Shown: piece after piece, positions 1 through 64,000 of the stretch
Layout: each line of letters begins with the position of its first letter
How positions within the stretch are numbered: position 1 is the stretch's first letter
Assembly (NCBI GenBank): GCA_937141935.1
Contig: CAKZQS010000004.1
Coordinates: 222,371-286,370, forward strand
Direction: 5' to 3'
DNA length: 64,000 bases
DNA from: an uncultured Ectothiorhodospiraceae bacterium
GTDB lineage: Bacteria; Pseudomonadota; Gammaproteobacteria; Nevskiales; Oceanococcaceae
Position numbers and translations under genes: made by a program
Notes under the pieces: model-generated
Database searches by the model: none
Told to the model about the DNA's origin: nothing
What the model saw: the letters and a program-made list of their open reading frames with translations, nothing else

Positions 1-2
1 AC

Positions 3-896
3 CGCATTCGTGGCGAGATCGAGGCGGTGATGGCCGAGGTCGAGTTCCGCGGCAGCATTCAGGCCTTCGCCGCCAAGCTCAAGCAGGACCCGAAGTGGTA
101 CTACACGCAGGCCGAGGACTATCTGCAGGCCTACCGCGCCCTGGGCAAGGTGGTGGATGCGCGCCTGCCCAAGCTGTTCTCCGAATTCCCGGGCCTGCCC
201 TACGGCATCGAGCCGGTGCCGGAGTTTCGCGCCCAGGGCGCGCCGGTGGCCTACTACCTGCCGGGCAGCATCGACTTCGGCCGGCCGGGCGTGTTCTATA
301 TCAACACGCTGCGCATGGCCAGCTCGCCCAAGTACGAGATGGAGGCCCTGCTGGTGCACGAGGCCGTGCCGGGGCACCACTTCCAGATCGCGCTGGCACA
401 GGAGCTCAAAGACGTGCCGGCCTTCCGCCAGCACGCCCGCTTCACGGCCTACATCGAGGGCTGGGGGCTGTACGCCGAGAGCCTGGGCCCCGAGCTGGGG
501 CTGTACGAGGACCCCTATTCGCGCTTCGGCGCCTTGTCCTTCGAGATGTGGCGTGCCGTGCGCCTGGTGGTCGACACCGGCCTGCACGCCCTGGGCTGGT
601 CGCGCGAGCAGGCCATCGAATATTTTGCCGAGCACACCGGCCGCGACCGTGAGCGCATTGCCACGGAGATCGACCGCTACCTGGTGTTGCCCGGTCAGGC
701 GCTGGCCTACAAGATCGGCGAGCGCAAGATTCGCGAACTGCGCACCCGCGCGGAAGAGCAACTGGGCGAAGCCTTCGACCTGCGTGCCTTCCACGCGCGC
801 GTGCTCGGGGCCGGCGCCCTGCCGCTGTCGCTGCTGGAGCAGCGCATAGACAGCTGGATTGCCCAGCAGCAGAACAACACGGAGACCCAACAATGA
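3..896 (+). CDS. DUF885 family peptidase-like protein, C-terminal part (5' truncated by window)
   Basis: Open frame from window start; HEAVPGHHFQ zinc-metallopeptidase-like motif and YIEGWGLYAE typical of DUF885. Confidence 0.85.
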   Translation, partial: RIRGEIEAVMAEVEFRGSIQAFAAKLKQDPKWYYTQAEDYLQAYRALGKVVDARLPKLFSEFPGLPYGIEPVPEFRAQGAPVAYYLPGSIDFGRPGVFYINTLRMASSPKYEMEALLVHEAVPGHHFQIALAQELKDVPAFRQHARFTAYIEGWGLYAESLGPELGLYEDPYSRFGALSFEMWRAVRLVVDTGLHALGWSREQAIEYFAEHTGRDRERIATEIDRYLVLPGQALAYKIGERKIRELRTRAEEQLGEAFDLRAFHARVLGAGALPLSLLEQRIDSWIAQQQNNTETQQ

Positions 897-2497
897 TGCG
901 CATGCGATGGAGCGCGGCCATTCTGGCGGCCGTCCTGGCCGCGGCCGGCCTGCCGGCTGCCGCCGCGGAGCTGGCCAAAGAGCAGATTCTGCACAAGGGC
1001 AACGGCGCCGAGCCGCAAACGCTGGACCCGCACCGGGCCGAGGGCGTGCCCTCCTCGCACATCCTGCGGGACCTGTACGAGGGCCTGACCTCCTCGGCGC
1101 CCAATGGCGACCTGATCCCCGGCGCGGCCACGCATTGGGACATCAGCGACGACGGCACCGTGTACACCTTCCACCTGCGCCCCAAGGCGCGTTGGTCGAA
1201 CGGCGACCCGGTGACCGCCGAGGACTTCGTCTATGGCCTGCGCCGCAGCGTGGACCCGGCGACGCTGAGCAAGTATTCGCAGATCCTGTCCTCGATCCGC
1301 AATGCCGAGGCCATCATCGCCGGCGACAAGCCGCCGGAGTCGCTGGGCGTGCAGGCCCTGGGGCCGCATACGCTGCAGATCACGCTGAAGGCGCCCACGC
1401 CCTACCTGCTGGGCCTGCTGAACCATTCCAGCGCCTACCCGGTGCACCGCGCCAGCGTCGAAGAGCACGGCGAGCGCTTCTCGCGCCCCGGCAACCTGGT
1501 GTCCAACGGCGCCTACATGCTGCATGCGCAGGTGCTGCAGTCGCATGTGCACCTGAAAAAGAACCCGCATTACTGGGAGGCCGATGACGTCGTCATCGAA
1601 GAGGTCTACTACCACGCCACCGAGGACCAGTCCTCCGAGCTCAAGCGCTACCGCGCCGGCGAGCTGCACTGGACCAACGAGGTGCCGCTGTCGCAGGTGC
1701 GCTGGATCCGCGAGAACATGGACGAGGAGTTCCGCGTCGCGACCTACCTGGGCACCTACTACTACGGCTTCAACCTGACCCAGCCGCCCTTCAAGGGCAA
1801 CCTGCCGCTGCGCCGTGCGCTGACGATGGCGATCGACCGCGAGATCATCGTCAACAAGGTCACCCGCCTCGGCGAGCAGCCGGCCTATTCCTGGGTGCCG
1901 CCGGGCGTTTACAACTACGAGGCGCAGGTGCCCGAGTGGGCCAGCTGGCCCTGGGAGCAGCGCCTGGCCGAGGCCCGCCGGCTGTACAAGGAGGCCGGCT
2001 ACGGGCCGGACAACCCGCTGCGCATCGAGCTGCGCTACAACACCAGCGAGAACCACAAGAAGATCGCGGTGGCCGTGGCCGCCATGCTCAAGCAGAACCT
2101 CGGCGTGCGGGTCAACCTGATCAACGAGGAGTGGAAGGTGTTCCTGCAAACGCGCAAGCAAAAGCGCATCACGCAGCTCTTCCGCGCCGGCTGGATCGGC
2201 GACTACAACGACGCCTACACCTTTTCCGAGCTGCTGCACTCCAAGCACGGCATCAACGACTCGGCCTATAACAACCCGGCCTACGATGCGCTGCTGGAAC
2301 AGGCCGCCGTCGAGGGCGACTTCGAGCGCCGCCGCGAGCTGCTGCAGGAAGCCGAGGAGCTGATGCTGCAGGATCAGCCGATCATGCCGATCTATTTCTA
2401 CGTCAGTAAGAAGATGGTCAGCCCCCGGGTTGACGGCTTCCAGACCAACATCATGGACCACCACTACACGAAGAACTTCCGCCTGCTGGCCCGCTAG
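893..2497 (+). CDS. oppA: Oligopeptide ABC transporter substrate-binding protein
   Basis: Signal peptide; EPQTLDPHRAEGVPSSHILRDLYEGL and SBP_bac_5 pattern; first gene of opp cluster; ATGA overlap with upstream gene. Confidence 0.92.
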   Translation: MMRMRWSAAILAAVLAAAGLPAAAAELAKEQILHKGNGAEPQTLDPHRAEGVPSSHILRDLYEGLTSSAPNGDLIPGAATHWDISDDGTVYTFHLRPKARWSNGDPVTAEDFVYGLRRSVDPATLSKYSQILSSIRNAEAIIAGDKPPESLGVQALGPHTLQITLKAPTPYLLGLLNHSSAYPVHRASVEEHGERFSRPGNLVSNGAYMLHAQVLQSHVHLKKNPHYWEADDVVIEEVYYHATEDQSSELKRYRAGELHWTNEVPLSQVRWIRENMDEEFRVATYLGTYYYGFNLTQPPFKGNLPLRRALTMAIDREIIVNKVTRLGEQPAYSWVPPGVYNYEAQVPEWASWPWEQRLAEARRLYKEAGYGPDNPLRIELRYNTSENHKKIAVAVAAMLKQNLGVRVNLINEEWKVFLQTRKQKRITQLFRAGWIGDYNDAYTFSELLHSKHGINDSAYNNPAYDALLEQAAVEGDFERRRELLQEAEELMLQDQPIMPIYFYVSKKMVSPRVDGFQTNIMDHHYTKNFRLLAR

Positions 2498-2526
2498 GGC
2501 CCGGCAACAGGGGAAGGGGAGTACAC

Positions 2527-3450
2527 ATGCTGCGCTATGCCTTGCGGCGCCTGGTGGGGGCCATACCAACCCTGCTGGTGCTGATCACGCTGGCCTTCTT
2601 CATGATTCGCGTCGCCCCCGGCGGCCCGTTCGACAGCGAGAAGAGCCTGCCGCCCGAGATCGAAGCCAACCTCAACGAGGCCTACCACCTGGACGAGCCG
2701 CTGTGGCAGCAGTACCTGCGCTACATGGGCAACATCCTGCAGGGCGACTTTGGGCCCAGCTTCCAGTACCGCGAGTACTCGGTGAACGAGCTGATCGCCC
2801 AGGGCTTCTCCGTGTCGCTGACCATCGGCGGCACCGCGCTGCTGGTGGCGCTGCTGGTGGGATGCACGCTGGGGATCATCGCGGCGCTGCGACAAAACCG
2901 GCCCACCGACTATGCGGTGATGACGCTGGCGATGACCGGGATATCCATCCCCAACTTCGTCGTCGCGCCGCTGCTGATCCTGGCCTTCGCGGTGGGTCTG
3001 GGCTGGTTCCCGGCCGGCGGCTGGGAGGGCGACAGCCTGGCCAAGATCGTGCTGCCGGTCATCGCGCTGGCGCTGCCCTACATCGCCTACATCTCGCGGC
3101 TGATGCGCAGCTCGATGATCGAAACCCTGCGCAGCAACTACATCCGCACGGCGCGGGCCAAGGGCATGCCGGAGCGGGTGGTGATTTTGCGCCATGCGCT
3201 CAAGCCCGCCTTCATGCCGGTGCTGTCCTTTCTGGGCCCCGCCGCGGCGGCGATCATCACCGGCTCCGTGGTCATCGAGATGATTTTCGGCATCCCCGGC
3301 CTGGGCCGCTATTTCGTGCAGGGCGCGCTGAACCGCGACTACACGCTGGTGATGGGCGTGGTCGTGTTCTACGGCATCCTGATCATCCTGTTCAACTTCA
3401 TCGTCGACCTGCTCTACGGCGCGCTCGACCCGAAGGTGCGCTATGACTGA
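2527..3450 (+). CDS. oppB: Oligopeptide ABC transporter permease
   Basis: Multi-TM; EAA-loop IRTARAKGMPERVVILRHALKPA; OppB-like N-terminus. Confidence 0.92.
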   Translation: MLRYALRRLVGAIPTLLVLITLAFFMIRVAPGGPFDSEKSLPPEIEANLNEAYHLDEPLWQQYLRYMGNILQGDFGPSFQYREYSVNELIAQGFSVSLTIGGTALLVALLVGCTLGIIAALRQNRPTDYAVMTLAMTGISIPNFVVAPLLILAFAVGLGWFPAGGWEGDSLAKIVLPVIALALPYIAYISRLMRSSMIETLRSNYIRTARAKGMPERVVILRHALKPAFMPVLSFLGPAAAAIITGSVVIEMIFGIPGLGRYFVQGALNRDYTLVMGVVVFYGILIILFNFIVDLLYGALDPKVRYD

Positions 3451-4360
3451 TGTGCAAACCACCAGCCCCGCGGATGCGGTGGCGGCGGTGACCGACCCCA
3501 CCCAGGACATCGCCGGCCGCAGCCTGTGGCAGGACGCCTGGCGGCGCCTGCGGGCCAACCGCGCGGCGCTGACCGCCGTGGCCCTGCTCAGCGTGATGAC
3601 GCTGCTGGTGCTGTTCGGGCCGATGCTCTCGCCCTATGACTTCGACTACACCGACTGGGACAACGTCTCGGTGGCGCCCAGCTTTGCCAGCGGGCACTAC
3701 TTCGGCACCGACTTCGTCGGCCGCGACCTGTTCGTGCGCACGCTCGAGGGCGGCCGGATCAGCCTGCTGATCGGCGTGGTGGCCACGCTGGTCAGCCTGG
3801 TCATCGGCATCTCCTGGGGGGCCACCGCGGGTTATCTGGGCGGGCGTATCGACAACGTGATGATGCGCATCGTCGACATCCTTTACGCGATGCCCTTCAT
3901 GTTCTTCGTAATCCTGCTGATGGTGTTTTTCGGCCGCAACATCCTGCTGATCTTCATCGCCATCGGCGCGATCAACTGGCTGGACATGGCGCGCATCGTG
4001 CGCGGGCAGACGATCTCGCTCAAGCAGCGCGAGTTCGTCGAGGCGGCCGTGGCCTGCGGCGTCTCCAGCCGGCGGATCATCTTCCGCCACATCGTGCCCA
4101 ACCTGCTCGGTGTGGTTGCCGTGTACGTCACGCTGACCATCCCGCAGGTGATCCTGGTCGAGTCCTTCCTGTCCTTCCTGGGTCTGGGCGTGCAGGAGCC
4201 CTACACCAGCTGGGGGGCGCTGGTGAACGAGGGCGCGCAGCAGATGGAATCGGCCGTGTGGATGCTGATCTTCCCCGCAAGCTTCCTGGCGTTGACCCTG
4301 TTCTGCTTCAACTTCATCGGGGACGGGCTGCGTGACGCGCTCGACCCGAAGGATCGCTGA
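3443..4360 (+). CDS. oppC: Oligopeptide ABC transporter permease
   Basis: OppC-like N-terminus SLWQDAWRRLRANRAAL; permease EAA loop; overlaps oppB. Confidence 0.92.
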   Translation: MTDVQTTSPADAVAAVTDPTQDIAGRSLWQDAWRRLRANRAALTAVALLSVMTLLVLFGPMLSPYDFDYTDWDNVSVAPSFASGHYFGTDFVGRDLFVRTLEGGRISLLIGVVATLVSLVIGISWGATAGYLGGRIDNVMMRIVDILYAMPFMFFVILLMVFFGRNILLIFIAIGAINWLDMARIVRGQTISLKQREFVEAAVACGVSSRRIIFRHIVPNLLGVVAVYVTLTIPQVILVESFLSFLGLGVQEPYTSWGALVNEGAQQMESAVWMLIFPASFLALTLFCFNFIGDGLRDALDPKDR

Positions 4361-4362
4361 TC

Positions 4363-5343
4363 ATGTCCGCCAACAACCTGCTGGAGGTGCACAACCTCCG
4401 CGTGCGCTTCGCCACCCAGGACGGCGAGGTCGAGGCCGTCAACGGCGTGAACTTCTCGCTGGCCCCCGGGGAGACCCTGGGCATCGTCGGCGAGTCCGGT
4501 TCCGGCAAGAGCCAGACCGTGCTGGCGATCATGGGCCTGCTGGCCGGCAACGGCCAGGCCAGCGGCAAGGTCGTCTTCGGCGGCAAGGACCTGCTGACGT
4601 TGGGCAGCCGTGAGCTCAACGCCGTGCGCGGCGCCAATATCGGGATGATCTTTCAGGACCCGATGACCTCGCTGAACCCCTTCCTGCGAATTTCGACGCA
4701 GCTCACCGAGAGCCTGGTCGCGCACCGCGGCATGAGCAAGAAGGAGGCGCTGGCCCGCGCCGTCGAGGTGCTCGATGCCGTGCACATCCCCGATGCGAAG
4801 AACCGCGTGCACTACTACCCGCACGAATTCTCCGGCGGCATGCGCCAGCGGGTGATGATCGCGATGGCGCTGTTGTGCAAGCCGCAGCTGATCATCGCCG
4901 ACGAGCCGACCACTGCGCTCGACGTGACCGTGCAGGCCCAGATCCTGGCCCTGCTGGACGAGCTCAAGCGCGACTTCGGCGTGGCCATCATCCTGATCAC
5001 CCACGACCTCGGCGTCGTTGCCGGCCTGTGCGAGAAGGTGATGGTGATGTACGGCGGCCAGGTGATGGAGTGCGCGCCGCTGGACGACATCTTCGCCCAC
5101 CCGCGCCACCCCTACACCCGCGGCCTGCTGCGCAGCGTGCCGCGCCTGGACGGCGCCGGTGAGACACGCCTGGCCACGATCCCCGGCAATCCGCCGGACC
5201 TGCTGCACCTGCCGGTGGGCTGCCCCTTCAGCCCGCGTTGCCCGGATGTGCGGGACCTTTGCCGCAGCGATCGCCCGCTGCTGCGCTACCAGGACGCCGA
5301 CAGCGCCCGGGCCTGCCATGTCCCGGTGGAGGAGCTGACATGA
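4363..5343 (+). CDS. oppD: Oligopeptide ABC transporter ATP-binding protein
   Basis: Walker A GESGSGKS, signature FSGGMRQR, Walker [14 protein letters not shown]-terminal oligo_HPY Cys motif. Confidence 0.93.
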
Positions 5344-6311
5344 GTACGCCGCTGCTCAAACTCGAGGACGTGCGCGTCCACTTTCCCATCGCCGATGGCT
5401 TCTGGCACAGCCGTGCGCTGAAGGCCGTGGACGGCGTCAGCTTCGAGCTGGAGGCCGGCAGCACGCTGGGCGTGGTCGGCGAGTCCGGCTGCGGCAAGTC
5501 CACGCTGGCCCGCGCGATTCTGGGGATCCACCCGCCGACCTCGGGCCGCATCTGGCTCGATGGCACCGAACTCACCGGGCTGTCGCGGCGCGCCATGCAG
5601 CCGCACCGGCGCACGATGCAGATCGTGTTTCAGGACCCGCTGGCCAGCCTGAACCCGCGCATGACGGTGGGCGAGGCCATCGCCGAGCCGCTGCGCGTGT
5701 TCCGCCCCGAACTGTCGGCCGCCGACCGCCGGCGCAAGGTGCGCCAGTCGATGGAGCTGGTGGGGCTGCTGCCCAACCAGATCAACCGCTACCCGCACGA
5801 GTTCTCCGGCGGCCAGTGCCAGCGCATCGGTATCGCCCGGGCGCTGGTGGTCGAGCCCAAGCTGCTGCTCTGCGACGAGCCGGTCAGCGCGCTGGACGTG
5901 TCGATCCAGGCGCAGATCGTCAACCTGTTGATGGACCTGCAAAAGGAAATGGGCCTGGCGTTGCTGTTCATCGCCCACGACCTCTCCGTGGTGCGCCACA
6001 TCTCCGACCGGGTCATGGTGATGTACCTGGGCAAGACGATGGAGCTGGCCGACCGCGACACGCTGTACAGCCAGCCGCAGCACCCCTACACGCAGGCGCT
6101 GATCGGTGCCGTGCCGATTCCCGACCCGGTACGCGAGCGCGAAAAGGAGGTCACGCTGCTCTCCGGCGAGCTGCCCTCGCCGCTGTCGCCGCCCTCGGGC
6201 TGCGTGTTCCGGACCCGCTGCCCCATTGCGCAGGAGGTCTGCGCGCAGTCGGTGCCCGCCCTCAAACCGGCCGAGCGCAGCCCTGCCGCGGTGGCCTGCA
6301 AATTCGCCTGA
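5340..6311 (+). CDS. oppF: Oligopeptide ABC transporter ATP-binding protein
   Basis: Walker A GESGCGKS, signature FSGGQCQR, Walker B LLLCDEPVSALD; ATGA overlap with oppD. Confidence 0.93.
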   Translation: MSTPLLKLEDVRVHFPIADGFWHSRALKAVDGVSFELEAGSTLGVVGESGCGKSTLARAILGIHPPTSGRIWLDGTELTGLSRRAMQPHRRTMQIVFQDPLASLNPRMTVGEAIAEPLRVFRPELSAADRRRKVRQSMELVGLLPNQINRYPHEFSGGQCQRIGIARALVVEPKLLLCDEPVSALDVSIQAQIVNLLMDLQKEMGLALLFIAHDLSVVRHISDRVMVMYLGKTMELADRDTLYSQPQHPYTQALIGAVPIPDPVREREKEVTLLSGELPSPLSPPSGCVFRTRCPIAQEVCAQSVPALKPAERSPAAVACKFA

Positions 6312-6382
6312 GGCCGCGTGCGGCGCCCGTTTGGGTATCATGCGCGGCAGCATTTTCGTATAACAGAACTAGGACACTCGAC

Positions 6383-7099
6383 ATGCAACGGATTCTTTGC
6401 GGTCTGGTCACCGCCGCGGCGCTGAGCCCGGCCTTCGCGGCCAGCGAGATCAACCTGGGCGTTTCTTCCGAATACGTCTTCCGCGGCATTCCGCAAAGCG
6501 ATGGCGCCCAGGTCTGGGGCTCCTTCGACTACTACATGGAGTCCTGGGGCACCTACGCCGGCATGTGGGTCTCCAACGCCGGCCTGGGCGGCAACGAAGA
6601 AGTGGACGTCTACGCCGGCTATGCGCTGACGCTGGGCGAGACGCTGTCGCTGGACTTTGGCGGCATCGGCTACTTCGACCCGAGCGCGCCGGAGAGCGGC
6701 ACCAGCACCAACAGCGGTGAGGCCTACCTGGGCGTCAACTGGGGCCTGTTCAACAGCTATGGCTACTACGGCTTCGGCACCACCGCCGAGGACGAGGACG
6801 AATACGCCTACGTCGAAGCCAACTACGAGATCGAGGTCCTGCCGGACGCCCGCGTGCGCCTGCACGGCGGCTACTTCCTGGGCCTGGGCGACTACTACGA
6901 TCAGTTCGCCGATGACGACTACATCGACTACGGCGTCAGCTTCATCAAGGACTACGGCCTGGCCGGCCAGATCGCGCTGGCGGTGACCGCGACGACGATC
7001 GACGCCAACCATGGCTTCACGGCCATCGACGGCAGCCTGGAAAGCGACCGCCCGCAGTTCACGGTGGGCTGGAGCCGCAGCTTCGGTTCGGCCTTTTAA
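6383..7099 (+). CDS. TorF-family putative porin (TIGR02001-like)
   Basis: Signal peptide then EINLGVSSEYVFRGIPQSDGAQVWGSFDY, alternating beta-strand pattern, terminal F. Confidence 0.8.
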   Translation: MQRILCGLVTAAALSPAFAASEINLGVSSEYVFRGIPQSDGAQVWGSFDYYMESWGTYAGMWVSNAGLGGNEEVDVYAGYALTLGETLSLDFGGIGYFDPSAPESGTSTNSGEAYLGVNWGLFNSYGYYGFGTTAEDEDEYAYVEANYEIEVLPDARVRLHGGYFLGLGDYYDQFADDDYIDYGVSFIKDYGLAGQIALAVTATTIDANHGFTAIDGSLESDRPQFTVGWSRSFGSAF

Positions 7100-7177
7100 G
7101 CGGCGCGCATCGCGGCTGGCCCGCAGTTCCGCCCTGCCGGCGGCTGCGGCAGCACCGGATCACTGTTTGATCTTCAG

Positions 7178-7204
7178 GGGGAGCTTCGGGCTCCCCTTGT
7201 TTTG
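7178..7204 (+). terminator. Rho-independent terminator-like hairpin
   Basis: GGGGAGC-TTCGG-GCTCCCC followed by TTGTTTT. Confidence 0.75.
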
Positions 7205-7219
7205 CCCGGGGAGACCGTC

Positions 7220-8542
7220 ATGACCCAACTTGCCGACGCGCTGCAGCTGCCCTGCGGCGTCACCTTGCCCAACCGCCTGCTGAAGTCGGCCATGACCGAG
7301 GGCCTGGCCGACCCGCTGGGCCGGGCCACGCCGCGCCACGCCACGCTGTACCGGCGCTGGAGCGAGGGTGGGGTGGGGCTGCTGATCAGCGGCAACGTCA
7401 TGGTCGACTACCGCTACCTGGAGCGGCCCGGCAACATCGTCAGCGACGGCAACGGCGGGGAGGCCACGCTGGCGCAGATGGCGGCGGCCGGCACCGCCGC
7501 CGGCAACCAGCTGTGGATGCAGATCAGCCACCCCGGGCGCCAGTGCACGCGGCTGTCCAACCGCGAACCGCTGGCGCCGTCGGCGGTGCAACTGCGCCTG
7601 GGCGGGCTGTTCGGCCAGCCGCGCGAGATGAGCGAGGAGGACATCCGCGCCGCCATCGCCGGCTACGCCCGCGTGGCCGGGGCGGCCAGGACGGCCGGCT
7701 TCACCGGCGTGCAAGTGCACGGGGCCCATGGCTACCTGCTGAGCCAGTTCCTGTCGCCGCGCACCAATCGCCGCGACGATGCCTGGGGCGGGCCGCTGCA
7801 GAACCGCGCGCGGATGCTGCTGGAAACGGTGCGTGCCGTGCGCGCCACCGTGGGCCCGGACTACCCGGTCAGCGTCAAGCTGAACTCGGCCGACTTCTCC
7901 AAGAACGGCTTCACGCTGGAGGAGTCCTGCCAGGTAGCCCAGTGGCTGCAGGCCGAGGGCCTGGATCTGCTGGAGATCTCCGGCGGCACCTACGAGGACT
8001 TCGCGCCGCTGGACGGCAGCACGCGCAAAAGCGACAGCACCATCGCCCGCGAGGCCTATTTCCTGGAGTACGCGCGGGAGATCCGGCGCGCGGTGACGCT
8101 GCCGCTGGCCATCACCGGCGGCTTTCGCTCGCGCCCGGTCATGGACAGCGCGCTGGCCGAAGGCGCGCTGGACGTCATCGGCCTGGCGCGGCCGCTGTGC
8201 GTCGAGCCGGATGCCGGCCACAAGCTGCTGGCCGACCCGCAGTACCGCCTGCCCGAGCCGGAAGAGGGCCTGCGCCTGGGGCCGGGCGTGTTCGGACCCT
8301 ATTCCTCGGTGGCGCTGTTCAAGGCGCTGAACGTGCAGGCCTCCGTGGCCTGGTTTTACCGCCAGATCATCGCGCTGAGCGAGGGGCGTGCGGTGCCCGA
8401 GCCCATGGGCGCGCTGCGGGCCTACGCCCGGCACATGCGCGACGAAATCGGCCTGGCGATGGCCCGGCGCCGCCAGCTGCGCGCGGCCGGCCGCGACCTG
8501 CAAACCTACACCGCGGACGGCGCGGCCAGCGGCGCCGACTGA
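7220..8542 (+). CDS. NADH:flavin oxidoreductase (Old Yellow Enzyme family)
   Basis: LPNRLLKSAMTEGLAD, VQVHGAHGYLLSQFLSP, ISGGTYE motifs. Confidence 0.9.
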   Translation: MTQLADALQLPCGVTLPNRLLKSAMTEGLADPLGRATPRHATLYRRWSEGGVGLLISGNVMVDYRYLERPGNIVSDGNGGEATLAQMAAAGTAAGNQLWMQISHPGRQCTRLSNREPLAPSAVQLRLGGLFGQPREMSEEDIRAAIAGYARVAGAARTAGFTGVQVHGAHGYLLSQFLSPRTNRRDDAWGGPLQNRARMLLETVRAVRATVGPDYPVSVKLNSADFSKNGFTLEESCQVAQWLQAEGLDLLEISGGTYEDFAPLDGSTRKSDSTIAREAYFLEYAREIRRAVTLPLAITGGFRSRPVMDSALAEGALDVIGLARPLCVEPDAGHKLLADPQYRLPEPEEGLRLGPGVFGPYSSVALFKALNVQASVAWFYRQIIALSEGRAVPEPMGALRAYARHMRDEIGLAMARRRQLRAAGRDLQTYTADGAASGAD

Positions 8543-8559
8543 GGTCCCGCCGGGGGCGG

Positions 8560-11500
8560 CTAATTCTGCGTCACGGTGCCCGGCAGGCTGGAGATCAGCG
8601 CGGCAACCTCGCGCACATTCACCGGCTTGACCAGGTGCGCCGTGAAGCCCACCTCGGTGGTGCGCTCGCGCTCGGCCTGCTGGCCGTAGCCCGTCACCGC
8701 GACGATGCGCGTGTGGTGCAGGTCCGGCATCGCGCGCAGGCGGCGGGCGACCTCGAACCCATCGATGACGGGCAGGCCCAGGTCCAGCAACACCACGTCG
8801 GGGCGCATCTCGGCGGCCGCGCGTAGCGCATTGGGCCCGTCCAGCGCGATGCGGGTCTGGTGGCCCAGGTCGCTCAGGTATTCGGACAATCCCTCCGCTG
8901 CGTCACGGTTGTCGTCGACCACCAGCACCTTGTAGGGCTGCTGGGTATGGGTGGCCGGGGGTGCGTCGGCGTGGGTGCCGGCGCCGTCGACCGGCGCCTC
9001 GGCCTGCGGCAGCGTCAGCCGGAAGGTGCTGCCGCAGCCCGGCCCGTCGCTGTGCGCCTCGATCTGGCCACCATGCTGCTGCACCAGGCTGCGCACGATG
9101 GCCAGGCCCAGCCCCAGGCCGCCCTGCGAGCGCTCGATGCCCTGCGCGCGCTGCGCGAACATGTCGAAGATGCGCGGCATCAGCTCGGGGTCCATGCCCA
9201 CGCCGTTGTCCTCGACCTCGATGACGACCTGCTCGCCCCGGGGGTGGGCGCGCAGCGTGATGTGCCCGCCCGGGTCGGTGTACTTGGCGGCATTGGTCAG
9301 CAAGTTCGACAACACCTGCGTCAGCCGCGGCGCATCGCCATCCAGCCACAGCCCCGGCTCGACCTGCCGGCTCAGCCGGTGGCGGCGCTCCTCCAGCAAG
9401 GGGCTGGCCGTCTCCACCGCCGACTGCAGGATCTCGTCCAGCGCCACCGGCGCCCGGCGCAGGGCGATCTTGCCGCGGGTGATGCGGGAGACGTCCATCA
9501 GGTCGTCCACCAGCCGGGTCAGCTGCTGGGCCTGGCGCTCGATCACCTCGCGCTCGGTCGGCAGTGCCTCCGGGTCGCGCATGCGCATCAGTTCCAGCGC
9601 GGTGACGATCGGCGCCAGCGGGTTGCGCAGTTCGTGGCTGAGCATGGCCGGGAACTCGTCCTTGGCGCGGCTGGCCTCTTCCGCCTGCTGGCGCAGGCCC
9701 TCGATCCGCTCCCGGGCGTTGACCTGCTCGGTCACGTCAAACGCGGTCGCAAGGACGCCGTCGACCTCGCCGTCCACGTTGCGCAGGGGGGCGTAGATGA
9801 AGTTGTAGTAGTACAGGCGCTCCTCGCCGCTGTCCGGGTTGCGCAGCATCGCGGGGGTCTCGTGGCCGATGTGCGCTTCGCCGGTGTCCAGCACGCCGCG
9901 CAGCAGTTCGGGGAAAGCCTGCTCGCGCAGCTCCGGGATCACGTCCAGCATCGGCCGGCCAATGACCTCGTCGTGGCTGCGCCCCCAGATCTGGCAGGTG
10001 GGCTCATTGGCCAGTTCGATGATGTGCTCGCGGCCGCGCAGGATGACGACCGGCGCGGGCGCCTGCATGAACAGCGATTCCAGGTGTTCGATCTGCAGCG
10101 CGGCGAGCCGTTGCGCCTCGCGCTCGCGCGCCTGCAGTTCGCCGCGCTCGCGCTCGATGCGCGCCAGCGCCAGCTGGGCGCCCACCCGCGCCAACAGCTC
10201 GCGCGCCGAGAAGGGCTTGACCAGGTAGGCATTGACGCCGGCGCGAACGCCGTCGATGCGCGCCTCCTCGCCGGCGCGCGCCGACAGCATCACGATGGGC
10301 AGGGCCGCGGTGCGCTCGTCGGCGCGCAGCGCGCGCGCCAGTTCCAGGCCGTTCAGGCGCGGCATCATCACGTCGGTCAGCAGCAGATCCGGCGGGTCGG
10401 CCTGAATCATTTCCAGCGCCTGCTGGCCGTCGCAGGCCAGCTCGACCCGCCACTGGGGCGCCAGCAGCCGCTGCAGGTAGTCGCGCATGTCGGCGTTGTC
10501 GTCGGCAATCAGCACCCGCTCCGGCGGGCCGTCGAGGTCCTCGCTGCCGGTCAGCGTGTCGTAGAGCATGGCCTCGCTGTCGGCCGCATCCAGCGTGTCC
10601 AGCGCATCGGCCGGCAGCCAGCGCAGCGCCTCCTCGACAAAGGGGGCCGCATGATCGGCAAGGTTAGCCGGCGGTTGCAGGCCGGCACCGGCCGGTGTGC
10701 TCGGCAGCGCCGCGTGCAGCGGCAGGCGCACGCGGAACAGGCTGCCGCGGTCGGGCTCGGATTCGACCTCCACGCTGCCCTCGTGCAGCAGCGCCAGCTC
10801 GCGCACCAGGGCCAGGCCGATGCCGCTGCCCTCCTGCGTGCGGCCGGCGCTGCCCTCGACCCGCGCGAAGCGCTCGAACAGCCGCCCGAGGTGTTCGGGG
10901 GCGATGCCGACTCCGCTGTCGCTGACCTCCAGCACCGCCTGCCGGCCGCGCGCGTGCAGCGCGACGCGGATATGGCCCCGCAGCGTGAACTTGAAGGCAT
11001 TCGACAGCAGGTTCAGAACAATCTTTTCCCACATGTCGCGATCCACCGGCACGGGCCGCGGCAGGGGCGGGCAGTCCACCTGCAGCTCCAGCCCCGCCTT
11101 GTCGCAGGCCGAGCGGAAGTTGCTGGCCAGGTCGCGGGTCAGCTCGGCGAGGTTGGTCGGCTCGCGCTGGGCCTGCATGCGGCCAGCCTCGATGCGGGAA
11201 AAATCCAGCAGCGAATTGACCAGCTTGAGCAGCCGCAGCGCATTGCGATGCGCCAGGGTCAGCTGCTGGCGGGTGGGTTCGTCGATGCCGGTCTCGTCGA
11301 GCACATCGCGTAGCGGCGTCAGGATCAGCGACAGCGGCGTGCGGAACTCGTGGCTGACGTTGGAAAAGAAGATGGTCTTGGCGTCATCGATCTCGGCCAG
11401 CGCCTCGGCGCGGCGGCGCTCGGCCGTATAGGCCTCGGCGTTGGCGAGGGCCGTTTCGACCTGGGCGGCGATCAGGTCGCAGAACTGGGTGTAGTTGTCG

Positions 11501-12432
11501 TCGGCCGGCAGGCGCGAACTCAGCCCCAGCACCAGCACGCCACGCAGCTCCTCGCCGCCGCGCTGCTTCAGCGGCAGGCACAGCGCATCGCGCGCGGGCT
11601 CCTCCCAGGGCCCACCGGGCAGGCCGAGCTCCGGGCACAGGCTGGCGCGGTGACTGCGCGTCCGCGGCAGGGCGGCCGCCAGCGGCCAGTGCTCCTCGGC
11701 CATGTCCACCAGCGGCAGGCTGTCGGGGCACAGGTGGCCGGGGACCTCGTCGCAATATTTGGCCGCCAGCCGCAGCGGGCCCGGTTCGTCGCCCGTGAGG
11801 TAGAAGAGGGCGAAGGGCAGGTCGACGTTTTGCGCCGAAAGCACCTCCACCGCACGCTGGCAAACCTCCTTGGCGCTGCGGGCACCGGCGGTGCGGGTGC
11901 TCAGGTCATTCAGCGCCTCCAGGCGGCGCTCCCCGACGACCTCGCGAGTGGTCTCGGCGCAGGTGCAGAACAGGCCGGCCACCTGGCCGTCGTCGCCGCG
12001 CACGGGGCTGTAGGAGAAGGTGAAGTAGGTCTCCTCCAGAAAATCATGCCGGCGCATGAAGAGCTGCAGGTTTTCCCACCAGATCGACTCGCCGGCAAAG
12101 GTGCGCGCGACCAGCGGCTCGACATCGGCCCAGACATCGGCCCAGATATCGCGAAAGGCGCGGCCCAATGCCCGGGGGTGCTTGGCCCCCAGAATCTGCG
12201 CATAGGCGTCGTTGTAGAAAAAGGTCCGCTGCTCGCCCCAGGCCAGAAACATCGGGTAGCGCGAGTGCAGCAGGATGCCCACCGTGGCGCGCAGGCTGTT
12301 CGGCCATTGCGCCGGCTCGCCGAGCGGCGTCCGGCTCCAGTCGTGCTGGCGCATGCGCGCGCCCATGTCGCCGCCGCCGCTCAAAAAATCCAGGGTCTTG
12401 TCCGGGGCATCCTGCGGGGTCTGGGCGCTCAT
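8560..12432 (-). CDS. Hybrid sensor histidine kinase with two HisKA/HATPase cores and two receiver domains (PAS-GAF-HK-REC-PAS-HK-REC)
   Basis: Two H-boxes (NVSHEFRTPLS, MLSHELRNPLAP), two N/G box sets, two REC domains (LIADDNADMRD, LVVDDNRDAAE). Confidence 0.9.
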   Translation of the reverse strand: MSAQTPQDAPDKTLDFLSGGGDMGARMRQHDWSRTPLGEPAQWPNSLRATVGILLHSRYPMFLAWGEQRTFFYNDAYAQILGAKHPRALGRAFRDIWADVWADVEPLVARTFAGESIWWENLQLFMRRHDFLEETYFTFSYSPVRGDDGQVAGLFCTCAETTREVVGERRLEALNDLSTRTAGARSAKEVCQRAVEVLSAQNVDLPFALFYLTGDEPGPLRLAAKYCDEVPGHLCPDSLPLVDMAEEHWPLAAALPRTRSHRASLCPELGLPGGPWEEPARDALCLPLKQRGGEELRGVLVLGLSSRLPADDNYTQFCDLIAAQVETALANAEAYTAERRRAEALAEIDDAKTIFFSNVSHEFRTPLSLILTPLRDVLDETGIDEPTRQQLTLAHRNALRLLKLVNSLLDFSRIEAGRMQAQREPTNLAELTRDLASNFRSACDKAGLELQVDCPPLPRPVPVDRDMWEKIVLNLLSNAFKFTLRGHIRVALHARGRQAVLEVSDSGVGIAPEHLGRLFERFARVEGSAGRTQEGSGIGLALVRELALLHEGSVEVESEPDRGSLFRVRLPLHAALPSTPAGAGLQPPANLADHAAPFVEEALRWLPADALDTLDAADSEAMLYDTLTGSEDLDGPPERVLIADDNADMRDYLQRLLAPQWRVELACDGQQALEMIQADPPDLLLTDVMMPRLNGLELARALRADERTAALPIVMLSARAGEEARIDGVRAGVNAYLVKPFSARELLARVGAQLALARIERERGELQAREREAQRLAALQIEHLESLFMQAPAPVVILRGREHIIELANEPTCQIWGRSHDEVIGRPMLDVIPELREQAFPELLRGVLDTGEAHIGHETPAMLRNPDSGEERLYYYNFIYAPLRNVDGEVDGVLATAFDVTEQVNARERIEGLRQQAEEASRAKDEFPAMLSHELRNPLAPIVTALELMRMRDPEALPTEREVIERQAQQLTRLVDDLMDVSRITRGKIALRRAPVALDEILQSAVETASPLLEERRHRLSRQVEPGLWLDGDAPRLTQVLSNLLTNAAKYTDPGGHITLRAHPRGEQVVIEVEDNGVGMDPELMPRIFDMFAQRAQGIERSQGGLGLGLAIVRSLVQQHGGQIEAHSDGPGCGSTFRLTLPQAEAPVDGAGTHADAPPATHTQQPYKVLVVDDNRDAAEGLSEYLSDLGHQTRIALDGPNALRAAAEMRPDVVLLDLGLPVIDGFEVARRLRAMPDLHHTRIVAVTGYGQQAERERTTEVGFTAHLVKPVNVREVAALISSLPGTVTQN

Positions 12433-12546
12433 TGGGGCCTGGGTTTCTCCAAGATGGCGGGCAGTCGGGGCCGCGCCGTGCCATGCCGGTGCCGCCCCCC
12501 GCCCGCAGTAATCCATGCGCCCGCCACCGCGTCAAGCCGGCGTGCG

Positions 12547-13554
12547 CTAGAAATAGAACTCCCGCGCCAGTTCGGCATCCACCTGCGCGCCCGGCGCCTC
12601 GGCGGCGGCCCGGGCGGCGTCGAAGTCCGGCACGGTGATGCGAATGCGATCGAGCGGGTCCTCGGGGATTTGCGGCAACGCGGCCACCCGCTGCAGGACC
12701 GGGCCGATGCCGCGGCCATTGGCCAGCTGGATCGACAGGCCCGGGCGCGCGTTCAGCTCCAGCACCAGCGGCCCGTAGCGGCGGTCGAGCACGACGTCCA
12801 CGCCCAGGTAGCCCAGCGGCGCCAGCTCATAGCAGCGCGCGGCCAGCTCCAGCAGGCGCGGCCAGTGCGGGATCGGGAAGTCGGCCAGCACGGCGCCGGT
12901 GTCGGGGTGGTGGCTGACCGGGTAGTTGTGGTGCACGCCGCCGACCGTGCGGCCGCTGTGCAGGTCGATGCCGGCCCCCACGGCGCCCTGGTGCAGGTTG
13001 GCCTTGCCGTCGGATTCGCGGGTCGGCAGGCGCACCATGGCGCAGACCGGCACGCCGCGAAACACCAGCGTGCGGATGTCCGGCACGCCGTGGTGCGTGA
13101 TCGGCGCGAACACCGGGTCAAAATCCACGCAGTATTCGATCATCGCCTGGTCGGGCAGCCCACCCAGGCTGAACATGCCCGACAGGATGTTGGACACGTG
13201 GTGGCTCAAGGCGCCCAGCGTGATCGGCGCGCCGCTGGCACGCAGGTAGTCCTGGCCCTGGCGGCCGCGCACGACCACGATGCCCTCGCCGCCCGCGCCG
13301 TGGGCCGGCTTGATGACAAAGTTCGGGTGCGGCGCCAGCAGGCCCTCCAGCGCGCGCACGTCGTGCTCGGTGTACAGCGTGCCGTAGAGCTCCGGCACGC
13401 TGATGCCGGCCTCGACCGCCAGCCGCTTGGTTTGCAGCTTGTCGTCCACCAGCGGGTACAGGCGGCGCTCGTTATAGCGCGCGATGTAGTGGCCGTTGCG
13501 CGCGTTCATGCCGACGATGCCGGCCTCGCGCAGCTGCTGCCAGGGCCAGCGCAT
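12547..13554 (-). CDS. RimK-related alpha-L-glutamate ligase-like protein (ATP-grasp)
   Basis: NFVIKPAHGAGGEGIVVV, VLDRRYGPLVLELNARPGLSIQ ATP-grasp motifs; ATGA overlap with upstream gene. Confidence 0.88.
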   Translation of the reverse strand: MRWPWQQLREAGIVGMNARNGHYIARYNERRLYPLVDDKLQTKRLAVEAGISVPELYGTLYTEHDVRALEGLLAPHPNFVIKPAHGAGGEGIVVVRGRQGQDYLRASGAPITLGALSHHVSNILSGMFSLGGLPDQAMIEYCVDFDPVFAPITHHGVPDIRTLVFRGVPVCAMVRLPTRESDGKANLHQGAVGAGIDLHSGRTVGGVHHNYPVSHHPDTGAVLADFPIPHWPRLLELAARCYELAPLGYLGVDVVLDRRYGPLVLELNARPGLSIQLANGRGIGPVLQRVAALPQIPEDPLDRIRITVPDFDAARAAAEAPGAQVDAELAREFYF

Positions 13555-15065
13555 CAGCCCTTGCCCATCCACACGCTGCGAAAGCGCCAGTACTCGCTGA
13601 GCCGGTAGCCGGTGTAGCGACCCAGCAGCAGCGTGGCCGCCAGCAGGATCAGCAGCACTTCGGGGAACAGGCTGACCACGTGCTGCAGCAGCGGCTGGCT
13701 CATCACGATGAAGGCCGTGGCGGCAACCGCCAGGCTGCCCAGACCCTGGACGATGGCGTCCTGCGGGCCGTGTTCCTCCCAGACGATCGACATGCGCTCG
13801 ATGGTCATGGCCAGGATCACCATCGGGAACAGCGCCACCGACAGCCCGCGCTCGAAGCCCATGCGGTGGCTGGCGATGGACAGCAGCAGCATCAGCAGGA
13901 TCACCAGCACCAGCACCGCCGCCAGCCGGGGCACCAGCAGCAGCTTCAGGTGCTCCAGCCAGAAGCGCAGCGCCAGGCCCACGGCCACGACGCCGGTAAA
14001 CAGCACGCAGCCCCATAGCAGCTCGGTTTCGCGAAAGGCCAGCGCGATCAGCACCGGCATGAAGGTGCCGAAGGTGCGTATGCCCACGACATTGCGCAGC
14101 AGCACGACCAGCAGCGCGCCGAAGGGCACCATCAGCAGCACCGTGTAAACGTTCTGCACGTGCAGCGGCAGCCCCAGCAGCGACAGCTTGGCCAAGGGGC
14201 TGTCCAGCTGTCGCGCCAGGTCCACCGCGCGCGGCTCGGCGCGGCGTACCGAGAAGCGCAGGTCGGCGGACTCGCCGTTTTCCACCGTCAGCAGCCGCCC
14301 CGGGCGCACCTGCCAGACCAGGAAATTCTCGGGCCGGCCCATGTCGCCGGTTTCCGGGTTGAAGGCCAGCCACTGCTGCTCGTTGTGCACCTCCAGCCAG
14401 GGTTTGAGCCGCCCCTCCAGCACGCCGTGGCGCAACTCCAGGCCGTGCACCACCCGGGCGGGGATGCGCGCGCCGGCCAGGATGTCGACCACCTGGCGGG
14501 CGCGGGCCTCGGGCGTGGTGGCCTCGTCGCGCAGCAGTTGCACGGCCGGGTCCGAGCTGGTGTTCAGGCGCAGGATCAACTGCCGGGCGAAGGAGGCGAT
14601 GTCGGCGCTGCGGCCGCGCACGTCCTTGAGCAGTGTGTCGATGGCCGGCTGGAACAGCTCGGGGTAGTCCGGCACCTTGGGGTAGCCGGGGAAGGCCTCG
14701 CGCGCGCTGCCCGGGGTGTCATCCGGGTTGACCGACAGGCGGTAGTAGAGCGCCTGCGGCCCGGCGACGCGGCGCGCCGACAGCAGCGCATAGCGCTGGC
14801 CGCCATCGAGCTCTTCGGCCAGGCCGAAGTCGCGCACGACGAAGTCTTCGTCGAGCACCTCGAAGCCGGGCGGGTTGCTGGGCAGCGCCAGCCGGGCCTT
14901 GACGTTGCCCTGGGCGTAGAAGCTGGCGCGTGCCTCCACCGTCCACACCGCCGAGGTGGCGTCCGGCTTCAGCGGCAGGCCCACCCAGGCGACCTTGGCG
15001 TAGATCATCGCCGCCGCGACGATGCACAGCGCCGCCGCCAGCCAGGCGACCGCCGGCAGTCTCAC
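13554..15065 (-). CDS. Inactive transglutaminase fused to 7-TM domain
   Basis: N-terminal TM, periplasmic transglutaminase-like region, C-terminal ~7 TM; adjacent to ATP-grasp ligase. Confidence 0.82.
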   Translation of the reverse strand: MRLPAVAWLAAALCIVAAAMIYAKVAWVGLPLKPDATSAVWTVEARASFYAQGNVKARLALPSNPPGFEVLDEDFVVRDFGLAEELDGGQRYALLSARRVAGPQALYYRLSVNPDDTPGSAREAFPGYPKVPDYPELFQPAIDTLLKDVRGRSADIASFARQLILRLNTSSDPAVQLLRDEATTPEARARQVVDILAGARIPARVVHGLELRHGVLEGRLKPWLEVHNEQQWLAFNPETGDMGRPENFLVWQVRPGRLLTVENGESADLRFSVRRAEPRAVDLARQLDSPLAKLSLLGLPLHVQNVYTVLLMVPFGALLVVLLRNVVGIRTFGTFMPVLIALAFRETELLWGCVLFTGVVAVGLALRFWLEHLKLLLVPRLAAVLVLVILLMLLLSIASHRMGFERGLSVALFPMVILAMTIERMSIVWEEHGPQDAIVQGLGSLAVAATAFIVMSQPLLQHVVSLFPEVLLILLAATLLLGRYTGYRLSEYWRFRSVWMGKG

Positions 15066-15643
15066 GAGTCGGATCCGCCTTCAGGCTCGCTGGGGCAGCG
15101 GGCCTGGGTCAGAAAGGTGGCGCCGGCGTCGACCAGCGCGTGGTCCTCGAGAAAGCGCCGGCCCAGCAGCACCGGGTAGATGAAGCGCGAGCGGTCGGCC
15201 AGCGTGAACTGCGCGCTGCGCCGCTCGCCGGCGATGCAAAAGGACATGCGCACCACGGGGCGGCGGTCGTACTCGCCCTCGTGCTCCTTGATGCGCACCC
15301 GGCGCACGCGGCGGCGCTCGAGGACGACGTCGTGGTCCTTGCCATCGGTGTCCTCGACCTCCAGGCGGAAGCGGACCCAGTTGTCCCCGTCCTTCTTGAA
15401 GATCTCGATGTCCTTGGCATGCAGCGAGGAGGTCTTGGCGCCGGTATCGAGCTTGGCCTTGAGCGGGATCGCCCCCGGCTCGATCAGCACCTTCTCCACC
15501 CAGCCCATGCGCTGGCGCTCGTCACTGTCGGCCTGCGCGGCCGTGGCGAAGCTGCCGGCGGTCACCAGCAGCAGAGCGAAAATTCGAGCCGGCCACGCCT
15601 TGCGGCGGGCAGGGCCCAACTTCACGTCTTGCAACGTCAACAC
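15062..15643 (-). CDS. Retropepsin-like aspartic protease / ATP-dependent zinc protease family (PF05618-like); annotated start is GTG
   Basis: IPLKAKLDTGAKTSSLHA DTG motif; LLGRRFLED; signal peptide. Confidence 0.82.
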   Translation of the reverse strand: MLTLQDVKLGPARRKAWPARIFALLLVTAGSFATAAQADSDERQRMGWVEKVLIEPGAIPLKAKLDTGAKTSSLHAKDIEIFKKDGDNWVRFRLEVEDTDGKDHDVVLERRRVRRVRIKEHEGEYDRRPVVRMSFCIAGERRSAQFTLADRSRFIYPVLLGRRFLEDHALVDAGATFLTQARCPSEPEGGSDS

Positions 15644-15663
15644 GGAGGGTCGTCCCTGGCTTC

Positions 15664-15669
15664 TATAAT
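15664..15669 (+). promoter_or_regulatory. Perfect -10 hexamer TATAAT 7 nt upstream of the ATG at 15677
   Basis: ggcttcTATAATtttcgccATG; no convincing -35 at standard spacing. Confidence 0.45.
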
Positions 15670-15676
15670 TTTCGCC

Positions 15677-16963
15677 ATGTTACTGCAAGGACCTGCCGCC
15701 GCCCGCGGTCTTGTGCCCTTGGTCCTGCTGCTGGCCCTGAGTGGCCCGGCAGCGGCCCAGCCGGCACCGGCCGCGACGACCGCCCCCAGCGGGCCTACCC
15801 CGACCCCCGTGGCCGCGCCGCCGGACACGGCCGCGCCCGCCGCCGCGCCCCTAACCGCACCCGCAGTCGCGCCGACGGCCACGCCGGCCGCCTCGCCGGC
15901 TCCGGCGCCCACGCCCAGCCCCAGCCCCACGCCCGAGCCCTGGGCGGCGCTGCAGATCCTCGACAGCGCGGTGCCGCCGGGCGAGATGCGCCGGCTGGCC
16001 TGGCGCACCGGCTTTGGCTATGGCCTGGTCGACGAGCCGGTGCCGGTGCTGGTCGCCCGCGGCAGCAGCCGCGGCCCGACGCTGTGCCTGACCGCGGCGG
16101 TGCACGGCGACGAGCTCAACGGCATCGAGATCGTGCGCCGCGTTGTGTCCGGCATCGACCCCACCGCGCTCAAGGGCACCGTGATCGGCGTGCCCATCGT
16201 CAACGTGCACGGCTTCCAGCGCCGCAGCCGCTACCTGCCGGATCGCCGCGACCTGAATCGCTATTTCCCGGGTGACCCCGAAGGCTCGCTGGCCTCGCGC
16301 GTCGCGCACGATTTCTTCGGCCGCATCATCGCGCAGTGCGAACAGCTGGTGGACGTGCACACCGGCAGCTTCTACCGCAGCAACCTGCCGCAGCTGCGCG
16401 CCGATCTGCGCGAGCCCGCCGTGGTCGAGATGACCAAGCATTTCGGCGCCATCACCGTGCTGCACAGCAGCGCCGCGGACGGCACGCTGCGCGGCGCCGC
16501 CGTCGCGGCCGGCATCCCGGCCGTCACGATGGAAGTGGGCGAGCCCAACCGCCTGCAGGCCGACGACGTCGCGCTGGCGGTTAAGGGCCTGGAGACCCTG
16601 CTGGCGGGCATGGAGATGAGCGGCAAACGCCGCCTGTGGGACCGCGCGCAGCCGGTGTTCTACGAGTCGCGCTGGGTGCGCGTGGACCGCGGCGGCATCC
16701 TGTTCTCGGCCGTGGAACTGGGCCAGTCGGTGCGGCCGGGCGATGTGCTGGGCACGGTGACCGACCCGCTATCCAACGTCTATACCGAGATCACGGCGCC
16801 CATCGCCGGCCGCGTGCTTGGCCGGGCGCTGAATCAGTTCGTGATGCCGGGTTTTGCCGCCTTCCGCATCGGCATCGAAACCACCGAGACCGAAGTGGCC
16901 GAGGAGCCGCCGCAGCCCTCCGACGAGGCCGCGGCGGCCGACGACGACCAGCCGCCAAACTAG
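15677..16963 (+). CDS. Succinylglutamate desuccinylase/aspartoacylase (AstE/M14-like) family protein with Pro/Ala/Thr-rich N-terminal linker
   Basis: TAAVHGDELNGIEIVRR, DRRDLNRYFPGD, VDVHTG zinc-site motifs. Confidence 0.88.
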   Translation: MLLQGPAAARGLVPLVLLLALSGPAAAQPAPAATTAPSGPTPTPVAAPPDTAAPAAAPLTAPAVAPTATPAASPAPAPTPSPSPTPEPWAALQILDSAVPPGEMRRLAWRTGFGYGLVDEPVPVLVARGSSRGPTLCLTAAVHGDELNGIEIVRRVVSGIDPTALKGTVIGVPIVNVHGFQRRSRYLPDRRDLNRYFPGDPEGSLASRVAHDFFGRIIAQCEQLVDVHTGSFYRSNLPQLRADLREPAVVEMTKHFGAITVLHSSAADGTLRGAAVAAGIPAVTMEVGEPNRLQADDVALAVKGLETLLAGMEMSGKRRLWDRAQPVFYESRWVRVDRGGILFSAVELGQSVRPGDVLGTVTDPLSNVYTEITAPIAGRVLGRALNQFVMPGFAAFRIGIETTETEVAEEPPQPSDEAAAADDDQPPN

Positions 16964-16981
16964 CGGCCGCGGCGCGCCGCG

Positions 16982-17013
16982 CCGGGCCGGAGCCGGAGCC
17001 GGGGCCGGAGTTG
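16982..17013. repeat. Degenerate GGAGCC hexamer tract between convergent genes
   Basis: ccgggccggagccggagccggggccggag. Confidence 0.6.
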
Positions 17014-17023
17014 GCGCCGCGGT

Positions 17024-19072
17024 TTAGGCCGCCTGCGGCAGCAGGCCGTCCTGGGCCAGCAACGCGTCGACCTGCGGGTCACGGCCGCGGAAGGCGCGGA
17101 ACAGCTCGGCCGCATCGGCGCTGCCGCCGCGGGCCAGGATGGTGTCGCGAAAGCGCGCCCCGGTCTGCGGGTTGAACAGCCCCTCTTCGCGGAAGGCCGC
17201 GAAGGCATCGGCCGACAGCACCTCGGCCCACTTGTAGCTGTAGTAGCCCGCCGCATAGCCGCCGGCGAAGATGTGGCCAAAGCTGTTGGCGAAGCGGTTC
17301 CACGCGGGCGGCCGCAGCAGGGCCACCTCGTCGCGCACCGCGCCCAGCACCGCCTCGATGTCGGCCGGCGCCGCCGGGTTGTAATCGCGGTGCAGGCGCA
17401 AATCGAACAGCGAAAACTCCACCTGGCGCAGCGTCGCCAGGCCGGCGTTGTAGCGCCGGCTTTCGCGCAGCCGGGTCAGCATTTCGCCCGGCAGCGTACT
17501 GTCGTTGTCGATGTGCCGCGCGAACAGGTCCAGCGCCTCGCGCTCCCAGCACCAGTTCTCCAGAAACTGGCTGGGCAGCTCCACCGCATCCCAGGCCACG
17601 CCGTGGATGCCGGCGACGCCGGGCACTTCGACCCGCGTCAGCATGTGGTGCAGGCCGTGGCCGAACTCGTGGAACAGCGTCAGCACCTCGTCGTGCGTCA
17701 GCAGCGCCGGCCCCTCGCCGGTGGGCGCGCGGAAGTTGCAGGTCAGCGTGGCGATCGGCAGCTGGGTGTGGCCGTCCTCGCTGTGGCGGCCGGCGCAGTC
17801 GTCCATCCAGGCGCCGCCGCGCTTCTTCTCGCGCGCATAGAGGTCGATGAAGAACCAGGCGATCTGCGTGCCCTGCGCGTCGAAGACGGCAAAGCCCTGC
17901 GCATCGGCATGCCACACCGGCAGCTCGGCGGCCTCGACCCGCACGCCGAACAGGCGCTCGGTCACGGCGAACAGCCCTTCCAGCACGCGTGGCAGCGCGA
18001 AATAGGGCCGCAGCTTCTCGTCGGACAGGCCCAGCGTCGCGTCGCGATGCTTCTCGGCCCAATAGCCCACATCCCAGGAGGCCAGCGGCAGCTCGGCGCC
18101 CTGCGCCGCGGCAAAGTCGCTGAGCGCCTGCAACTGCTGCTGCGCGGCCGGGCGCGCGCGCTCGGCCAGCTCCAGCAGGAAGCGCTCGACGGCCTGCGGC
18201 GAGTCGGCCATCTTCGGCAGCAGCGACAACGCGGCGTAGTTCGGCTGGCCCAGCAGCTGCGCCTCCTCGTGGCGCAGCGCCAGGATCTCGTCCATCAGCG
18301 GCCGGTTGTCGGCCTCGCCCGCCTGGGGCCCCTGGTCGGAGGCGCGGGTCACATAGGCGGTGTAGATCTGCTCGCGCAGCGCGCGGTCGTCGGCGTGGCT
18401 GATCAGCGCGTCGAAGCTGGGGTAATCCAGGCCGTAGACATAGCCCTCCAGGCCCTTGGCCTGGGCCTTGGACCGGCCCAGCGCCAGCGCCGATTCGGGC
18501 AGGCCGGCCAGGCGCTGCGTGTCGGGCAGGTGCAGCTGCCAGGCATCGGTGGCGTCGATCAGCTGCGACTCGAAGCGGTTCGACAGCTCGGCCAGACGCT
18601 GCTGGATCTGCGCGTAGCGCTGCTGCTGCGCCGGCGGCAGGTCCACGCCGGAGAGGCGGAAGTCGCGCAGCGTGTTGTCGACCAGCTTGCGCTGGGCGGG
18701 GTCCAGGTCCTCGCGCTTGGCCAGCGCCTGCCAGCCCGCGTACAGCGCGCGGTTCTGGCCCATCTGCGTGGCGTATTCGGTCAGCTTGGGCAGGCAGGCC
18801 TCATAGGCGCTGCGCCAGGCCTCGTCGTTGCACACGCTGTGCAGGTGGCCGCCGGGGCTGAAGGCCTCGTGCAGCCGCGCGTCGATGCGCTCCAGCGGGG
18901 CGGCGAAGCCGGCCCAGCTGTGCTCGCCGGCATCAATCACCGCCTGCACCTGCGCCCGCGCCTGCGCCAGCACGGCATCGACGGCGGGCTCCAGGTGGGC
19001 GGCGCGAATGCGGTCCCAGGGCGGGGTCGGCCCGCCCCAGTTGAGCAGCGGATTGGCCGCGGCCTCGCTCAT
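17024..19072 (-). CDS. prlC: Oligopeptidase A (M3 family metallopeptidase)
   Basis: LFHEFGHGLHHML zinc motif; full-length 682 aa M3 pattern. Confidence 0.94.
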   Translation of the reverse strand: MSEAAANPLLNWGGPTPPWDRIRAAHLEPAVDAVLAQARAQVQAVIDAGEHSWAGFAAPLERIDARLHEAFSPGGHLHSVCNDEAWRSAYEACLPKLTEYATQMGQNRALYAGWQALAKREDLDPAQRKLVDNTLRDFRLSGVDLPPAQQQRYAQIQQRLAELSNRFESQLIDATDAWQLHLPDTQRLAGLPESALALGRSKAQAKGLEGYVYGLDYPSFDALISHADDRALREQIYTAYVTRASDQGPQAGEADNRPLMDEILALRHEEAQLLGQPNYAALSLLPKMADSPQAVERFLLELAERARPAAQQQLQALSDFAAAQGAELPLASWDVGYWAEKHRDATLGLSDEKLRPYFALPRVLEGLFAVTERLFGVRVEAAELPVWHADAQGFAVFDAQGTQIAWFFIDLYAREKKRGGAWMDDCAGRHSEDGHTQLPIATLTCNFRAPTGEGPALLTHDEVLTLFHEFGHGLHHMLTRVEVPGVAGIHGVAWDAVELPSQFLENWCWEREALDLFARHIDNDSTLPGEMLTRLRESRRYNAGLATLRQVEFSLFDLRLHRDYNPAAPADIEAVLGAVRDEVALLRPPAWNRFANSFGHIFAGGYAAGYYSYKWAEVLSADAFAAFREEGLFNPQTGARFRDTILARGGSADAAELFRAFRGRDPQVDALLAQDGLLPQAA

Positions 19073-20301
19073 TCGAGCACCTCAAAGCGCAGGCCGGCAT
19101 GGGTTTCCAGGCGGGCCCGCAGCCCGTCGCCCAGCGCCGAGGCCGGGGTCCAGAAACCGCCGCCGATCTCGCTGCCCACATCCTGCGCCAGGCAGGCGCC
19201 GGCCTCGCCCAGCATCTTGGCGGTGGAGCCATAGCCCGGGTCGCGGTCGCCGGTGACGCGCGTGGTCAGCGTCTGGCCTTCGCCGCCCAGCGCATAAAAG
19301 CGGTAATCCCAGTAGCCGTTCTCCTGTGCCTGCGGGCTGGGGCCCTCGCCCGGCGCGGGCAGCACGGTCTTTTCCATCAGCCAGCGGGTGGGCGGCAGCG
19401 CGGCGCCGGCGAAGAAGGCGGCCAGGCCGCCGGTCATGCCCAGCGCGGCCATGCGCCCGCGCAGGCCGGCGCCGGTCATCATGGCCTCGTCGTAGAGAAA
19501 GTCCTGGCCCCAGCGGTGCGCCAGCAGCGCGTTGCTGCGGTGCACGACCCGGGTGTTGATGGCGGCCATCACGAAAGGCGCAACCCAGCGCTGGGCATGC
19601 TCGTCGTACTGCGCGCCGGAGACATTGGGCTGGCGCAGCGCCGGCCGCGCATCGGGCGGGCACAGCGCATAGGGGTTTTGCAGCAGCTTGCGGGTCTCGG
19701 GGCTGGCCAGCACCTCGCGGGTGGCCTGGATCATGCTGGCCACGGTGCCGCCGGAAAAGGTGCCGCGCATCGCCTTGACGCGCATCTTGATCTGCCGCGC
19801 CGGGCCGCCGTGGCGCTCGGCCATCTGCTGCTGGGTGTAGGCCACGCCCAGATCCGAGGGGATCGAATCAAAGCCGCAGCAGTGCACGATGCGCGCGCCC
19901 GAGGCCTTGGCCTGCGCCTCGTGGCGCTCCAGCATGCGCGCGATCCACTGGGTCTCGCCGGTCAGGTCGCAGTAATCGGTGCCGGTTTCCACGCAGACCT
20001 GCACCAGCGGGTCGCCGTACAGCGCGTAGGGGCCCACGGTCGAGATGACGACCTTGGTCTGCTCGCACATCTGCCGCAGCGCGGCGCTGTCGGCGGCGTC
20101 GGCGGCAATCAGCGGCAGGGCGTCGGCGTCCGCGCCCAGCTCCTGGCGCACATGCGCGAGCTTGGCCGGGTTGCGGCCGGCCAGCGCCCAGCGCAAAGAC
20201 TCGCCCGAGGCGCCATGGCGTTGGTACAGGTAGCGGCACAGAATCTGGCCGACAAAGCTGGTGGCGCCAAAAACGACGACGTCGTACTTCGCGTTGCTCA
20301 T
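19069..20301 (-). CDS. Saccharopine dehydrogenase NADP-binding domain family protein (trans-acting enoyl reductase-like)
   Basis: YDVVVFGATSFVGQILCRYL Rossmann motif; CCGFDSIPSDLG. Confidence 0.88.
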   Translation of the reverse strand: MSNAKYDVVVFGATSFVGQILCRYLYQRHGASGESLRWALAGRNPAKLAHVRQELGADADALPLIAADAADSAALRQMCEQTKVVISTVGPYALYGDPLVQVCVETGTDYCDLTGETQWIARMLERHEAQAKASGARIVHCCGFDSIPSDLGVAYTQQQMAERHGGPARQIKMRVKAMRGTFSGGTVASMIQATREVLASPETRKLLQNPYALCPPDARPALRQPNVSGAQYDEHAQRWVAPFVMAAINTRVVHRSNALLAHRWGQDFLYDEAMMTGAGLRGRMAALGMTGGLAAFFAGAALPPTRWLMEKTVLPAPGEGPSPQAQENGYWDYRFYALGGEGQTLTTRVTGDRDPGYGSTAKMLGEAGACLAQDVGSEIGGGFWTPASALGDGLRARLETHAGLRFEVLE

Positions 20302-20389
20302 GCGGGCGGTCCATCGAGAGAGGGACCCGCATTATCGAAAAAAGCCGGGCAACTTGCTGCGCAGCGCGCACAAGGCGCCGCGCGGCCGG

Positions 20390-21607
20390 CTACAGCCGCA
20401 GTTCGCTGCCTTCCGCCGGGGCGATGACCTGCGTCTGCGAGCCGCGCTCGGCCAGCTGCCGCTGCGCGATTTCCAGCTTGCGGTCGATGGCCGCGTCGTC
20501 CTGCTCGGGGTCGTGGTGGAACAGGCACAGCGTGCGGACCTGCGCCGCATCGGCCAGCGCCACCACCTCGGTGACGGTGGAATGCCCCCAGTGCACCTTG
20601 CCCTGGTATTCGGCCTCGGTGTAGGTGGTGTCGGTGATCAGCACGTCGCAGCCGCGCACGAAGTCGGCCAGCTGCTGGCGGTACTCCGGGTTGTGCCACT
20701 CGGTGGACTCGGGGTACAGCTCATTGTCGGTGACGTAGGCGATGCGCCGGCCGCCGTAGTCCACGCGATAACCCAGGCAGCGGCCGGGGTGGCTGAGCAG
20801 CAGGCAGCTCACGGCAATGCCGTCGACCTCGCAGTCGCCCTCGCCCAGGTCGCGGTAGCGCATGTGCGCGGCGAATTCGCTGATGGTCACCGGGAAAAAC
20901 ACGCCGTCCATCTGCGCCGAGATCAGGTCCTCCACGCCGCGGTCCTGTTGCGCCGGGCCGAGGATCTCGAACTCGTTGGACTTGATGTACAGCGGCGTGA
21001 AAAAGGGCAGGGCGTTGATGTGGTCCCAGTGCGGGTGGGAAATGAACAGGCTGGCGCGCAGCTTGCCGGGCCGCTCCGCCAGCAGCGTGTTCGCCAGGGT
21101 TTTGATGCCGCTGCCGGCGTCGAAGATGAACAGCCGCTCGTCCGGGAATTCGAGTGACACGCAGGAGGTGTTGCCGCCATAGCGCAGCGTGTGCTCACCG
21201 GGCACCGGCAGCGTGCCGCGCACGCCCCAGAAGCGGATGCGCAGCCGGCCCTGAACGATCTGCTCGATGCGAGCCAGCAGCGCCTCGCGCGGCGTGGTTT
21301 TGGGGATGAAGCCATCGGCGCCCAGGCTCATCACGCGCTGGCGGTCGGCGTCATAGGGCTTGCTGGTCACGACGATGATGCGCATCTCGCGCAGCGTCGC
21401 GTCGGCGCGCAGCGTGGCCAGCAGGGCGAAGCCATCGACGTGCGGCATCATCAGGTCGAGCAGCACGACCTCGGGTTGCCATTGCGCCGCCTGCGCCGCC
21501 GCCTCGCGGCTGTCGAGCACGCTGCGGACTTCGTGTCCGGCCTCGGTCAGCAACTGCTCGAAGAGCGCTGCCGAAACCTTGCTGTCGTCGATGACCATGA
21601 AGCGCAT
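20390..21607 (-). CDS. Response regulator receiver domain fused to MBL-fold metallo-hydrolase
   Basis: REC: MVIDDSKVSAALFEQLL, VVLLDLMMPHVDG; MBL: FWGVRGTLPVPG, SHPHWDHI. Confidence 0.88.
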   Translation of the reverse strand: MRFMVIDDSKVSAALFEQLLTEAGHEVRSVLDSREAAAQAAQWQPEVVLLDLMMPHVDGFALLATLRADATLREMRIIVVTSKPYDADRQRVMSLGADGFIPKTTPREALLARIEQIVQGRLRIRFWGVRGTLPVPGEHTLRYGGNTSCVSLEFPDERLFIFDAGSGIKTLANTLLAERPGKLRASLFISHPHWDHINALPFFTPLYIKSNEFEILGPAQQDRGVEDLISAQMDGVFFPVTISEFAAHMRYRDLGEGDCEVDGIAVSCLLLSHPGRCLGYRVDYGGRRIAYVTDNELYPESTEWHNPEYRQQLADFVRGCDVLITDTTYTEAEYQGKVHWGHSTVTEVVALADAAQVRTLCLFHHDPEQDDAAIDRKLEIAQRQLAERGSQTQVIAPAEGSELRL

Positions 21608-21692
21608 GCGGAGCTCCTCCCGCGACCGCTGTCGATTCTAGCCGCCTTTGCGCGCCCGCCGCCGGGCGGGCGCCCGGGAGCCTGGCCGCAAC

Positions 21693-22649
21693 TCAGCGTG
21701 CGGGGTCGACGCCGCGCAGCCAGTCCAGCAGCAGGCCGGCCACCGCCTCCGGGGCGGCATGGTGTGGCGAGTGGCCCACGCCGGGCAGCAACTCGGCGCG
21801 CGCGCTGGCCACGACCGGCAGCACGCGCTGGCCGTGGTTCCACCAGGGCACCAGCGTGTCGGCCTCGCCATGCACCAGCAGCAGGGGCTGCGTGATCTCG
21901 CGGTAGCGCGGGCTGAGCTCCTGCATCCACTCGCTGAGCTCGCGCATGTCGCGCGCATTGGCGAGGAAGGTGCCGCCGCGCAGCGCCAGCGGCGCGGCGA
22001 TGCGCTCGGTGTAGTTCGTGGGCACCGGGTTGGGCGCCAGCACGTCGCCAATGGCGTCTTCCAGCAGCAGGCTGCCCAGTGGCCACAGCAGCGTGTGGGC
22101 AAAGGCCGGGCCCAGCAGCGGCCAGCCCCCCAGGCGGTGCTTGAAGTCCGGGGCGCCGGCCCAGTGCCCGGCCACGCCCGACAGCAGCACCGCGCCGCGC
22201 ACTCGCTCGGGGTGCTCGACCAGCGCGGCCATGGCCACGCTGCCGCCCCAGGAATGGCCCAGGATCACCGGGCGCTCCACGCCTCGCTGCGCGGCCGCGG
22301 CCAGCAGCAGCCGCGCCTGCTCGGCCGGGTTGCGCCAGGCGCCCCGGTGGTGCGGCGAGTGCCCGAATCCGGGGCGGTCGATGCTGATAACGCGCGTATG
22401 TTCGCGCAGCAGCGGCGCGATGGAGGCCTCGAAGTCGCGCAGGTTGGAATTGCTGCCATGCACCAGCAGCAAGGGCGGCAGCGCGGGCGCCGGATCGCCG
22501 GCCGCGGCTTGCGGCCCGCCGTCCACCAGGTGCAGGCGCTGGCCCTCGACCTCGACGAATTCGCCCAGCGGCGGGTAGCGGTGGTTGAGCACCGGCGTGG
22601 CACAGCCACCCAGGCCGGCCAGCAGGGCCAGCAGCACGGAACGCGGCAT
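21693..22649 (-). CDS. Alpha/beta hydrolase, putative lipoprotein
   Basis: LLAGLGGCA lipobox; LLVHGSNSN, GHSWGG nucleophile elbow. Confidence 0.88.
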   Translation of the reverse strand: MPRSVLLALLAGLGGCATPVLNHRYPPLGEFVEVEGQRLHLVDGGPQAAAGDPAPALPPLLLVHGSNSNLRDFEASIAPLLREHTRVISIDRPGFGHSPHHRGAWRNPAEQARLLLAAAAQRGVERPVILGHSWGGSVAMAALVEHPERVRGAVLLSGVAGHWAGAPDFKHRLGGWPLLGPAFAHTLLWPLGSLLLEDAIGDVLAPNPVPTNYTERIAAPLALRGGTFLANARDMRELSEWMQELSPRYREITQPLLLVHGEADTLVPWWNHGQRVLPVVASARAELLPGVGHSPHHAAPEAVAGLLLDWLRGVDPAR

Positions 22650-22763
22650 GCGGCGTATCGAAAGAGGCGAGGGCGCAATGTAGTCAAAACGTGCGACCCG
22701 CGTCATCTGCATGTTGCATTGCGGCAAACTGGCGCCCCCTCGATACCGACTGGACGCTTGGCG

Positions 22764-25142
22764 ATGCGACTCGATGCCCTGGTGCTGCGGATGTGGCAAT
22801 GGCGTGGCCGCCTGGCCCTGCTCGGCCTGCTGCTGTTCGCGCTGTGCGCGGCCGGCCTGGCGCAGCTGCGCGACGAGAACAACTACAAGCAGTTCTTCGA
22901 TGCCGACGACCCGCAGCTGGTCGCGCACGAGGCGATGGAGGAGGCCTATACCCGTTCCGACAGCACCTCGATCCTGTTCGGCAGCCGCGACGGCAGCACG
23001 CTGCTGACGCCGCGCTACCTGGAGCTGATCGAGGAGCTGACGGCGCGCATGTGGCAGTTCCCGCGCGCGCTGCGGGTGGATTCGATCACCAACTTCCAGC
23101 ACTCGCAGGGCGTGGGCGACGACTTGCAGGTCGCGCCGCTGTTCGACGACGCGGCCAGCCTGAGCCCGGCCGAGCTGGAGCGCCGCCGCGCGGTGGCGCT
23201 GTCCGAGCCGGCGCTGGTCAATGCGCTGATCGCGCCGGATGGCTCGGCCACGGCGATCCGCACGCGCCTGAACATGCCCACCGAGGATCTGGACGAGGCG
23301 GCCGCCGCCACCATCGACACGGTCAAGCGCATGCGCGCGCTGCAGGCCGAGCTGCGCGAGGACTACCCCGAGCTGGAATGGCATGTGCTGGGGCTGCCGC
23401 AGGTCGACTACGCCTTCAAGGAATCGATGGACCGCGACATGCGCGAGCTGGTGCCGCTGATGTTCGCGGTCATCTGCCTGCTGTGCTGGTTCCTGATGCG
23501 CTCGCTGGCTGCGGTCGGCGCCGTGGTGCTGGTCATTGTGGCCACCGTGCCGGCCAGCCTGGGCCTCGCGGGCTGGGTGGGCCTGCCGCTGAACGAGGTC
23601 AGCGGCGCCTCGCCGGTGATCATCCTGACGCTGTGCGTGTGCGACGCGGTGCACGTGCTGGTCTCGCAGCTCAAGGCCCGCGCCGCCGGGCTGGAGCGCG
23701 AGGCGGCGGCGCAGCGCGCACTGCGGCTGAACCTGGCGCCGGTGTTCCTGACCACGCTGACCACCGCGGTTGGCTTTGTCAGCCTGAACTTCTCCGATGC
23801 GCCGCCCTTTCGCGACCTGGGCAACATCACCGCCATCGGCGTGGTGCTGGCCTGGGCCTTCAGCCTGTTGCTGCTGCCCTGGGTGATGAGCCTGCTGCCG
23901 GCGCCGTCCAAGCCGGTACGCGAGCTGGGCCTGGGCCGGCTGGCCGGCGTGGTCATCCGCCAGCGGCGGCCGCTGTTCTGGGGCTTGCTGCTGGCCGCGC
24001 TGGTCATCATCGGCTTCTCGCCGCGCAACGTGCTGACCGACAGCACCTATCAGTACTTCAACCCGGGCACGCCGATCCGCGATGCCGCGGACTTCGTCGA
24101 GGAGCGGCTGACCGGCTTCGACAACATCAATTACTCGCTGCCGGCCGCCGGCCCGGGCGGGATCTCCGACCCCGAATACCTGCGCCAGGTCGAGGCCTTC
24201 GCGCAGTGGTACCGGCAGCAGCCCTACGTGGTGCACGTGGCCGCGATCACCGACACCTTCAAGAAGCTGAACCGCAACATGCACGGCGAGGACCCGCAGT
24301 GGTACCGCGTGCCGCAGAACCCGGAGCTGGCGGCGCAATACCTGCTGCTCTACGAGTTCTCGCTGCCCTTCGGGCTGGACCTGAACACCCAGGTCAACTT
24401 CGACAAGAGCGCCACCAAGTTCGTGGTGACGCTGCGTGGGGTCAAGGCCAAGCAGATCCAGGAAACCCAGGCCGCGGCCGATGCCTGGCTGCGCGCCAAC
24501 GCGCCGGCGATCCACGCCCCGGGCACCGGCGTGTCGGCGATGTTCGCGGCCATCGGCCAGAACAACATCCGCTCGATGCTGGTCGGCAGCATCATCGCGC
24601 TGCTGGGCATCAGCCTGACGCTGATGGTGGCGCTGCGCTCCTGGCGGGTGGGCCTGATCTCGCTGGTGCCCAATGCCATTCCCGCGCTGATGAGCTTTGG
24701 CATCTGGGGCCTGCTGGTCGCCGAGGTCAACCTGGCGGTGGCGGCGATCTTCTCGATCACGCTGGGCATCGTGGTCGACGACACCGTGCACTTCCTCAGC
24801 AAATACCTGCGCGCGCGCCGCGACGAGGGGGCCGATGCCGCGCAGGCGGTGCGCCATGCCTTCGACACCGTGGGTGCGGCGCTGCTGGTCACCACGCTGG
24901 CTCTGACGGCCGGCTTTGGCATCCTGGCGCTGTCGGACTTCCAGGTAAATGCGCTGACCGGGCTGCTGACGGCCATCACCATCTCCATTGCGCTGTTCTA
25001 CGACCTGTTGTTCCTGCCGCCGCTGCTGATGCGCCTGGATCGCTGGTTGCTGCCCGCCCGCACGGCGGGCGAGGCCGGGTCGGAGCAGCCGGCCGCGGCG
25101 GGCCAGGGCGCCGGCACGGCCGCGGGCTTGCCGCCGCAATAG
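22764..25142 (+). CDS. MMPL/RND-family transporter (SSD-like)
   Basis: Two repeats of large periplasmic loop + 6 TM; NNYKQFFDADDPQ. Confidence 0.87.
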   Translation: MRLDALVLRMWQWRGRLALLGLLLFALCAAGLAQLRDENNYKQFFDADDPQLVAHEAMEEAYTRSDSTSILFGSRDGSTLLTPRYLELIEELTARMWQFPRALRVDSITNFQHSQGVGDDLQVAPLFDDAASLSPAELERRRAVALSEPALVNALIAPDGSATAIRTRLNMPTEDLDEAAAATIDTVKRMRALQAELREDYPELEWHVLGLPQVDYAFKESMDRDMRELVPLMFAVICLLCWFLMRSLAAVGAVVLVIVATVPASLGLAGWVGLPLNEVSGASPVIILTLCVCDAVHVLVSQLKARAAGLEREAAAQRALRLNLAPVFLTTLTTAVGFVSLNFSDAPPFRDLGNITAIGVVLAWAFSLLLLPWVMSLLPAPSKPVRELGLGRLAGVVIRQRRPLFWGLLLAALVIIGFSPRNVLTDSTYQYFNPGTPIRDAADFVEERLTGFDNINYSLPAAGPGGISDPEYLRQVEAFAQWYRQQPYVVHVAAITDTFKKLNRNMHGEDPQWYRVPQNPELAAQYLLLYEFSLPFGLDLNTQVNFDKSATKFVVTLRGVKAKQIQETQAAADAWLRANAPAIHAPGTGVSAMFAAIGQNNIRSMLVGSIIALLGISLTLMVALRSWRVGLISLVPNAIPALMSFGIWGLLVAEVNLAVAAIFSITLGIVVDDTVHFLSKYLRARRDEGADAAQAVRHAFDTVGAALLVTTLALTAGFGILALSDFQVNALTGLLTAITISIALFYDLLFLPPLLMRLDRWLLPARTAGEAGSEQPAAAGQGAGTAAGLPPQ

Positions 25143-25163
25143 GCCCGCGCCACACTGCCGCGC

Positions 25164-25547
25164 ATGACCCACGCCCCCGATTCCGGCCCGCGCAACGTGC
25201 TTGGTGGCGCGCTGGCCACCTGCAGCAGCAAGCCCCTGACCGGCTTTCTGCGCGACGGCTGCTGTCGCGCGGTACCCGGCGATACCGGCCTGCACCTGGT
25301 CTGCGCGGTGATGACAACCGAGTTCCTGGCCTATTCGCGCGAGCAGGGCAATGACCTGGTGACCCCGCGCCCGGAGTTCGACTTTCCCGGCCTGGTGCCG
25401 GGCGACCGCTGGTGCCTGTGCGCCCTGCGCTGGGAGCAGGCCCGGCGCGCCGGCTGCGCGCCGGAGGTGGTGCTCGAGGCCACGGCGCTGCAGGCCTTGC
25501 AGGTGCTCGACCTGGCGCAGCTCAAGGCCCACGCCCGCGCCGACTGA
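25164..25547 (+). CDS. DUF2237 family protein
   Basis: ARNVLGGALATCS, TGFLRDGCC, GDRWCLCALRWEQA conserved motifs. Confidence 0.88.
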   Translation: MTHAPDSGPRNVLGGALATCSSKPLTGFLRDGCCRAVPGDTGLHLVCAVMTTEFLAYSREQGNDLVTPRPEFDFPGLVPGDRWCLCALRWEQARRAGCAPEVVLEATALQALQVLDLAQLKAHARAD

Positions 25548-25549
25548 GC

Positions 25550-25567
25550 CTGTCACGCGCCGGTAAC
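25550..25567 (+). promoter_or_regulatory. Candidate Pho box (CTGTCAC-GCGC-CGGTAAC)
   Basis: Two 7-mers on an 11-bp period about 100 bp upstream of phoX; first matches consensus, second is degenerate. Confidence 0.4.
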
Positions 25568-25667
25568 GCCGGCGTCAATTGCCGCCCATCTGTGTGTCAC
25601 ACGGCCTTTCTAGGCTTGGCGATTGGTCCCGATCACCAATCATCAAACACACGGGGTGGAGTCAAGC

Positions 25668-27638
25668 ATGGATCGTCAAAGCCAGAAGGGCCGCGAGCGC
25701 CTGTCGCGCAGCGCAAGCCCGCATCTCAACGAATTGCTCGAGCATCAGGTTTCGCGGCGCAGCGCGCTGCGGGGTGGCCTGGGCCTGGCCAGCAGCACCT
25801 TTTTTGCCGGCGCCGGGGTCAGCGCGCTGAGCGCCTGCTCGGAAAGCGACGGCGTCGCGCCGCTGGAGCTCAAATTCCAGAGCGTGGCCGGCTCCGATGC
25901 GCCCGACCTGCTGCGCGTGCCCGCCGGCTACATCACCGAAATCCTGGCCCCCTGGGGCACGCCGCTGCTCAGCGGTGCGCCGGCCTATGCCGGCGACGGC
26001 AGCAACACGGCGGCCGACCAGGCGCAGCAGGTGGGTACCAACCACGACGGCATGCACTACTTTCCGATCGAGGGCAGCCGCCGGGGCCTGCTGGTGGTCA
26101 ACCACGAGTACACCAACGGCACGCTGTTCGCCGGTGATGGTCGCCAGGAAGACGCCACCGGTGCGCCCACCGACGTCGACGAAGTGCGCAAGGACATCAA
26201 CGCGCATGGCCTGTCGGTGATGGAAATCGTGCGCGGCGATGATGGCCGCGTCAGCCTGGTGGCCGGCAGCCCCTTCAACCGCCGCATTACCGCGGCGACG
26301 CCAATGGCCATCTCCGGCCCGGCCGCCGGCGACGCCAAGCTGCGCACGCCCTTCAGCCCCACCGGCACCCGCACCCGCGGCACGGTGAACAACTGCGCCT
26401 ATGGCTCGACGCCGTGGAATACCTATCTCGCCTGCGAGGAGAACATCCAGGGCTACTTCATCACCAACGATGCCAACCCGCCGCGCGAAACCGCGCGCAT
26501 GGGCATCAACGCCGACGGCTTTGGCTACAAGTGGAGCAACGTGGCCGGCGACGCCAGCGAGGACAATGGCGAATTCGCCCGCTGGAACGTCAGCCAGACG
26601 GGCGCCAGCGCGCTGGACGACTGGCGCAACGAGGCCAACACCTTCGGCTGGATCGTCGAGGTCGACCCCACCGACCCGACCTCGACCCCGGTCAAGCGCA
26701 CGGCCATGGGCCGCATGCGCCACGAGGGCTGCCAGCCGGGCCGCGTGCGCAATGGCGAAAAGGTCGCGTTCTATATGGGCGACGACGCGCGTTTCGAATA
26801 CTTCTACAAGTTCGTGACCGCCGACGCCTACAACGCCAACGGCAACAACGCCGACATGCTCGACCGCGGCACGCTGTACGTGGCCCAGTTCAACGCCGAT
26901 GGCACGGGCCAGTGGCTGCCGCTGGACTATGCCAACAACGCCGCGCTGGCCAATGATTTCAGCAGCCAGGCCGACGTGCTGGTCAACACCCGCAGCGCCG
27001 CCGACACGCTCGGCGCCACGCCGATGGACCGCCCGGAGTGGTCGACCACCGACCCGCTGACCGGCGAGGTGTACCTGACGCTGACCAACAACACCCGCCG
27101 CGAGGCCGGCCAGGAGAATGCGCCGAACCCGCGGGCCTCCAACTCGCACGGCCATGTCATCCGCATCGCCGAAAACGGCGACGACCCGGCGGCCACGAGC
27201 TTCACCTGGGACATCTTCGTGTTCGGCTCGGCGGCCAGCGCCGACCCCAGCTTCAACATCTCGGGGCTGGATGCCAACAACGAGTTCGGCAGCCCGGACG
27301 GCATCTGGTTCGACCCGCGTGGCGTGCTGTGGATCCAGACCGACAACGGCGCCCCGCTGGACTATGGCGATGACCCCAACGACCAGATGCTGGCGGTGAT
27401 TCCGGCCCGCCTGGACGGCGAACGTGTCATTCGCCCGGACAACCAGGCCCAGCTCAAGCGCTTCTTCGTGGGCCCGGCCGGCTGCGAGGTCACGGGCATC
27501 CAGATGACGCCGGACTACAAGACGATGTTCGTCAACATCCAGCACCCCGGCGGCAGCTGGCCGGCCAACGATGGCGTTTCGCGTCCGCGTTCGGCCACGG
27601 TGGTCATCCGCCGCGAGGATGGCGACGAGATCCTCTAG
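25668..27638 (+). CDS. PhoX family phosphatase with Tat-like signal
   Basis: SRRSALRGGLGLASS twin-arginine motif; YFPIEGSRRGLLVVNHEYTN, NGEKVAFYMGDD; DUF839/PhoX pattern. Confidence 0.9.
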   Translation: MDRQSQKGRERLSRSASPHLNELLEHQVSRRSALRGGLGLASSTFFAGAGVSALSACSESDGVAPLELKFQSVAGSDAPDLLRVPAGYITEILAPWGTPLLSGAPAYAGDGSNTAADQAQQVGTNHDGMHYFPIEGSRRGLLVVNHEYTNGTLFAGDGRQEDATGAPTDVDEVRKDINAHGLSVMEIVRGDDGRVSLVAGSPFNRRITAATPMAISGPAAGDAKLRTPFSPTGTRTRGTVNNCAYGSTPWNTYLACEENIQGYFITNDANPPRETARMGINADGFGYKWSNVAGDASEDNGEFARWNVSQTGASALDDWRNEANTFGWIVEVDPTDPTSTPVKRTAMGRMRHEGCQPGRVRNGEKVAFYMGDDARFEYFYKFVTADAYNANGNNADMLDRGTLYVAQFNADGTGQWLPLDYANNAALANDFSSQADVLVNTRSAADTLGATPMDRPEWSTTDPLTGEVYLTLTNNTRREAGQENAPNPRASNSHGHVIRIAENGDDPAATSFTWDIFVFGSAASADPSFNISGLDANNEFGSPDGIWFDPRGVLWIQTDNGAPLDYGDDPNDQMLAVIPARLDGERVIRPDNQAQLKRFFVGPAGCEVTGIQMTPDYKTMFVNIQHPGGSWPANDGVSRPRSATVVIRREDGDEIL

Positions 27639-27660
27639 CTCGTCTGTACAAGCACTGCAA

Positions 27661-27686
27661 AGCCCCGCAATGCGGGGCTTTTTTTA
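27661..27686 (+). terminator. Rho-independent terminator
   Basis: AGCCCCGC-AAT-GCGGGGCT followed by T-tract. Confidence 0.9.
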
Positions 27687-27799
27687 TGCGCGAGCGAACG
27701 CTGAAAGGGGCGTAGGCGTAGGTGCAGGTTGCACAGTGAAACGGGCGGATAACCGCAGCAGCAATAGCAGTCAGCGTCGGCGCGACTGCGGCCGGCCTT

Positions 27800-28345
27800 T
27801 GCCCTCCGCCGGCTGCGCACTCGCCGCTGCGCGCTGCCCTCCCGCCGGCAGGGCGGAGGCCGCTGCCCTCGAGGGCCCAGGCCTGCACCACTCCGGGCGG
27901 CTCTTGCGCCGCTACGCGGTCCCCGGCTGCCCGTCAGGCTTGGTGGGGCCGGCCTGAGGGGGCGTCCATGCCCCCACAGGCCTCAATCCGCCGTCCGGGC
28001 GGATTGACCCCAGTCACCTGCCGGTCATCCGGCGCAAGGCCTGACAGCCCGGAGCAGTGCAGCCCTGCGCCATTGGCAGTGGTGGAGGGGCTGGTCCTTC
28101 CGCCCTCGTTTACAGGCAGAAGCCGTGCGCCGCGCGGAGGTTGACCGGTGGCGGGGGCTGGGGCTGTGGGGGCGGCATTAGGCGTGCTCGCCGGACGGCG
28201 GTGCGGCGAATGGGGTCAAGCGGCCCGGACGGCCGCTTGAGGCCCGCTCAGGCAGGACGCCTGATCGGGCCGGCCCCACCGAGCCGCGCCGACGGGAGGG
28301 AACCGCGCAGCGGCGAGTGCGTAGCCGCATTCACAGCCCCAGCCC
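27800..28345. repeat. Inverted/tandem copies of a multi-hairpin element with conserved GGA(C) loops
   Basis: Arms 27907-28033 and 28189-28315 align as inverted copies with position sum ~56222 throughout; third partial copy about 27800-27900; see findings. Confidence 0.7.
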
Positions 28346-28404
28346 CCGCCGCCATCGCGGCGGACGTGCCGCTAAGGCGGCATTGGCGCCGAATCCTGCG
28401 GCGC

Positions 28405-29031
28405 TTAAACCTTCGTGACCCGCAGGTAGGGCCGCACTTCATCCCAGCCTTGGGGGAACAGGTCGCGGGCCTGCTCGTTGGCGATGCTGGGGGGGATGAT
28501 CACCTTGTCGCCGGGCTTCCAGTCGGCCGGCGTGGCGACCTTGTGCGCATCGCCGAGTTGCAGCGCGTCGATGACCCGCAGGATTTCGGTGAAGTTGCGG
28601 CCCACGCTCATCGGGTAGGTCAGCGTCAGCCGAATCTTCTTGTTCGGGTCGATGATGAAGACCGAGCGCACCGTCGCGGTTTCGCTCTCGCCCGGGTGCA
28701 GCATGCCGTAGGTGCGGGCGATCTCCAGCTCCTTGTCGGCCACAATCGGGAACTTCAGCGTGGTGTTTTGCGTGGCGTTGACGTCCTCGATCCAGCGCAG
28801 GTGCGAGTCCACGCTGTCGGTCGAAAGACCCAGCGGCTTGACCTTGCGCGCGGCGAATTCGTCGGCCAGCTGCGCCGTGCGGCCCAGCTCCGTGGTGCAC
28901 ACCGGTGTGAAATCGGCCGGGTGGCTGAAGAAGAACACCCAGGAATCGCCGGCCCAGGTGTGAAAGTCGATCTCGCCCTCGGTGGTGGCGATCTGGAAAT
29001 TGGGGGCGGTGTCGCCCAGACGCAGTGACAT
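28405..29031 (-). CDS. 1-Cys peroxiredoxin (Prx6 family)
   Basis: HPADFTPVCTTELG active site; LRLTLTYPMSVGRNFTEILRVIDALQ. Confidence 0.93.
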   Translation of the reverse strand: MSLRLGDTAPNFQIATTEGEIDFHTWAGDSWVFFFSHPADFTPVCTTELGRTAQLADEFAARKVKPLGLSTDSVDSHLRWIEDVNATQNTTLKFPIVADKELEIARTYGMLHPGESETATVRSVFIIDPNKKIRLTLTYPMSVGRNFTEILRVIDALQLGDAHKVATPADWKPGDKVIIPPSIANEQARDLFPQGWDEVRPYLRVTKV

Positions 29032-29106
29032 GACAGTCTTCCGTGCGGGTGTTCCCTCATCGTTGGGGACGGGCGGGGCGGATGCAAGCCCCGCCCGCAT
29101 GTGGCC

Positions 29107-29931
29107 TCAGCGCGATTTCAGCCGCTTCTGCAGCGCCTCCACGCCCTGTTGCAACTGCGCCAGCTGGCCGGCCATCTGGCCCAGCTCCTCGTGCAGCGCC
29201 GCGTTTTCGGCCTGCAGGCTGCGGTCGATATGGGCCTCGGTGCGCGCCAGTTGCTCGTCCTCGATGCTTTGCATCGCGTCGACCATGATCGCGATGAACA
29301 GGTTGAGCACGGTGAAGGTGGAGACCAGGATGAAGGGCACGAAGAAGGCCCAGGCCCAGGGGTGCGCCTCCATCACCGGGCGCGCGATGCCCATCGACCA
29401 GCTCTCCAGTGTCATCACCTGGAACAGCGAGTACAGCGAGGCGCCCAGCGTGCCAAACCACTGCGGGTGGCTGTCGGCGAAGAGGTTGGTGGCGATGATG
29501 GCGAAGACGTAAAAGACCAGCAGCAGCAGGCCAAAGATCGAGACGATGCCCGGTACGGCGTGCAGCAGCGCCTCGACAATCACCCGCAGCTTGGGCACCA
29601 CGCGCACCAGCCGCAGCAGGCGCAGCACGCGCAGCACCGAAGCCGGCCCGCTGCTCGGCACCAGTGCCACCGCGACCACGGCAAAGTCAAAGACATTCCA
29701 CGGCTCGCGCCAGAAGCCGCGGCCGTAGGCATAGAGCTTGATCGCCACCTCCAGCGTAAAGATCCCGAGGATCAGCCGGTCCAGCGCCAGCAGCAGGCCG
29801 CCGGCGCGCTGCATCGCGGCCTCGCTGGTCTCCAGACCCAGCGTCACCGCGTTGATCAGGATCAGCACGATGATGAAGGTCTGCGTGCGCGGGTCGGCCA
29901 CCAGGGCCTGCAGGCGGGAACGGATATCCAT
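29107..29931 (-). CDS. Voltage-gated ion channel of bacterial NaV (NaChBac) type
   Basis: S4 VLRVLRLLRLVRVVPKLR; selectivity filter TLESWS; C-terminal coiled coil. Confidence 0.87.
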   Translation of the reverse strand: MDIRSRLQALVADPRTQTFIIVLILINAVTLGLETSEAAMQRAGGLLLALDRLILGIFTLEVAIKLYAYGRGFWREPWNVFDFAVVAVALVPSSGPASVLRVLRLLRLVRVVPKLRVIVEALLHAVPGIVSIFGLLLLVFYVFAIIATNLFADSHPQWFGTLGASLYSLFQVMTLESWSMGIARPVMEAHPWAWAFFVPFILVSTFTVLNLFIAIMVDAMQSIEDEQLARTEAHIDRSLQAENAALHEELGQMAGQLAQLQQGVEALQKRLKSR

Positions 29932-30016
29932 CGAAGAGCCTCGTCAGGCGCGGCCTGGCCGCGGCGGTGGTGGCGATGCGTTGAATTGTGCAGCGCAGCG
30001 GGGCATGCTCGCATCC

Positions 30017-31327
30017 ATGTCGGAACCCGAGGCGCGGCCCAGCGTGGCCCCTACCGCTGAACCCGCTGCCAAGGCGCCCCGGCCGACCTGGCGTTCGCGC
30101 CTGACCCCGCTGGTCACGCGCGGGCCCAGCGCGCTGGAACGCGCGCGCGGCGCCGGGCCGCGGCAGCTGGATTTCTATTACGAGCCGGGCGATGCGCACT
30201 CGCATCTGTGCGCGCAGCTGCTGCCGGGCATCGCCCGCCGGCTGGGGCTGCCGCTGCGGGTGCATGTGGTGCCCGCCCCCGAAGAGGCCGCCTACCCCGA
30301 AGCTGAGCGCCAGCGGGCCTTCGCGCTGGGCGATGCGCGGCGCATCGCGCCGGCCTGGGGTCTGCGCGCGCCGGGCCCGCAGCTGCCGGGCAGCGAGGAT
30401 TGCCGCCGCGCGGCGCGCACGCTGCTCGGCGCGCAAACGCTGGAGGACTTTGCCCGCCGCGAGGCCGATTGCGCCCGCGCCCTGTTTGGTGGCGAGGACC
30501 TGCGCGAGGCCGTACGCCGGCACGCCGCGCTGGACGGGGCCGCCGCGGCCCGTTTGCTCCGCGCCAATGCGCAGCGCCGCAGCCGGGGCGGGCACTACCT
30601 GCCGGCCATGTGGCATTACGACGGCGAGTGGTTCTGGGGGCTGGACCGCCTGCCGCTGCTGGAGGACCGCCTGCGCGCGCGCGACCTGCTGCGCGGCTCC
30701 GAGCCCCTGGCCACGCTGCAGCCCGGCGCCGCCGCGCTGCCGGAAGTGCCCGCCCAGGCCCCGCTCGAGTTCTGGTTCAGCTTCCGCAGCCCGTATTCCT
30801 ACCTGGCGGCCTGGCAGCTCGCCCAGCAGCCCGCCCTGCGCGCCGGGCTGCAGGTGCGCCCGGTGCTGCCGATGGCCATGCGCGGTTTCGTGGTGCCGCG
30901 GCCCAAGCGGCTGTATATCGTGCGCGATTGCCAGCGCATCGCCGACCGCCTGGCCATTCCCTTCGGCCACATCGCCGACCCCATCGGCGAGGGCGCCCGG
31001 CGCTGCCTGGCCGTGTTCCCGCTGGCCGACGGCGTGGACCAGCAGCTCGATTTTCTGCTCAGCGCCGGCCGCGCGATCTGGGCCGAGGGCATCGACGTCG
31101 CGCAGGACGAGGGCCTGCGCTTTGTCGTCGAGCGGGCGGGCCTGCGCTGGACCCGCGCCCGGGCCATGCTCAACCCGCCGCTGGACATCGACTATGCGCA
31201 GCACAACCGCGACGCGCTGTTCGCCGCGGGCCTGTGGGGCGTGCCCAGCTTCCGCATCGGCACGGCGGCCACCTGGGGCCAGGACCGGCTGTGGCTGGTC
31301 GACCGGCTTGTCGCCAAAGCGTCATAG
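30017..31327 (+). CDS. DsbA/2-hydroxychromene-2-carboxylate isomerase-like protein with tandem thioredoxin-like domains
   Basis: Two halves: DFYYEPGDAHSHLCAQLLPGIA and EFWFSFRSPYSYLAAWQLA; GVPSFRIG cis-Pro motif. Confidence 0.8.
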   Translation: MSEPEARPSVAPTAEPAAKAPRPTWRSRLTPLVTRGPSALERARGAGPRQLDFYYEPGDAHSHLCAQLLPGIARRLGLPLRVHVVPAPEEAAYPEAERQRAFALGDARRIAPAWGLRAPGPQLPGSEDCRRAARTLLGAQTLEDFARREADCARALFGGEDLREAVRRHAALDGAAAARLLRANAQRRSRGGHYLPAMWHYDGEWFWGLDRLPLLEDRLRARDLLRGSEPLATLQPGAAALPEVPAQAPLEFWFSFRSPYSYLAAWQLAQQPALRAGLQVRPVLPMAMRGFVVPRPKRLYIVRDCQRIADRLAIPFGHIADPIGEGARRCLAVFPLADGVDQQLDFLLSAGRAIWAEGIDVAQDEGLRFVVERAGLRWTRARAMLNPPLDIDYAQHNRDALFAAGLWGVPSFRIGTAATWGQDRLWLVDRLVAKAS

Positions 31328-31369
31328 CGCCGCCATAGACTCGCCGCAGTTTCGTCACGGGTCCGACCC

Positions 31370-32194
31370 ATGGTCGCCGCAGTGCTCGGCGGGCTGCGTA
31401 CCGGCGCCCGCCTGCTGATCTTTCTGGCCTTGCTGCTGCTGGCCTTTGCCGTGGCCACGCTGCTGCGCCTGGCCGGGCCGCGGCGGCTGCGCCCGGCCTG
31501 GGGCGCGGGCTGGTGGAGCCGGCGCGCGCTGGCCTTGCTGGGCATCCGCGTGCAGCGCCACGGCCCGCGCTCGCGGGGGCGGCGCATGCTGATCTGCAAC
31601 CACGTCAGCTGGCTCGACATCCTGGTGCTGGCCGCCTCCGAGGAGCCGCACTTCATCGCCAAGAGCGAAATCCGTCACTGGCCGCTGGTGGGCTACCTGG
31701 CCAACAGCGTCGGCACCTTCTACATCCGCCGTGGTCGTGGCGGCGCGACGCCCTTGCTGACGGCGCTGGTGCCCTGGCTGCGCGCCGGCGAGGCCTCCTT
31801 CGTGGTGTTCCCCGAAGGCACCACCACCGACGGCCGCGATGTGCTGCCCATGCACCCGCGCCTGTTCGAGGCCGCCGTGGCCGCCGGCGTGCCCGTCCAG
31901 CCGCTGGCCCTGCGCTACCGGCCCGACGCCCGCGGCCGCGACATCGCCCCCTTCATCGGTGCGGACACGCTGGCCGCGCACATCGGTCGGGTGCTGGCGA
32001 GCCCGGGGCTGACCGTCGAACTGCACTACGGCGCGCTGCAAACGCCGCGCCAGCCGCGCGACGTGCTGGCCTGGCGCGCCGAAACGGAGGTGCGCCGCTG
32101 CCTGGGCCTGGCCGCGCGGGCCGCGCCCTCGTCTGTGCATGTTGGGGCGCCCGCACCTGCTGCGGCGCCCGCCGCGGAGGCGGCCGCGGCGTAG
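31370..32194 (+). CDS. Lysophospholipid acyltransferase (PlsC-like)
   Basis: NHVSWLDILV (HX4D), FPEGTTTDG motif. Confidence 0.9.
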   Translation: MVAAVLGGLRTGARLLIFLALLLLAFAVATLLRLAGPRRLRPAWGAGWWSRRALALLGIRVQRHGPRSRGRRMLICNHVSWLDILVLAASEEPHFIAKSEIRHWPLVGYLANSVGTFYIRRGRGGATPLLTALVPWLRAGEASFVVFPEGTTTDGRDVLPMHPRLFEAAVAAGVPVQPLALRYRPDARGRDIAPFIGADTLAAHIGRVLASPGLTVELHYGALQTPRQPRDVLAWRAETEVRRCLGLAARAAPSSVHVGAPAPAAAPAAEAAAA

Positions 32195-32203
32195 AATCGC
32201 GGC

Positions 32204-32842
32204 ATGAGCGAAATCGAGCTGAGCGCCGTCGAGGCGCGGGTGCTGGGCGCGCTGGTCGAGAAGTCGATCACCACGCCGCAGTACTACCCCATGACCCCCA
32301 ACGCCATCATGGCGGCCTGCAACCAGAAGAGCTGCCGCTACCCGGTGATGGCCCTGAGCGAGGGCGAGGTGGGCCGTGCGCTGAATGCCTTGCAGGCACA
32401 GCGGCTGGTCGACCGCGAGGACAGCCGCAGCCGCGCGCCGAAGTGGCGCCAGCAGATGCGCAGCCAGCTGCTGCTCAAGGGGCCGACGCAGGCCGTGCTG
32501 GTGACCCTGCTGCTGCGCGGCCCGCAAACCCCGGCCGAGCTGCTGCGCAATGCCGAAGCGCTGGGCGGGCCGGGCGATCGCGAGGCCTTGCTTGCGGCGC
32601 TGGAGGACCTGGCGGACCGCGCCCAGCCGCTGGTGCGCGAATGGCCCCGTGGCGCCGGGCAAAAGGAGGCACGCTGGGTCGCCTTGCTCGGCGGCGAGCC
32701 CGAGGCCCCGGCCCCCGCGCCCGCCCGTACCGTCAGCGAAAGTGCGGCCGCGACGTCGGCGGCGGCCAGCCGCCTGGACGCGCTGGAGGCGCGTATCGCC
32801 CGCCTGGAGGCGCGCCTGGCGGAACTGGAGGGCGGCGGCTAG
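32204..32842 (+). CDS. YceH family protein (DUF480)
   Basis: LSAVEARVLGALVEKSITTPQYYPMTPNAIMAACNQKS. Confidence 0.93.
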   Translation: MSEIELSAVEARVLGALVEKSITTPQYYPMTPNAIMAACNQKSCRYPVMALSEGEVGRALNALQAQRLVDREDSRSRAPKWRQQMRSQLLLKGPTQAVLVTLLLRGPQTPAELLRNAEALGGPGDREALLAALEDLADRAQPLVREWPRGAGQKEARWVALLGGEPEAPAPAPARTVSESAAATSAAASRLDALEARIARLEARLAELEGGG

Positions 32843-33960
32843 GCCGCGAGTCGCGGCAGCCGCGGCCCCAGCGGCACCTGCACCGCCGCAAACAGTTCGC
32901 GGTAGCGCGCGGCCAGCTCCGCGCGGTTGGCATCGAAGGCCTCGCCATCGAAGGCCGTGCTGGCGAACAACTCCTCGACGCCGACGGACTGAACCTGGTC
33001 GACCGCGATCGCGGGCACCGCCAGCCGTTGGCAAAGCTCGCGGGTGCGGGTGTCGTGCGTCAGACACAGCGTCGGCACGCCGGCGGCCAGCGCGATCATG
33101 CTGCCGTGGATGCGGGTATTCAGCGTGTGGCTGCAGCCGCGCAGCAGGTGCAGCCAGGCGGGGATCGAGTGTGGGACCTGGGTGCGAAAGCGCAGCAGGG
33201 CCGCGAAATCGGCGAAGGCCAGCTCGGGCGCCAGGTAGCGGTGCAAGGCCTCGATGGCCGGGCCGGCCCCTGGCCGCTGCTCGGCCAGGTAGACGCGCAG
33301 CCATTCCAGCGGGGCCTGACAGACGTAAAAGCGGCCCGCCTCTTCGCGGGTGGCGGCAAACAGTGCCCGTTCGACCGCGCGGCTCGCCGGGCGCGTCGTG
33401 CAGGCGTGTTGCGCGACGCGCAGCGGGGGCTGGGCCCAGCGCGCCGCCACCTTGCGACCCAGTTCCGGGTCGGGGTTCAGGAACAGCGAGGGGCAGCCCA
33501 GCGCCGCGACCTGGTCGACGCCATGCGCCCGGCAGACCTCGGCGCTGAAGGGGCCGCGCACCGCCAGATCCGGGCCATGCGCCGCGGCCGCCTGCAGGAA
33601 GCGCACGCTGCCCGGCGTCAGCTCGGGGATGCGGGTTTCCTCATCCGCCTGGGCGCCCAGCCCCAGGACCACGACGGGCACATCCAGGCCCTCGATCAAA
33701 TCTGCCAGCCAGCCAAAATCCTGCCGCCCGTTCAGCCAGTTGGCGGCGGCGATGACCAGCGCATCGATGCGGCCCAGGTAGTCCTCGGCGCGGGCGCGAA
33801 AGGGCACCAGCACCGGCTCCTGCGCCAGCATGGCGGCACTGGCGTGCCAGAAGGCGAAGTTGCCGAGGTTGTGCCCGGAGTGCTTCATCAGCGCCGCGGC
33901 GGTCATGGGCATGCCCGCCGGGAAGGCGCCGAGGTTCTCGGCCAGTAGTCCTATACGCAT
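32839..33960 (-). CDS. Polysaccharide pyruvyl transferase family protein
   Basis: GNLGNFAFW-type N-term, TRIHGSMIALAAGVPTLCLTHDTRTREL. Confidence 0.8.
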   Translation of the reverse strand: MRIGLLAENLGAFPAGMPMTAAALMKHSGHNLGNFAFWHASAAMLAQEPVLVPFRARAEDYLGRIDALVIAAANWLNGRQDFGWLADLIEGLDVPVVVLGLGAQADEETRIPELTPGSVRFLQAAAAHGPDLAVRGPFSAEVCRAHGVDQVAALGCPSLFLNPDPELGRKVAARWAQPPLRVAQHACTTRPASRAVERALFAATREEAGRFYVCQAPLEWLRVYLAEQRPGAGPAIEALHRYLAPELAFADFAALLRFRTQVPHSIPAWLHLLRGCSHTLNTRIHGSMIALAAGVPTLCLTHDTRTRELCQRLAVPAIAVDQVQSVGVEELFASTAFDGEAFDANRAELAARYRELFAAVQVPLGPRLPRLAA

Positions 33961-33988
33961 CGCAGTCGGAGGCTCGGCGCGCAGGCGC

Positions 33989-34198
33989 TCAGTAGTGCGG
34001 CGGCCGTTCGTCCGCGTCGGCCGGGCTGTCGCCGGGCGGCTGGCTGCGCAGCTCGCGCAGCTGGCTGGCCAGCGCGCCAAGCTGCTGCTGCAGCGTGTCG
34101 ATCTGGCGCTGCTGGCGGGCGATCACGTCGTCGAGCGTGCGCAGGGTCTCGTCCTGAAAGGCCAGGCGGGTTTCCAGCTCGGCGACGCGATCGTCCAT
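33989..34198 (-). CDS. slyX: SlyX family protein
   Basis: Short coiled coil RVAELETRLAFQDETLRTLDDVIARQQRQID, C-terminal PPHY. Confidence 0.88.
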   Translation of the reverse strand: MDDRVAELETRLAFQDETLRTLDDVIARQQRQIDTLQQQLGALASQLRELRSQPPGDSPADADERPPHY

Positions 34199-34205
34199 GC
34201 CGGCT

Positions 34206-34487
34206 TCAGTCGCTGCGTTCGGTGATTTCGAGCAGGTGGTAGCCGAACTGGGTCTTGATCGGCCCATGCACGGTGTGCAGCTCGTCACGGAACACGACCT
34301 GATCGAACTCGGGAACCATCATTCCCTGGCCGAAGCGACCCAGGTCGCCGCCGGACTGGCCGGAGGGGCAGGTCGAATGCTGGCGCGCCAGCTCGGCGAA
34401 GTCGGCGCCGTCGTTGATCTGCTGCTTGAGATCGGCGGCCTGGCCCTCGGTGGGCACGAGAATGTGGCGAGCGGAAGCGGTGGGCAT
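34206..34487 (-). CDS. ppiC: Parvulin-type peptidylprolyl isomerase
   Basis: ARHILVPTE, FAELARQHSTCPSGQSGGDLGRFGQGMMVPEFD. Confidence 0.93.
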   Translation of the reverse strand: MPTASARHILVPTEGQAADLKQQINDGADFAELARQHSTCPSGQSGGDLGRFGQGMMVPEFDQVVFRDELHTVHGPIKTQFGYHLLEITERSD

Positions 34488-34563
34488 GGGCTTATCCCTT
34501 AGCGGTCGGCCGCAGATGCTAGCCCATGTGGCCGTGACGGGGCCGGCTGCGTAGAATGGTGCG

Positions 34564-35955
34564 ATGCAACAACAGACCCCTCGCGGCGCATTCCGGGCTG
34601 CTCTGGCCTCGACCGCTCTGACCCTGTCCGCCCTGGCGCTGACCCTGGCGCCGGGCGCGGCGCCGGCCTTCGAGCTGCGCCTGAGCGCCGAGGGCAGCGC
34701 CTATGCCGCGCTGGAGCCCGCGCTGCAGGCCTCCGCGGCCGCGACCTTCGAGCACCATGTGTATATCCGCGAGCGGGGCGGGTTGAGCCACACGCTGGAT
34801 TTCGTGGCCTTCGGCCGCTACGCCGACGGCGCCGAGGCGGTGCGCAAGCACGCCGACCTGCGCGAGTTCAGCTACATCCGCGCCACCCGCAACAGCGAGC
34901 TGCGCTTTGGCATGGCCCGCGCCTTCTGGGGCGTCACCGAGGCCGTGCACATCGTCGACATCCTGAACCAGGACGATGCGCTGGAAGACATCGACGGCGA
35001 GGACAAGCTGGGCCAGCCGCTGCTGGCCGGCAGCTATCGCCTCGGGCCCGGGCGCCTGGGTGCGGTGGTGCTGCCGCGCTTTCGCCCGCGCGAGTTCGGG
35101 CCGGGCTTTCGCGCGCTGAGCCCCTTTCCGATTGCCGCGGAGCAGGCCCGCTACGAGGACCCGCGCGCCCGCAAGCATGTCGACTACGCATTGCGCTGGA
35201 CGCAACGGCTCGGCGACCTGGATCTGGGCCTGTCCTGGTTCGAGGGCACCGGCCGCGAGCCGGTGTTGCAGCCCTGCGCGCGCGCCGGCAGCGGGCGCCC
35301 CGGCACCAGCGACACCCAGGCCAATTGCGACCTGGGCCAGGCCTTCGCGCCGCCGCAGACCACGCCACTGGAAGACGCCGCCATCGATCTCTTTGCCCTG
35401 CTGGGGCTGGGCCCCAGCCGCGAGGAGCTGGAGCAGGACTTCATTGAGGCCGCGCAGGCGGACGTGGTGCTGATCCCGCATTACGACCAGATTCGCCAGC
35501 TGGGTCTGGAGGCGCAATGGCTGCAGGGCAACGCCGCCTGGAAGTTCGAAGGGCGTTTGCGCGAGCAGCGCGGCGAGCGCCAGCTGGCCTTCGCCGCGGG
35601 CCTGGAGTACAGCCTGGGCACCTTCGTGAACGACCTGCTCGATATTGGCCTGCTGGTCGAGTACCTCTATGACGACCGCCCGGCCAACACCTACCTGACG
35701 TTGTTCGACGATGACATCTTCATCGGTACCCGCATCCTGGGTAACGACGTGGCCGGCACCCAGCTATTGGGCGGCGTCATCGTCGATCGCGACAGCCGCG
35801 ACCTGTTCTGGTCGCTGGAGGCCAGTCGCCGGCTGGGGGGCAGTACGCGTCTGGTCTTCGAAACCCGCGGCCTGGAGCCGCGCGGCGGCAGCGCGACCGG
35901 CCAACTGCTCAACGACATCGACCAGGCGCGGCTCGCGTGGGAGCTGTATTTCTAA
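34564..35955 (+). CDS. Putative outer-membrane beta-barrel protein
   Basis: Signal peptide, alternating barrel strands, C-terminal F (LAWELYF). Confidence 0.65.
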   Translation: MQQQTPRGAFRAALASTALTLSALALTLAPGAAPAFELRLSAEGSAYAALEPALQASAAATFEHHVYIRERGGLSHTLDFVAFGRYADGAEAVRKHADLREFSYIRATRNSELRFGMARAFWGVTEAVHIVDILNQDDALEDIDGEDKLGQPLLAGSYRLGPGRLGAVVLPRFRPREFGPGFRALSPFPIAAEQARYEDPRARKHVDYALRWTQRLGDLDLGLSWFEGTGREPVLQPCARAGSGRPGTSDTQANCDLGQAFAPPQTTPLEDAAIDLFALLGLGPSREELEQDFIEAAQADVVLIPHYDQIRQLGLEAQWLQGNAAWKFEGRLREQRGERQLAFAAGLEYSLGTFVNDLLDIGLLVEYLYDDRPANTYLTLFDDDIFIGTRILGNDVAGTQLLGGVIVDRDSRDLFWSLEASRRLGGSTRLVFETRGLEPRGGSATGQLLNDIDQARLAWELYF

Positions 35956-35963
35956 AGGGCCCC

Positions 35964-35994
35964 AAAAAAGGCGAGCCCGCCATCCCTGGCGGGC
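35964..35994 (-). terminator. Rho-independent terminator oriented for minus strand (purEK side)
   Basis: Minus strand GCCCGCC-AGGGAT-GGCGGGC then CTCGCCTTTTTT. Confidence 0.65.
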
Positions 35995-36060
35995 CCACCA
36001 CGTACCGTCGCGTGGGGGCTGCAACGGCACGTTAGCGAAACTGTAGCCAACCCGACCCCG

Positions 36061-36138
36061 ATCCTGACTCCGGTCATGACCTTGGCCTTGACCCTGGCGG
36101 AGCCGGAGCCGGAGCCGGAGCCGGTGCCGGTGCCGGGG
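36061..36138. repeat. Degenerate hexanucleotide tract (GACCTT to GCCGGA to GCCGGT)n
   Basis: In-phase 6-mers gatcct gactcc ggtcat gacctt ggcctt gaccct ggcgga gccgga x3 gccggt x2. Confidence 0.75.
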
Positions 36139-36228
36139 CTTGCGCGGCGCCGCCAAGTGTCGCGCAGGGGCCCAGCGCGGGGGCGCCGCTGGCTGCCTGC
36201 CGGGTCGTCCTTGTCGCTGCGCGTGGCT

Positions 36229-37359
36229 TCAGGCCGGCGTTGGCGCTTGCGCATCCTCGTTGTTTGGGGCCGGGCCCAGCAGGCGCTCGGCCTTCTCCAG
36301 GGCATCCGGCTCCAGCAGCCAGTGGCCCATCTTGCGCCGTGGCCGTGGCGTCTTGCCGTAGGTGATGATGCGCCCGCCCGCCTGCTCTTCCAGCTGGCGC
36401 ACACGGCGGTCGCCGCGGACTTCGTGTTGCGGGTACAAATTCAGCATGGCCGCGTCGCGGGTCTGCAGCTCGGGCAGCGGCATGCCGACGACGGCGCGCA
36501 TGTGCAGCGCGAACTGCGAGCAGTTGGCGCCAAACTGGGTCAGGTGGCCGCTGTTGTGCACGCGCGGAGCGATCTCATTGACCAGCACCCGGCCGTCGCG
36601 GGCCAGGAAGAACTCGACGGCGATGACGCCGCGGCTGGGCCAGGCCTCGGCAATCGCGTGCCAGACCTCCTCGGCGCGGGCATGCGCGGCCTCCGGCAGG
36701 CCGGCCGGCCAGCGCGACCTGTACAACTGGCCATCCACGTGGTCGTTGCGGATCGGCGGGTACAGGCGCAGCGCGTCGCCCGCGCCGCGGGCGCCGACCA
36801 GCGAAAACTCCAGCTCGAAGTCGATCGCCTCTTCCAGCACACAGGGCGCACGGCCCAGTTCCTCCCAGGCCGCGGCCAGGTCGGCGCCCCGGGCCACGCG
36901 CATCTGCCCCTTGCCGTCATAGCCGCCGCGGCGGCGCTTGAGAAAGCCCGGGAAGGGCGCGCTGCGCTCGGCCACGGCCACGGCCGCGGGCTTGTCCACC
37001 GAGAAAAAGCGCGGTTGCGGCGCGCCCAGGCGCTCCAGAAAGCCCCGTTGCGCCAGGCGGTCGCGCAGCCGCCGCATCATCGTGGCCGAGGGGTGCAGCG
37101 AGACCTGTGCGCCGAGGTGCATCAGCGTTTCGTCGGGCAGGTGCTCGTTATCCAGCGTGATGACCTGGCAGCTCGCCGCCATGCGGTCCAGCGCTTCGGT
37201 GTCGGTGTATTCGGCGCAGATGTATTCATCGCAGCTGCGCGCCGCGGGCGCCCGCGACTCCGGGCACAGCACCACGGTGCGCAGGCCCAGTTCGCGCGCT
37301 TCCTCGCACATCAGCATGGCCAGCTGGCCACCACCAAGAATGCCTACACAGGTGTTCAT
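36229..37359 (-). CDS. purK: 5-(carboxyamino)imidazole ribonucleotide synthase
   Basis: GILGGGQLAMLMCEEARELGL; ATP-grasp; adjacent purE. Confidence 0.95.
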   Translation of the reverse strand: MNTCVGILGGGQLAMLMCEEARELGLRTVVLCPESRAPAARSCDEYICAEYTDTEALDRMAASCQVITLDNEHLPDETLMHLGAQVSLHPSATMMRRLRDRLAQRGFLERLGAPQPRFFSVDKPAAVAVAERSAPFPGFLKRRRGGYDGKGQMRVARGADLAAAWEELGRAPCVLEEAIDFELEFSLVGARGAGDALRLYPPIRNDHVDGQLYRSRWPAGLPEAAHARAEEVWHAIAEAWPSRGVIAVEFFLARDGRVLVNEIAPRVHNSGHLTQFGANCSQFALHMRAVVGMPLPELQTRDAAMLNLYPQHEVRGDRRVRQLEEQAGGRIITYGKTPRPRRKMGHWLLEPDALEKAERLLGPAPNNEDAQAPTPA

Positions 37360-37850
37360 GGCAACTCCTGGGCGCGTACTTGCGCCGTTTGGGCCGCGCG
37401 GAAATCGCGCAGCCGCTCCGTCAGCGACGGGTTGTCCAGGGCCAGAATCGACACCGCGCTCAGCGCGGCGTTGGCCGCGCCGGCGGCGCCGATGGCAAAA
37501 GTCGGCACGGGGATGCCGCGCGGCATCTGCACGATCGACAGCAGCGCATCCACGCCGCGCAGCATCGAGGCCTGGTGGGCCACCGGCACGCCCAGCACCG
37601 GCAGTTCCGTCATCGCCGCCAGCATGCCGGGCAGGTGCGCCGCACCGCCGGCACCGGCGATGATGATCTTCAGGCCGCGATCGGCGGCGCTGGCACCAAA
37701 CTCGTGCAGTTCCACCGGCATGCGGTGCGCGGACAGCACGCGGGCTTCATGACCAATATCGAAGTCGTCGAGAACGGCAACGGCATTTTCCATGACCGGC
37801 CAGTCCGAGCGGCTGCCCATGACAACGGCGACTTCCGGGGTGGGGCTCAT
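37356..37850 (-). CDS. purE: 5-(carboxyamino)imidazole ribonucleotide mutase
   Basis: VMGSRSDWPVMENAVAVL, AGGAAHLPGMLAAMT. Confidence 0.96.
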   Translation of the reverse strand: MSPTPEVAVVMGSRSDWPVMENAVAVLDDFDIGHEARVLSAHRMPVELHEFGASAADRGLKIIIAGAGGAAHLPGMLAAMTELPVLGVPVAHQASMLRGVDALLSIVQMPRGIPVPTFAIGAAGAANAALSAVSILALDNPSLTERLRDFRAAQTAQVRAQELP

Positions 37851-38090
37851 GACATCAGGCTCCGAGCGGCAGCCGGTACGCCGCCCTCGATGACGATCGC
37901 CCGGCCCTTGAAGGGTGAGTTGTGCGCAGCAGCGATGCTTTTCGGCCCGGCGCCAGGGCCGTGGCACAGGGTGCGAGCCGCAGCGCTGCGCGCACGAAGA
38001 TATAGGAGGCGCCGCCCGCGCGCATGCCCCGCCCGCCTGATCGGGCCGGGGTCAGGCGGCAAAACCGCCGCCGTGGGCAGCGCCCGATCA

Positions 38091-38432
38091 TCAGGCGGCG
38101 GGCTCCGCCAGGCGCGGCATCGGGGCCGGCAGGCGGCGCCGGTTCAGCTCGCGGTCCAGCGCCTGCTCGGCGCGTCGGCTGGCCTGGTGAATCGCCTGGT
38201 ACATGTCCTCGCTGCGAGCCTGCACCACGATCGGCTGCATCTGCGGCAGCCCGAACACCATGCGGCAGCGCTTGTCCACGCCGCCGCGCGGCCCGTTCAC
38301 GTCCTCCAGGCGGACGCGTGCGTAATGCAGCCAATCGCCAAAGCGCGCCTGCAGGCGGGCCAGTTGTGTGCGCACCGCGTGCTTGAGCGCGGCGGTCATC
38401 GTGAAGGGGCGGGATTGCAGATCCAGTTGCAT
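38091..38432 (-). CDS. HPF/RaiA family ribosome-associated protein
   Basis: MQLDLQSRPFTMTAALKHAVRTQLARL; MYQAIHQASRRAEQALDR. Confidence 0.8.
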   Translation of the reverse strand: MQLDLQSRPFTMTAALKHAVRTQLARLQARFGDWLHYARVRLEDVNGPRGGVDKRCRMVFGLPQMQPIVVQARSEDMYQAIHQASRRAEQALDRELNRRRLPAPMPRLAEPAA

Positions 38433-38535
38433 CGTTCGCACTCCGGCGGGTGGGGGTGAACCCAGCTTAGGTCGCTTTACCCTTCGGAAAAAGTCGTTTA
38501 TTACTCGGTCACCATCAACTAAAGCCGAAGTATTG

Positions 38536-39450
38536 ATGCGTGAACTGAACCTCAAACATCTGCACTATTTCTGGGTGGTTGCCCAGGAGGGGTCGATCAG
38601 CGCGGCCAGCGAGCGCCTGTTCATCACGCCGCAAACCATCAGTGCCCAGCTTCGCGAACTGGAGGAGCGCATGCACTGCAAGCTCTTCGAGCGGCGCGGC
38701 CGCGGCCTGGTGCTGACCCGCGCGGGGGAAACCGCCCGCGGCTACGCCGACGCGATTTTCGATCTCTCGCGCGAACTGACCAATGCGCTGTCCGAGGAGG
38801 AGGCCGGGCTGCGCCAGGTGCGCATCGGCGTGGTCGACGTCGTGCCCAAGCTGATTGCCAGCCTGGTGCTGCTGCCGCTGCTGCGGCGCGAGCCGGCGCC
38901 CCGGCTGCAATGTCGCGAGGGCGATGCGGCCGACATGCTCAACCGCCTGGCGCAGCACCGGCTGGATGCGGTGCTCAGCGACCACCCGGCCACGCCGGAC
39001 CCCAATGTGCGCCTGTACACCCACGAGCTGGGCCGCACCGGCATCAGCTTTCTGGGCGCCCCCGGTTTGCTGGCCGAGCCGCTGCAGCCCTTCCCGCAAT
39101 GCCTGCACGGGCTGCCGATCTTGTTGCCGGGGCGGCGCACGGCGCTGCGCATGGCGCTGGAGAACTGGCTGCGCGAGCAGGGCGTCGAGATGCGGGTAGC
39201 CGGCGAATGCGACGACAGTGCGCTGATCAAGGCGCTGGGCCAGGCCGGGGGCGGCATCTTCACCTGCCCAACGGCCATCGAGTCGGAGGTCTGCCGGCAG
39301 TATGCGGTCGAGGCCATCGGCCGCACCGAAGCCGTGCAGGAGCAGTTCTTCCTGATCACCGCCAGCTCGCAGGTGGAGCGACCGCTGCTGGCAGAGCTGA
39401 TTGCACGCGCCCGCGGCGACGTCTTCGAGGCCCGCGCCGGGTCGGATTAG
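38536..39450 (+). CDS. nhaR: LysR-family transcriptional regulator, NhaR-like
   Basis: LNLKHLHYFWVVAQEGSISAASERLFITPQTISAQLRELE. Confidence 0.82.
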   Translation: MRELNLKHLHYFWVVAQEGSISAASERLFITPQTISAQLRELEERMHCKLFERRGRGLVLTRAGETARGYADAIFDLSRELTNALSEEEAGLRQVRIGVVDVVPKLIASLVLLPLLRREPAPRLQCREGDAADMLNRLAQHRLDAVLSDHPATPDPNVRLYTHELGRTGISFLGAPGLLAEPLQPFPQCLHGLPILLPGRRTALRMALENWLREQGVEMRVAGECDDSALIKALGQAGGGIFTCPTAIESEVCRQYAVEAIGRTEAVQEQFFLITASSQVERPLLAELIARARGDVFEARAGSD

Positions 39451-39535
39451 CTGCCGCGGCGCGCGCGCGCGTTTGCCCGCTCGCGCGCGACTGCTATCGT
39501 GTGCGCCAGGGGCCGAGGGCCATGCTGCGACCGCG

Positions 39536-40207
39536 ATGCAAATCGAATACGACTTCGAACTCGACGACGGCACCAGGCACAGTTTCGTCGTCGACCTGCA
39601 GCGTGAGGAGCGCCACCCGGAGAATGCGCCGGCCTGGACCCACCTGACGCAAAACCAGTGCCCGCACTGCCCGCATGCCGGCAGCCATTGCCCGCCGGCC
39701 GTGGACCTGCAGGCCGTCGTCGATGCCTTCACCGAAATTCTGTCGCACCACACGGCGCAGATCACCGTGCGCACGCCGCAGCGCACGGTCAGCGCGCAGG
39801 CCAATGTGCAGGCCGGCCTGGCCAGCCTGTTCGGCCTGATCATGGCCAGCAGCGCCTGCCCGATCCTGAAGCCCATGCGCGGACTGGCACGCATGCACCT
39901 GCCCTTCCAGAGCCTGGAGGAATCCAGCTTTCGCATGATCGGCGCCTACCTGCTGGGCGAGCTGTGCCGGCACCGCGAGGGGGGGCAGGCCGACTGGTCG
40001 CTGGCCAGCCTGCGCGAGTACTTCGACGATGTGCTGCAACTCAATGCCACCTTCCGCGAGCGCATCGGCGAGGCCGCGGCGCGCGATTCCACGCTGAACG
40101 CCGTGGGCACGCTGGCCACCCAGGCGCTGTGGGTGCAGATGTCGCTGGACGAGATCCTCGAAGAACTCAAGCCGCTGGCCCTGGTGCCACCCGCCAGCGC
40201 CGACTGA
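39536..40207 (+). CDS. DUF6901-like protein of unknown function with CPHCPHAGSHC cluster
   Basis: Acidic N-term YDFELDDGTRHSFVVDL; Cys/His cluster; operon-like with two-component system. Confidence 0.55.
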   Translation: MQIEYDFELDDGTRHSFVVDLQREERHPENAPAWTHLTQNQCPHCPHAGSHCPPAVDLQAVVDAFTEILSHHTAQITVRTPQRTVSAQANVQAGLASLFGLIMASSACPILKPMRGLARMHLPFQSLEESSFRMIGAYLLGELCRHREGGQADWSLASLREYFDDVLQLNATFRERIGEAAARDSTLNAVGTLATQALWVQMSLDEILEELKPLALVPPASAD

Positions 40208-40214
40208 GGCCGCC

Positions 40215-41789
40215 ATGTATCGCCGCAAGATCGTGCTCGGCGCCATCGCCGCCGTCGGCCTGGTGGTGGTCGCCGCGCTGCTGGCGCTGTGGGCGGTGCG
40301 CGCCACCGAGGCCAACATGCGCCAGGCCGAGCAGGCGCACTCGCTGCTGGCCGAGCACCTGCAGCTCTCGGTGCACGCCTACCGCCTGTTCAAGCAGCTC
40401 ACCGACGAGGTGCTGCTTGGCGCCCAGGCCAACCAGTCGGTGGCCCGCAACAAGCGCGCGGCCATCGCCCGCTCGCTGGCCCGCATCCGCCTGCTGGAGC
40501 TGCAGCAGCGCGAGGACCTGGGGCCGGCCGCGGTCCCCGGCGCGGTGGAGGACACCGACGGCCTGGAGGCGCTGATCGACACCATCGTGCGTGACTTCGA
40601 GGCGCTGCTGGCGCTGCCGCCCGGCACGCCGCGGCCGGAGCAGGTGGCCGTGATCCTGGAGGATCGCATCGACGTCAGCTTCCGCGAGGCGGTGAACGCG
40701 GCGCTGGAGCGCCAGCGCGGCGTGGTCACGCGCATGCAGGCGCAGGTGCGCCGTGTGCATGGGCAGCTGCTCGCGGTCTCACTGGGCCTGGCCGCGCTGG
40801 CCGTCCTGGGCGCGCTGGCCGCCGGCGCCTCGCTGGTGCGCGGCCTGTCGCGGCCGCTGGCGGCGTTGCAGCAGGGCGCCAGCGCGATCGGTCGCGGCGA
40901 CTTTGCCCACCGCGTGCCGCAGGGCTATGACGCCGAGTTCGATGCGATGGCCACGGCCTTCAACGCGATGGCCGCGCAGCTGGCGCAGCACGATGCCGAG
41001 CGCGAGGACGCCCGCCGCGCGCTCGAGGCCGCCGTCGGCGAGCGTACCGTCGAGCTGACCCGGGCCAACGCCGAGCTGCAGCGGGCCGATGCCGCGCGGC
41101 GGCATTTCTTTGCCGATGTCTCGCACGAGTTGCGCACGCCGCTGACCATCATCCGCGGCGAGGCGCAGGTGGCGCTGCGCGCGGCCCAGCGGCCGCCGGA
41201 GGAGCTGCGCGAGGCGCTGCGCTCGGTGCTCGACCAGGCGGTGGGCCTGAGCCGGCTGGTCGACGACATGCTGTTCATCGCCCGCGCCGATGCGCAGGCC
41301 GTGCGCCTGCAGCGGCGCAGCATCGACCTGGCCGCGCTCAACGAGGAGCTGCTGCGCGACCTGCGCGGCCAGGCCCAGGCGCGCGATGTGCGGCTGGAGG
41401 CGGCGCCGGTGCCAGCGCCGGGGCAGCTGGTCGCCGACCCGGACCGGCTGCGCCAGCTGCTGCTGACGCTGCTGGATAACGCCCTGCGCTACAGCCCGCC
41501 GCAGGGCCGCGTGCGGCTGCGCTGGGAGCATGCGGCGCAGGGGTGGATGGCAACCGTCGAGGACGAGGGGCCGGGCATCGACCCCAGCGATCTGCCGCAT
41601 GTCTTCGACCGCTTCTTCCGCGGCGCGGGCGCCGGCGAGCCCGGTCGCAGCGATGGCGGCGCCGGCCTGGGTCTGGGCCTGGCGGTCGCGCGCGCCATCG
41701 CCCAGGCGCATGGCGGTGACATCGAGGCCGACAGCGCGCCGGGGCAGGGCACGCGCATGCGCCTGCGCCTGCGGCTGCCGGCGGATTAG
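40215..41789 (+). CDS. Sensor histidine kinase (periplasmic helical sensor, HAMP, HisKA, HATPase)
   Basis: ADVSHELRTPLTII H-box; VEDEGPGID; GLGLGLAVARAIAQAHGG. Confidence 0.92.
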   Translation: MYRRKIVLGAIAAVGLVVVAALLALWAVRATEANMRQAEQAHSLLAEHLQLSVHAYRLFKQLTDEVLLGAQANQSVARNKRAAIARSLARIRLLELQQREDLGPAAVPGAVEDTDGLEALIDTIVRDFEALLALPPGTPRPEQVAVILEDRIDVSFREAVNAALERQRGVVTRMQAQVRRVHGQLLAVSLGLAALAVLGALAAGASLVRGLSRPLAALQQGASAIGRGDFAHRVPQGYDAEFDAMATAFNAMAAQLAQHDAEREDARRALEAAVGERTVELTRANAELQRADAARRHFFADVSHELRTPLTIIRGEAQVALRAAQRPPEELREALRSVLDQAVGLSRLVDDMLFIARADAQAVRLQRRSIDLAALNEELLRDLRGQAQARDVRLEAAPVPAPGQLVADPDRLRQLLLTLLDNALRYSPPQGRVRLRWEHAAQGWMATVEDEGPGIDPSDLPHVFDRFFRGAGAGEPGRSDGGAGLGLGLAVARAIAQAHGGDIEADSAPGQGTRMRLRLRLPAD

Positions 41790-41791
41790 CG

Positions 41792-42463
41792 ATGCAGATC
41801 TTGATCGTCGAGGACGAGGAGCGGGTGGCCCGCTTCATCGCGCGCGGCCTGGAGGCCGAGGGCCATCGCTGTCAGGTGGCGCCCGATGGGGCGCAGGGCC
41901 TGCGCGAGGCACGGCATGGCGACTATGACCTGATCGTGCTCGACCGCATGCTGCCGGCCATCGACGGCGTGGCCCTGTGCCGGCAGTTGCGTGCCGACGG
42001 CCTGCGCACGCCGGTGCTGATGCTGACCGCGCTGGACGCCGTCGAAGACCGTGTCTCCGGCCTGCGCGCCGGCGCCGACGACTACCTGGCCAAACCCTTC
42101 GACTTCGATGAGCTGCTGGCCCGCATCGAGGCGCTGTCGCGCCGCGGCGGGCTGGACAGCAGCGAAACCCTGGAGGTCGGGCCGCTGTGCGTGGACGTGC
42201 CCGGCCGCCGCGTGACGCTGGCCGGCAGCGAGGTCGAGCTGACCGCGCTGGAATTCGACCTGCTGCGCCTGCTGGCCAGCAGCGCCGGCCGCTATTGGTC
42301 GCGTGAGCGCATCCTGAACCGGGTCTGGGGCAGCGCCGCCGACCCCGAGACCAACGTCGTCGATGTCTATGTCAGCCGCCTGCGGCGCAAGCTGGGCGAG
42401 GGCGCCGGCCTGATTCAGACCCGCCGCGGCGTTGGTTATTGCCTGCAAGCCCCGGCCGATTAG
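41792..42463 (+). CDS. OmpR/PhoB-family response regulator
   Basis: MQILIVEDEERVARFI; DLIVLDRMLP; winged helix RVWGSAADPETNVVDVYVSRLRRKL. Confidence 0.94.
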   Translation: MQILIVEDEERVARFIARGLEAEGHRCQVAPDGAQGLREARHGDYDLIVLDRMLPAIDGVALCRQLRADGLRTPVLMLTALDAVEDRVSGLRAGADDYLAKPFDFDELLARIEALSRRGGLDSSETLEVGPLCVDVPGRRVTLAGSEVELTALEFDLLRLLASSAGRYWSRERILNRVWGSAADPETNVVDVYVSRLRRKLGEGAGLIQTRRGVGYCLQAPAD

Positions 42464-42508
42464 GGATCCGCCCGCGGCGCGAAGCCGCTCGCGGCCGGCG
42501 CCGGCACG

Positions 42509-42530
42509 CTGTTCATCTTCTGTTCATTTT
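42509..42530 (+). promoter_or_regulatory. 11-bp direct repeat CTGTTCATCTT CTGTTCATTTT, candidate OmpR-family response-regulator site
   Basis: 10/11 identity, 11-bp phase, between RR gene and carbonic anhydrase gene. Confidence 0.5.
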
Positions 42531-42625
42531 GCCGCCAGTTCCCGGTCAGGCTGGCGCGCGCACCATCTGCACTCCGACGGGCACACCCCCCATGCCAGCC
42601 CGCACCACGACCAGGGAGTTGCTTG

Positions 42626-43480
42626 ATGACGACCGACCGTAACCCGCAGTCTCAAACGCTGGCGCGCTCCGCGCCGCACACCCGCGCCGCGCTGCTGCTG
42701 GGCGCGCTGACCGCGACCGCCGCCATGCTGCTGCCGCCGCCCGCAGCGGCCGGCATGTGCGAGGGCTTTGGCCCGCAGACGCCGCGCGACATCAGCCAGA
42801 CGGCGGGCAGCAACCCCATCAACTACGGCCCGGCGCCGGACATCGCCGAGATGAACCTGTGCAACATCCACTTGCACGAGAACGCCGAGCACCGCGGCCC
42901 GGGCTTCAACATCTACGCCGGCCGTGGTGATGCCGACGGCATCGGCGGCGGCTATGAGTGCGGCATCGCCCAGTCGCTGACCGCGGCCGAGCTGAGCCCG
43001 CCCAAGGTGAACCACTGCAGCGGCCTGCAGACCGGCGACACCGTCGAGGTGCACTGGGTCTTCAGCAGCTGCGACATCGAGCCCGGTGCCGGCCTGGGTG
43101 CCTGCTCCAGCGCCGCCTGCGCCAACCCCACGCTGCGGGTCGAGGCCCAGGTCTTCACGCTGGTCAACGACCCCAATGCGCTGAGCTTCGACGACCTGCG
43201 CTACGCCGGCCCCGATGCCAGCGGCCGCCACCAGCCCAAGGCGCTGCCCACCAACACCGGCGAGCCGGTGGAATTCTTCGGCAGCACCACCGGGCCCAAG
43301 TACGACGCCAGCACCCAGTGCTCGCCGCTGCAGGTGCACTGGAGCGTGCGTCCGCAGTGCGCCAAGCTCGATATCAACAGCCTGAGCGCCTGGTGCGAAA
43401 GCAACGTCTTTGAAGAATCCGCCCCGCACGGTGTGCGGGCCCTGGTCACGCACCCGGCGCTGCTGTCGCCGATTCAATAG
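42626..43480 (+). CDS. Delta-class carbonic anhydrase, secreted
   Basis: Signal peptide; NLCNIHLHENAEHRGPGFNIYAG metal-ligand His cluster; VEVHWVFSSCDIEPGAGLGAC; RVEAQVFTLVNDP. Confidence 0.78.
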   Translation: MTTDRNPQSQTLARSAPHTRAALLLGALTATAAMLLPPPAAAGMCEGFGPQTPRDISQTAGSNPINYGPAPDIAEMNLCNIHLHENAEHRGPGFNIYAGRGDADGIGGGYECGIAQSLTAAELSPPKVNHCSGLQTGDTVEVHWVFSSCDIEPGAGLGACSSAACANPTLRVEAQVFTLVNDPNALSFDDLRYAGPDASGRHQPKALPTNTGEPVEFFGSTTGPKYDASTQCSPLQVHWSVRPQCAKLDINSLSAWCESNVFEESAPHGVRALVTHPALLSPIQ

Positions 43481-43536
43481 GGCCGCCAACTCCCTCCCTG
43501 AGCTCCCAAGCCTCGAAGCAACCCGGCCCTCTCCCT

Positions 43537-43580
43537 CGCCGGCCGTGTGGTGCCCCCACCACCGGCCGGCGATTTTTTTT
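43537..43580 (+). terminator. Rho-independent terminator
   Basis: CGCCGGCCG-tg-TGGTG-cccc-CACCA-c-CGGCCGGCG then ATTTTTTTT. Confidence 0.9.
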
Positions 43581-43655
43581 CCGTGCGCCGCGGCGGTGGA
43601 CCGCCCCGCGGCTTTGCGCCAGACTGCGCGGCATCCAAGACTTGGGGGAGACCGC

Positions 43656-45161
43656 GTGGGCAACAAGCCTTTCGCCGAATACGCGCAATACGATGGGGTG
43701 GGCCTGGCCGAACTGGTGGCCCGCAAGGAGGTCACGCCGGCCGAGCTGCTCGCCGCCGCGCAGCAGCGCGCCGACGAGTGGAATCCCAAGCTCAATGCCA
43801 TCGTGCTGCGGCTGGACGTGCTGGCCGAACAGGCGCTTAAGGCCGGCCTGCCGCAAGGGCCCTTTCACGGCGTGCCCTTCCTGCTCAAGGACCTGAGCAA
43901 TGCGCTGGGCGGCGTGGTGCGCTCCTCCGGCTCGCGCTTCCTGCAGGACTTCAAACCCGATTTCGACAGCGAACTGGTGCGCCGCTACAAGCAGGCCGGC
44001 CTGCTGACCTTCGGCAAGACCAACACGCCCGAGTTCGGCACCATGCCGATTACCGACCCCGAGCTCTTCGGCAGCGCGCGCAACCCCTGGAACACCGCGC
44101 GCACGCCCGGCGGTTCCAGCGGCGGCGCCGGCGCCGCGGTGGCCGCGGGCATCGTGCCGATGGCCAATGGTGGCGATGGTGGCGGCTCGATCCGCATTCC
44201 GTCCTCCTGCTGCGGCCTGGTGGGCCTGAAACCCACCCGTGGGCTGGTGCCCTGTGGCCCCGAGGTGGGCGAAGCCTGGTTCGGCATGGCTATCGAGCAT
44301 GTGCTGACGCGCAGCGTGCGCGACAGCGCCGCCATGCTCGATGCCACGGCCCGCGGCGAGCTGGGCTCGCCCTATGCGCCGCCGCCGCTGCCCGAGGGCG
44401 GCTATGCCACCGACCTCGACGCCGGCCCGGGCAAGCTGCGCGTGGCCTGGACCACCCAGCCCTGGTTGGGCACCGGCCTGGACCCCGAATGCGTGCGCGG
44501 CGTGGAGCAGACGGCCACGCTGCTGGAAAAGCTCGGCCACGAGGTCGTCGAGGCCGACCCCGGCATCGACCGCGAGGCCTTCATTTACGCGATGGGGACC
44601 GTCATCGCCGGCGAGACCTCGGCGATGATCACGGCGGCCTCGCAGCTGATCGGGCGCAAGCCGCGGCGGCAGGACTTCGAGCCGCACAACTGGGCGCTGT
44701 ACAAGCTGGGCCGGGCCTTCACCGCCGCCGAGCTGCAGGCGGCCGTGGCCTACCTGCGCCAGGTTGGCCGGCAGATGGCGACCTTCATGCAGGACTACGA
44801 CGTGCTGCTGAACAGTGCGCTGGGCATGCCGCCGGTCGAATGCGGCGCGCTGAAGGCCACCGGCGTGGACCGGGTGATGCTGGAGCTGATCAACCGGCTG
44901 CCGCTGGGCCGCGTGGCCACGCGCCGCGACCTGCTGGTGCAGAACTACGAGCCCATCTTCAACTGGATTCCCACCACGCCCATCGCGAATGCGACCGGCG
45001 AGCCCTCGATCAGCCTGCCGCTGCACTGGTCGGCCGACGGCCTGCCTGTGGGCATGATGTTCACCGCCCGCTTCGGCGAGGACCGCACGCTGCTGCGCCT
45101 GGCCCGCCAGCTCGAGCAGGAGACCGGCTGGCTGGACAAGCACCCCAGCGGATTCGCCTGA
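43656..45161 (+). CDS. Amidase (amidase signature family), GTG start
   Basis: [55 protein letters not shown]. Confidence 0.94.
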
Positions 45162-45164
45162 TCG

Positions 45165-45181
45165 GCGCCCGCTCTGGGCGC
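45165..45181. terminator. Hairpin between convergent genes
   Basis: GCGCCC-GCTCT-GGGCGC, no T-tract. Confidence 0.35.
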
Positions 45182-45259
45182 TGGCTCTGAGCCGGGGCAG
45201 GGGTCGACGTTGATGCTGGGGCGGCGGGCGCAGGTCCGCCCAGGGATTCCGCCGCAGTG

Positions 45260-46729
45260 TCAGCCCGCCAGCGGCTGCGCCAGGATCCACAACCCGAAGG
45301 CGGTGTAGGCCATCATCAGCGCCAGCATCGGCAGCTGGCTCAGTGCGGCCCGGCGGCGGCCGGGGAAGAGCCGAAAGGCCTCCAGGTGGGCGATATACAC
45401 GCCGACGATATGCCCGCCGACGATCAGCGCCAGCTGCGTATGCCAGATGCTGTCGGCCGCCACCGTCCAGCCGCCGCGCAGCAGCTCGCGGCTGCCAAAC
45501 AGGTCCCAGCGCCAGCCGAAGGGGTCGGATAGCAGGCCCAGGATCTTGGGCCCCTGCGCCAGCAGCAGCGGGTAGTAATGCGCCATGTGGTAGACCAGCG
45601 CGATGGGCAGCAGCGAGGGCGCGAAGCGCAGCGCCAGGGCCGCGGTGCCCTGGCTGCCCCCGCCCAGGCGGCCGGCCAGGGCCACGGCCAGCAGGTAGAT
45701 CGCGAGGTACAGCGCCGGGGCCAGCAGCAGCGCCGCGCTGCTGAACAGCAGGTACAGCGGCTGCATGCGGTGGTAGGCGGCCACCGGGTCCTTGCCGACC
45801 CAGGGTTCGAGCCACTGGTATAGATCGACCCAGAACCACTGCGCCCAGGGCGCCGTGGCGCGCAGCCCATCAAGCGCCGTGGCGGCCAGCAGCAGCAGCA
45901 CGAACAGCAGCAGGGCGGGCTCGGCGACGCGCAGCTGCAGCAGGCCGGCGCCCGGCGCGCGCAGCCACACCTGGCCAGGGCGGGCAAAGCCCAGCGGCGC
46001 CAGCGCGCCGAGCAGGCGCATCCACACCGCAAGCAGGTCGCCCCGCGCGAACCAGGCCGGCGCGCCGAAGGCGACGACGCCCAGCAGCGTCCAGCCGCTG
46101 TAGGCGAGCAGCAGCAGACCCAGGCCGCGCGGGCCCCACTGCGTATGCAGCTCGACCCAGGCCAGCGCCAGCAGGGCCAGCAGCGCGGGCGCATGCCCCA
46201 GCCGCGCCGGGTAGGCCCAGCGCCCCGCACAGCTCGCCGGCCAGAGCCGACCCAGCAGCGCCGCCAGGCCGCGCCAGGGGTTCAGCGTGGGCTCCAGGTT
46301 GCCCAGCAAGGCGCACAGATAGGGCAGGCCCAGCAGCAGCAGCACCCAGAACCAGGTCATCGCGAAGTTCGCATAGGGGTTGCGGCTGCCGACGAGCGCG
46401 CTGGCAATGGCCAGCAGCAGCGCGGCCAGCGACAGCCCCTGCGCCAGCGCCCGCAGCCGCAGGCGCCGCGCCCAGCGCAGCGGCGCCGCTTGGGTCAGCT
46501 CGCGCTCCGGCCCGGCGGCGGCCGCGCCGCCCACCGCGAACCAGGCGATCAGCGCGAAGGAGGCCAGCAGCGCCGCCGCGGCGCCGTAGAGGTACATCCA
46601 CACCGGCACCGGCAGCGTGTACAGGCGGCCAAAGCCGTGTGCGGCCACGGCCGGCGCCAGCAGCGCCAGCGCGGCGGCCAGCAGCCAGCGGCCGCAGCCG
46701 CGCCCCTTGGGGGCCAAAGACGGCCGCAT
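45260..46729 (-). CDS. Polytopic membrane protein of unknown function (HGFG..LPVP..LYLYGAAA N-terminus)
   Basis: ~10 predicted TM segments by eye; conserved AHGFGRLYTLPVPVW start. Confidence 0.7.
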   Translation of the reverse strand: MRPSLAPKGRGCGRWLLAAALALLAPAVAAHGFGRLYTLPVPVWMYLYGAAAALLASFALIAWFAVGGAAAAGPERELTQAAPLRWARRLRLRALAQGLSLAALLLAIASALVGSRNPYANFAMTWFWVLLLLGLPYLCALLGNLEPTLNPWRGLAALLGRLWPASCAGRWAYPARLGHAPALLALLALAWVELHTQWGPRGLGLLLLAYSGWTLLGVVAFGAPAWFARGDLLAVWMRLLGALAPLGFARPGQVWLRAPGAGLLQLRVAEPALLLFVLLLLAATALDGLRATAPWAQWFWVDLYQWLEPWVGKDPVAAYHRMQPLYLLFSSAALLLAPALYLAIYLLAVALAGRLGGGSQGTAALALRFAPSLLPIALVYHMAHYYPLLLAQGPKILGLLSDPFGWRWDLFGSRELLRGGWTVAADSIWHTQLALIVGGHIVGVYIAHLEAFRLFPGRRRAALSQLPMLALMMAYTAFGLWILAQPLAG

Positions 46730-46748
46730 CAGCCTGCGGGCCGCGCGC

Positions 46749-47183
46749 TCAACCGCATGGCAGCTCTTGCACGACGTAGGGCGTGCTGAGGTCGGTGGCA
46801 TAGCCGCGCAGGGTCAGCGTGCCGGCGCGGTCGTCGCCGTCCACCTGCACCTGCCAGACGCGGGTCGGCGGGTCGGTGGTGAACTCAATGCCCATGCCGG
46901 GCAGTTTGGGCTCGCCGGGCGCCGGCTCGGCCGCGCTGTTTTGCAGTGCCACCAGTTCGCGCGCGGCCTGGCGGGGCGTGTTGTGGCCGTAGCCGGTGCT
47001 GGTGTAGCCGCATTCGGCGGTGGCCGCGGCCATGTGCACGGCGGCGCGCAGCTGCACCAGCAGCCCCGGGTTGACCGGGCCGGCGGCGATGCCCTCGCCG
47101 GTCGGCGCGTGGCGTTCGGTCTGGTCGAGCAGCAGCAGCATCGAGCCGATGGCCAGCACCAGCAAAAAAATCAGAGTTCGCAT
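46749..47183 (-). CDS. Small hypothetical protein with N-terminal TM/signal anchor
   Basis: MRTLIFLLVLAIGSMLLLLDQTE; directly upstream of membrane protein. Confidence 0.6.
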   Translation of the reverse strand: MRTLIFLLVLAIGSMLLLLDQTERHAPTGEGIAAGPVNPGLLVQLRAAVHMAAATAECGYTSTGYGHNTPRQAARELVALQNSAAEPAPGEPKLPGMGIEFTTDPPTRVWQVQVDGDDRAGTLTLRGYATDLSTPYVVQELPCG

Positions 47184-47371
47184 GGGCCGTCCCCGGGCGG
47201 CGAGCGCAGCGCGCATGATCCCGCAGGATGGGCGATACGGCAAAGGCCGGCGCCCGGGCATGGGCCCCGCCGCGGCCGCGGTTTGGCGCCAGATCGGGCT
47301 TGCGGCGTTGCGATCGTGTTGGTGTCGGCGCTGCTGCCGTTGCTCGTACTGCGGGCGCGGATGCGGGCGCG

Positions 47372-48796
47372 TCAGCGCCCCATCAGCAGCACGCCCAGGC
47401 CGAGCAGAACCTGGTCCAGCGGCAGGGGCTCGCCGTCGTTGACCCGCATCTGGCCGTCGGCCACGGTGATCTCGCCGCGCAGCCGGCCGGGGCCGTCGGC
47501 CTCGATCCAGCCCGCCGCGGCCAGGGCATTGACCTGCGGCACCCAGCGGCCGGGCACCATGTCCAGCGGCGCATGCACGGCGAGCCGGCCGCCGCTGTTG
47601 CCGATCCAGCCCAGCACCGCCACCGGGTTGCCCAGCGATTGCGCGGGCGGCGTGTCCAGCGCCAGGGCCAGCGTCGCCTCCTGCGCGTCTTCCCGCAGGC
47701 GCAGCTCGGCGCGCAACGCCAGCGGCTGGTCAAAGGCCTTCAGGTAGGCGCGCAGCGCCATGTGCTGCTGCGCCTGCGCCAGCCGGTGGTCGGCGGGTAT
47801 GGCCTGCAGCACCTCGCGGTATTCGCGGCTGGCGGCCGGCGGCGGCAGCGGGCCGGCGCTCAGGTCCAGTTCCACATCGGTCGGCGCAAGCAGGGCATCC
47901 AGCTCCAGCTCCTGGATGCGCAGCGCCACCTCGCTGTGCACGTATTCCGCGCCCGGCCCCGCGCTGTCGTCGGTCGCGCCGTCGTCGGTCGCGCCTGGGG
48001 CCGGGCCAGTGCCGACAGCGGTGCCCGCGGTGGGCGTCGTTGGCCGGTTGCGGACCTCGAGCCGCGCCTGGGCGAACCACAGCGTTTCGCCGCCGGCCTC
48101 AAGATCCAGCGCGCCCAATGTCAGCGCGCCCGTACCGAAACCGGCCGTGTCCCAGCGCGCGTCGAGCGCGGCGCTGTCCAGCGTGAGCTGCAGGCCCTGG
48201 TCCCAGACGCGCAGCGCGCCGGCCTCGCCCCGCGCCTGGGTCTGCGCCTCCCAGGGCCGGCGCTGCAGCTCCAGCCAGGCCGGCGCGGCGTCCAGGATCA
48301 ACTGCTCTTCGCGTGCCTCCAGCGCGGCCTGCTCCCAGCGCAGGCGGTCGCCGCTGGCGTCGTGCACGCTCCACAGCTGCCAGGGCTCGGCGCCGGCGGC
48401 CCAGCCACGCAGGCGCGTGCGTTCCGGCCCCGCGGCCAGCGTGGTGTGGCTGCTGACGCGCAGGCGCGAGCCGCTGATCCGGGTTTGCGTGCGCACCAGC
48501 GTCCGGCCGTTGTCGCGGCGCCGCAGTTCGCCATCGATCCACCAGTCGCCGCCCTCGGCCCGCAGCTCGCCCAGGGCCAGGCGCAGCCCGGCGGGCTCCA
48601 GCAGGGTGTTCAGGCCGGTGGCGACCTCGGCCGCGCCGGCCCGAACCTCGGCCTCCGGCAGGGGCGCCACCAGCGCCAGGGCGCGATCCACGCCGCGGCC
48701 CACGGGTTCGCCCAGCGCACCCCGCGGCCCGGCCGCCAGGGCCAGGCCGACGGCCAAGCCCAGCAGGCCGAGCGGCAGCACCAGCGCGCGGCGCAT
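47372..48796 (-). CDS. YdgA/DUF945-like protein
   Basis: Signal anchor; long beta-rich periplasmic region. Confidence 0.5.
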   Translation of the reverse strand: MRRALVLPLGLLGLAVGLALAAGPRGALGEPVGRGVDRALALVAPLPEAEVRAGAAEVATGLNTLLEPAGLRLALGELRAEGGDWWIDGELRRRDNGRTLVRTQTRISGSRLRVSSHTTLAAGPERTRLRGWAAGAEPWQLWSVHDASGDRLRWEQAALEAREEQLILDAAPAWLELQRRPWEAQTQARGEAGALRVWDQGLQLTLDSAALDARWDTAGFGTGALTLGALDLEAGGETLWFAQARLEVRNRPTTPTAGTAVGTGPAPGATDDGATDDSAGPGAEYVHSEVALRIQELELDALLAPTDVELDLSAGPLPPPAASREYREVLQAIPADHRLAQAQQHMALRAYLKAFDQPLALRAELRLREDAQEATLALALDTPPAQSLGNPVAVLGWIGNSGGRLAVHAPLDMVPGRWVPQVNALAAAGWIEADGPGRLRGEITVADGQMRVNDGEPLPLDQVLLGLGVLLMGR

Positions 48797-50037
48797 CAGG
48801 CGGCCACCGCCAGGGCGGCGAAGGCCAGCATCTGGCCGATGCCGACCAGCATGCCCAGCGCGGCGCCGGTGGCAATCAGGATCCACTCGTCCTCTTCAAA
48901 AGCCGGCCGCAGCATGGCCTCGAATCGGGGCGGGGGCAGCGCCTCGAGCCGCGAGGACAGCGTATGGGCGATGTCCATGGCCTCGCGGGCATAGGCGTCG
49001 ACGCTGCGCACGGCGGCGGGCAGGCGTTCGATGATGCGCTCCACCGCGCGGTTCTTCATGTCGATGTAGCGCCGTGTGCCCACCGTCCAGGCCACGAAGG
49101 GCTTGGCCAGCCCCGACTGCGCGTCGATGACCTCCTTGACGTGCACCGAGATCATGTCGAACACGCGGTCGGCATAGGGCCCCTTGAGCACCGCCTCGAT
49201 GATGTGCGAGGGCGTGACGATCTCCTCGGCGATCAGCCGCGCGTAGTCGCGCGCCACCTCGGGCTGGCGCTTGTGGAACAGCCCCTGCACCGTCCACGGC
49301 CCGTAGCGCCGCGGCTGCTGCGGGCGGAAGATCAGCCGCAGGGCGATCCAGTTGGTCAGAAAACCCACCACCAGGCCGAACAGCGGCAGCTGGAAGCTGC
49401 CCTTGTACAGCGTCCAGCCGATCATCTGCAGCAGGCCGAACAGCGCGCCGAAATAGAAGCCGGAGCGGCCGATGAACACGAACTCCTGGCGGCCGGTTTC
49501 CAGAAAGATGCGGTTGATCAGCTCGGGGTCGCGCACCAGCGTGCTGACCACCATGTCGTTCAGGTCGAAGACCTCGGTGATGTTCTCGCGGATCTCCGCC
49601 ATCACCGTTTCCACCACCTCGGGGGCGTCGCGCTCGACGCGGGCGATGATCAGCTTCTTGGCCCGTTTGGGCAGCGTCTCCCACAGCGTGGGCTCGTATT
49701 CGTACATCAGCTCGTCGACGATCTGGTCGACGGCGCGCAGGATCGGCTCCTCGATCTCGCGCGTGACCCGCTTGGGGTCGAGGCGGTCGAAGATCTCCTC
49801 CTCGGTGACGAGGTCGGGGACGATGGTGTTGCAGGCGATGGTGGCCATCTTGCCGGCCTTGCGCGGCACGATGCCCTGCCAGCCGAGCCAGGGCGGGCGG
49901 CCCCAGAACTCCAGCGGGTGAAACATCATGCGGATGGCCAGCACGTTGGTGCCCCAGCCCACCAGGCCGCTGGTCAGCGGCATCGACAGGTACAGCCAGA
50001 AGTTGGCCTGAAAGTCGGCCCAGGCGGCGGCGATCAT
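48796..50037 (-). CDS. DUF445 family membrane protein
   Basis: LTSGLVGWGTNVLAIRMMFHPLEFWGRP ... GFLTNWIALRLIFRPQQP duplicated motif. Confidence 0.88.
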   Translation of the reverse strand: MIAAAWADFQANFWLYLSMPLTSGLVGWGTNVLAIRMMFHPLEFWGRPPWLGWQGIVPRKAGKMATIACNTIVPDLVTEEEIFDRLDPKRVTREIEEPILRAVDQIVDELMYEYEPTLWETLPKRAKKLIIARVERDAPEVVETVMAEIRENITEVFDLNDMVVSTLVRDPELINRIFLETGRQEFVFIGRSGFYFGALFGLLQMIGWTLYKGSFQLPLFGLVVGFLTNWIALRLIFRPQQPRRYGPWTVQGLFHKRQPEVARDYARLIAEEIVTPSHIIEAVLKGPYADRVFDMISVHVKEVIDAQSGLAKPFVAWTVGTRRYIDMKNRAVERIIERLPAAVRSVDAYAREAMDIAHTLSSRLEALPPPRFEAMLRPAFEEDEWILIATGAALGMLVGIGQMLAFAALAVAA

Positions 50038-50104
50038 GCGGCAATGCTCCCTGTGCGGCCCGCGGCGGGCGCGGGCCACCCTAGCACCGGCCGTCGCGGC
50101 GCGC

Positions 50105-51889
50105 TCATCCCTGCCCGGGTTCGAGCAGCAGCGCGCGCTGCTCCAGCAGGGTGCGCATCGCGAATTCGTAACCGGTGCGCACCAGCTCGTCGATGGGCTC
50201 GAACTCGAACATGCCGATGCGCGGCACTGGCATCTGCAGGAAGACATCGGCCAGCTCGGCGCGGCGGGCGGTGCCCGAGTCCGAGGTCAGCGTGGCCGTG
50301 CGGGTCAGGATGTCGAAGAGCGAGGGCCGCGGCTCCTCCAGCGGCCAGTCGTGCAGCACGCCGGGGTCGGGACCCTCGACGCCGCGGCAATGCACGGCGC
50401 CCACGGTGTTGACGCTGCAGGCCAGCACCGGGCCGCGGGCGCGCTGGTGCATCACGTCGGTGGGCAGGTTGTTCACGATGCCGCCGTCGGCATGCAGGTT
50501 GCCTTTCCAGCCGATGGGCGGCGCGATGCCGGGGATCAGCATGCTGGCCGCCAGCCACAGCGCCAGCTCGCCCTCGATGTGCGCGTGCTGGCAGCCCAGC
50601 GTCAGGTTGGTGCTGACGGCGTAATAGGGCCGCCACAGCGCCTCGATCTGCTGCTCGCCAAAAATATCCCGCAGCCCCTCCAGGAAGCGCTGGCCGCGGA
50701 TCAGCGACACGCGCGGCAGCGTGTAGTCGTTCAGCAGGTTGCGCTCGACAAAGTTCTCCCGGCACACCCCCACCATCTCGCGCGCGCTCAGGCCCTGGGC
50801 CCACAGCGCGGCGATGAAGCTGCCCATGCTGGAGCCGCCGAAGAGGTCCACGGGGATGTTCAGCTCGTTCAGCGCGCGCACCAGCCCGATGTGGGCGAAG
50901 CCGCGGGCGCCACCGCCGGAGAGCACCACGCCAATGCCATGGCCGGTCAGCTGGCGGGCGATGGCCTGCACGTCCTCGTCGCGGCCGGGCCGCCAGTAAT
51001 GGTGCGCGCTGGCGGCGGCGTCGCGGCGTAGGCGCATTACGTCGCCCACCGGCCCCTCGCGGTGCCGGCGCAGCACCAGCTCGCGCTCGGCCAGCGTGGG
51101 CAGCCCGGCCAGCAGCTGGCCGACCTCGCGGCCCATGTGCGGCTCGTCGGCCTCGCTCAGCAGCAGGATACGGTCGGCCTGGCGCAGGCAGCGCTGGGTC
51201 CATTCGCTGGAGCCGTCGCCGGCCAGCAGCACGACGATGTCGTGCAGCTGCTCCTGCGCGGCCAGCCAGCGCACCAGCTCGCGGTTCTGCGCGCCGTCCT
51301 CGAAGGGCCAGGTCGAGGCCTTGGCGCCGAGTGCCTGGTCCACGGCGGCGGCATCGATGACGCAGACCTCGTCGCGCAGCCGCAGCGCCTCGATCAGCCG
51401 GCCATGGAACTCGCTGCCGCCGGCGCCCGGGTGCAGCTCCAGCAGGGCCAGCGTCTTCAGCGGCGAGCTGCTCGGCCCATGGTGCCGGCGCAGCAGCCGC
51501 TGCATGCGCCGCAGCACCGCCTGCATCACCACGAACAGCGCGCCGGGGTAGGGCTGCAGCGCGTCCAGCATGGCGCCGCCCTCAAGCTCCAGCACCACCG
51601 AATCACGCACCGCGTGCACCGTGGCCAGGCGCGGGCCGTTGGCCGCCACGCCCACCTCGCCGATGGCCTCGTGCACACCGATGTCGGTGGGCTCGGCGCT
51701 GGTGCTGGACTGGGCGCGCATCCGGCCCGTCACCACGACGTACAGCGAATCCGAGGGCTCGCCCTCCTGCATCAGGCAGGTGCCGCCGGCAATCTCGCGC
51801 AGTTGCGCCACGCCGGCCAGGGCCGCGAGAGGTTCATCGTGCAGCCGCTTGAACAGCGCAGTGCGACGCAGAATCGCCTCGATGTCCAT
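50105..51889 (-). CDS. Cyclic-nucleotide-binding domain + patatin-like phospholipase (NTE-like)
   Basis: N-term cNMP-binding fold; LSGGGARGFAHIGLVRAL, GSSMGSF, DGGIVNNLP. Confidence 0.92.
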   Translation of the reverse strand: MDIEAILRRTALFKRLHDEPLAALAGVAQLREIAGGTCLMQEGEPSDSLYVVVTGRMRAQSSTSAEPTDIGVHEAIGEVGVAANGPRLATVHAVRDSVVLELEGGAMLDALQPYPGALFVVMQAVLRRMQRLLRRHHGPSSSPLKTLALLELHPGAGGSEFHGRLIEALRLRDEVCVIDAAAVDQALGAKASTWPFEDGAQNRELVRWLAAQEQLHDIVVLLAGDGSSEWTQRCLRQADRILLLSEADEPHMGREVGQLLAGLPTLAERELVLRRHREGPVGDVMRLRRDAAASAHHYWRPGRDEDVQAIARQLTGHGIGVVLSGGGARGFAHIGLVRALNELNIPVDLFGGSSMGSFIAALWAQGLSAREMVGVCRENFVERNLLNDYTLPRVSLIRGQRFLEGLRDIFGEQQIEALWRPYYAVSTNLTLGCQHAHIEGELALWLAASMLIPGIAPPIGWKGNLHADGGIVNNLPTDVMHQRARGPVLACSVNTVGAVHCRGVEGPDPGVLHDWPLEEPRPSLFDILTRTATLTSDSGTARRAELADVFLQMPVPRIGMFEFEPIDELVRTGYEFAMRTLLEQRALLLEPGQG

Positions 51890-51954
51890 CGACGCCCCAT
51901 GAGCCCGTGCAGCAATCAGCGCAGTCTGCCACGTTGCCGCTACCCTTGGCGCCC

Positions 51955-53388
51955 ATGGCGCAGTTTTGCTTCTACGACCTCGAGACCTTCGGCACCGCCG
52001 CGGGGCGCGACCGCATCGCCCAGTTCGCGGCGCAGCTCACCGACGTGCAGCTCCAGCCGCAGGGGGCGCCGGTGGTCGAGTACTGCCAGCCGCCACCCTG
52101 GCCGCTGCCCGAGCCGGAGGCCTGCCTGCTGACCGGCATCACGCCGCAGCAGGCGCAGCAGCAGGGCCTGCCCGAGTGGCGCTTCGCCGAGGCGCTGCTG
52201 GCGGCCCTGGGCGGCCGCAATACCTGCATCGTCGGCTACAACTCCAGCCACTTCGACGATACCTTTGTGCAGCATCTGTGCTGGCGCAATTTCCACGACC
52301 CCTATGCCTGGTTCTGGCGCGACGGCAACAGCCGCTGGGACCTGTTGACGGCGGTGCGCGCCGCCTATGCGCTGCGCCCCGAAGGCCTGGTGTTCCCCGA
52401 GCGCGAGGGCGGCGGGCACAGCCTGCGGCTGGAAGACCTGGCCCGCGCCAACAAGCTGCCGCAGCCCAAGGCCCACGACGCGCTGGGCGACGTGACCGCC
52501 ACCATCGCCCTGGCCCAGCGCCTGCGCGAGGTGCAGCCGCGGCTGTACGACTACGCGCTCAGCCTGCGCGACAAGCACACCGTGGCCGGCATGCTGCGGC
52601 CGGGCGAGCCGCTGGTCCATGTCAGCGGCCGCATCAGCGCCGCCGAGCGCTGCCTGACGCTGTGGCTGCCGCTGTGCCCGCACCCCGAGCAGGGCAACCA
52701 GTGGCTGGGCCTGGACCTGCGCGGCCCGCTGCAGCCCTGGCTGGAGCTGGACCCGGAGGAGCTGGCCGAGCGCATCTACACGCCGCGCGAGGACCTGCCC
52801 GAAGACATTGAGCGCCCGCGCTTCAAGGCCCTGGCGATCAACCGCGCGCCCTTCGTCGCGCCGCTGGCCACGCTCGACGAGCCGGCCGCCAAGCGCGCCG
52901 GGCTGGATGTCGAGGCCGCGCTGGCCAAGGCCGCCAGCCTGCGCGAGCAACTGGAGCTGGTGGCCGCCAAGGCGGCGGCGCTGGTGTTGCTGCGGCCCGA
53001 ATTCCCCGAGCGGGATGTCGAGGCGCAGCTGTATGACGGGTTCATCAGCGGCGACGACCGGCGTCGCTGCGAGGCGCTGCGCGCGCTGCCCCTGGAGGAC
53101 CTGGCCACCGCCGAGCCCTTCGCCGACGAGCGCCTCAACGCGCTGCTGCTGCGCTTTCGCGCCCGCCATGCGCCCGAGGGGCTCAGCGAGACCGAGCAGG
53201 AACAGTGGCAGCGTGAATGCCGCCGCCAACTCGAATTCGCCCCCAATGGCGGGCTGACACTGGAGCAGTACATGGGGCAGATTCAGGCCCGCGCCGCCAG
53301 CGCGAACGAGGCGGACAAGGCGCTGCTGCGCGAGTTGTGGAACTGGGGGCGCACCCAGGCCCGCAACGCCGGGCTGGCCGAGCAATGA
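51955..53388 (+). CDS. sbcB: Exodeoxyribonuclease I
   Basis: FYDLETFGTAAGRDRIAQFAAQLTD; GYNSSHFDDTFV; PKAHDALGDVTATIALA. Confidence 0.95.
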   Translation: MAQFCFYDLETFGTAAGRDRIAQFAAQLTDVQLQPQGAPVVEYCQPPPWPLPEPEACLLTGITPQQAQQQGLPEWRFAEALLAALGGRNTCIVGYNSSHFDDTFVQHLCWRNFHDPYAWFWRDGNSRWDLLTAVRAAYALRPEGLVFPEREGGGHSLRLEDLARANKLPQPKAHDALGDVTATIALAQRLREVQPRLYDYALSLRDKHTVAGMLRPGEPLVHVSGRISAAERCLTLWLPLCPHPEQGNQWLGLDLRGPLQPWLELDPEELAERIYTPREDLPEDIERPRFKALAINRAPFVAPLATLDEPAAKRAGLDVEAALAKAASLREQLELVAAKAAALVLLRPEFPERDVEAQLYDGFISGDDRRRCEALRALPLEDLATAEPFADERLNALLLRFRARHAPEGLSETEQEQWQRECRRQLEFAPNGGLTLEQYMGQIQARAASANEADKALLRELWNWGRTQARNAGLAEQ

Positions 53389-54926
53389 GCGGCCCACAGT
53401 CCGGCGCCGGCGACGGCGACGGAGTGCCGCAGGACCCGGTTGCCGGGTCGGCCGCCGGTTCGGTCCCCGGCTCCTTCACGGCCCGGCCCGGCCTGAGCCC
53501 GGTGCCCACGCCGCTGCGCGTGGCCTACGGCCTGGGCTCGATGGCCGAGGGCACCAAGGACACGCTGTTCAACATCTTCCTGCTGTTCTATTACCACTCG
53601 GTACTGGGGCTGTCGGGGGCGCTGGCGGGGCTGGCGATCTTTCTGGCGCTGTGCCTGGATGCCGTGACCGACCCGCTGCTCGGCGCGATTTCCGACCGCA
53701 CCCGTTCGCGCTGGGGCCGGCGCCACCCCTGGATGTACGCCAGCGTGGTGCCGCTGGCGCTGGCCATTGTGGCGCTGGCCGCGCCGCCGGAGGGGCTGTC
53801 GCAGGCGGCCCTGTTCGGCTGGCTGCTGGGCTTTGCCGTGCTGGCCCGCCAGGGCATGACGCTGTACGCCGTGCCCAGCAACGCGATGCTGCCGGAGCTG
53901 ACGCCGCACTACGACGAGCGCACCGAAATCGTGGGCCTGCGCTTTCTCTTCGGCTGGCTGGCCGGGCTCAGCGTGGCCGTGCTCGGCTACACCGTGTTCT
54001 TCGCCGAGCAGCCGGGCGGGGTGGACGGGCGTCTGGACCCGGCCGCCTGGCCGGCCTTCGGCGCCTTCTGCGCCGTGGTGGCGGTGGCCGGGGTGCTGAT
54101 CTGCGCGGGCGGCACGCACCGCGCCATCGGCCGGCTGGCCACGCCGCCCGCGGGCCCGCTGCGCCCGCGCGCGCTGCTGGGCGATGTGCGCGAGGTGCTG
54201 GGCAGCAAGCCCTTCCGCCCGCTGCTGTGGGCCGCGCTGTGCAGCGCCGCCGGCTGGGGCTACATCAACGCCACCAGCCTCTACATCAACACCTGGTACT
54301 GGGGGCTGTCCTCGCAGGCCATCGGCGGGCTGACGCTGGGCATCTTTGTCTCGGTGTTCATCGCCGCGGGCGCCGCGCCGGGCCTGGCGGCCATGAGCGA
54401 TAAGCGCACGGTGGCGGTGAAGCTGAGCCTGTTCGCGCTGGTCTTCGGGCCGCTGCCGCTGCTGCTGCGGCTGCTGGGCTGGTTCCCGGAGAACGGCACG
54501 CGCGAGCTGTTTGCGGCGCTGCTGCTGCACACGATCATCCTGTTCGCCGCGCTGATCGCCATCAGCATCATCACCGCCTCGATGATTGCCGACCTCGCCG
54601 ACTGGAGCGAGGCCACGCACGGCCGCCGCCACGAGGGCGTGTTTGCCGCGGTGATGGCCTTCGTGATCAAGGCGACCTCGGGCCTGGGCACGCTGGGCGC
54701 CGGCCTGATGCTGGAACTGATCGGGCTGGAGGCCAGCACGGCCGCCCTGCAGGGCGCGGACGCGGCGGCCGGCGGCGCGCCGGCCAGCGCCGCGCTGAAT
54801 GCGCTGGGCGGCGCGGTGGCGCTGGGCATCAGCCTGCTGTTCGCGCTGTCGGTGTGGTTCCTGTCGCGTTACCCGCTGACCCGCGAGCGCTTCGCCGCGC
54901 TGCGGCCGCAGGCCGAGTCAGCCTAG
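53385..54926 (+). CDS. MFS transporter (GPH/MelB-like)
   Basis: LDAVTDPLLGAISDRTRSRWGRRHPWM; ~12 TM. Confidence 0.9.
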   Translation: MSGPQSGAGDGDGVPQDPVAGSAAGSVPGSFTARPGLSPVPTPLRVAYGLGSMAEGTKDTLFNIFLLFYYHSVLGLSGALAGLAIFLALCLDAVTDPLLGAISDRTRSRWGRRHPWMYASVVPLALAIVALAAPPEGLSQAALFGWLLGFAVLARQGMTLYAVPSNAMLPELTPHYDERTEIVGLRFLFGWLAGLSVAVLGYTVFFAEQPGGVDGRLDPAAWPAFGAFCAVVAVAGVLICAGGTHRAIGRLATPPAGPLRPRALLGDVREVLGSKPFRPLLWAALCSAAGWGYINATSLYINTWYWGLSSQAIGGLTLGIFVSVFIAAGAAPGLAAMSDKRTVAVKLSLFALVFGPLPLLLRLLGWFPENGTRELFAALLLHTIILFAALIAISIITASMIADLADWSEATHGRRHEGVFAAVMAFVIKATSGLGTLGAGLMLELIGLEASTAALQGADAAAGGAPASAALNALGGAVALGISLLFALSVWFLSRYPLTRERFAALRPQAESA

Positions 54927-54929
54927 ATC

Positions 54930-54964
54930 GGCGCCGCACCCATCCCCTTGAGGGGGCGGGCGCC
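54930..54964. terminator. Hairpin between convergent genes
   Basis: GGCGCC...CCCC-TTGA-GGGG...GGCGCC. Confidence 0.45.
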
Positions 54965-54966
54965 GC

Positions 54967-55941
54967 CTATTCCGGGCGCAGCAGGCTGCGGCCCAGCAGG
55001 CCGCCCAGGCCACGCAGCGCCAGCGCCATCGGCGCGCGCAGCGCATCGGCCTCCAGCAGCCAGGGCTCCAGCGTGCGCGCATAGGCGCGCAGCCAGTCGC
55101 CCTCGCGGCCGGCCAGCGTGTCGGCCAGCGCCACCGGCTGCCAGGCATTGCGCAGCGTGTATTCGGCCAGCCGTTCCCAGCTTTGCGGCTCGGCCTGCAG
55201 CCGCGTCAGCAGCGCGCGCGCCAGCGGCCGCAGCCGCAGCGGGCCCGCCTCGCTCTGCTCGCGGTACAGCGCCGGCAGCCCGGCCAGGTAGTCGCGCGCG
55301 CCGACCTCGCGGGCGCACATGATCAAAAACATCGCCGCATAGCGGGCGCCGCGGCCCTCGGTTTCGAAGCGCCGCGCCGAGGTCTGCAGGTGGCCGGGCA
55401 GGGTGCGCCACTGGCCTTGGGCGTGGATCTGCGCGCCGAGGGCCTGGTCCTCCAGGAAGGGCAGGGACTCGTCAAAGCCGCCCAGCCGGTCCAAAAAGCT
55501 GCGCCGGATCAACAGGCCCTGGTCGCCGTTGAAGCATTGCGGCCGGTTCAGCGCCGACTTGGCCTCCAGGTGGGCGTAGAAGCGCGGCTTGGGCCAGGGG
55601 GTGTGGATGAACTCCAGCGCGAAATGGCCGGCGGTGCGCGCCGGCCAGGCGCGGGTCGCCCGCAGCGCCCGGGCCAGCAGCCAGGGGTCGGGCAGCAGGC
55701 TGTCGGCGTGCAGGAACAGCAGCCAGTCCTCGTCCTGCCCGCGCCAGCCAGCATTGAGCTGCCGGCCCCGCCCGGGCGGGCTTTGCCGCACTTCGGCCCC
55801 GGCGCGCTGCGCCAGCGCCACGGTGGCATCCGTCGAGCCGCCATCGACGACCGTCAGCCGCGGGTCGACACCTTGCTGGGCCTTGAGGTCCGCCAGCAGC
55901 GCGGGCAGGCTGGCCGCCTCGTTGCGCGTGGGAATGATCAC
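54967..55941 (-). CDS. Glycosyltransferase (TIGR04283-like), start approximate
   Basis: HVIIPTRNEAASLPALL, VVDGGSTDAT, LFLHADSLLP. Confidence 0.87.
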   Translation of the reverse strand: MIIPTRNEAASLPALLADLKAQQGVDPRLTVVDGGSTDATVALAQRAGAEVRQSPPGRGRQLNAGWRGQDEDWLLFLHADSLLPDPWLLARALRATRAWPARTAGHFALEFIHTPWPKPRFYAHLEAKSALNRPQCFNGDQGLLIRRSFLDRLGGFDESLPFLEDQALGAQIHAQGQWRTLPGHLQTSARRFETEGRGARYAAMFLIMCAREVGARDYLAGLPALYREQSEAGPLRLRPLARALLTRLQAEPQSWERLAEYTLRNAWQPVALADTLAGREGDWLRAYARTLEPWLLEADALRAPMALALRGLGGLLGRSLLRPE

Positions 55942-56019
55942 GTGCAGCGCTTGCGGTGCTTGCGATGGTGGGGGGCCGGGACTACGCTGGCTTTCCACGG
56001 GGGAGCGAGGCAAGACGCC

Positions 56020-57468
56020 ATGTCGGCTCTGGATCGCGAATTCTGGCCCTTGGCCGCTGGTCTGGGAAGCGCCGCCGGCGAGATCGAGGTGCTTGCACCC
56101 TGGGATCGCCAGCCCATCGCCCGCGTGGCCACCGCCGGGCCGCCGGCCGTGGAGGCCGCGCTGGCCCGCGCCGCGGCCCTGCATGCCGACCGCGATGGCT
56201 GGCTGCCGGTGCCCCGGCGCATTGCCGTACTCGAAGCGCTGCATGCGTTGCTGGACGAGCATCGCGAGCTGCTGGCCGTCGAGGCCGCGCGCGAGGGCGG
56301 CAAACCCCTGCCGGATTCGCAGGTGGAGGTGGCCCGGGCGATGGACTGCGCGCAGATCGCCATCGAGGAGCTGCGCACCCGCCCCGGCACGATGATCCCG
56401 ATGGGCGTCACCGCCTCCAGCGCCGGGCGGCTGGCCTTTACCCGCCCCGAGCCCATCGGCCCGGTGGTGGCGGTGTCGGCCTTCAACCACCCGCTGAACC
56501 TGATCGCGCACCAGGTGCTGCCGGCCGTGGCCGTCGGCGCGCCGGTGCTGGTCAAGCCGGCGCGCGCCACGCCGCTGTCCTGCCTGCGCCTGCTGGCCTT
56601 GCTGGAGCAGGCCGGGCTGCCGGAGGGCTGGGCCACCGTGGTGATCCCCGAGGACAACACGCTGGCCACGCGCATGGTGGCCGACCCGCGGGTGGCCTTT
56701 TTCAGCTTTATCGGCAGCGCCAAGGTGGGCTTCGCGCTGCAGCGCGAGCTGGCGCCGGGTTGCCGCAGCGCGCTGGAGCACGGCGGCGTGGCGCCGGTGA
56801 TCGTGGCCGCCGACGCCGACCTGCCGCGGGTGCTGCCGGGGCTGGTCAAGGGCGGCTTCTACCACGCCGGCCAGGTCTGCGTGTCGGTGCAGCGCATCTA
56901 CGTCGCCCGCGAGCGCGCCGAGGAGCTGTGCGCCGGCCTGGTCGAGGGCGCGCGTGGGCTGCGCGTTGGCGACCCCACCCACGCCGACACCGAGGTGGGG
57001 CCGCTGATCGAGCCCGGCGAGCGCGAGCGCGTGGCCGAGTGGGTCGAGGAGGCCATTGCCGCCGGCGCGCAATGCCTCTGCGGCGGCGAGCGCATCGGCG
57101 CTACCGCCTATGCGCCGACCGTGCTGCTGGACCCGCCGGATTCGGCGCGGGTCTCGCGCGAGGAGGTCTTCGGCCCCGTGGTCTGCGTGTACCCGGTGGA
57201 CGACCTGGAGGCCGCGCTGGCGCGCGCCAACCAGCTCGAGGTCAGTTTTCAGGCCGCGGTGTGCACGCAGGACCTGGACCGCGCGCTGGATCTGGCGCAA
57301 CGGCTCAAGGCGCAGGCGGTGATGGTCAACGACCACACGGCCTTCCGCGTGGACTGGATGCCCTTCGGCGGCCAGCAGCGCTCCGGCTATGGCCTGGGCG
57401 GCATCCCCTATTCGATGCACGAGATGCAGGTGCACAAGATGATTGTGCTGCACTCGCCGGCGCTGTAG
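56020..57468 (+). CDS. Aldehyde dehydrogenase family protein
   Basis: AFNHPLNLIAHQVLPAVAVGAPVLVKPA, GGFYHAGQVCVSVQR active-site Cys. Confidence 0.93.
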   Translation: MSALDREFWPLAAGLGSAAGEIEVLAPWDRQPIARVATAGPPAVEAALARAAALHADRDGWLPVPRRIAVLEALHALLDEHRELLAVEAAREGGKPLPDSQVEVARAMDCAQIAIEELRTRPGTMIPMGVTASSAGRLAFTRPEPIGPVVAVSAFNHPLNLIAHQVLPAVAVGAPVLVKPARATPLSCLRLLALLEQAGLPEGWATVVIPEDNTLATRMVADPRVAFFSFIGSAKVGFALQRELAPGCRSALEHGGVAPVIVAADADLPRVLPGLVKGGFYHAGQVCVSVQRIYVARERAEELCAGLVEGARGLRVGDPTHADTEVGPLIEPGERERVAEWVEEAIAAGAQCLCGGERIGATAYAPTVLLDPPDSARVSREEVFGPVVCVYPVDDLEAALARANQLEVSFQAAVCTQDLDRALDLAQRLKAQAVMVNDHTAFRVDWMPFGGQQRSGYGLGGIPYSMHEMQVHKMIVLHSPAL

Positions 57469-57543
57469 CGCGGCACGTCCAGCCCCCACTGCCCCGATTT
57501 TCCCCGCGGGCCGCCAGCGACCCGCCCGAGACGGAGAGCGCCG

Positions 57544-59247
57544 ATGAGCGAATTGCAGCCGCAGGCCGACCAGCAGCCCTGCACAACCCACAAGGCCTCG
57601 GATCTGTTCGTGCGCTGCCTGGAGGCCGAGGGCGTCACCCACATCTTCGGCGTGCCCGGCGAGGAGAACGCCGATCTGATGATCAGCCTGCTCGACTCGC
57701 CGATCGAATTCGTGCTGTGCCGGCACGAGCAGGCCGCCGCCTTCATTTGCGACGCCTACGGGCGGCTCACCGGCCGCGCCGGCGTCTGCCTGTCGACGCT
57801 GGGGCCGGGGGCCACCAACCTGGTGACCGGGCTGGCCGACGCCAACATGGACCGCTCGCCGACCGTGGCGCTGATCGGCCAGGCCTCGACCAAGCGGCTG
57901 CACAAGGAAAGCCACCAGAACATGGATGCGATCTCCATGGTGCGGCCGATCAGCAAGTGGGCGCAGACGGTGATGGACCCGGAAACCATCCCCGAGGTCG
58001 TGCGCAAGGCCTTCAAGCTGGCCGAGGCCGAAAAGCCCGGCGTCACCGTCATCGAGCTGCCCGAGGATCTGGCCGAGGAGCAGGCCGTCGGCCGGCCGAT
58101 GAACGTGTACAAGACCCGCCGCCCGGCCGCCGACCACAAGGCGGTGACGGCCGCCGCCGAGCTGCTGGCGCAGGCCAAGAACCCGGTGATCCTGGCCGGC
58201 AACGGCGCGCTGCGCAAACGCGCCGCCAGCCAGCTCAAGCGGCTGGCGCACAAGACCGGGCTGCCGGTCATCAACACCTTCATGGGCAAGGGCGCGATCC
58301 CGCGCAGCGACCCGCATTGCCTGTTCACGATGGGCCTGCAGGGCCGCGACCATGTCAACGTGCTCTTCGCCAAGGCCGACGTCGTGATCTGCGTGGGCTA
58401 TGACCTGGTCGAATACAGCCCGCATTTTTGGAATGCCGACCAGGAGAAGGCGATCATCCACATCGACTTCGAGCCGGCCGAAATCGACACCCACTACACC
58501 GTGGCCGTCGATGTGGCCGGCGACGTGGCCGACGCGCTGTGGCAGCTGAACATGGAGCTGGAAAAAAACCACGCTGCGGCGCTGCCGCTGCAGGACATCC
58601 AGCAGTTCCAGGCCCTGCGGCAGACGATCCTGGACGACTTCGCGATGGAGAAGGACAGCGACGCGCTGCCGATGAAGCCGCAGAAGATTCTGTGGGACGT
58701 GCGCGCCTTCCTGGATGCGCAGGACATCCTGCTCTCGGATGTGGGTGCGCATAAAATGTGGATCTCGCGCTATTACCAGTGCGATGCCCCCAACACCTGC
58801 CTGATCTCCAATGGCTTTTGCTCCATGGGTTTTGCCCTGCCCGGCGCCATCGGCGCCAAGTTCGCCTGTCCGGACCAGCGCGTGCTGGCCATCTGCGGCG
58901 ATGCCGGCTTCATGATGAACGTGCAGGACCTCGAGACCGCCGTGCGGCTCAAGCTCAACGTCGTCTTCATGGTCTGGGTCGACGGCGAGTACGGCCTGAT
59001 CAAGTGGAAGCAGCAAAACCAGTTCGAGGGCCGGCATTCCAAGCTGGACTTCGGCAACCCCGACTTTGAAAAGCTGGCCGAATCCTTTGGCATGTGGGGC
59101 CGCGAACTGCGCGAGGCGCAGGCGCTGCCGGCCTTGCTGGAGGAGGCCTTCGCCCAGGAGGGCCCGGCGCTGATCAGCATCCCCGTCGACTATGGTGAGA
59201 ACCGCAAGCTCACCGAGCGCCTGGGCAAGATCGACGTGACGATTTGA
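57544..59247 (+). CDS. Acetolactate synthase large subunit / ThDP-dependent enzyme
   Basis: HIFGVPGEENADL, TLGPGATNLVTGLADA, GDAGFMMNVQDLETAVRLKLN. Confidence 0.92.
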   Translation: MSELQPQADQQPCTTHKASDLFVRCLEAEGVTHIFGVPGEENADLMISLLDSPIEFVLCRHEQAAAFICDAYGRLTGRAGVCLSTLGPGATNLVTGLADANMDRSPTVALIGQASTKRLHKESHQNMDAISMVRPISKWAQTVMDPETIPEVVRKAFKLAEAEKPGVTVIELPEDLAEEQAVGRPMNVYKTRRPAADHKAVTAAAELLAQAKNPVILAGNGALRKRAASQLKRLAHKTGLPVINTFMGKGAIPRSDPHCLFTMGLQGRDHVNVLFAKADVVICVGYDLVEYSPHFWNADQEKAIIHIDFEPAEIDTHYTVAVDVAGDVADALWQLNMELEKNHAAALPLQDIQQFQALRQTILDDFAMEKDSDALPMKPQKILWDVRAFLDAQDILLSDVGAHKMWISRYYQCDAPNTCLISNGFCSMGFALPGAIGAKFACPDQRVLAICGDAGFMMNVQDLETAVRLKLNVVFMVWVDGEYGLIKWKQQNQFEGRHSKLDFGNPDFEKLAESFGMWGRELREAQALPALLEEAFAQEGPALISIPVDYGENRKLTERLGKIDVTI

Positions 59248-59912
59248 GCCGCGGTGGTCACAGGCGGCGCGCCGGGGGTGGCCCGCCGCCGGCGCGGTCG
59301 CGCGCGCCCGAGGCCGCGGCAACGTCTGCGGGCGGCGGCCAGCTGCGGCTGATTGCCGGCCGCTGGCGCGGGCGCAAGCTGCCGGTGGCCGCAGTGCCCG
59401 GGCTGCGGCCCACGCCCAACCGGCTGCGCGAGACGCTGTTCAACTGGCTGGCCTTCGAGATCGACGGCGCCCGCTGTCTGGACCTCTATGCCGGCACCGG
59501 CGCGCTGGGGCTGGAGGCGCTGTCGCGCGGCGCCGCGCATTGCGATTTCGTGGAGCCCGACCGCCGCGCCCGCGCGATGCTGGAGCAGAGCCTGCAGACC
59601 CTGCAGGCCACGGACCAGGCCGGCGTGCATGCCGGGCCCGCGCTGAGCCTGCTGGCCGCGGCCGGGCCGCCGGCGCAGCCGGGCCGGAGCTACGATCTGG
59701 TCTTTGTCGACCCGCCCTTCGCCGACGAGGCCTGGGCCGATGTGCTGGCCGCGCTGCCGCCGCGGCTGGCGCCCGGCGCGCGGGTGTACCTGGAGCGGCC
59801 CGCCCGTTACAGTGCGCCCTGGTCGCAGGCCTGGACGGTACTGCGCGAAAGCCGCGCCGGGGAGAGCATGGGCGCGCTGCTGACCCATACGCCTGGAGAA
59901 TCATCACGATGA
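59244..59912 (+). CDS. rsmD: 16S rRNA (guanine(966)-N(2))-methyltransferase
   Basis: LRLIAGRWRGRKLPV, RPTPNRLRETLFNWL, LDLYAGTGALGLEALSRGA, VFVDPPF. Confidence 0.93.
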   Translation: MSRGGHRRRAGGGPPPARSRAPEAAATSAGGGQLRLIAGRWRGRKLPVAAVPGLRPTPNRLRETLFNWLAFEIDGARCLDLYAGTGALGLEALSRGAAHCDFVEPDRRARAMLEQSLQTLQATDQAGVHAGPALSLLAAAGPPAQPGRSYDLVFVDPPFADEAWADVLAALPPRLAPGARVYLERPARYSAPWSQAWTVLRESRAGESMGALLTHTPGESSR

Positions 59913-60388
59913 TTGCCGCCTATACCGGCACCTTCGACCCGATCACGCTCGGCCATGCCGACATGATCACCCGCGCCAGCAAGATGTTCGATCGCGTCAT
60001 CGTGGCCATCGCGGTGTCCAGTGCCAAGAAGCCATTGTTCGACCTGGACACGCGCGTGGCCATGGCCCGCGAGTCGCTGGCCGACCTGAGCAATGTCGAG
60101 GTGCGCGGCTTTTCCGGCCTGATGGTCGATTTCGCCCGCGAGCACCAGGTGAGGGTGCTGGTGCGCGGCGTGCGCAACGTGACCGACTTCGACTATGAGT
60201 CGCAGATGGCGCGGATGATCAAGCACCTGGACGCCGACCTGGACACCGTGATCCTGCCGCCCACGGCGCAGTTCGCGCATATTTCCTCGACGCTGGTGCG
60301 CGAGATCGCCAGCCTGGATGGCGACATCTCCGGGCTGGTGCCGCAGCCGGTGCTGGAGGCGCTGGCACGGCAGAAGGCGCAGTCGTGA
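59909..60388 (+). CDS. coaD: Pantetheine-phosphate adenylyltransferase
   Basis: YTGTFDPITLGHADMI, ISSTLVREIA. Confidence 0.96.
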   Translation: MIAAYTGTFDPITLGHADMITRASKMFDRVIVAIAVSSAKKPLFDLDTRVAMARESLADLSNVEVRGFSGLMVDFAREHQVRVLVRGVRNVTDFDYESQMARMIKHLDADLDTVILPPTAQFAHISSTLVREIASLDGDISGLVPQPVLEALARQKAQS

Positions 60389-62160
60389 AGCGCGTCCTCG
60401 GCGCGGCGCGGGTGTTTGCCCTCGCGCTGGCGGCGACGCTGCCGCTGGCCGCGCTGCCGGTGCTCGCCCAGGCCCAGGCCCAGGGCCAGCCGCCGGCCGC
60501 CGCGATTGCCAGCGCGCACCCCGAGGCCACCGCCGCCGGCGAGCGCATCCTGCGCCAGGGCGGCAATGCCTTCGACGCCGCGGTGGCCGTTGCCGCAGCG
60601 CTGGCCGTGGTCGAGCCCAGCGGCTCGGGCCTGGGCGGCGGCGGTTTTTTCCTGCTGCACCAGGCCGACAACGGCCGCAAGACCTTTGTCGACGCGCGCG
60701 AGACGGCCCCGGGCCAGATCCGCTCGGCGCTGTACCTGGACGAGCAGGGTGAGGTGGTGGCCGAGCGCCTGCGCGCCGGGCCGCTGGCCGCCGGCATCCC
60801 CGGCCTGCCGGCGGGGCTGGTGCACTTGGCGCAGACCTATGGCGCCCTGCCGCTGGCCCGCGTGCTGGAGCCCGCCATCGCGCTGGCGGCGCAGGGCTTT
60901 GTCGTCGACGAGCCGCTGGCGCGGCGCGTGGCCTTCCGCGCCGGCGATCTGGGGCAGTTCGCCAGCAGCCGGGCGATCTTCCTGCCCAAGGGTGAGCCGC
61001 TCGAGGCCGGCGCCACCCTGCGTCAGCCGGATTTGGCGCGCACCTTGCGCAAGCTGGCCAGCTTTGGCCGCGAGGGCTTTTATGGCGGCCCGGTGGCCGA
61101 TGAGCTGCTGCGCAGCGTGCGCGCCGCGGGCGGCGTGTGGACGGCCGCCGACCTGCGCGACTACGAGGTGGTCGAGCGCCGCCCGGTGATCCTGGCCCAT
61201 GGCGATTGGCAGATCGTGGCCGCGCCGCCGCCGTCCTCCGGCGGGCTGGTGATCGGCGAGATCTTGCATATGCTCGAACTGGGCGGTTATGCCGAACTGC
61301 GCGAGCCGGCCGCCCGCCACCACCTGCTGATCGAGGCCATGCGCCGCGCCTACCACGACCGTGCGCGCTACATGGGCGACCCGGACTTTGTGCCGGTGCC
61401 CAGCCGCGAGCTGCTCTCGCGCGATCACGCCGAGCGCTGGATGGCCGATTACGACCCCGACCGGGCCACCCCCAGCAGCGCACTGTCGCCGGAGCCCATC
61501 GCCTCGGTGGGCTTTGGCACCGACACCACGCACTTCTCGGTGCTCGACGCGCAGGGCAACCGCGTGGCCGCGACGCTGTCGATCAACTACGGCCTCGGCG
61601 CGGCCTTCGTCGCCGGCCGCACCGGCGTGCTGCTGAACAACGAGATGGACGACTTCGTCATCGTGCCCGGCGTGCCCAATGCCTATGGGCTGACCGGCGG
61701 CGAGGCCAACCTGGTCGAGCCCGGAAAGCGCATGCTGAGCTCGATGTCGCCGACCTTTCTGGAAGGCGCCGACCGCACCGCGGTGCTGGGCACACCCGGC
61801 GGCAGCCGCATCATCACGATGGTGCTGCTGGGCCTGCTGGAGCTGATGGAGGGCGCCAGCGCCGAAGCGGTGGTGGCCGAGCCGCGCTTCCACCACCAGT
61901 ACCTGCCCGATGTCGTGCAGCACGAGCCCGAGGCCCTGGCGCCGGCGCTGGCGCGCGGCCTGGTCGACCGCGGCCACACGCTGCGCGAGCTGAGCCGGCA
62001 GTACGGCAACATGCAGGCCGTCGTCTGGGACCATGCCGCCCAGCGCGTGGAGGCCGCCGCCGACCCGCGCGGCGTGGGCGCGGCCGTCGTGCTGCCCCGC
62101 GCGCGGCTGCAAACCGACCCGAAATCCCCCGCACCCGCTCCGGAGAGCCCGACCCGATGA
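60385..62160 (+). CDS. ggt: Gamma-glutamyltransferase
   Basis: SAHPEATAAGERILRQGGNAFDAAVA, GTDTTHFSVLDAQGNRVAATLSIN, LNNEMDDF. Confidence 0.94.
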   Translation: MKRVLGAARVFALALAATLPLAALPVLAQAQAQGQPPAAAIASAHPEATAAGERILRQGGNAFDAAVAVAAALAVVEPSGSGLGGGGFFLLHQADNGRKTFVDARETAPGQIRSALYLDEQGEVVAERLRAGPLAAGIPGLPAGLVHLAQTYGALPLARVLEPAIALAAQGFVVDEPLARRVAFRAGDLGQFASSRAIFLPKGEPLEAGATLRQPDLARTLRKLASFGREGFYGGPVADELLRSVRAAGGVWTAADLRDYEVVERRPVILAHGDWQIVAAPPPSSGGLVIGEILHMLELGGYAELREPAARHHLLIEAMRRAYHDRARYMGDPDFVPVPSRELLSRDHAERWMADYDPDRATPSSALSPEPIASVGFGTDTTHFSVLDAQGNRVAATLSINYGLGAAFVAGRTGVLLNNEMDDFVIVPGVPNAYGLTGGEANLVEPGKRMLSSMSPTFLEGADRTAVLGTPGGSRIITMVLLGLLELMEGASAEAVVAEPRFHHQYLPDVVQHEPEALAPALARGLVDRGHTLRELSRQYGNMQAVVWDHAAQRVEAAADPRGVGAAVVLPRARLQTDPKSPAPAPESPTR

Positions 62161-62831
62161 TTGTTGTTCACCACCTGGAGAGCTCGCGCTCGCAGCGCGT
62201 GCTGTGGCTGCTCGAAGAGCTGGGCGTGGATTATGAGATCCGCCACTACAGCCGCGACCCCAAGACCAGCCTGGCGCCGCCCGAACTCAAGGCGGTGCAC
62301 CCGCTGGGCAAGTCGCCGCTGGTCAGCGAGGGCGACACCGTGGTGGCCGAGTCCGGCGCCATCGTGGAATATCTGCTGGACCGCTTTGACGACCAGGGCC
62401 TGCGCCCGGAGCCGGACAGCGAGGCCTTCCTGCAGTACCGCTACTGGCTGCATTACGCCGAGGGCACGCTGGCCCCGCTGCTGGTGATGAGCCTGATTTT
62501 CTCGCGCGTCGAAACCGCGCCGATGCCCTTTTTCATCAAGCCCATCGCCAAGGGCATCAGCGGCAAGGTCAAAAGCGCCTACCTGGGCCCCAACCTCGCC
62601 GCCAACTTCGATTTCATCGAGCAGCACCTGGCCCGCTACCGCTGGTTTGCCGGCGCGACCTTCAGCGCCGCCGACGTGATGATGAGCTTCGGGCTGGAGG
62701 CCGCCAGCGCCCGCGCCGGCCGCATGGCCGATTACCCGCGCATGCGCGAGGCCCTTGAGGCGATGCACGCCCGCCCGGCCTACCAGCGCGCTCTGGAGCG
62801 CGGCGGGCCCTACAACCTGATGCAGGGCTAG
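62157..62831 (+). CDS. Glutathione S-transferase family protein
   Basis: HHLESSRSQRVLWLLEELGVDYEI, VAESGAIVEYLLDRF. Confidence 0.92.
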   Translation: MIVVHHLESSRSQRVLWLLEELGVDYEIRHYSRDPKTSLAPPELKAVHPLGKSPLVSEGDTVVAESGAIVEYLLDRFDDQGLRPEPDSEAFLQYRYWLHYAEGTLAPLLVMSLIFSRVETAPMPFFIKPIAKGISGKVKSAYLGPNLAANFDFIEQHLARYRWFAGATFSAADVMMSFGLEAASARAGRMADYPRMREALEAMHARPAYQRALERGGPYNLMQG

Positions 62832-62849
62832 GGCCTAGGGGCTAGGGGA

Positions 62850-63124
62850 CTAAACCGCCTCCAGCACCGGCCCGCCGCTGCCGCCGTAGCGGGCAAAGCG
62901 GAACTGCGCCCCGGTGGCCTCGACCGGGCCGCGCAGCGCGGCTTCGTCCTGCGGCCGGCCGACGACGATGACGACGGCGCCACTGAGGTCGGCGCCGGCC
63001 AGTTCGTCCAGCGCCTGCAGCAGCAGCTCGCGCATGCGCTGGGCGTTCTCGGCGATGACGCCCAGGTAATCCTGCTCGGCGTGCGCCGCGCGCAGCAGGC
63101 GCTTGAGCTGGCGGGGCAGGATCT
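62850..63124 (-). pseudogene. C-terminal fragment of a GC-rich hypothetical gene, N-terminus lost at composition breakpoint
   Basis: Frame ...ILPRQLKRLLRAAHAEQDYLGVIAENAQRMRELLLQALDELAG...GGPVLEAV* is interrupted by TAG about two codons beyond the GC-rich edge. Confidence 0.55.
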
Positions 63125-64000
63125 GCTACATTATTTGATGGCACGCTTCCTCCAGGACTAAATGCCTCTGCCTGCCACGAATAGCTTCCTCCAAATTCAA
63201 GCCCACTCTCAACCCAATCGGTTGCAGGATCCATATTGGTAAGTGTTCCATCATTACCATTATTTGAACTATCAGATGCAATAGAACCTGAATTTTCGTC
63301 AAAATGCCAAAGACCAACTATATTTGGATTGGTATCATCATATACTCCCCGAGAATGATCTAACATCTCAGTTCCACTGAGTGCTGTATCATATATTCTC
63401 ACCTCGTCAATAAAACCATCAAAGTATCTATTATTCAACCCAGCATCATTATTTCCTATCACCCCGATTACGCTGGAAGCTGGAATTGCTCCAGTTTTGG
63501 GTGTATTATCTACCTCCACACCATCAATATAAAGACGTATAAAAGCTCCATCATATGTAAATCCAATATGACTCCATCTATTCTGTGGGATAGCGAATCC
63601 CGGAAACCAAGAGGTTCCTGTAAGACGTAGGCCAACACTACCACTGCTTAGATTGAGAGAAAATATATAATTTGGATTACTTGAACTAGTACTAGAGCTT
63701 TTTGCAACAACTCTATCGTCACCAAAACTCTCTGGATTTACCCAAGCCTCTACTGTCAATTCATTTGCTCCACCAGAAATAATATTTCCAATATTTACAT
63801 AATCATCGCTCCCATCAAAATCTAAAGCATATCCCAAGCCCATATCATTATGAGGAGAAATTACATTAGAAGATGTCGTTGCAGGAGAAGTACGATGGAG
63901 GTCGTATGAAGTTGCGTTGGTAGCTGGAGTCCAGGAAAGATCCGCTCGTAAGTATGATCCGACACATTGGGGCCCTTGGTCTAGGCTCAGGATAAAATCT
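63125..64000 (-). CDS. FnIII-like + LamG/concanavalin-A-like surface protein, internal part; no native C-terminus and N-terminus outside window
   Basis: Frame open to 64000 (DFILSLDQGPQCVGSYLRADLSWTPATNATSYDLHR), then ALDFDGSDDYVNIGN, ELTVEAWVNP, GFIDEVRIYDTALS; AT-rich unlike rest of window. Confidence 0.75.

Follow-up and report, generated by a model that had tools for sequence, protein, structure and literature searches.

Among the described systems, the closest to the element reported here is TwoAYGGAY (Rfam RF01731), a motif of clan CL00106, which it shares with RsmY; its gathering cut-off is 43 bits. First reported in 2010 as a candidate RNA, TwoAYGGAY was judged to be probably not cis-regulatory (PMC2864571), unlike the type that it carries in Rfam, which is cis-regulatory, and it is predicted to bind CsrA (PMC4333381). 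The CsrA site itself has been described by SELEX as RUACARGGAUGU, in which the upstream AC is paired with the downstream GU, and by NMR, for CsrA/RsmE, as an ANGGAN loop; most of the SELEX hairpins contain no more than 4 contiguous pairs, and a single CsrA dimer bridges sites that lie 10-63 nt apart (reviewed in PMC7652899). The sRNAs CsrB/CsrC and RsmX/Y/Z are the products of single or few promoter-driven genes and present many (often 9-25) GGA motifs. The elements studied here resemble them in their repeated GGA loops, the A(N)GGA consensus and the C-G closing pair, whereas in comparison with CsrB/RsmZ they hold 2-3 GGA motifs per unit, occur as many units and lack an evident promoter or terminator. 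The Pseudoalteromonas Csr sRNAs Pf1-Pf3 were considered as relatives and set aside as a different kind of RNA, since they contain 9-25 GGA motifs and are predicted to have promoters and terminators. REPs, finally, are single hairpins of ~20-40 nt that are tied to RAYT (Y1) proteins. Like REP and BIME sequences, our elements are short, intergenic, dispersed palindromic units without coding capacity, and they occur as two subtypes placed head-to-head; unlike REPs, they are ~190-210 nt long and multibranched, and their own genome is without a Y1_Tnp protein.

The window, i.e. the whole 64 kb stretch of DNA that was analysed, contains between phoX (plus strand) and a 1-Cys peroxiredoxin gene (minus strand; Pfam) what is, judged by its sequence, a single heterodimer, arranged head-to-head, of a dispersed, TwoAYGGAY-related repeat with a conserved structure (Table 1). 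The earlier note had described this region as an inverted pair of multi-hairpin copies, and the pair was recovered: once reverse-complemented, 27907-28033 can be aligned with 28189-28315 over its full length, the one gap being a single base in loop c, and the alignment scores 56, compared with 6 for the best of 500 shuffles, and a repeat search places the complementarity of the arms at 75-79%. Hairpin b, with the loop CGGAC in both arms, and hairpin c, whose loop on the GGA strand reads ATGGAC in the left and AGGAC in the right arm, are both real, and both arms contain the shared GGCCGGCCCCACC block and the G(G/A)ACCGCG(T/C)AGCGGCG end that the note had listed. The hairpin that it had called (a) proved to be a local coincidence, as its bases sit in long-range helices in the fold predicted for each of the nine copies of this genome, CGCC pairing with GGCG ~120 nt downstream and the next bases forming helix P2. 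A covariance model, R1, built from an alignment of 13 sequences, detected both arms in the 64 kb window at the scores given in Table 1, everything else remaining at 18 bits or below. The outer stem of the right element, made of 28147-28176 and 28324-28353, is 87% complementary. A further 45-nt arm (27810-27854), which is 87% complementary to 28283-28327, belongs to a third, truncated copy that adjoins the pair and is probably a remnant. The spacer letters are not alike in the two inverted pairs of this genome.

Table 1. Features of the head-to-head pair and its surroundings, in window positions.
Feature	Position	Strand	Evidence or remark
Intrinsic terminator of phoX, between phoX and the pair	27659..27681	+	Terminator scan
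Third copy, truncated: 3' end of a subtype A element	~27770..27855	-	Arm complementarity; partial BLAST match
Left element with long outer stem, approximate ends	27878..28071	-	Predicted fold -143.5 kcal/mol for 27860-28075
Left element (C4a) core, subtype B	27903..28038	- (read 28038 to 27903)	R1 135.3 bits; TwoAYGGAY 43.2 bits over 27945-28010
Left conserved 3' end GGACCGCGTAGCGGCG, GNA-type triloop CCGC-GNA-GCGG	27907..27922	-	CGCG-N-AGCGG invariant in 14 copies; helix 7 covaries
Left hairpin c, loop ATGGAC (ANGGA)	27958..27975	-	Helix c 98.3% paired over 92 copies
Left hairpin b, loop CGGAC	27983..28007	-	Helix b 98.9% paired over 92 copies
Spacer between the 5' ends of the head-to-head pair	28034..28188	.	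No promoter-like site; letters unlike those of the second pair of this genome
Right element with outer stem	28147..28353	+	Predicted fold -167.4 kcal/mol for 28140-28365
Right element (C4b) core, subtype A	28185..28319	+	R1 128.2 bits
Right hairpin b, loop CGGAC	28216..28240	+	R1 match and fold
Right hairpin c, loop AGGAC	28249..28263	+	R1 match and fold

The copies share a predicted fold that is multibranched and closed by a long outer stem of 20-30 bp, which encloses helix P2, an adjacent pair of hairpins with GGA loops and a hairpin with a GNA loop. The case for covariation, which had been made from the two arms, is thin on those two copies and becomes very strong on 92. RNAalifold found changes on both sides at 30 of 46 pairs among 14 copies. 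Across 92 distinct copies, 95.8% of the pair cells are paired, as against 64.7% after shuffling, double changes occur at 43 of 44 pairs, and the covariation score is 0.715, compared with 0.174 after shuffling and no more than 0.088 for the slid controls, counts that are inflated by relatedness and by an alignment fitted to the model, with a margin that still lies far past the controls. Covariation of this extent across 92 copies indicates that the fold has been maintained. Furthermore, helix P2 contains 102 G-T cells versus 23 A-C cells, and the GGA strand provides the more stable fold in 41 of 47 copies, which together indicate that the structure is read from the GGA strand.

In five copies of this genome (C4a, C4b, C41a, C41b and C14), the letters of the outer stems are almost unrelated and yet their pairing is nearly perfect, while the cores are 86-90% identical. 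This pattern suggests that compensatory changes arise very rapidly or that template-switch correction is at work, and arm-to-arm correction at the DNA level could contribute to the pairing of the outer stem. Helices b and c are almost wholly Watson-Crick, with 16 G-T in ~1,900 cells. Outer stems that differ almost completely and remain paired, along with the scarcity of G-U intermediates in b and c, are what one would expect of functionless GC-rich inverted repeats that spread passively while template-switch correction preserves the complementarity of their arms. We consider this explanation improbable, because correction between arms does not account for the strand asymmetry of P2 and leaves the conservation of loops and unpaired bases unexplained, including the GGA of loop b (91 of 92 copies) and the CGCG-N-AGCGG sequence (27907-27922 / 28300-28315), which forms a GNA triloop and is invariant in 14 copies from two genera.

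A search for further copies and a covariance model were among the means by which the earlier note had proposed to follow up the pair. BLAST with the right arm returned 9 strong copies in the same genome; R1 found matches in the genomes of many relatives, among them the congener G001 (20), G002 (8) and G003, of a sister genus (10). The copies of the host genome comprise the pair in the window (C4a and C4b), another inverted pair, which lies on contig C41, and singles on C14, C18, C28, C29 and C42, and their cores split into subtype A (C4b, C41a and C14) and subtype B (the remaining copies). In the 12 genomes that were searched closely with R1, copy number ranges from 6 to 30 per genome. R1 matches were present in 32 of 85 genomes of the host's order, in 23 of 387 sampled genomes of its class and in 21 of 399 genomes of a phylum sample, all 21 of the latter falling within the host's class. 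At the peroxiredoxin orthologue of G001, no element was found within the 1.5 kb fetched; phoX is not its neighbor there, making this weak evidence of absence. In one scan of a named collection with a 20-nt pattern of hairpin c, the only hits were contigs from an Oceanococcus MAG and from Afipia, the former sharing its element with contig C27 of G003 and the latter without a covariance model match.

The family had been reported as one that was not recognized. This holds for the right arm, which by itself (28140-28360) gave no TwoAYGGAY match at E values up to 10 and is tied to that motif only through R1, but not for the left arm, which at 43.2 bits passes the cut-off and by the Rfam criterion is a TwoAYGGAY member. 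Five further copies of this genome score 46.2, 44.3 and 43.2 bits, above the cut-off, and 42.4 and 40.4 bits, below it, and distant relatives found via R1 match the whole TwoAYGGAY model, end to end, at up to 62.4 bits. The elements have its architecture, adjacent GGA-loop hairpins under an enclosing stem with support from covariation, and their likeness to TwoAYGGAY extends to the (A)NGGAY loops of the two neighboring hairpins. They differ from it in that the copies of the window match its inner part only (model positions 45-113) and in possessing a GNA hairpin, a long variable outer stem, many dispersed copies and head-to-head pairing. We class the repeat family as a whole as a TwoAYGGAY-related variant.

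The loops and closing C-G pairs of the predicted hairpins fit the published CsrA/RsmA site, and they do so on the GGA strand only. GGA is kept in loop b of 91 and in loop c of 76 of the 92 copies, and 76 of 92 have an ANGGA or AGGA context in loop b, as do 76 of 92 in loop c. Loop b is mostly ANGGAY across the 92 copies, whereas in the host genome most copies have CGGAC there and lack the preferred A. Hairpin c is closed by a C-G pair in all 92 copies and hairpin b in 84, while the adjacent pairs vary freely, the inner stems of b and c existing in 43 and 47 versions, respectively, among the 92. Compared with the SELEX hairpins, the stems of these elements are long. The hairpin GTACAGGGATGTAC, inserted in some copies of genome G049, holds a full match to the SELEX consensus. 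The host genome encodes csrA, which is present in all but one of 25 genomes that carry the element (24 of 25), the one without it being 86% complete; since csrA is common in the host's class, its presence says little and serves as a consistency check, not as proof. Our preferred reading, to which we assign a probability of about 0.5, is that of a dispersed, non-autonomous repeat in which transcription of the GGA strand would expose two sites for CsrA ~30 nt apart, a distance within the 10-63 nt range for bridging. Loop c reads ACGA in 16 of the 92 copies, from several families, indicating that two sites are not always retained. The copies with this loop form a subtype found in G001, G002, G191, G324 and G418 (e.g. 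L158, L159, L167, L094, L142 and L113), in which the stem of hairpin c still covaries and loop b is still GGA.

Repeated GGA hairpins in intergenic DNA, in a family whose nearest relative shares clan CL00106 with RsmY, might also represent several duplicates of an ordinary sRNA gene of the CsrB/RsmY/Z type, every one of them having a promoter and a terminator to itself. This seems highly improbable to us. A consensus scan of 27600-28450 revealed neither a promoter-like site nor a terminator on the elements, and no upstream sequence is conserved among the copies. Moreover, the stem of C14 begins ~27 nt past an intrinsic terminator, leaving hardly any space for a promoter, and there are up to 30 copies per genome. 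The lack of a promoter and terminator and the position of C14 argue against a dedicated sRNA gene; the latter also implies that transcripts may rarely reach such copies.

New here is the dispersed family, in which close neighbors are arranged head-to-head and are of different subtypes, as in BIMEs. Among 180 listed copies, a non-random sample in which some genomes were included for their pairs, 33 cases of neighbors within 500 nt were found, 32 of them head-to-head and one tail-to-tail, with no two neighbors pointing the same way. When trees are built from the cores, the partners of a pair separate into different clades, and equivalent halves from different pairs group together, which suggests that the heterodimer itself spreads, like a BIME composed of two REP subtypes. 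In genome G324, whole pairs can be aligned between sites over ~600-700 nt.

This arrangement brings forward a serious rival, in our estimate possible though short of likely, in which the element acts at the DNA level as a REP/BIME- or MITE-like repeat, its single-stranded hairpin or cruciform being recognized by a transposase or nucleoid protein and its GGA loops being unrelated to CsrA. The many intergenic copies in the form of head-to-head heterodimers favor it, and so do the sites that they occupy: 6 of 7 in the host genome lie between convergent genes, several copies lie between terminators, and orientation relative to flanking tandem genes in G001 looks random (3 sense, 4 antisense), although these gene calls are crude codon-composition heuristics, inconsistent at some sites and good for trends only. 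Random orientation in G001 also counts against a cis role in mRNA. The nearly pure Watson-Crick pairing of helices b and c would fit arm-to-arm correction of DNA as well, and GNA triloops are very stable in DNA. On the other hand, the loops and closing pairs closely fit a CsrA site on one strand only, which argues against a pure DNA element, and extra hairpins matching the consensus have been gained in G049. In addition, Y1 transposase (PF01797) is absent from the host genome (G000), in spite of its 9 copies, and from G002, in spite of its 8; RAYT mobilization is thereby ruled out for the host genome, and no mobilizing enzyme for the repeats was identified.

Sequence comparison thus establishes a common predicted fold, dispersal, head-to-head pairs of two subtypes and loops that resemble CsrA sites. 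Under the preferred reading of a repeat with CsrA sites, copies that spread without a gene of their own would constitute a non-autonomous mobile element mobilized in trans, with the inverted dimer as one unit of dispersal. If the GGA strand is transcribed, its two hairpins could each bind one face of the same CsrA dimer, and a transcribed copy would then be a small CsrA decoy or a CsrA-responsive module in its host RNA. We tentatively propose, as an extension that we consider rather unlikely in its full form, that Gammaproteobacteria harbor dispersed mobile inverted heterodimers whose payload is a pair of CsrA-binding hairpins and whose copy number directly tunes the free pool of CsrA, a global translational regulator, amounting to a repeat-borne sponge. 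If this is true, a global regulatory circuit would include intergenic repeats that are usually deemed junk; if the ligand is not CsrA, the strand-specific GGA loops would point to an as yet unknown protein that reads folded DNA. The view of TwoAYGGAY as a dispersed, head-to-head repeat joins the fields of CsrA decoy RNAs and REP/BIME-like repeats.

Genome G049 contains additional forms of the repeat. Four of its copies (L117, L121, L127 and L130) carry an insert with two extra GGA hairpins, one of which is GTACAGGGATGTAC. Its repeats of ~0.7-1 kb share a sharp 5' border, GTAACTACTCAG, beyond which the sequence is unrelated, and several end in CTGAGTAGTTAC; no open reading frame of their own stood out in them. 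L170-L179 are composite repeats with GTAACTACTCAG...CTGAGTAGTTAC ends and a second, oppositely oriented GGA-hairpin element, and are MITE-like in appearance. Identity with an integron attC site (R' GTTRRRY, R'' RYYYAAC) was rejected: some copies have a GTTAGG(C)-like 5' side, with no RYYYAAC partner.

In several other families, a tail hairpin, TTTGGTTACTTTTCTTTGG...CAAAGAAAAGTAACC, is located 3' of the element; the copies in the window are without it. Tail-bearing records from Pseudoalteromonas and Aeromonas score 51.3 and 41.5 bits, respectively, with TwoAYGGAY. A literature search found no mention of the letters of this hairpin. The same tail, with no double GGA hairpin detected, is present in the Burkholderia sRNA Bp1_684 (RF02421) and at no fewer than 40 places on Paraburkholderia megaplasmids, so that the TTTGGTTACTTTTCTTTGG tail is common to TwoAYGGAY repeats, Bp1_684 and the Paraburkholderia repeats (L224-L228, L091-L111).
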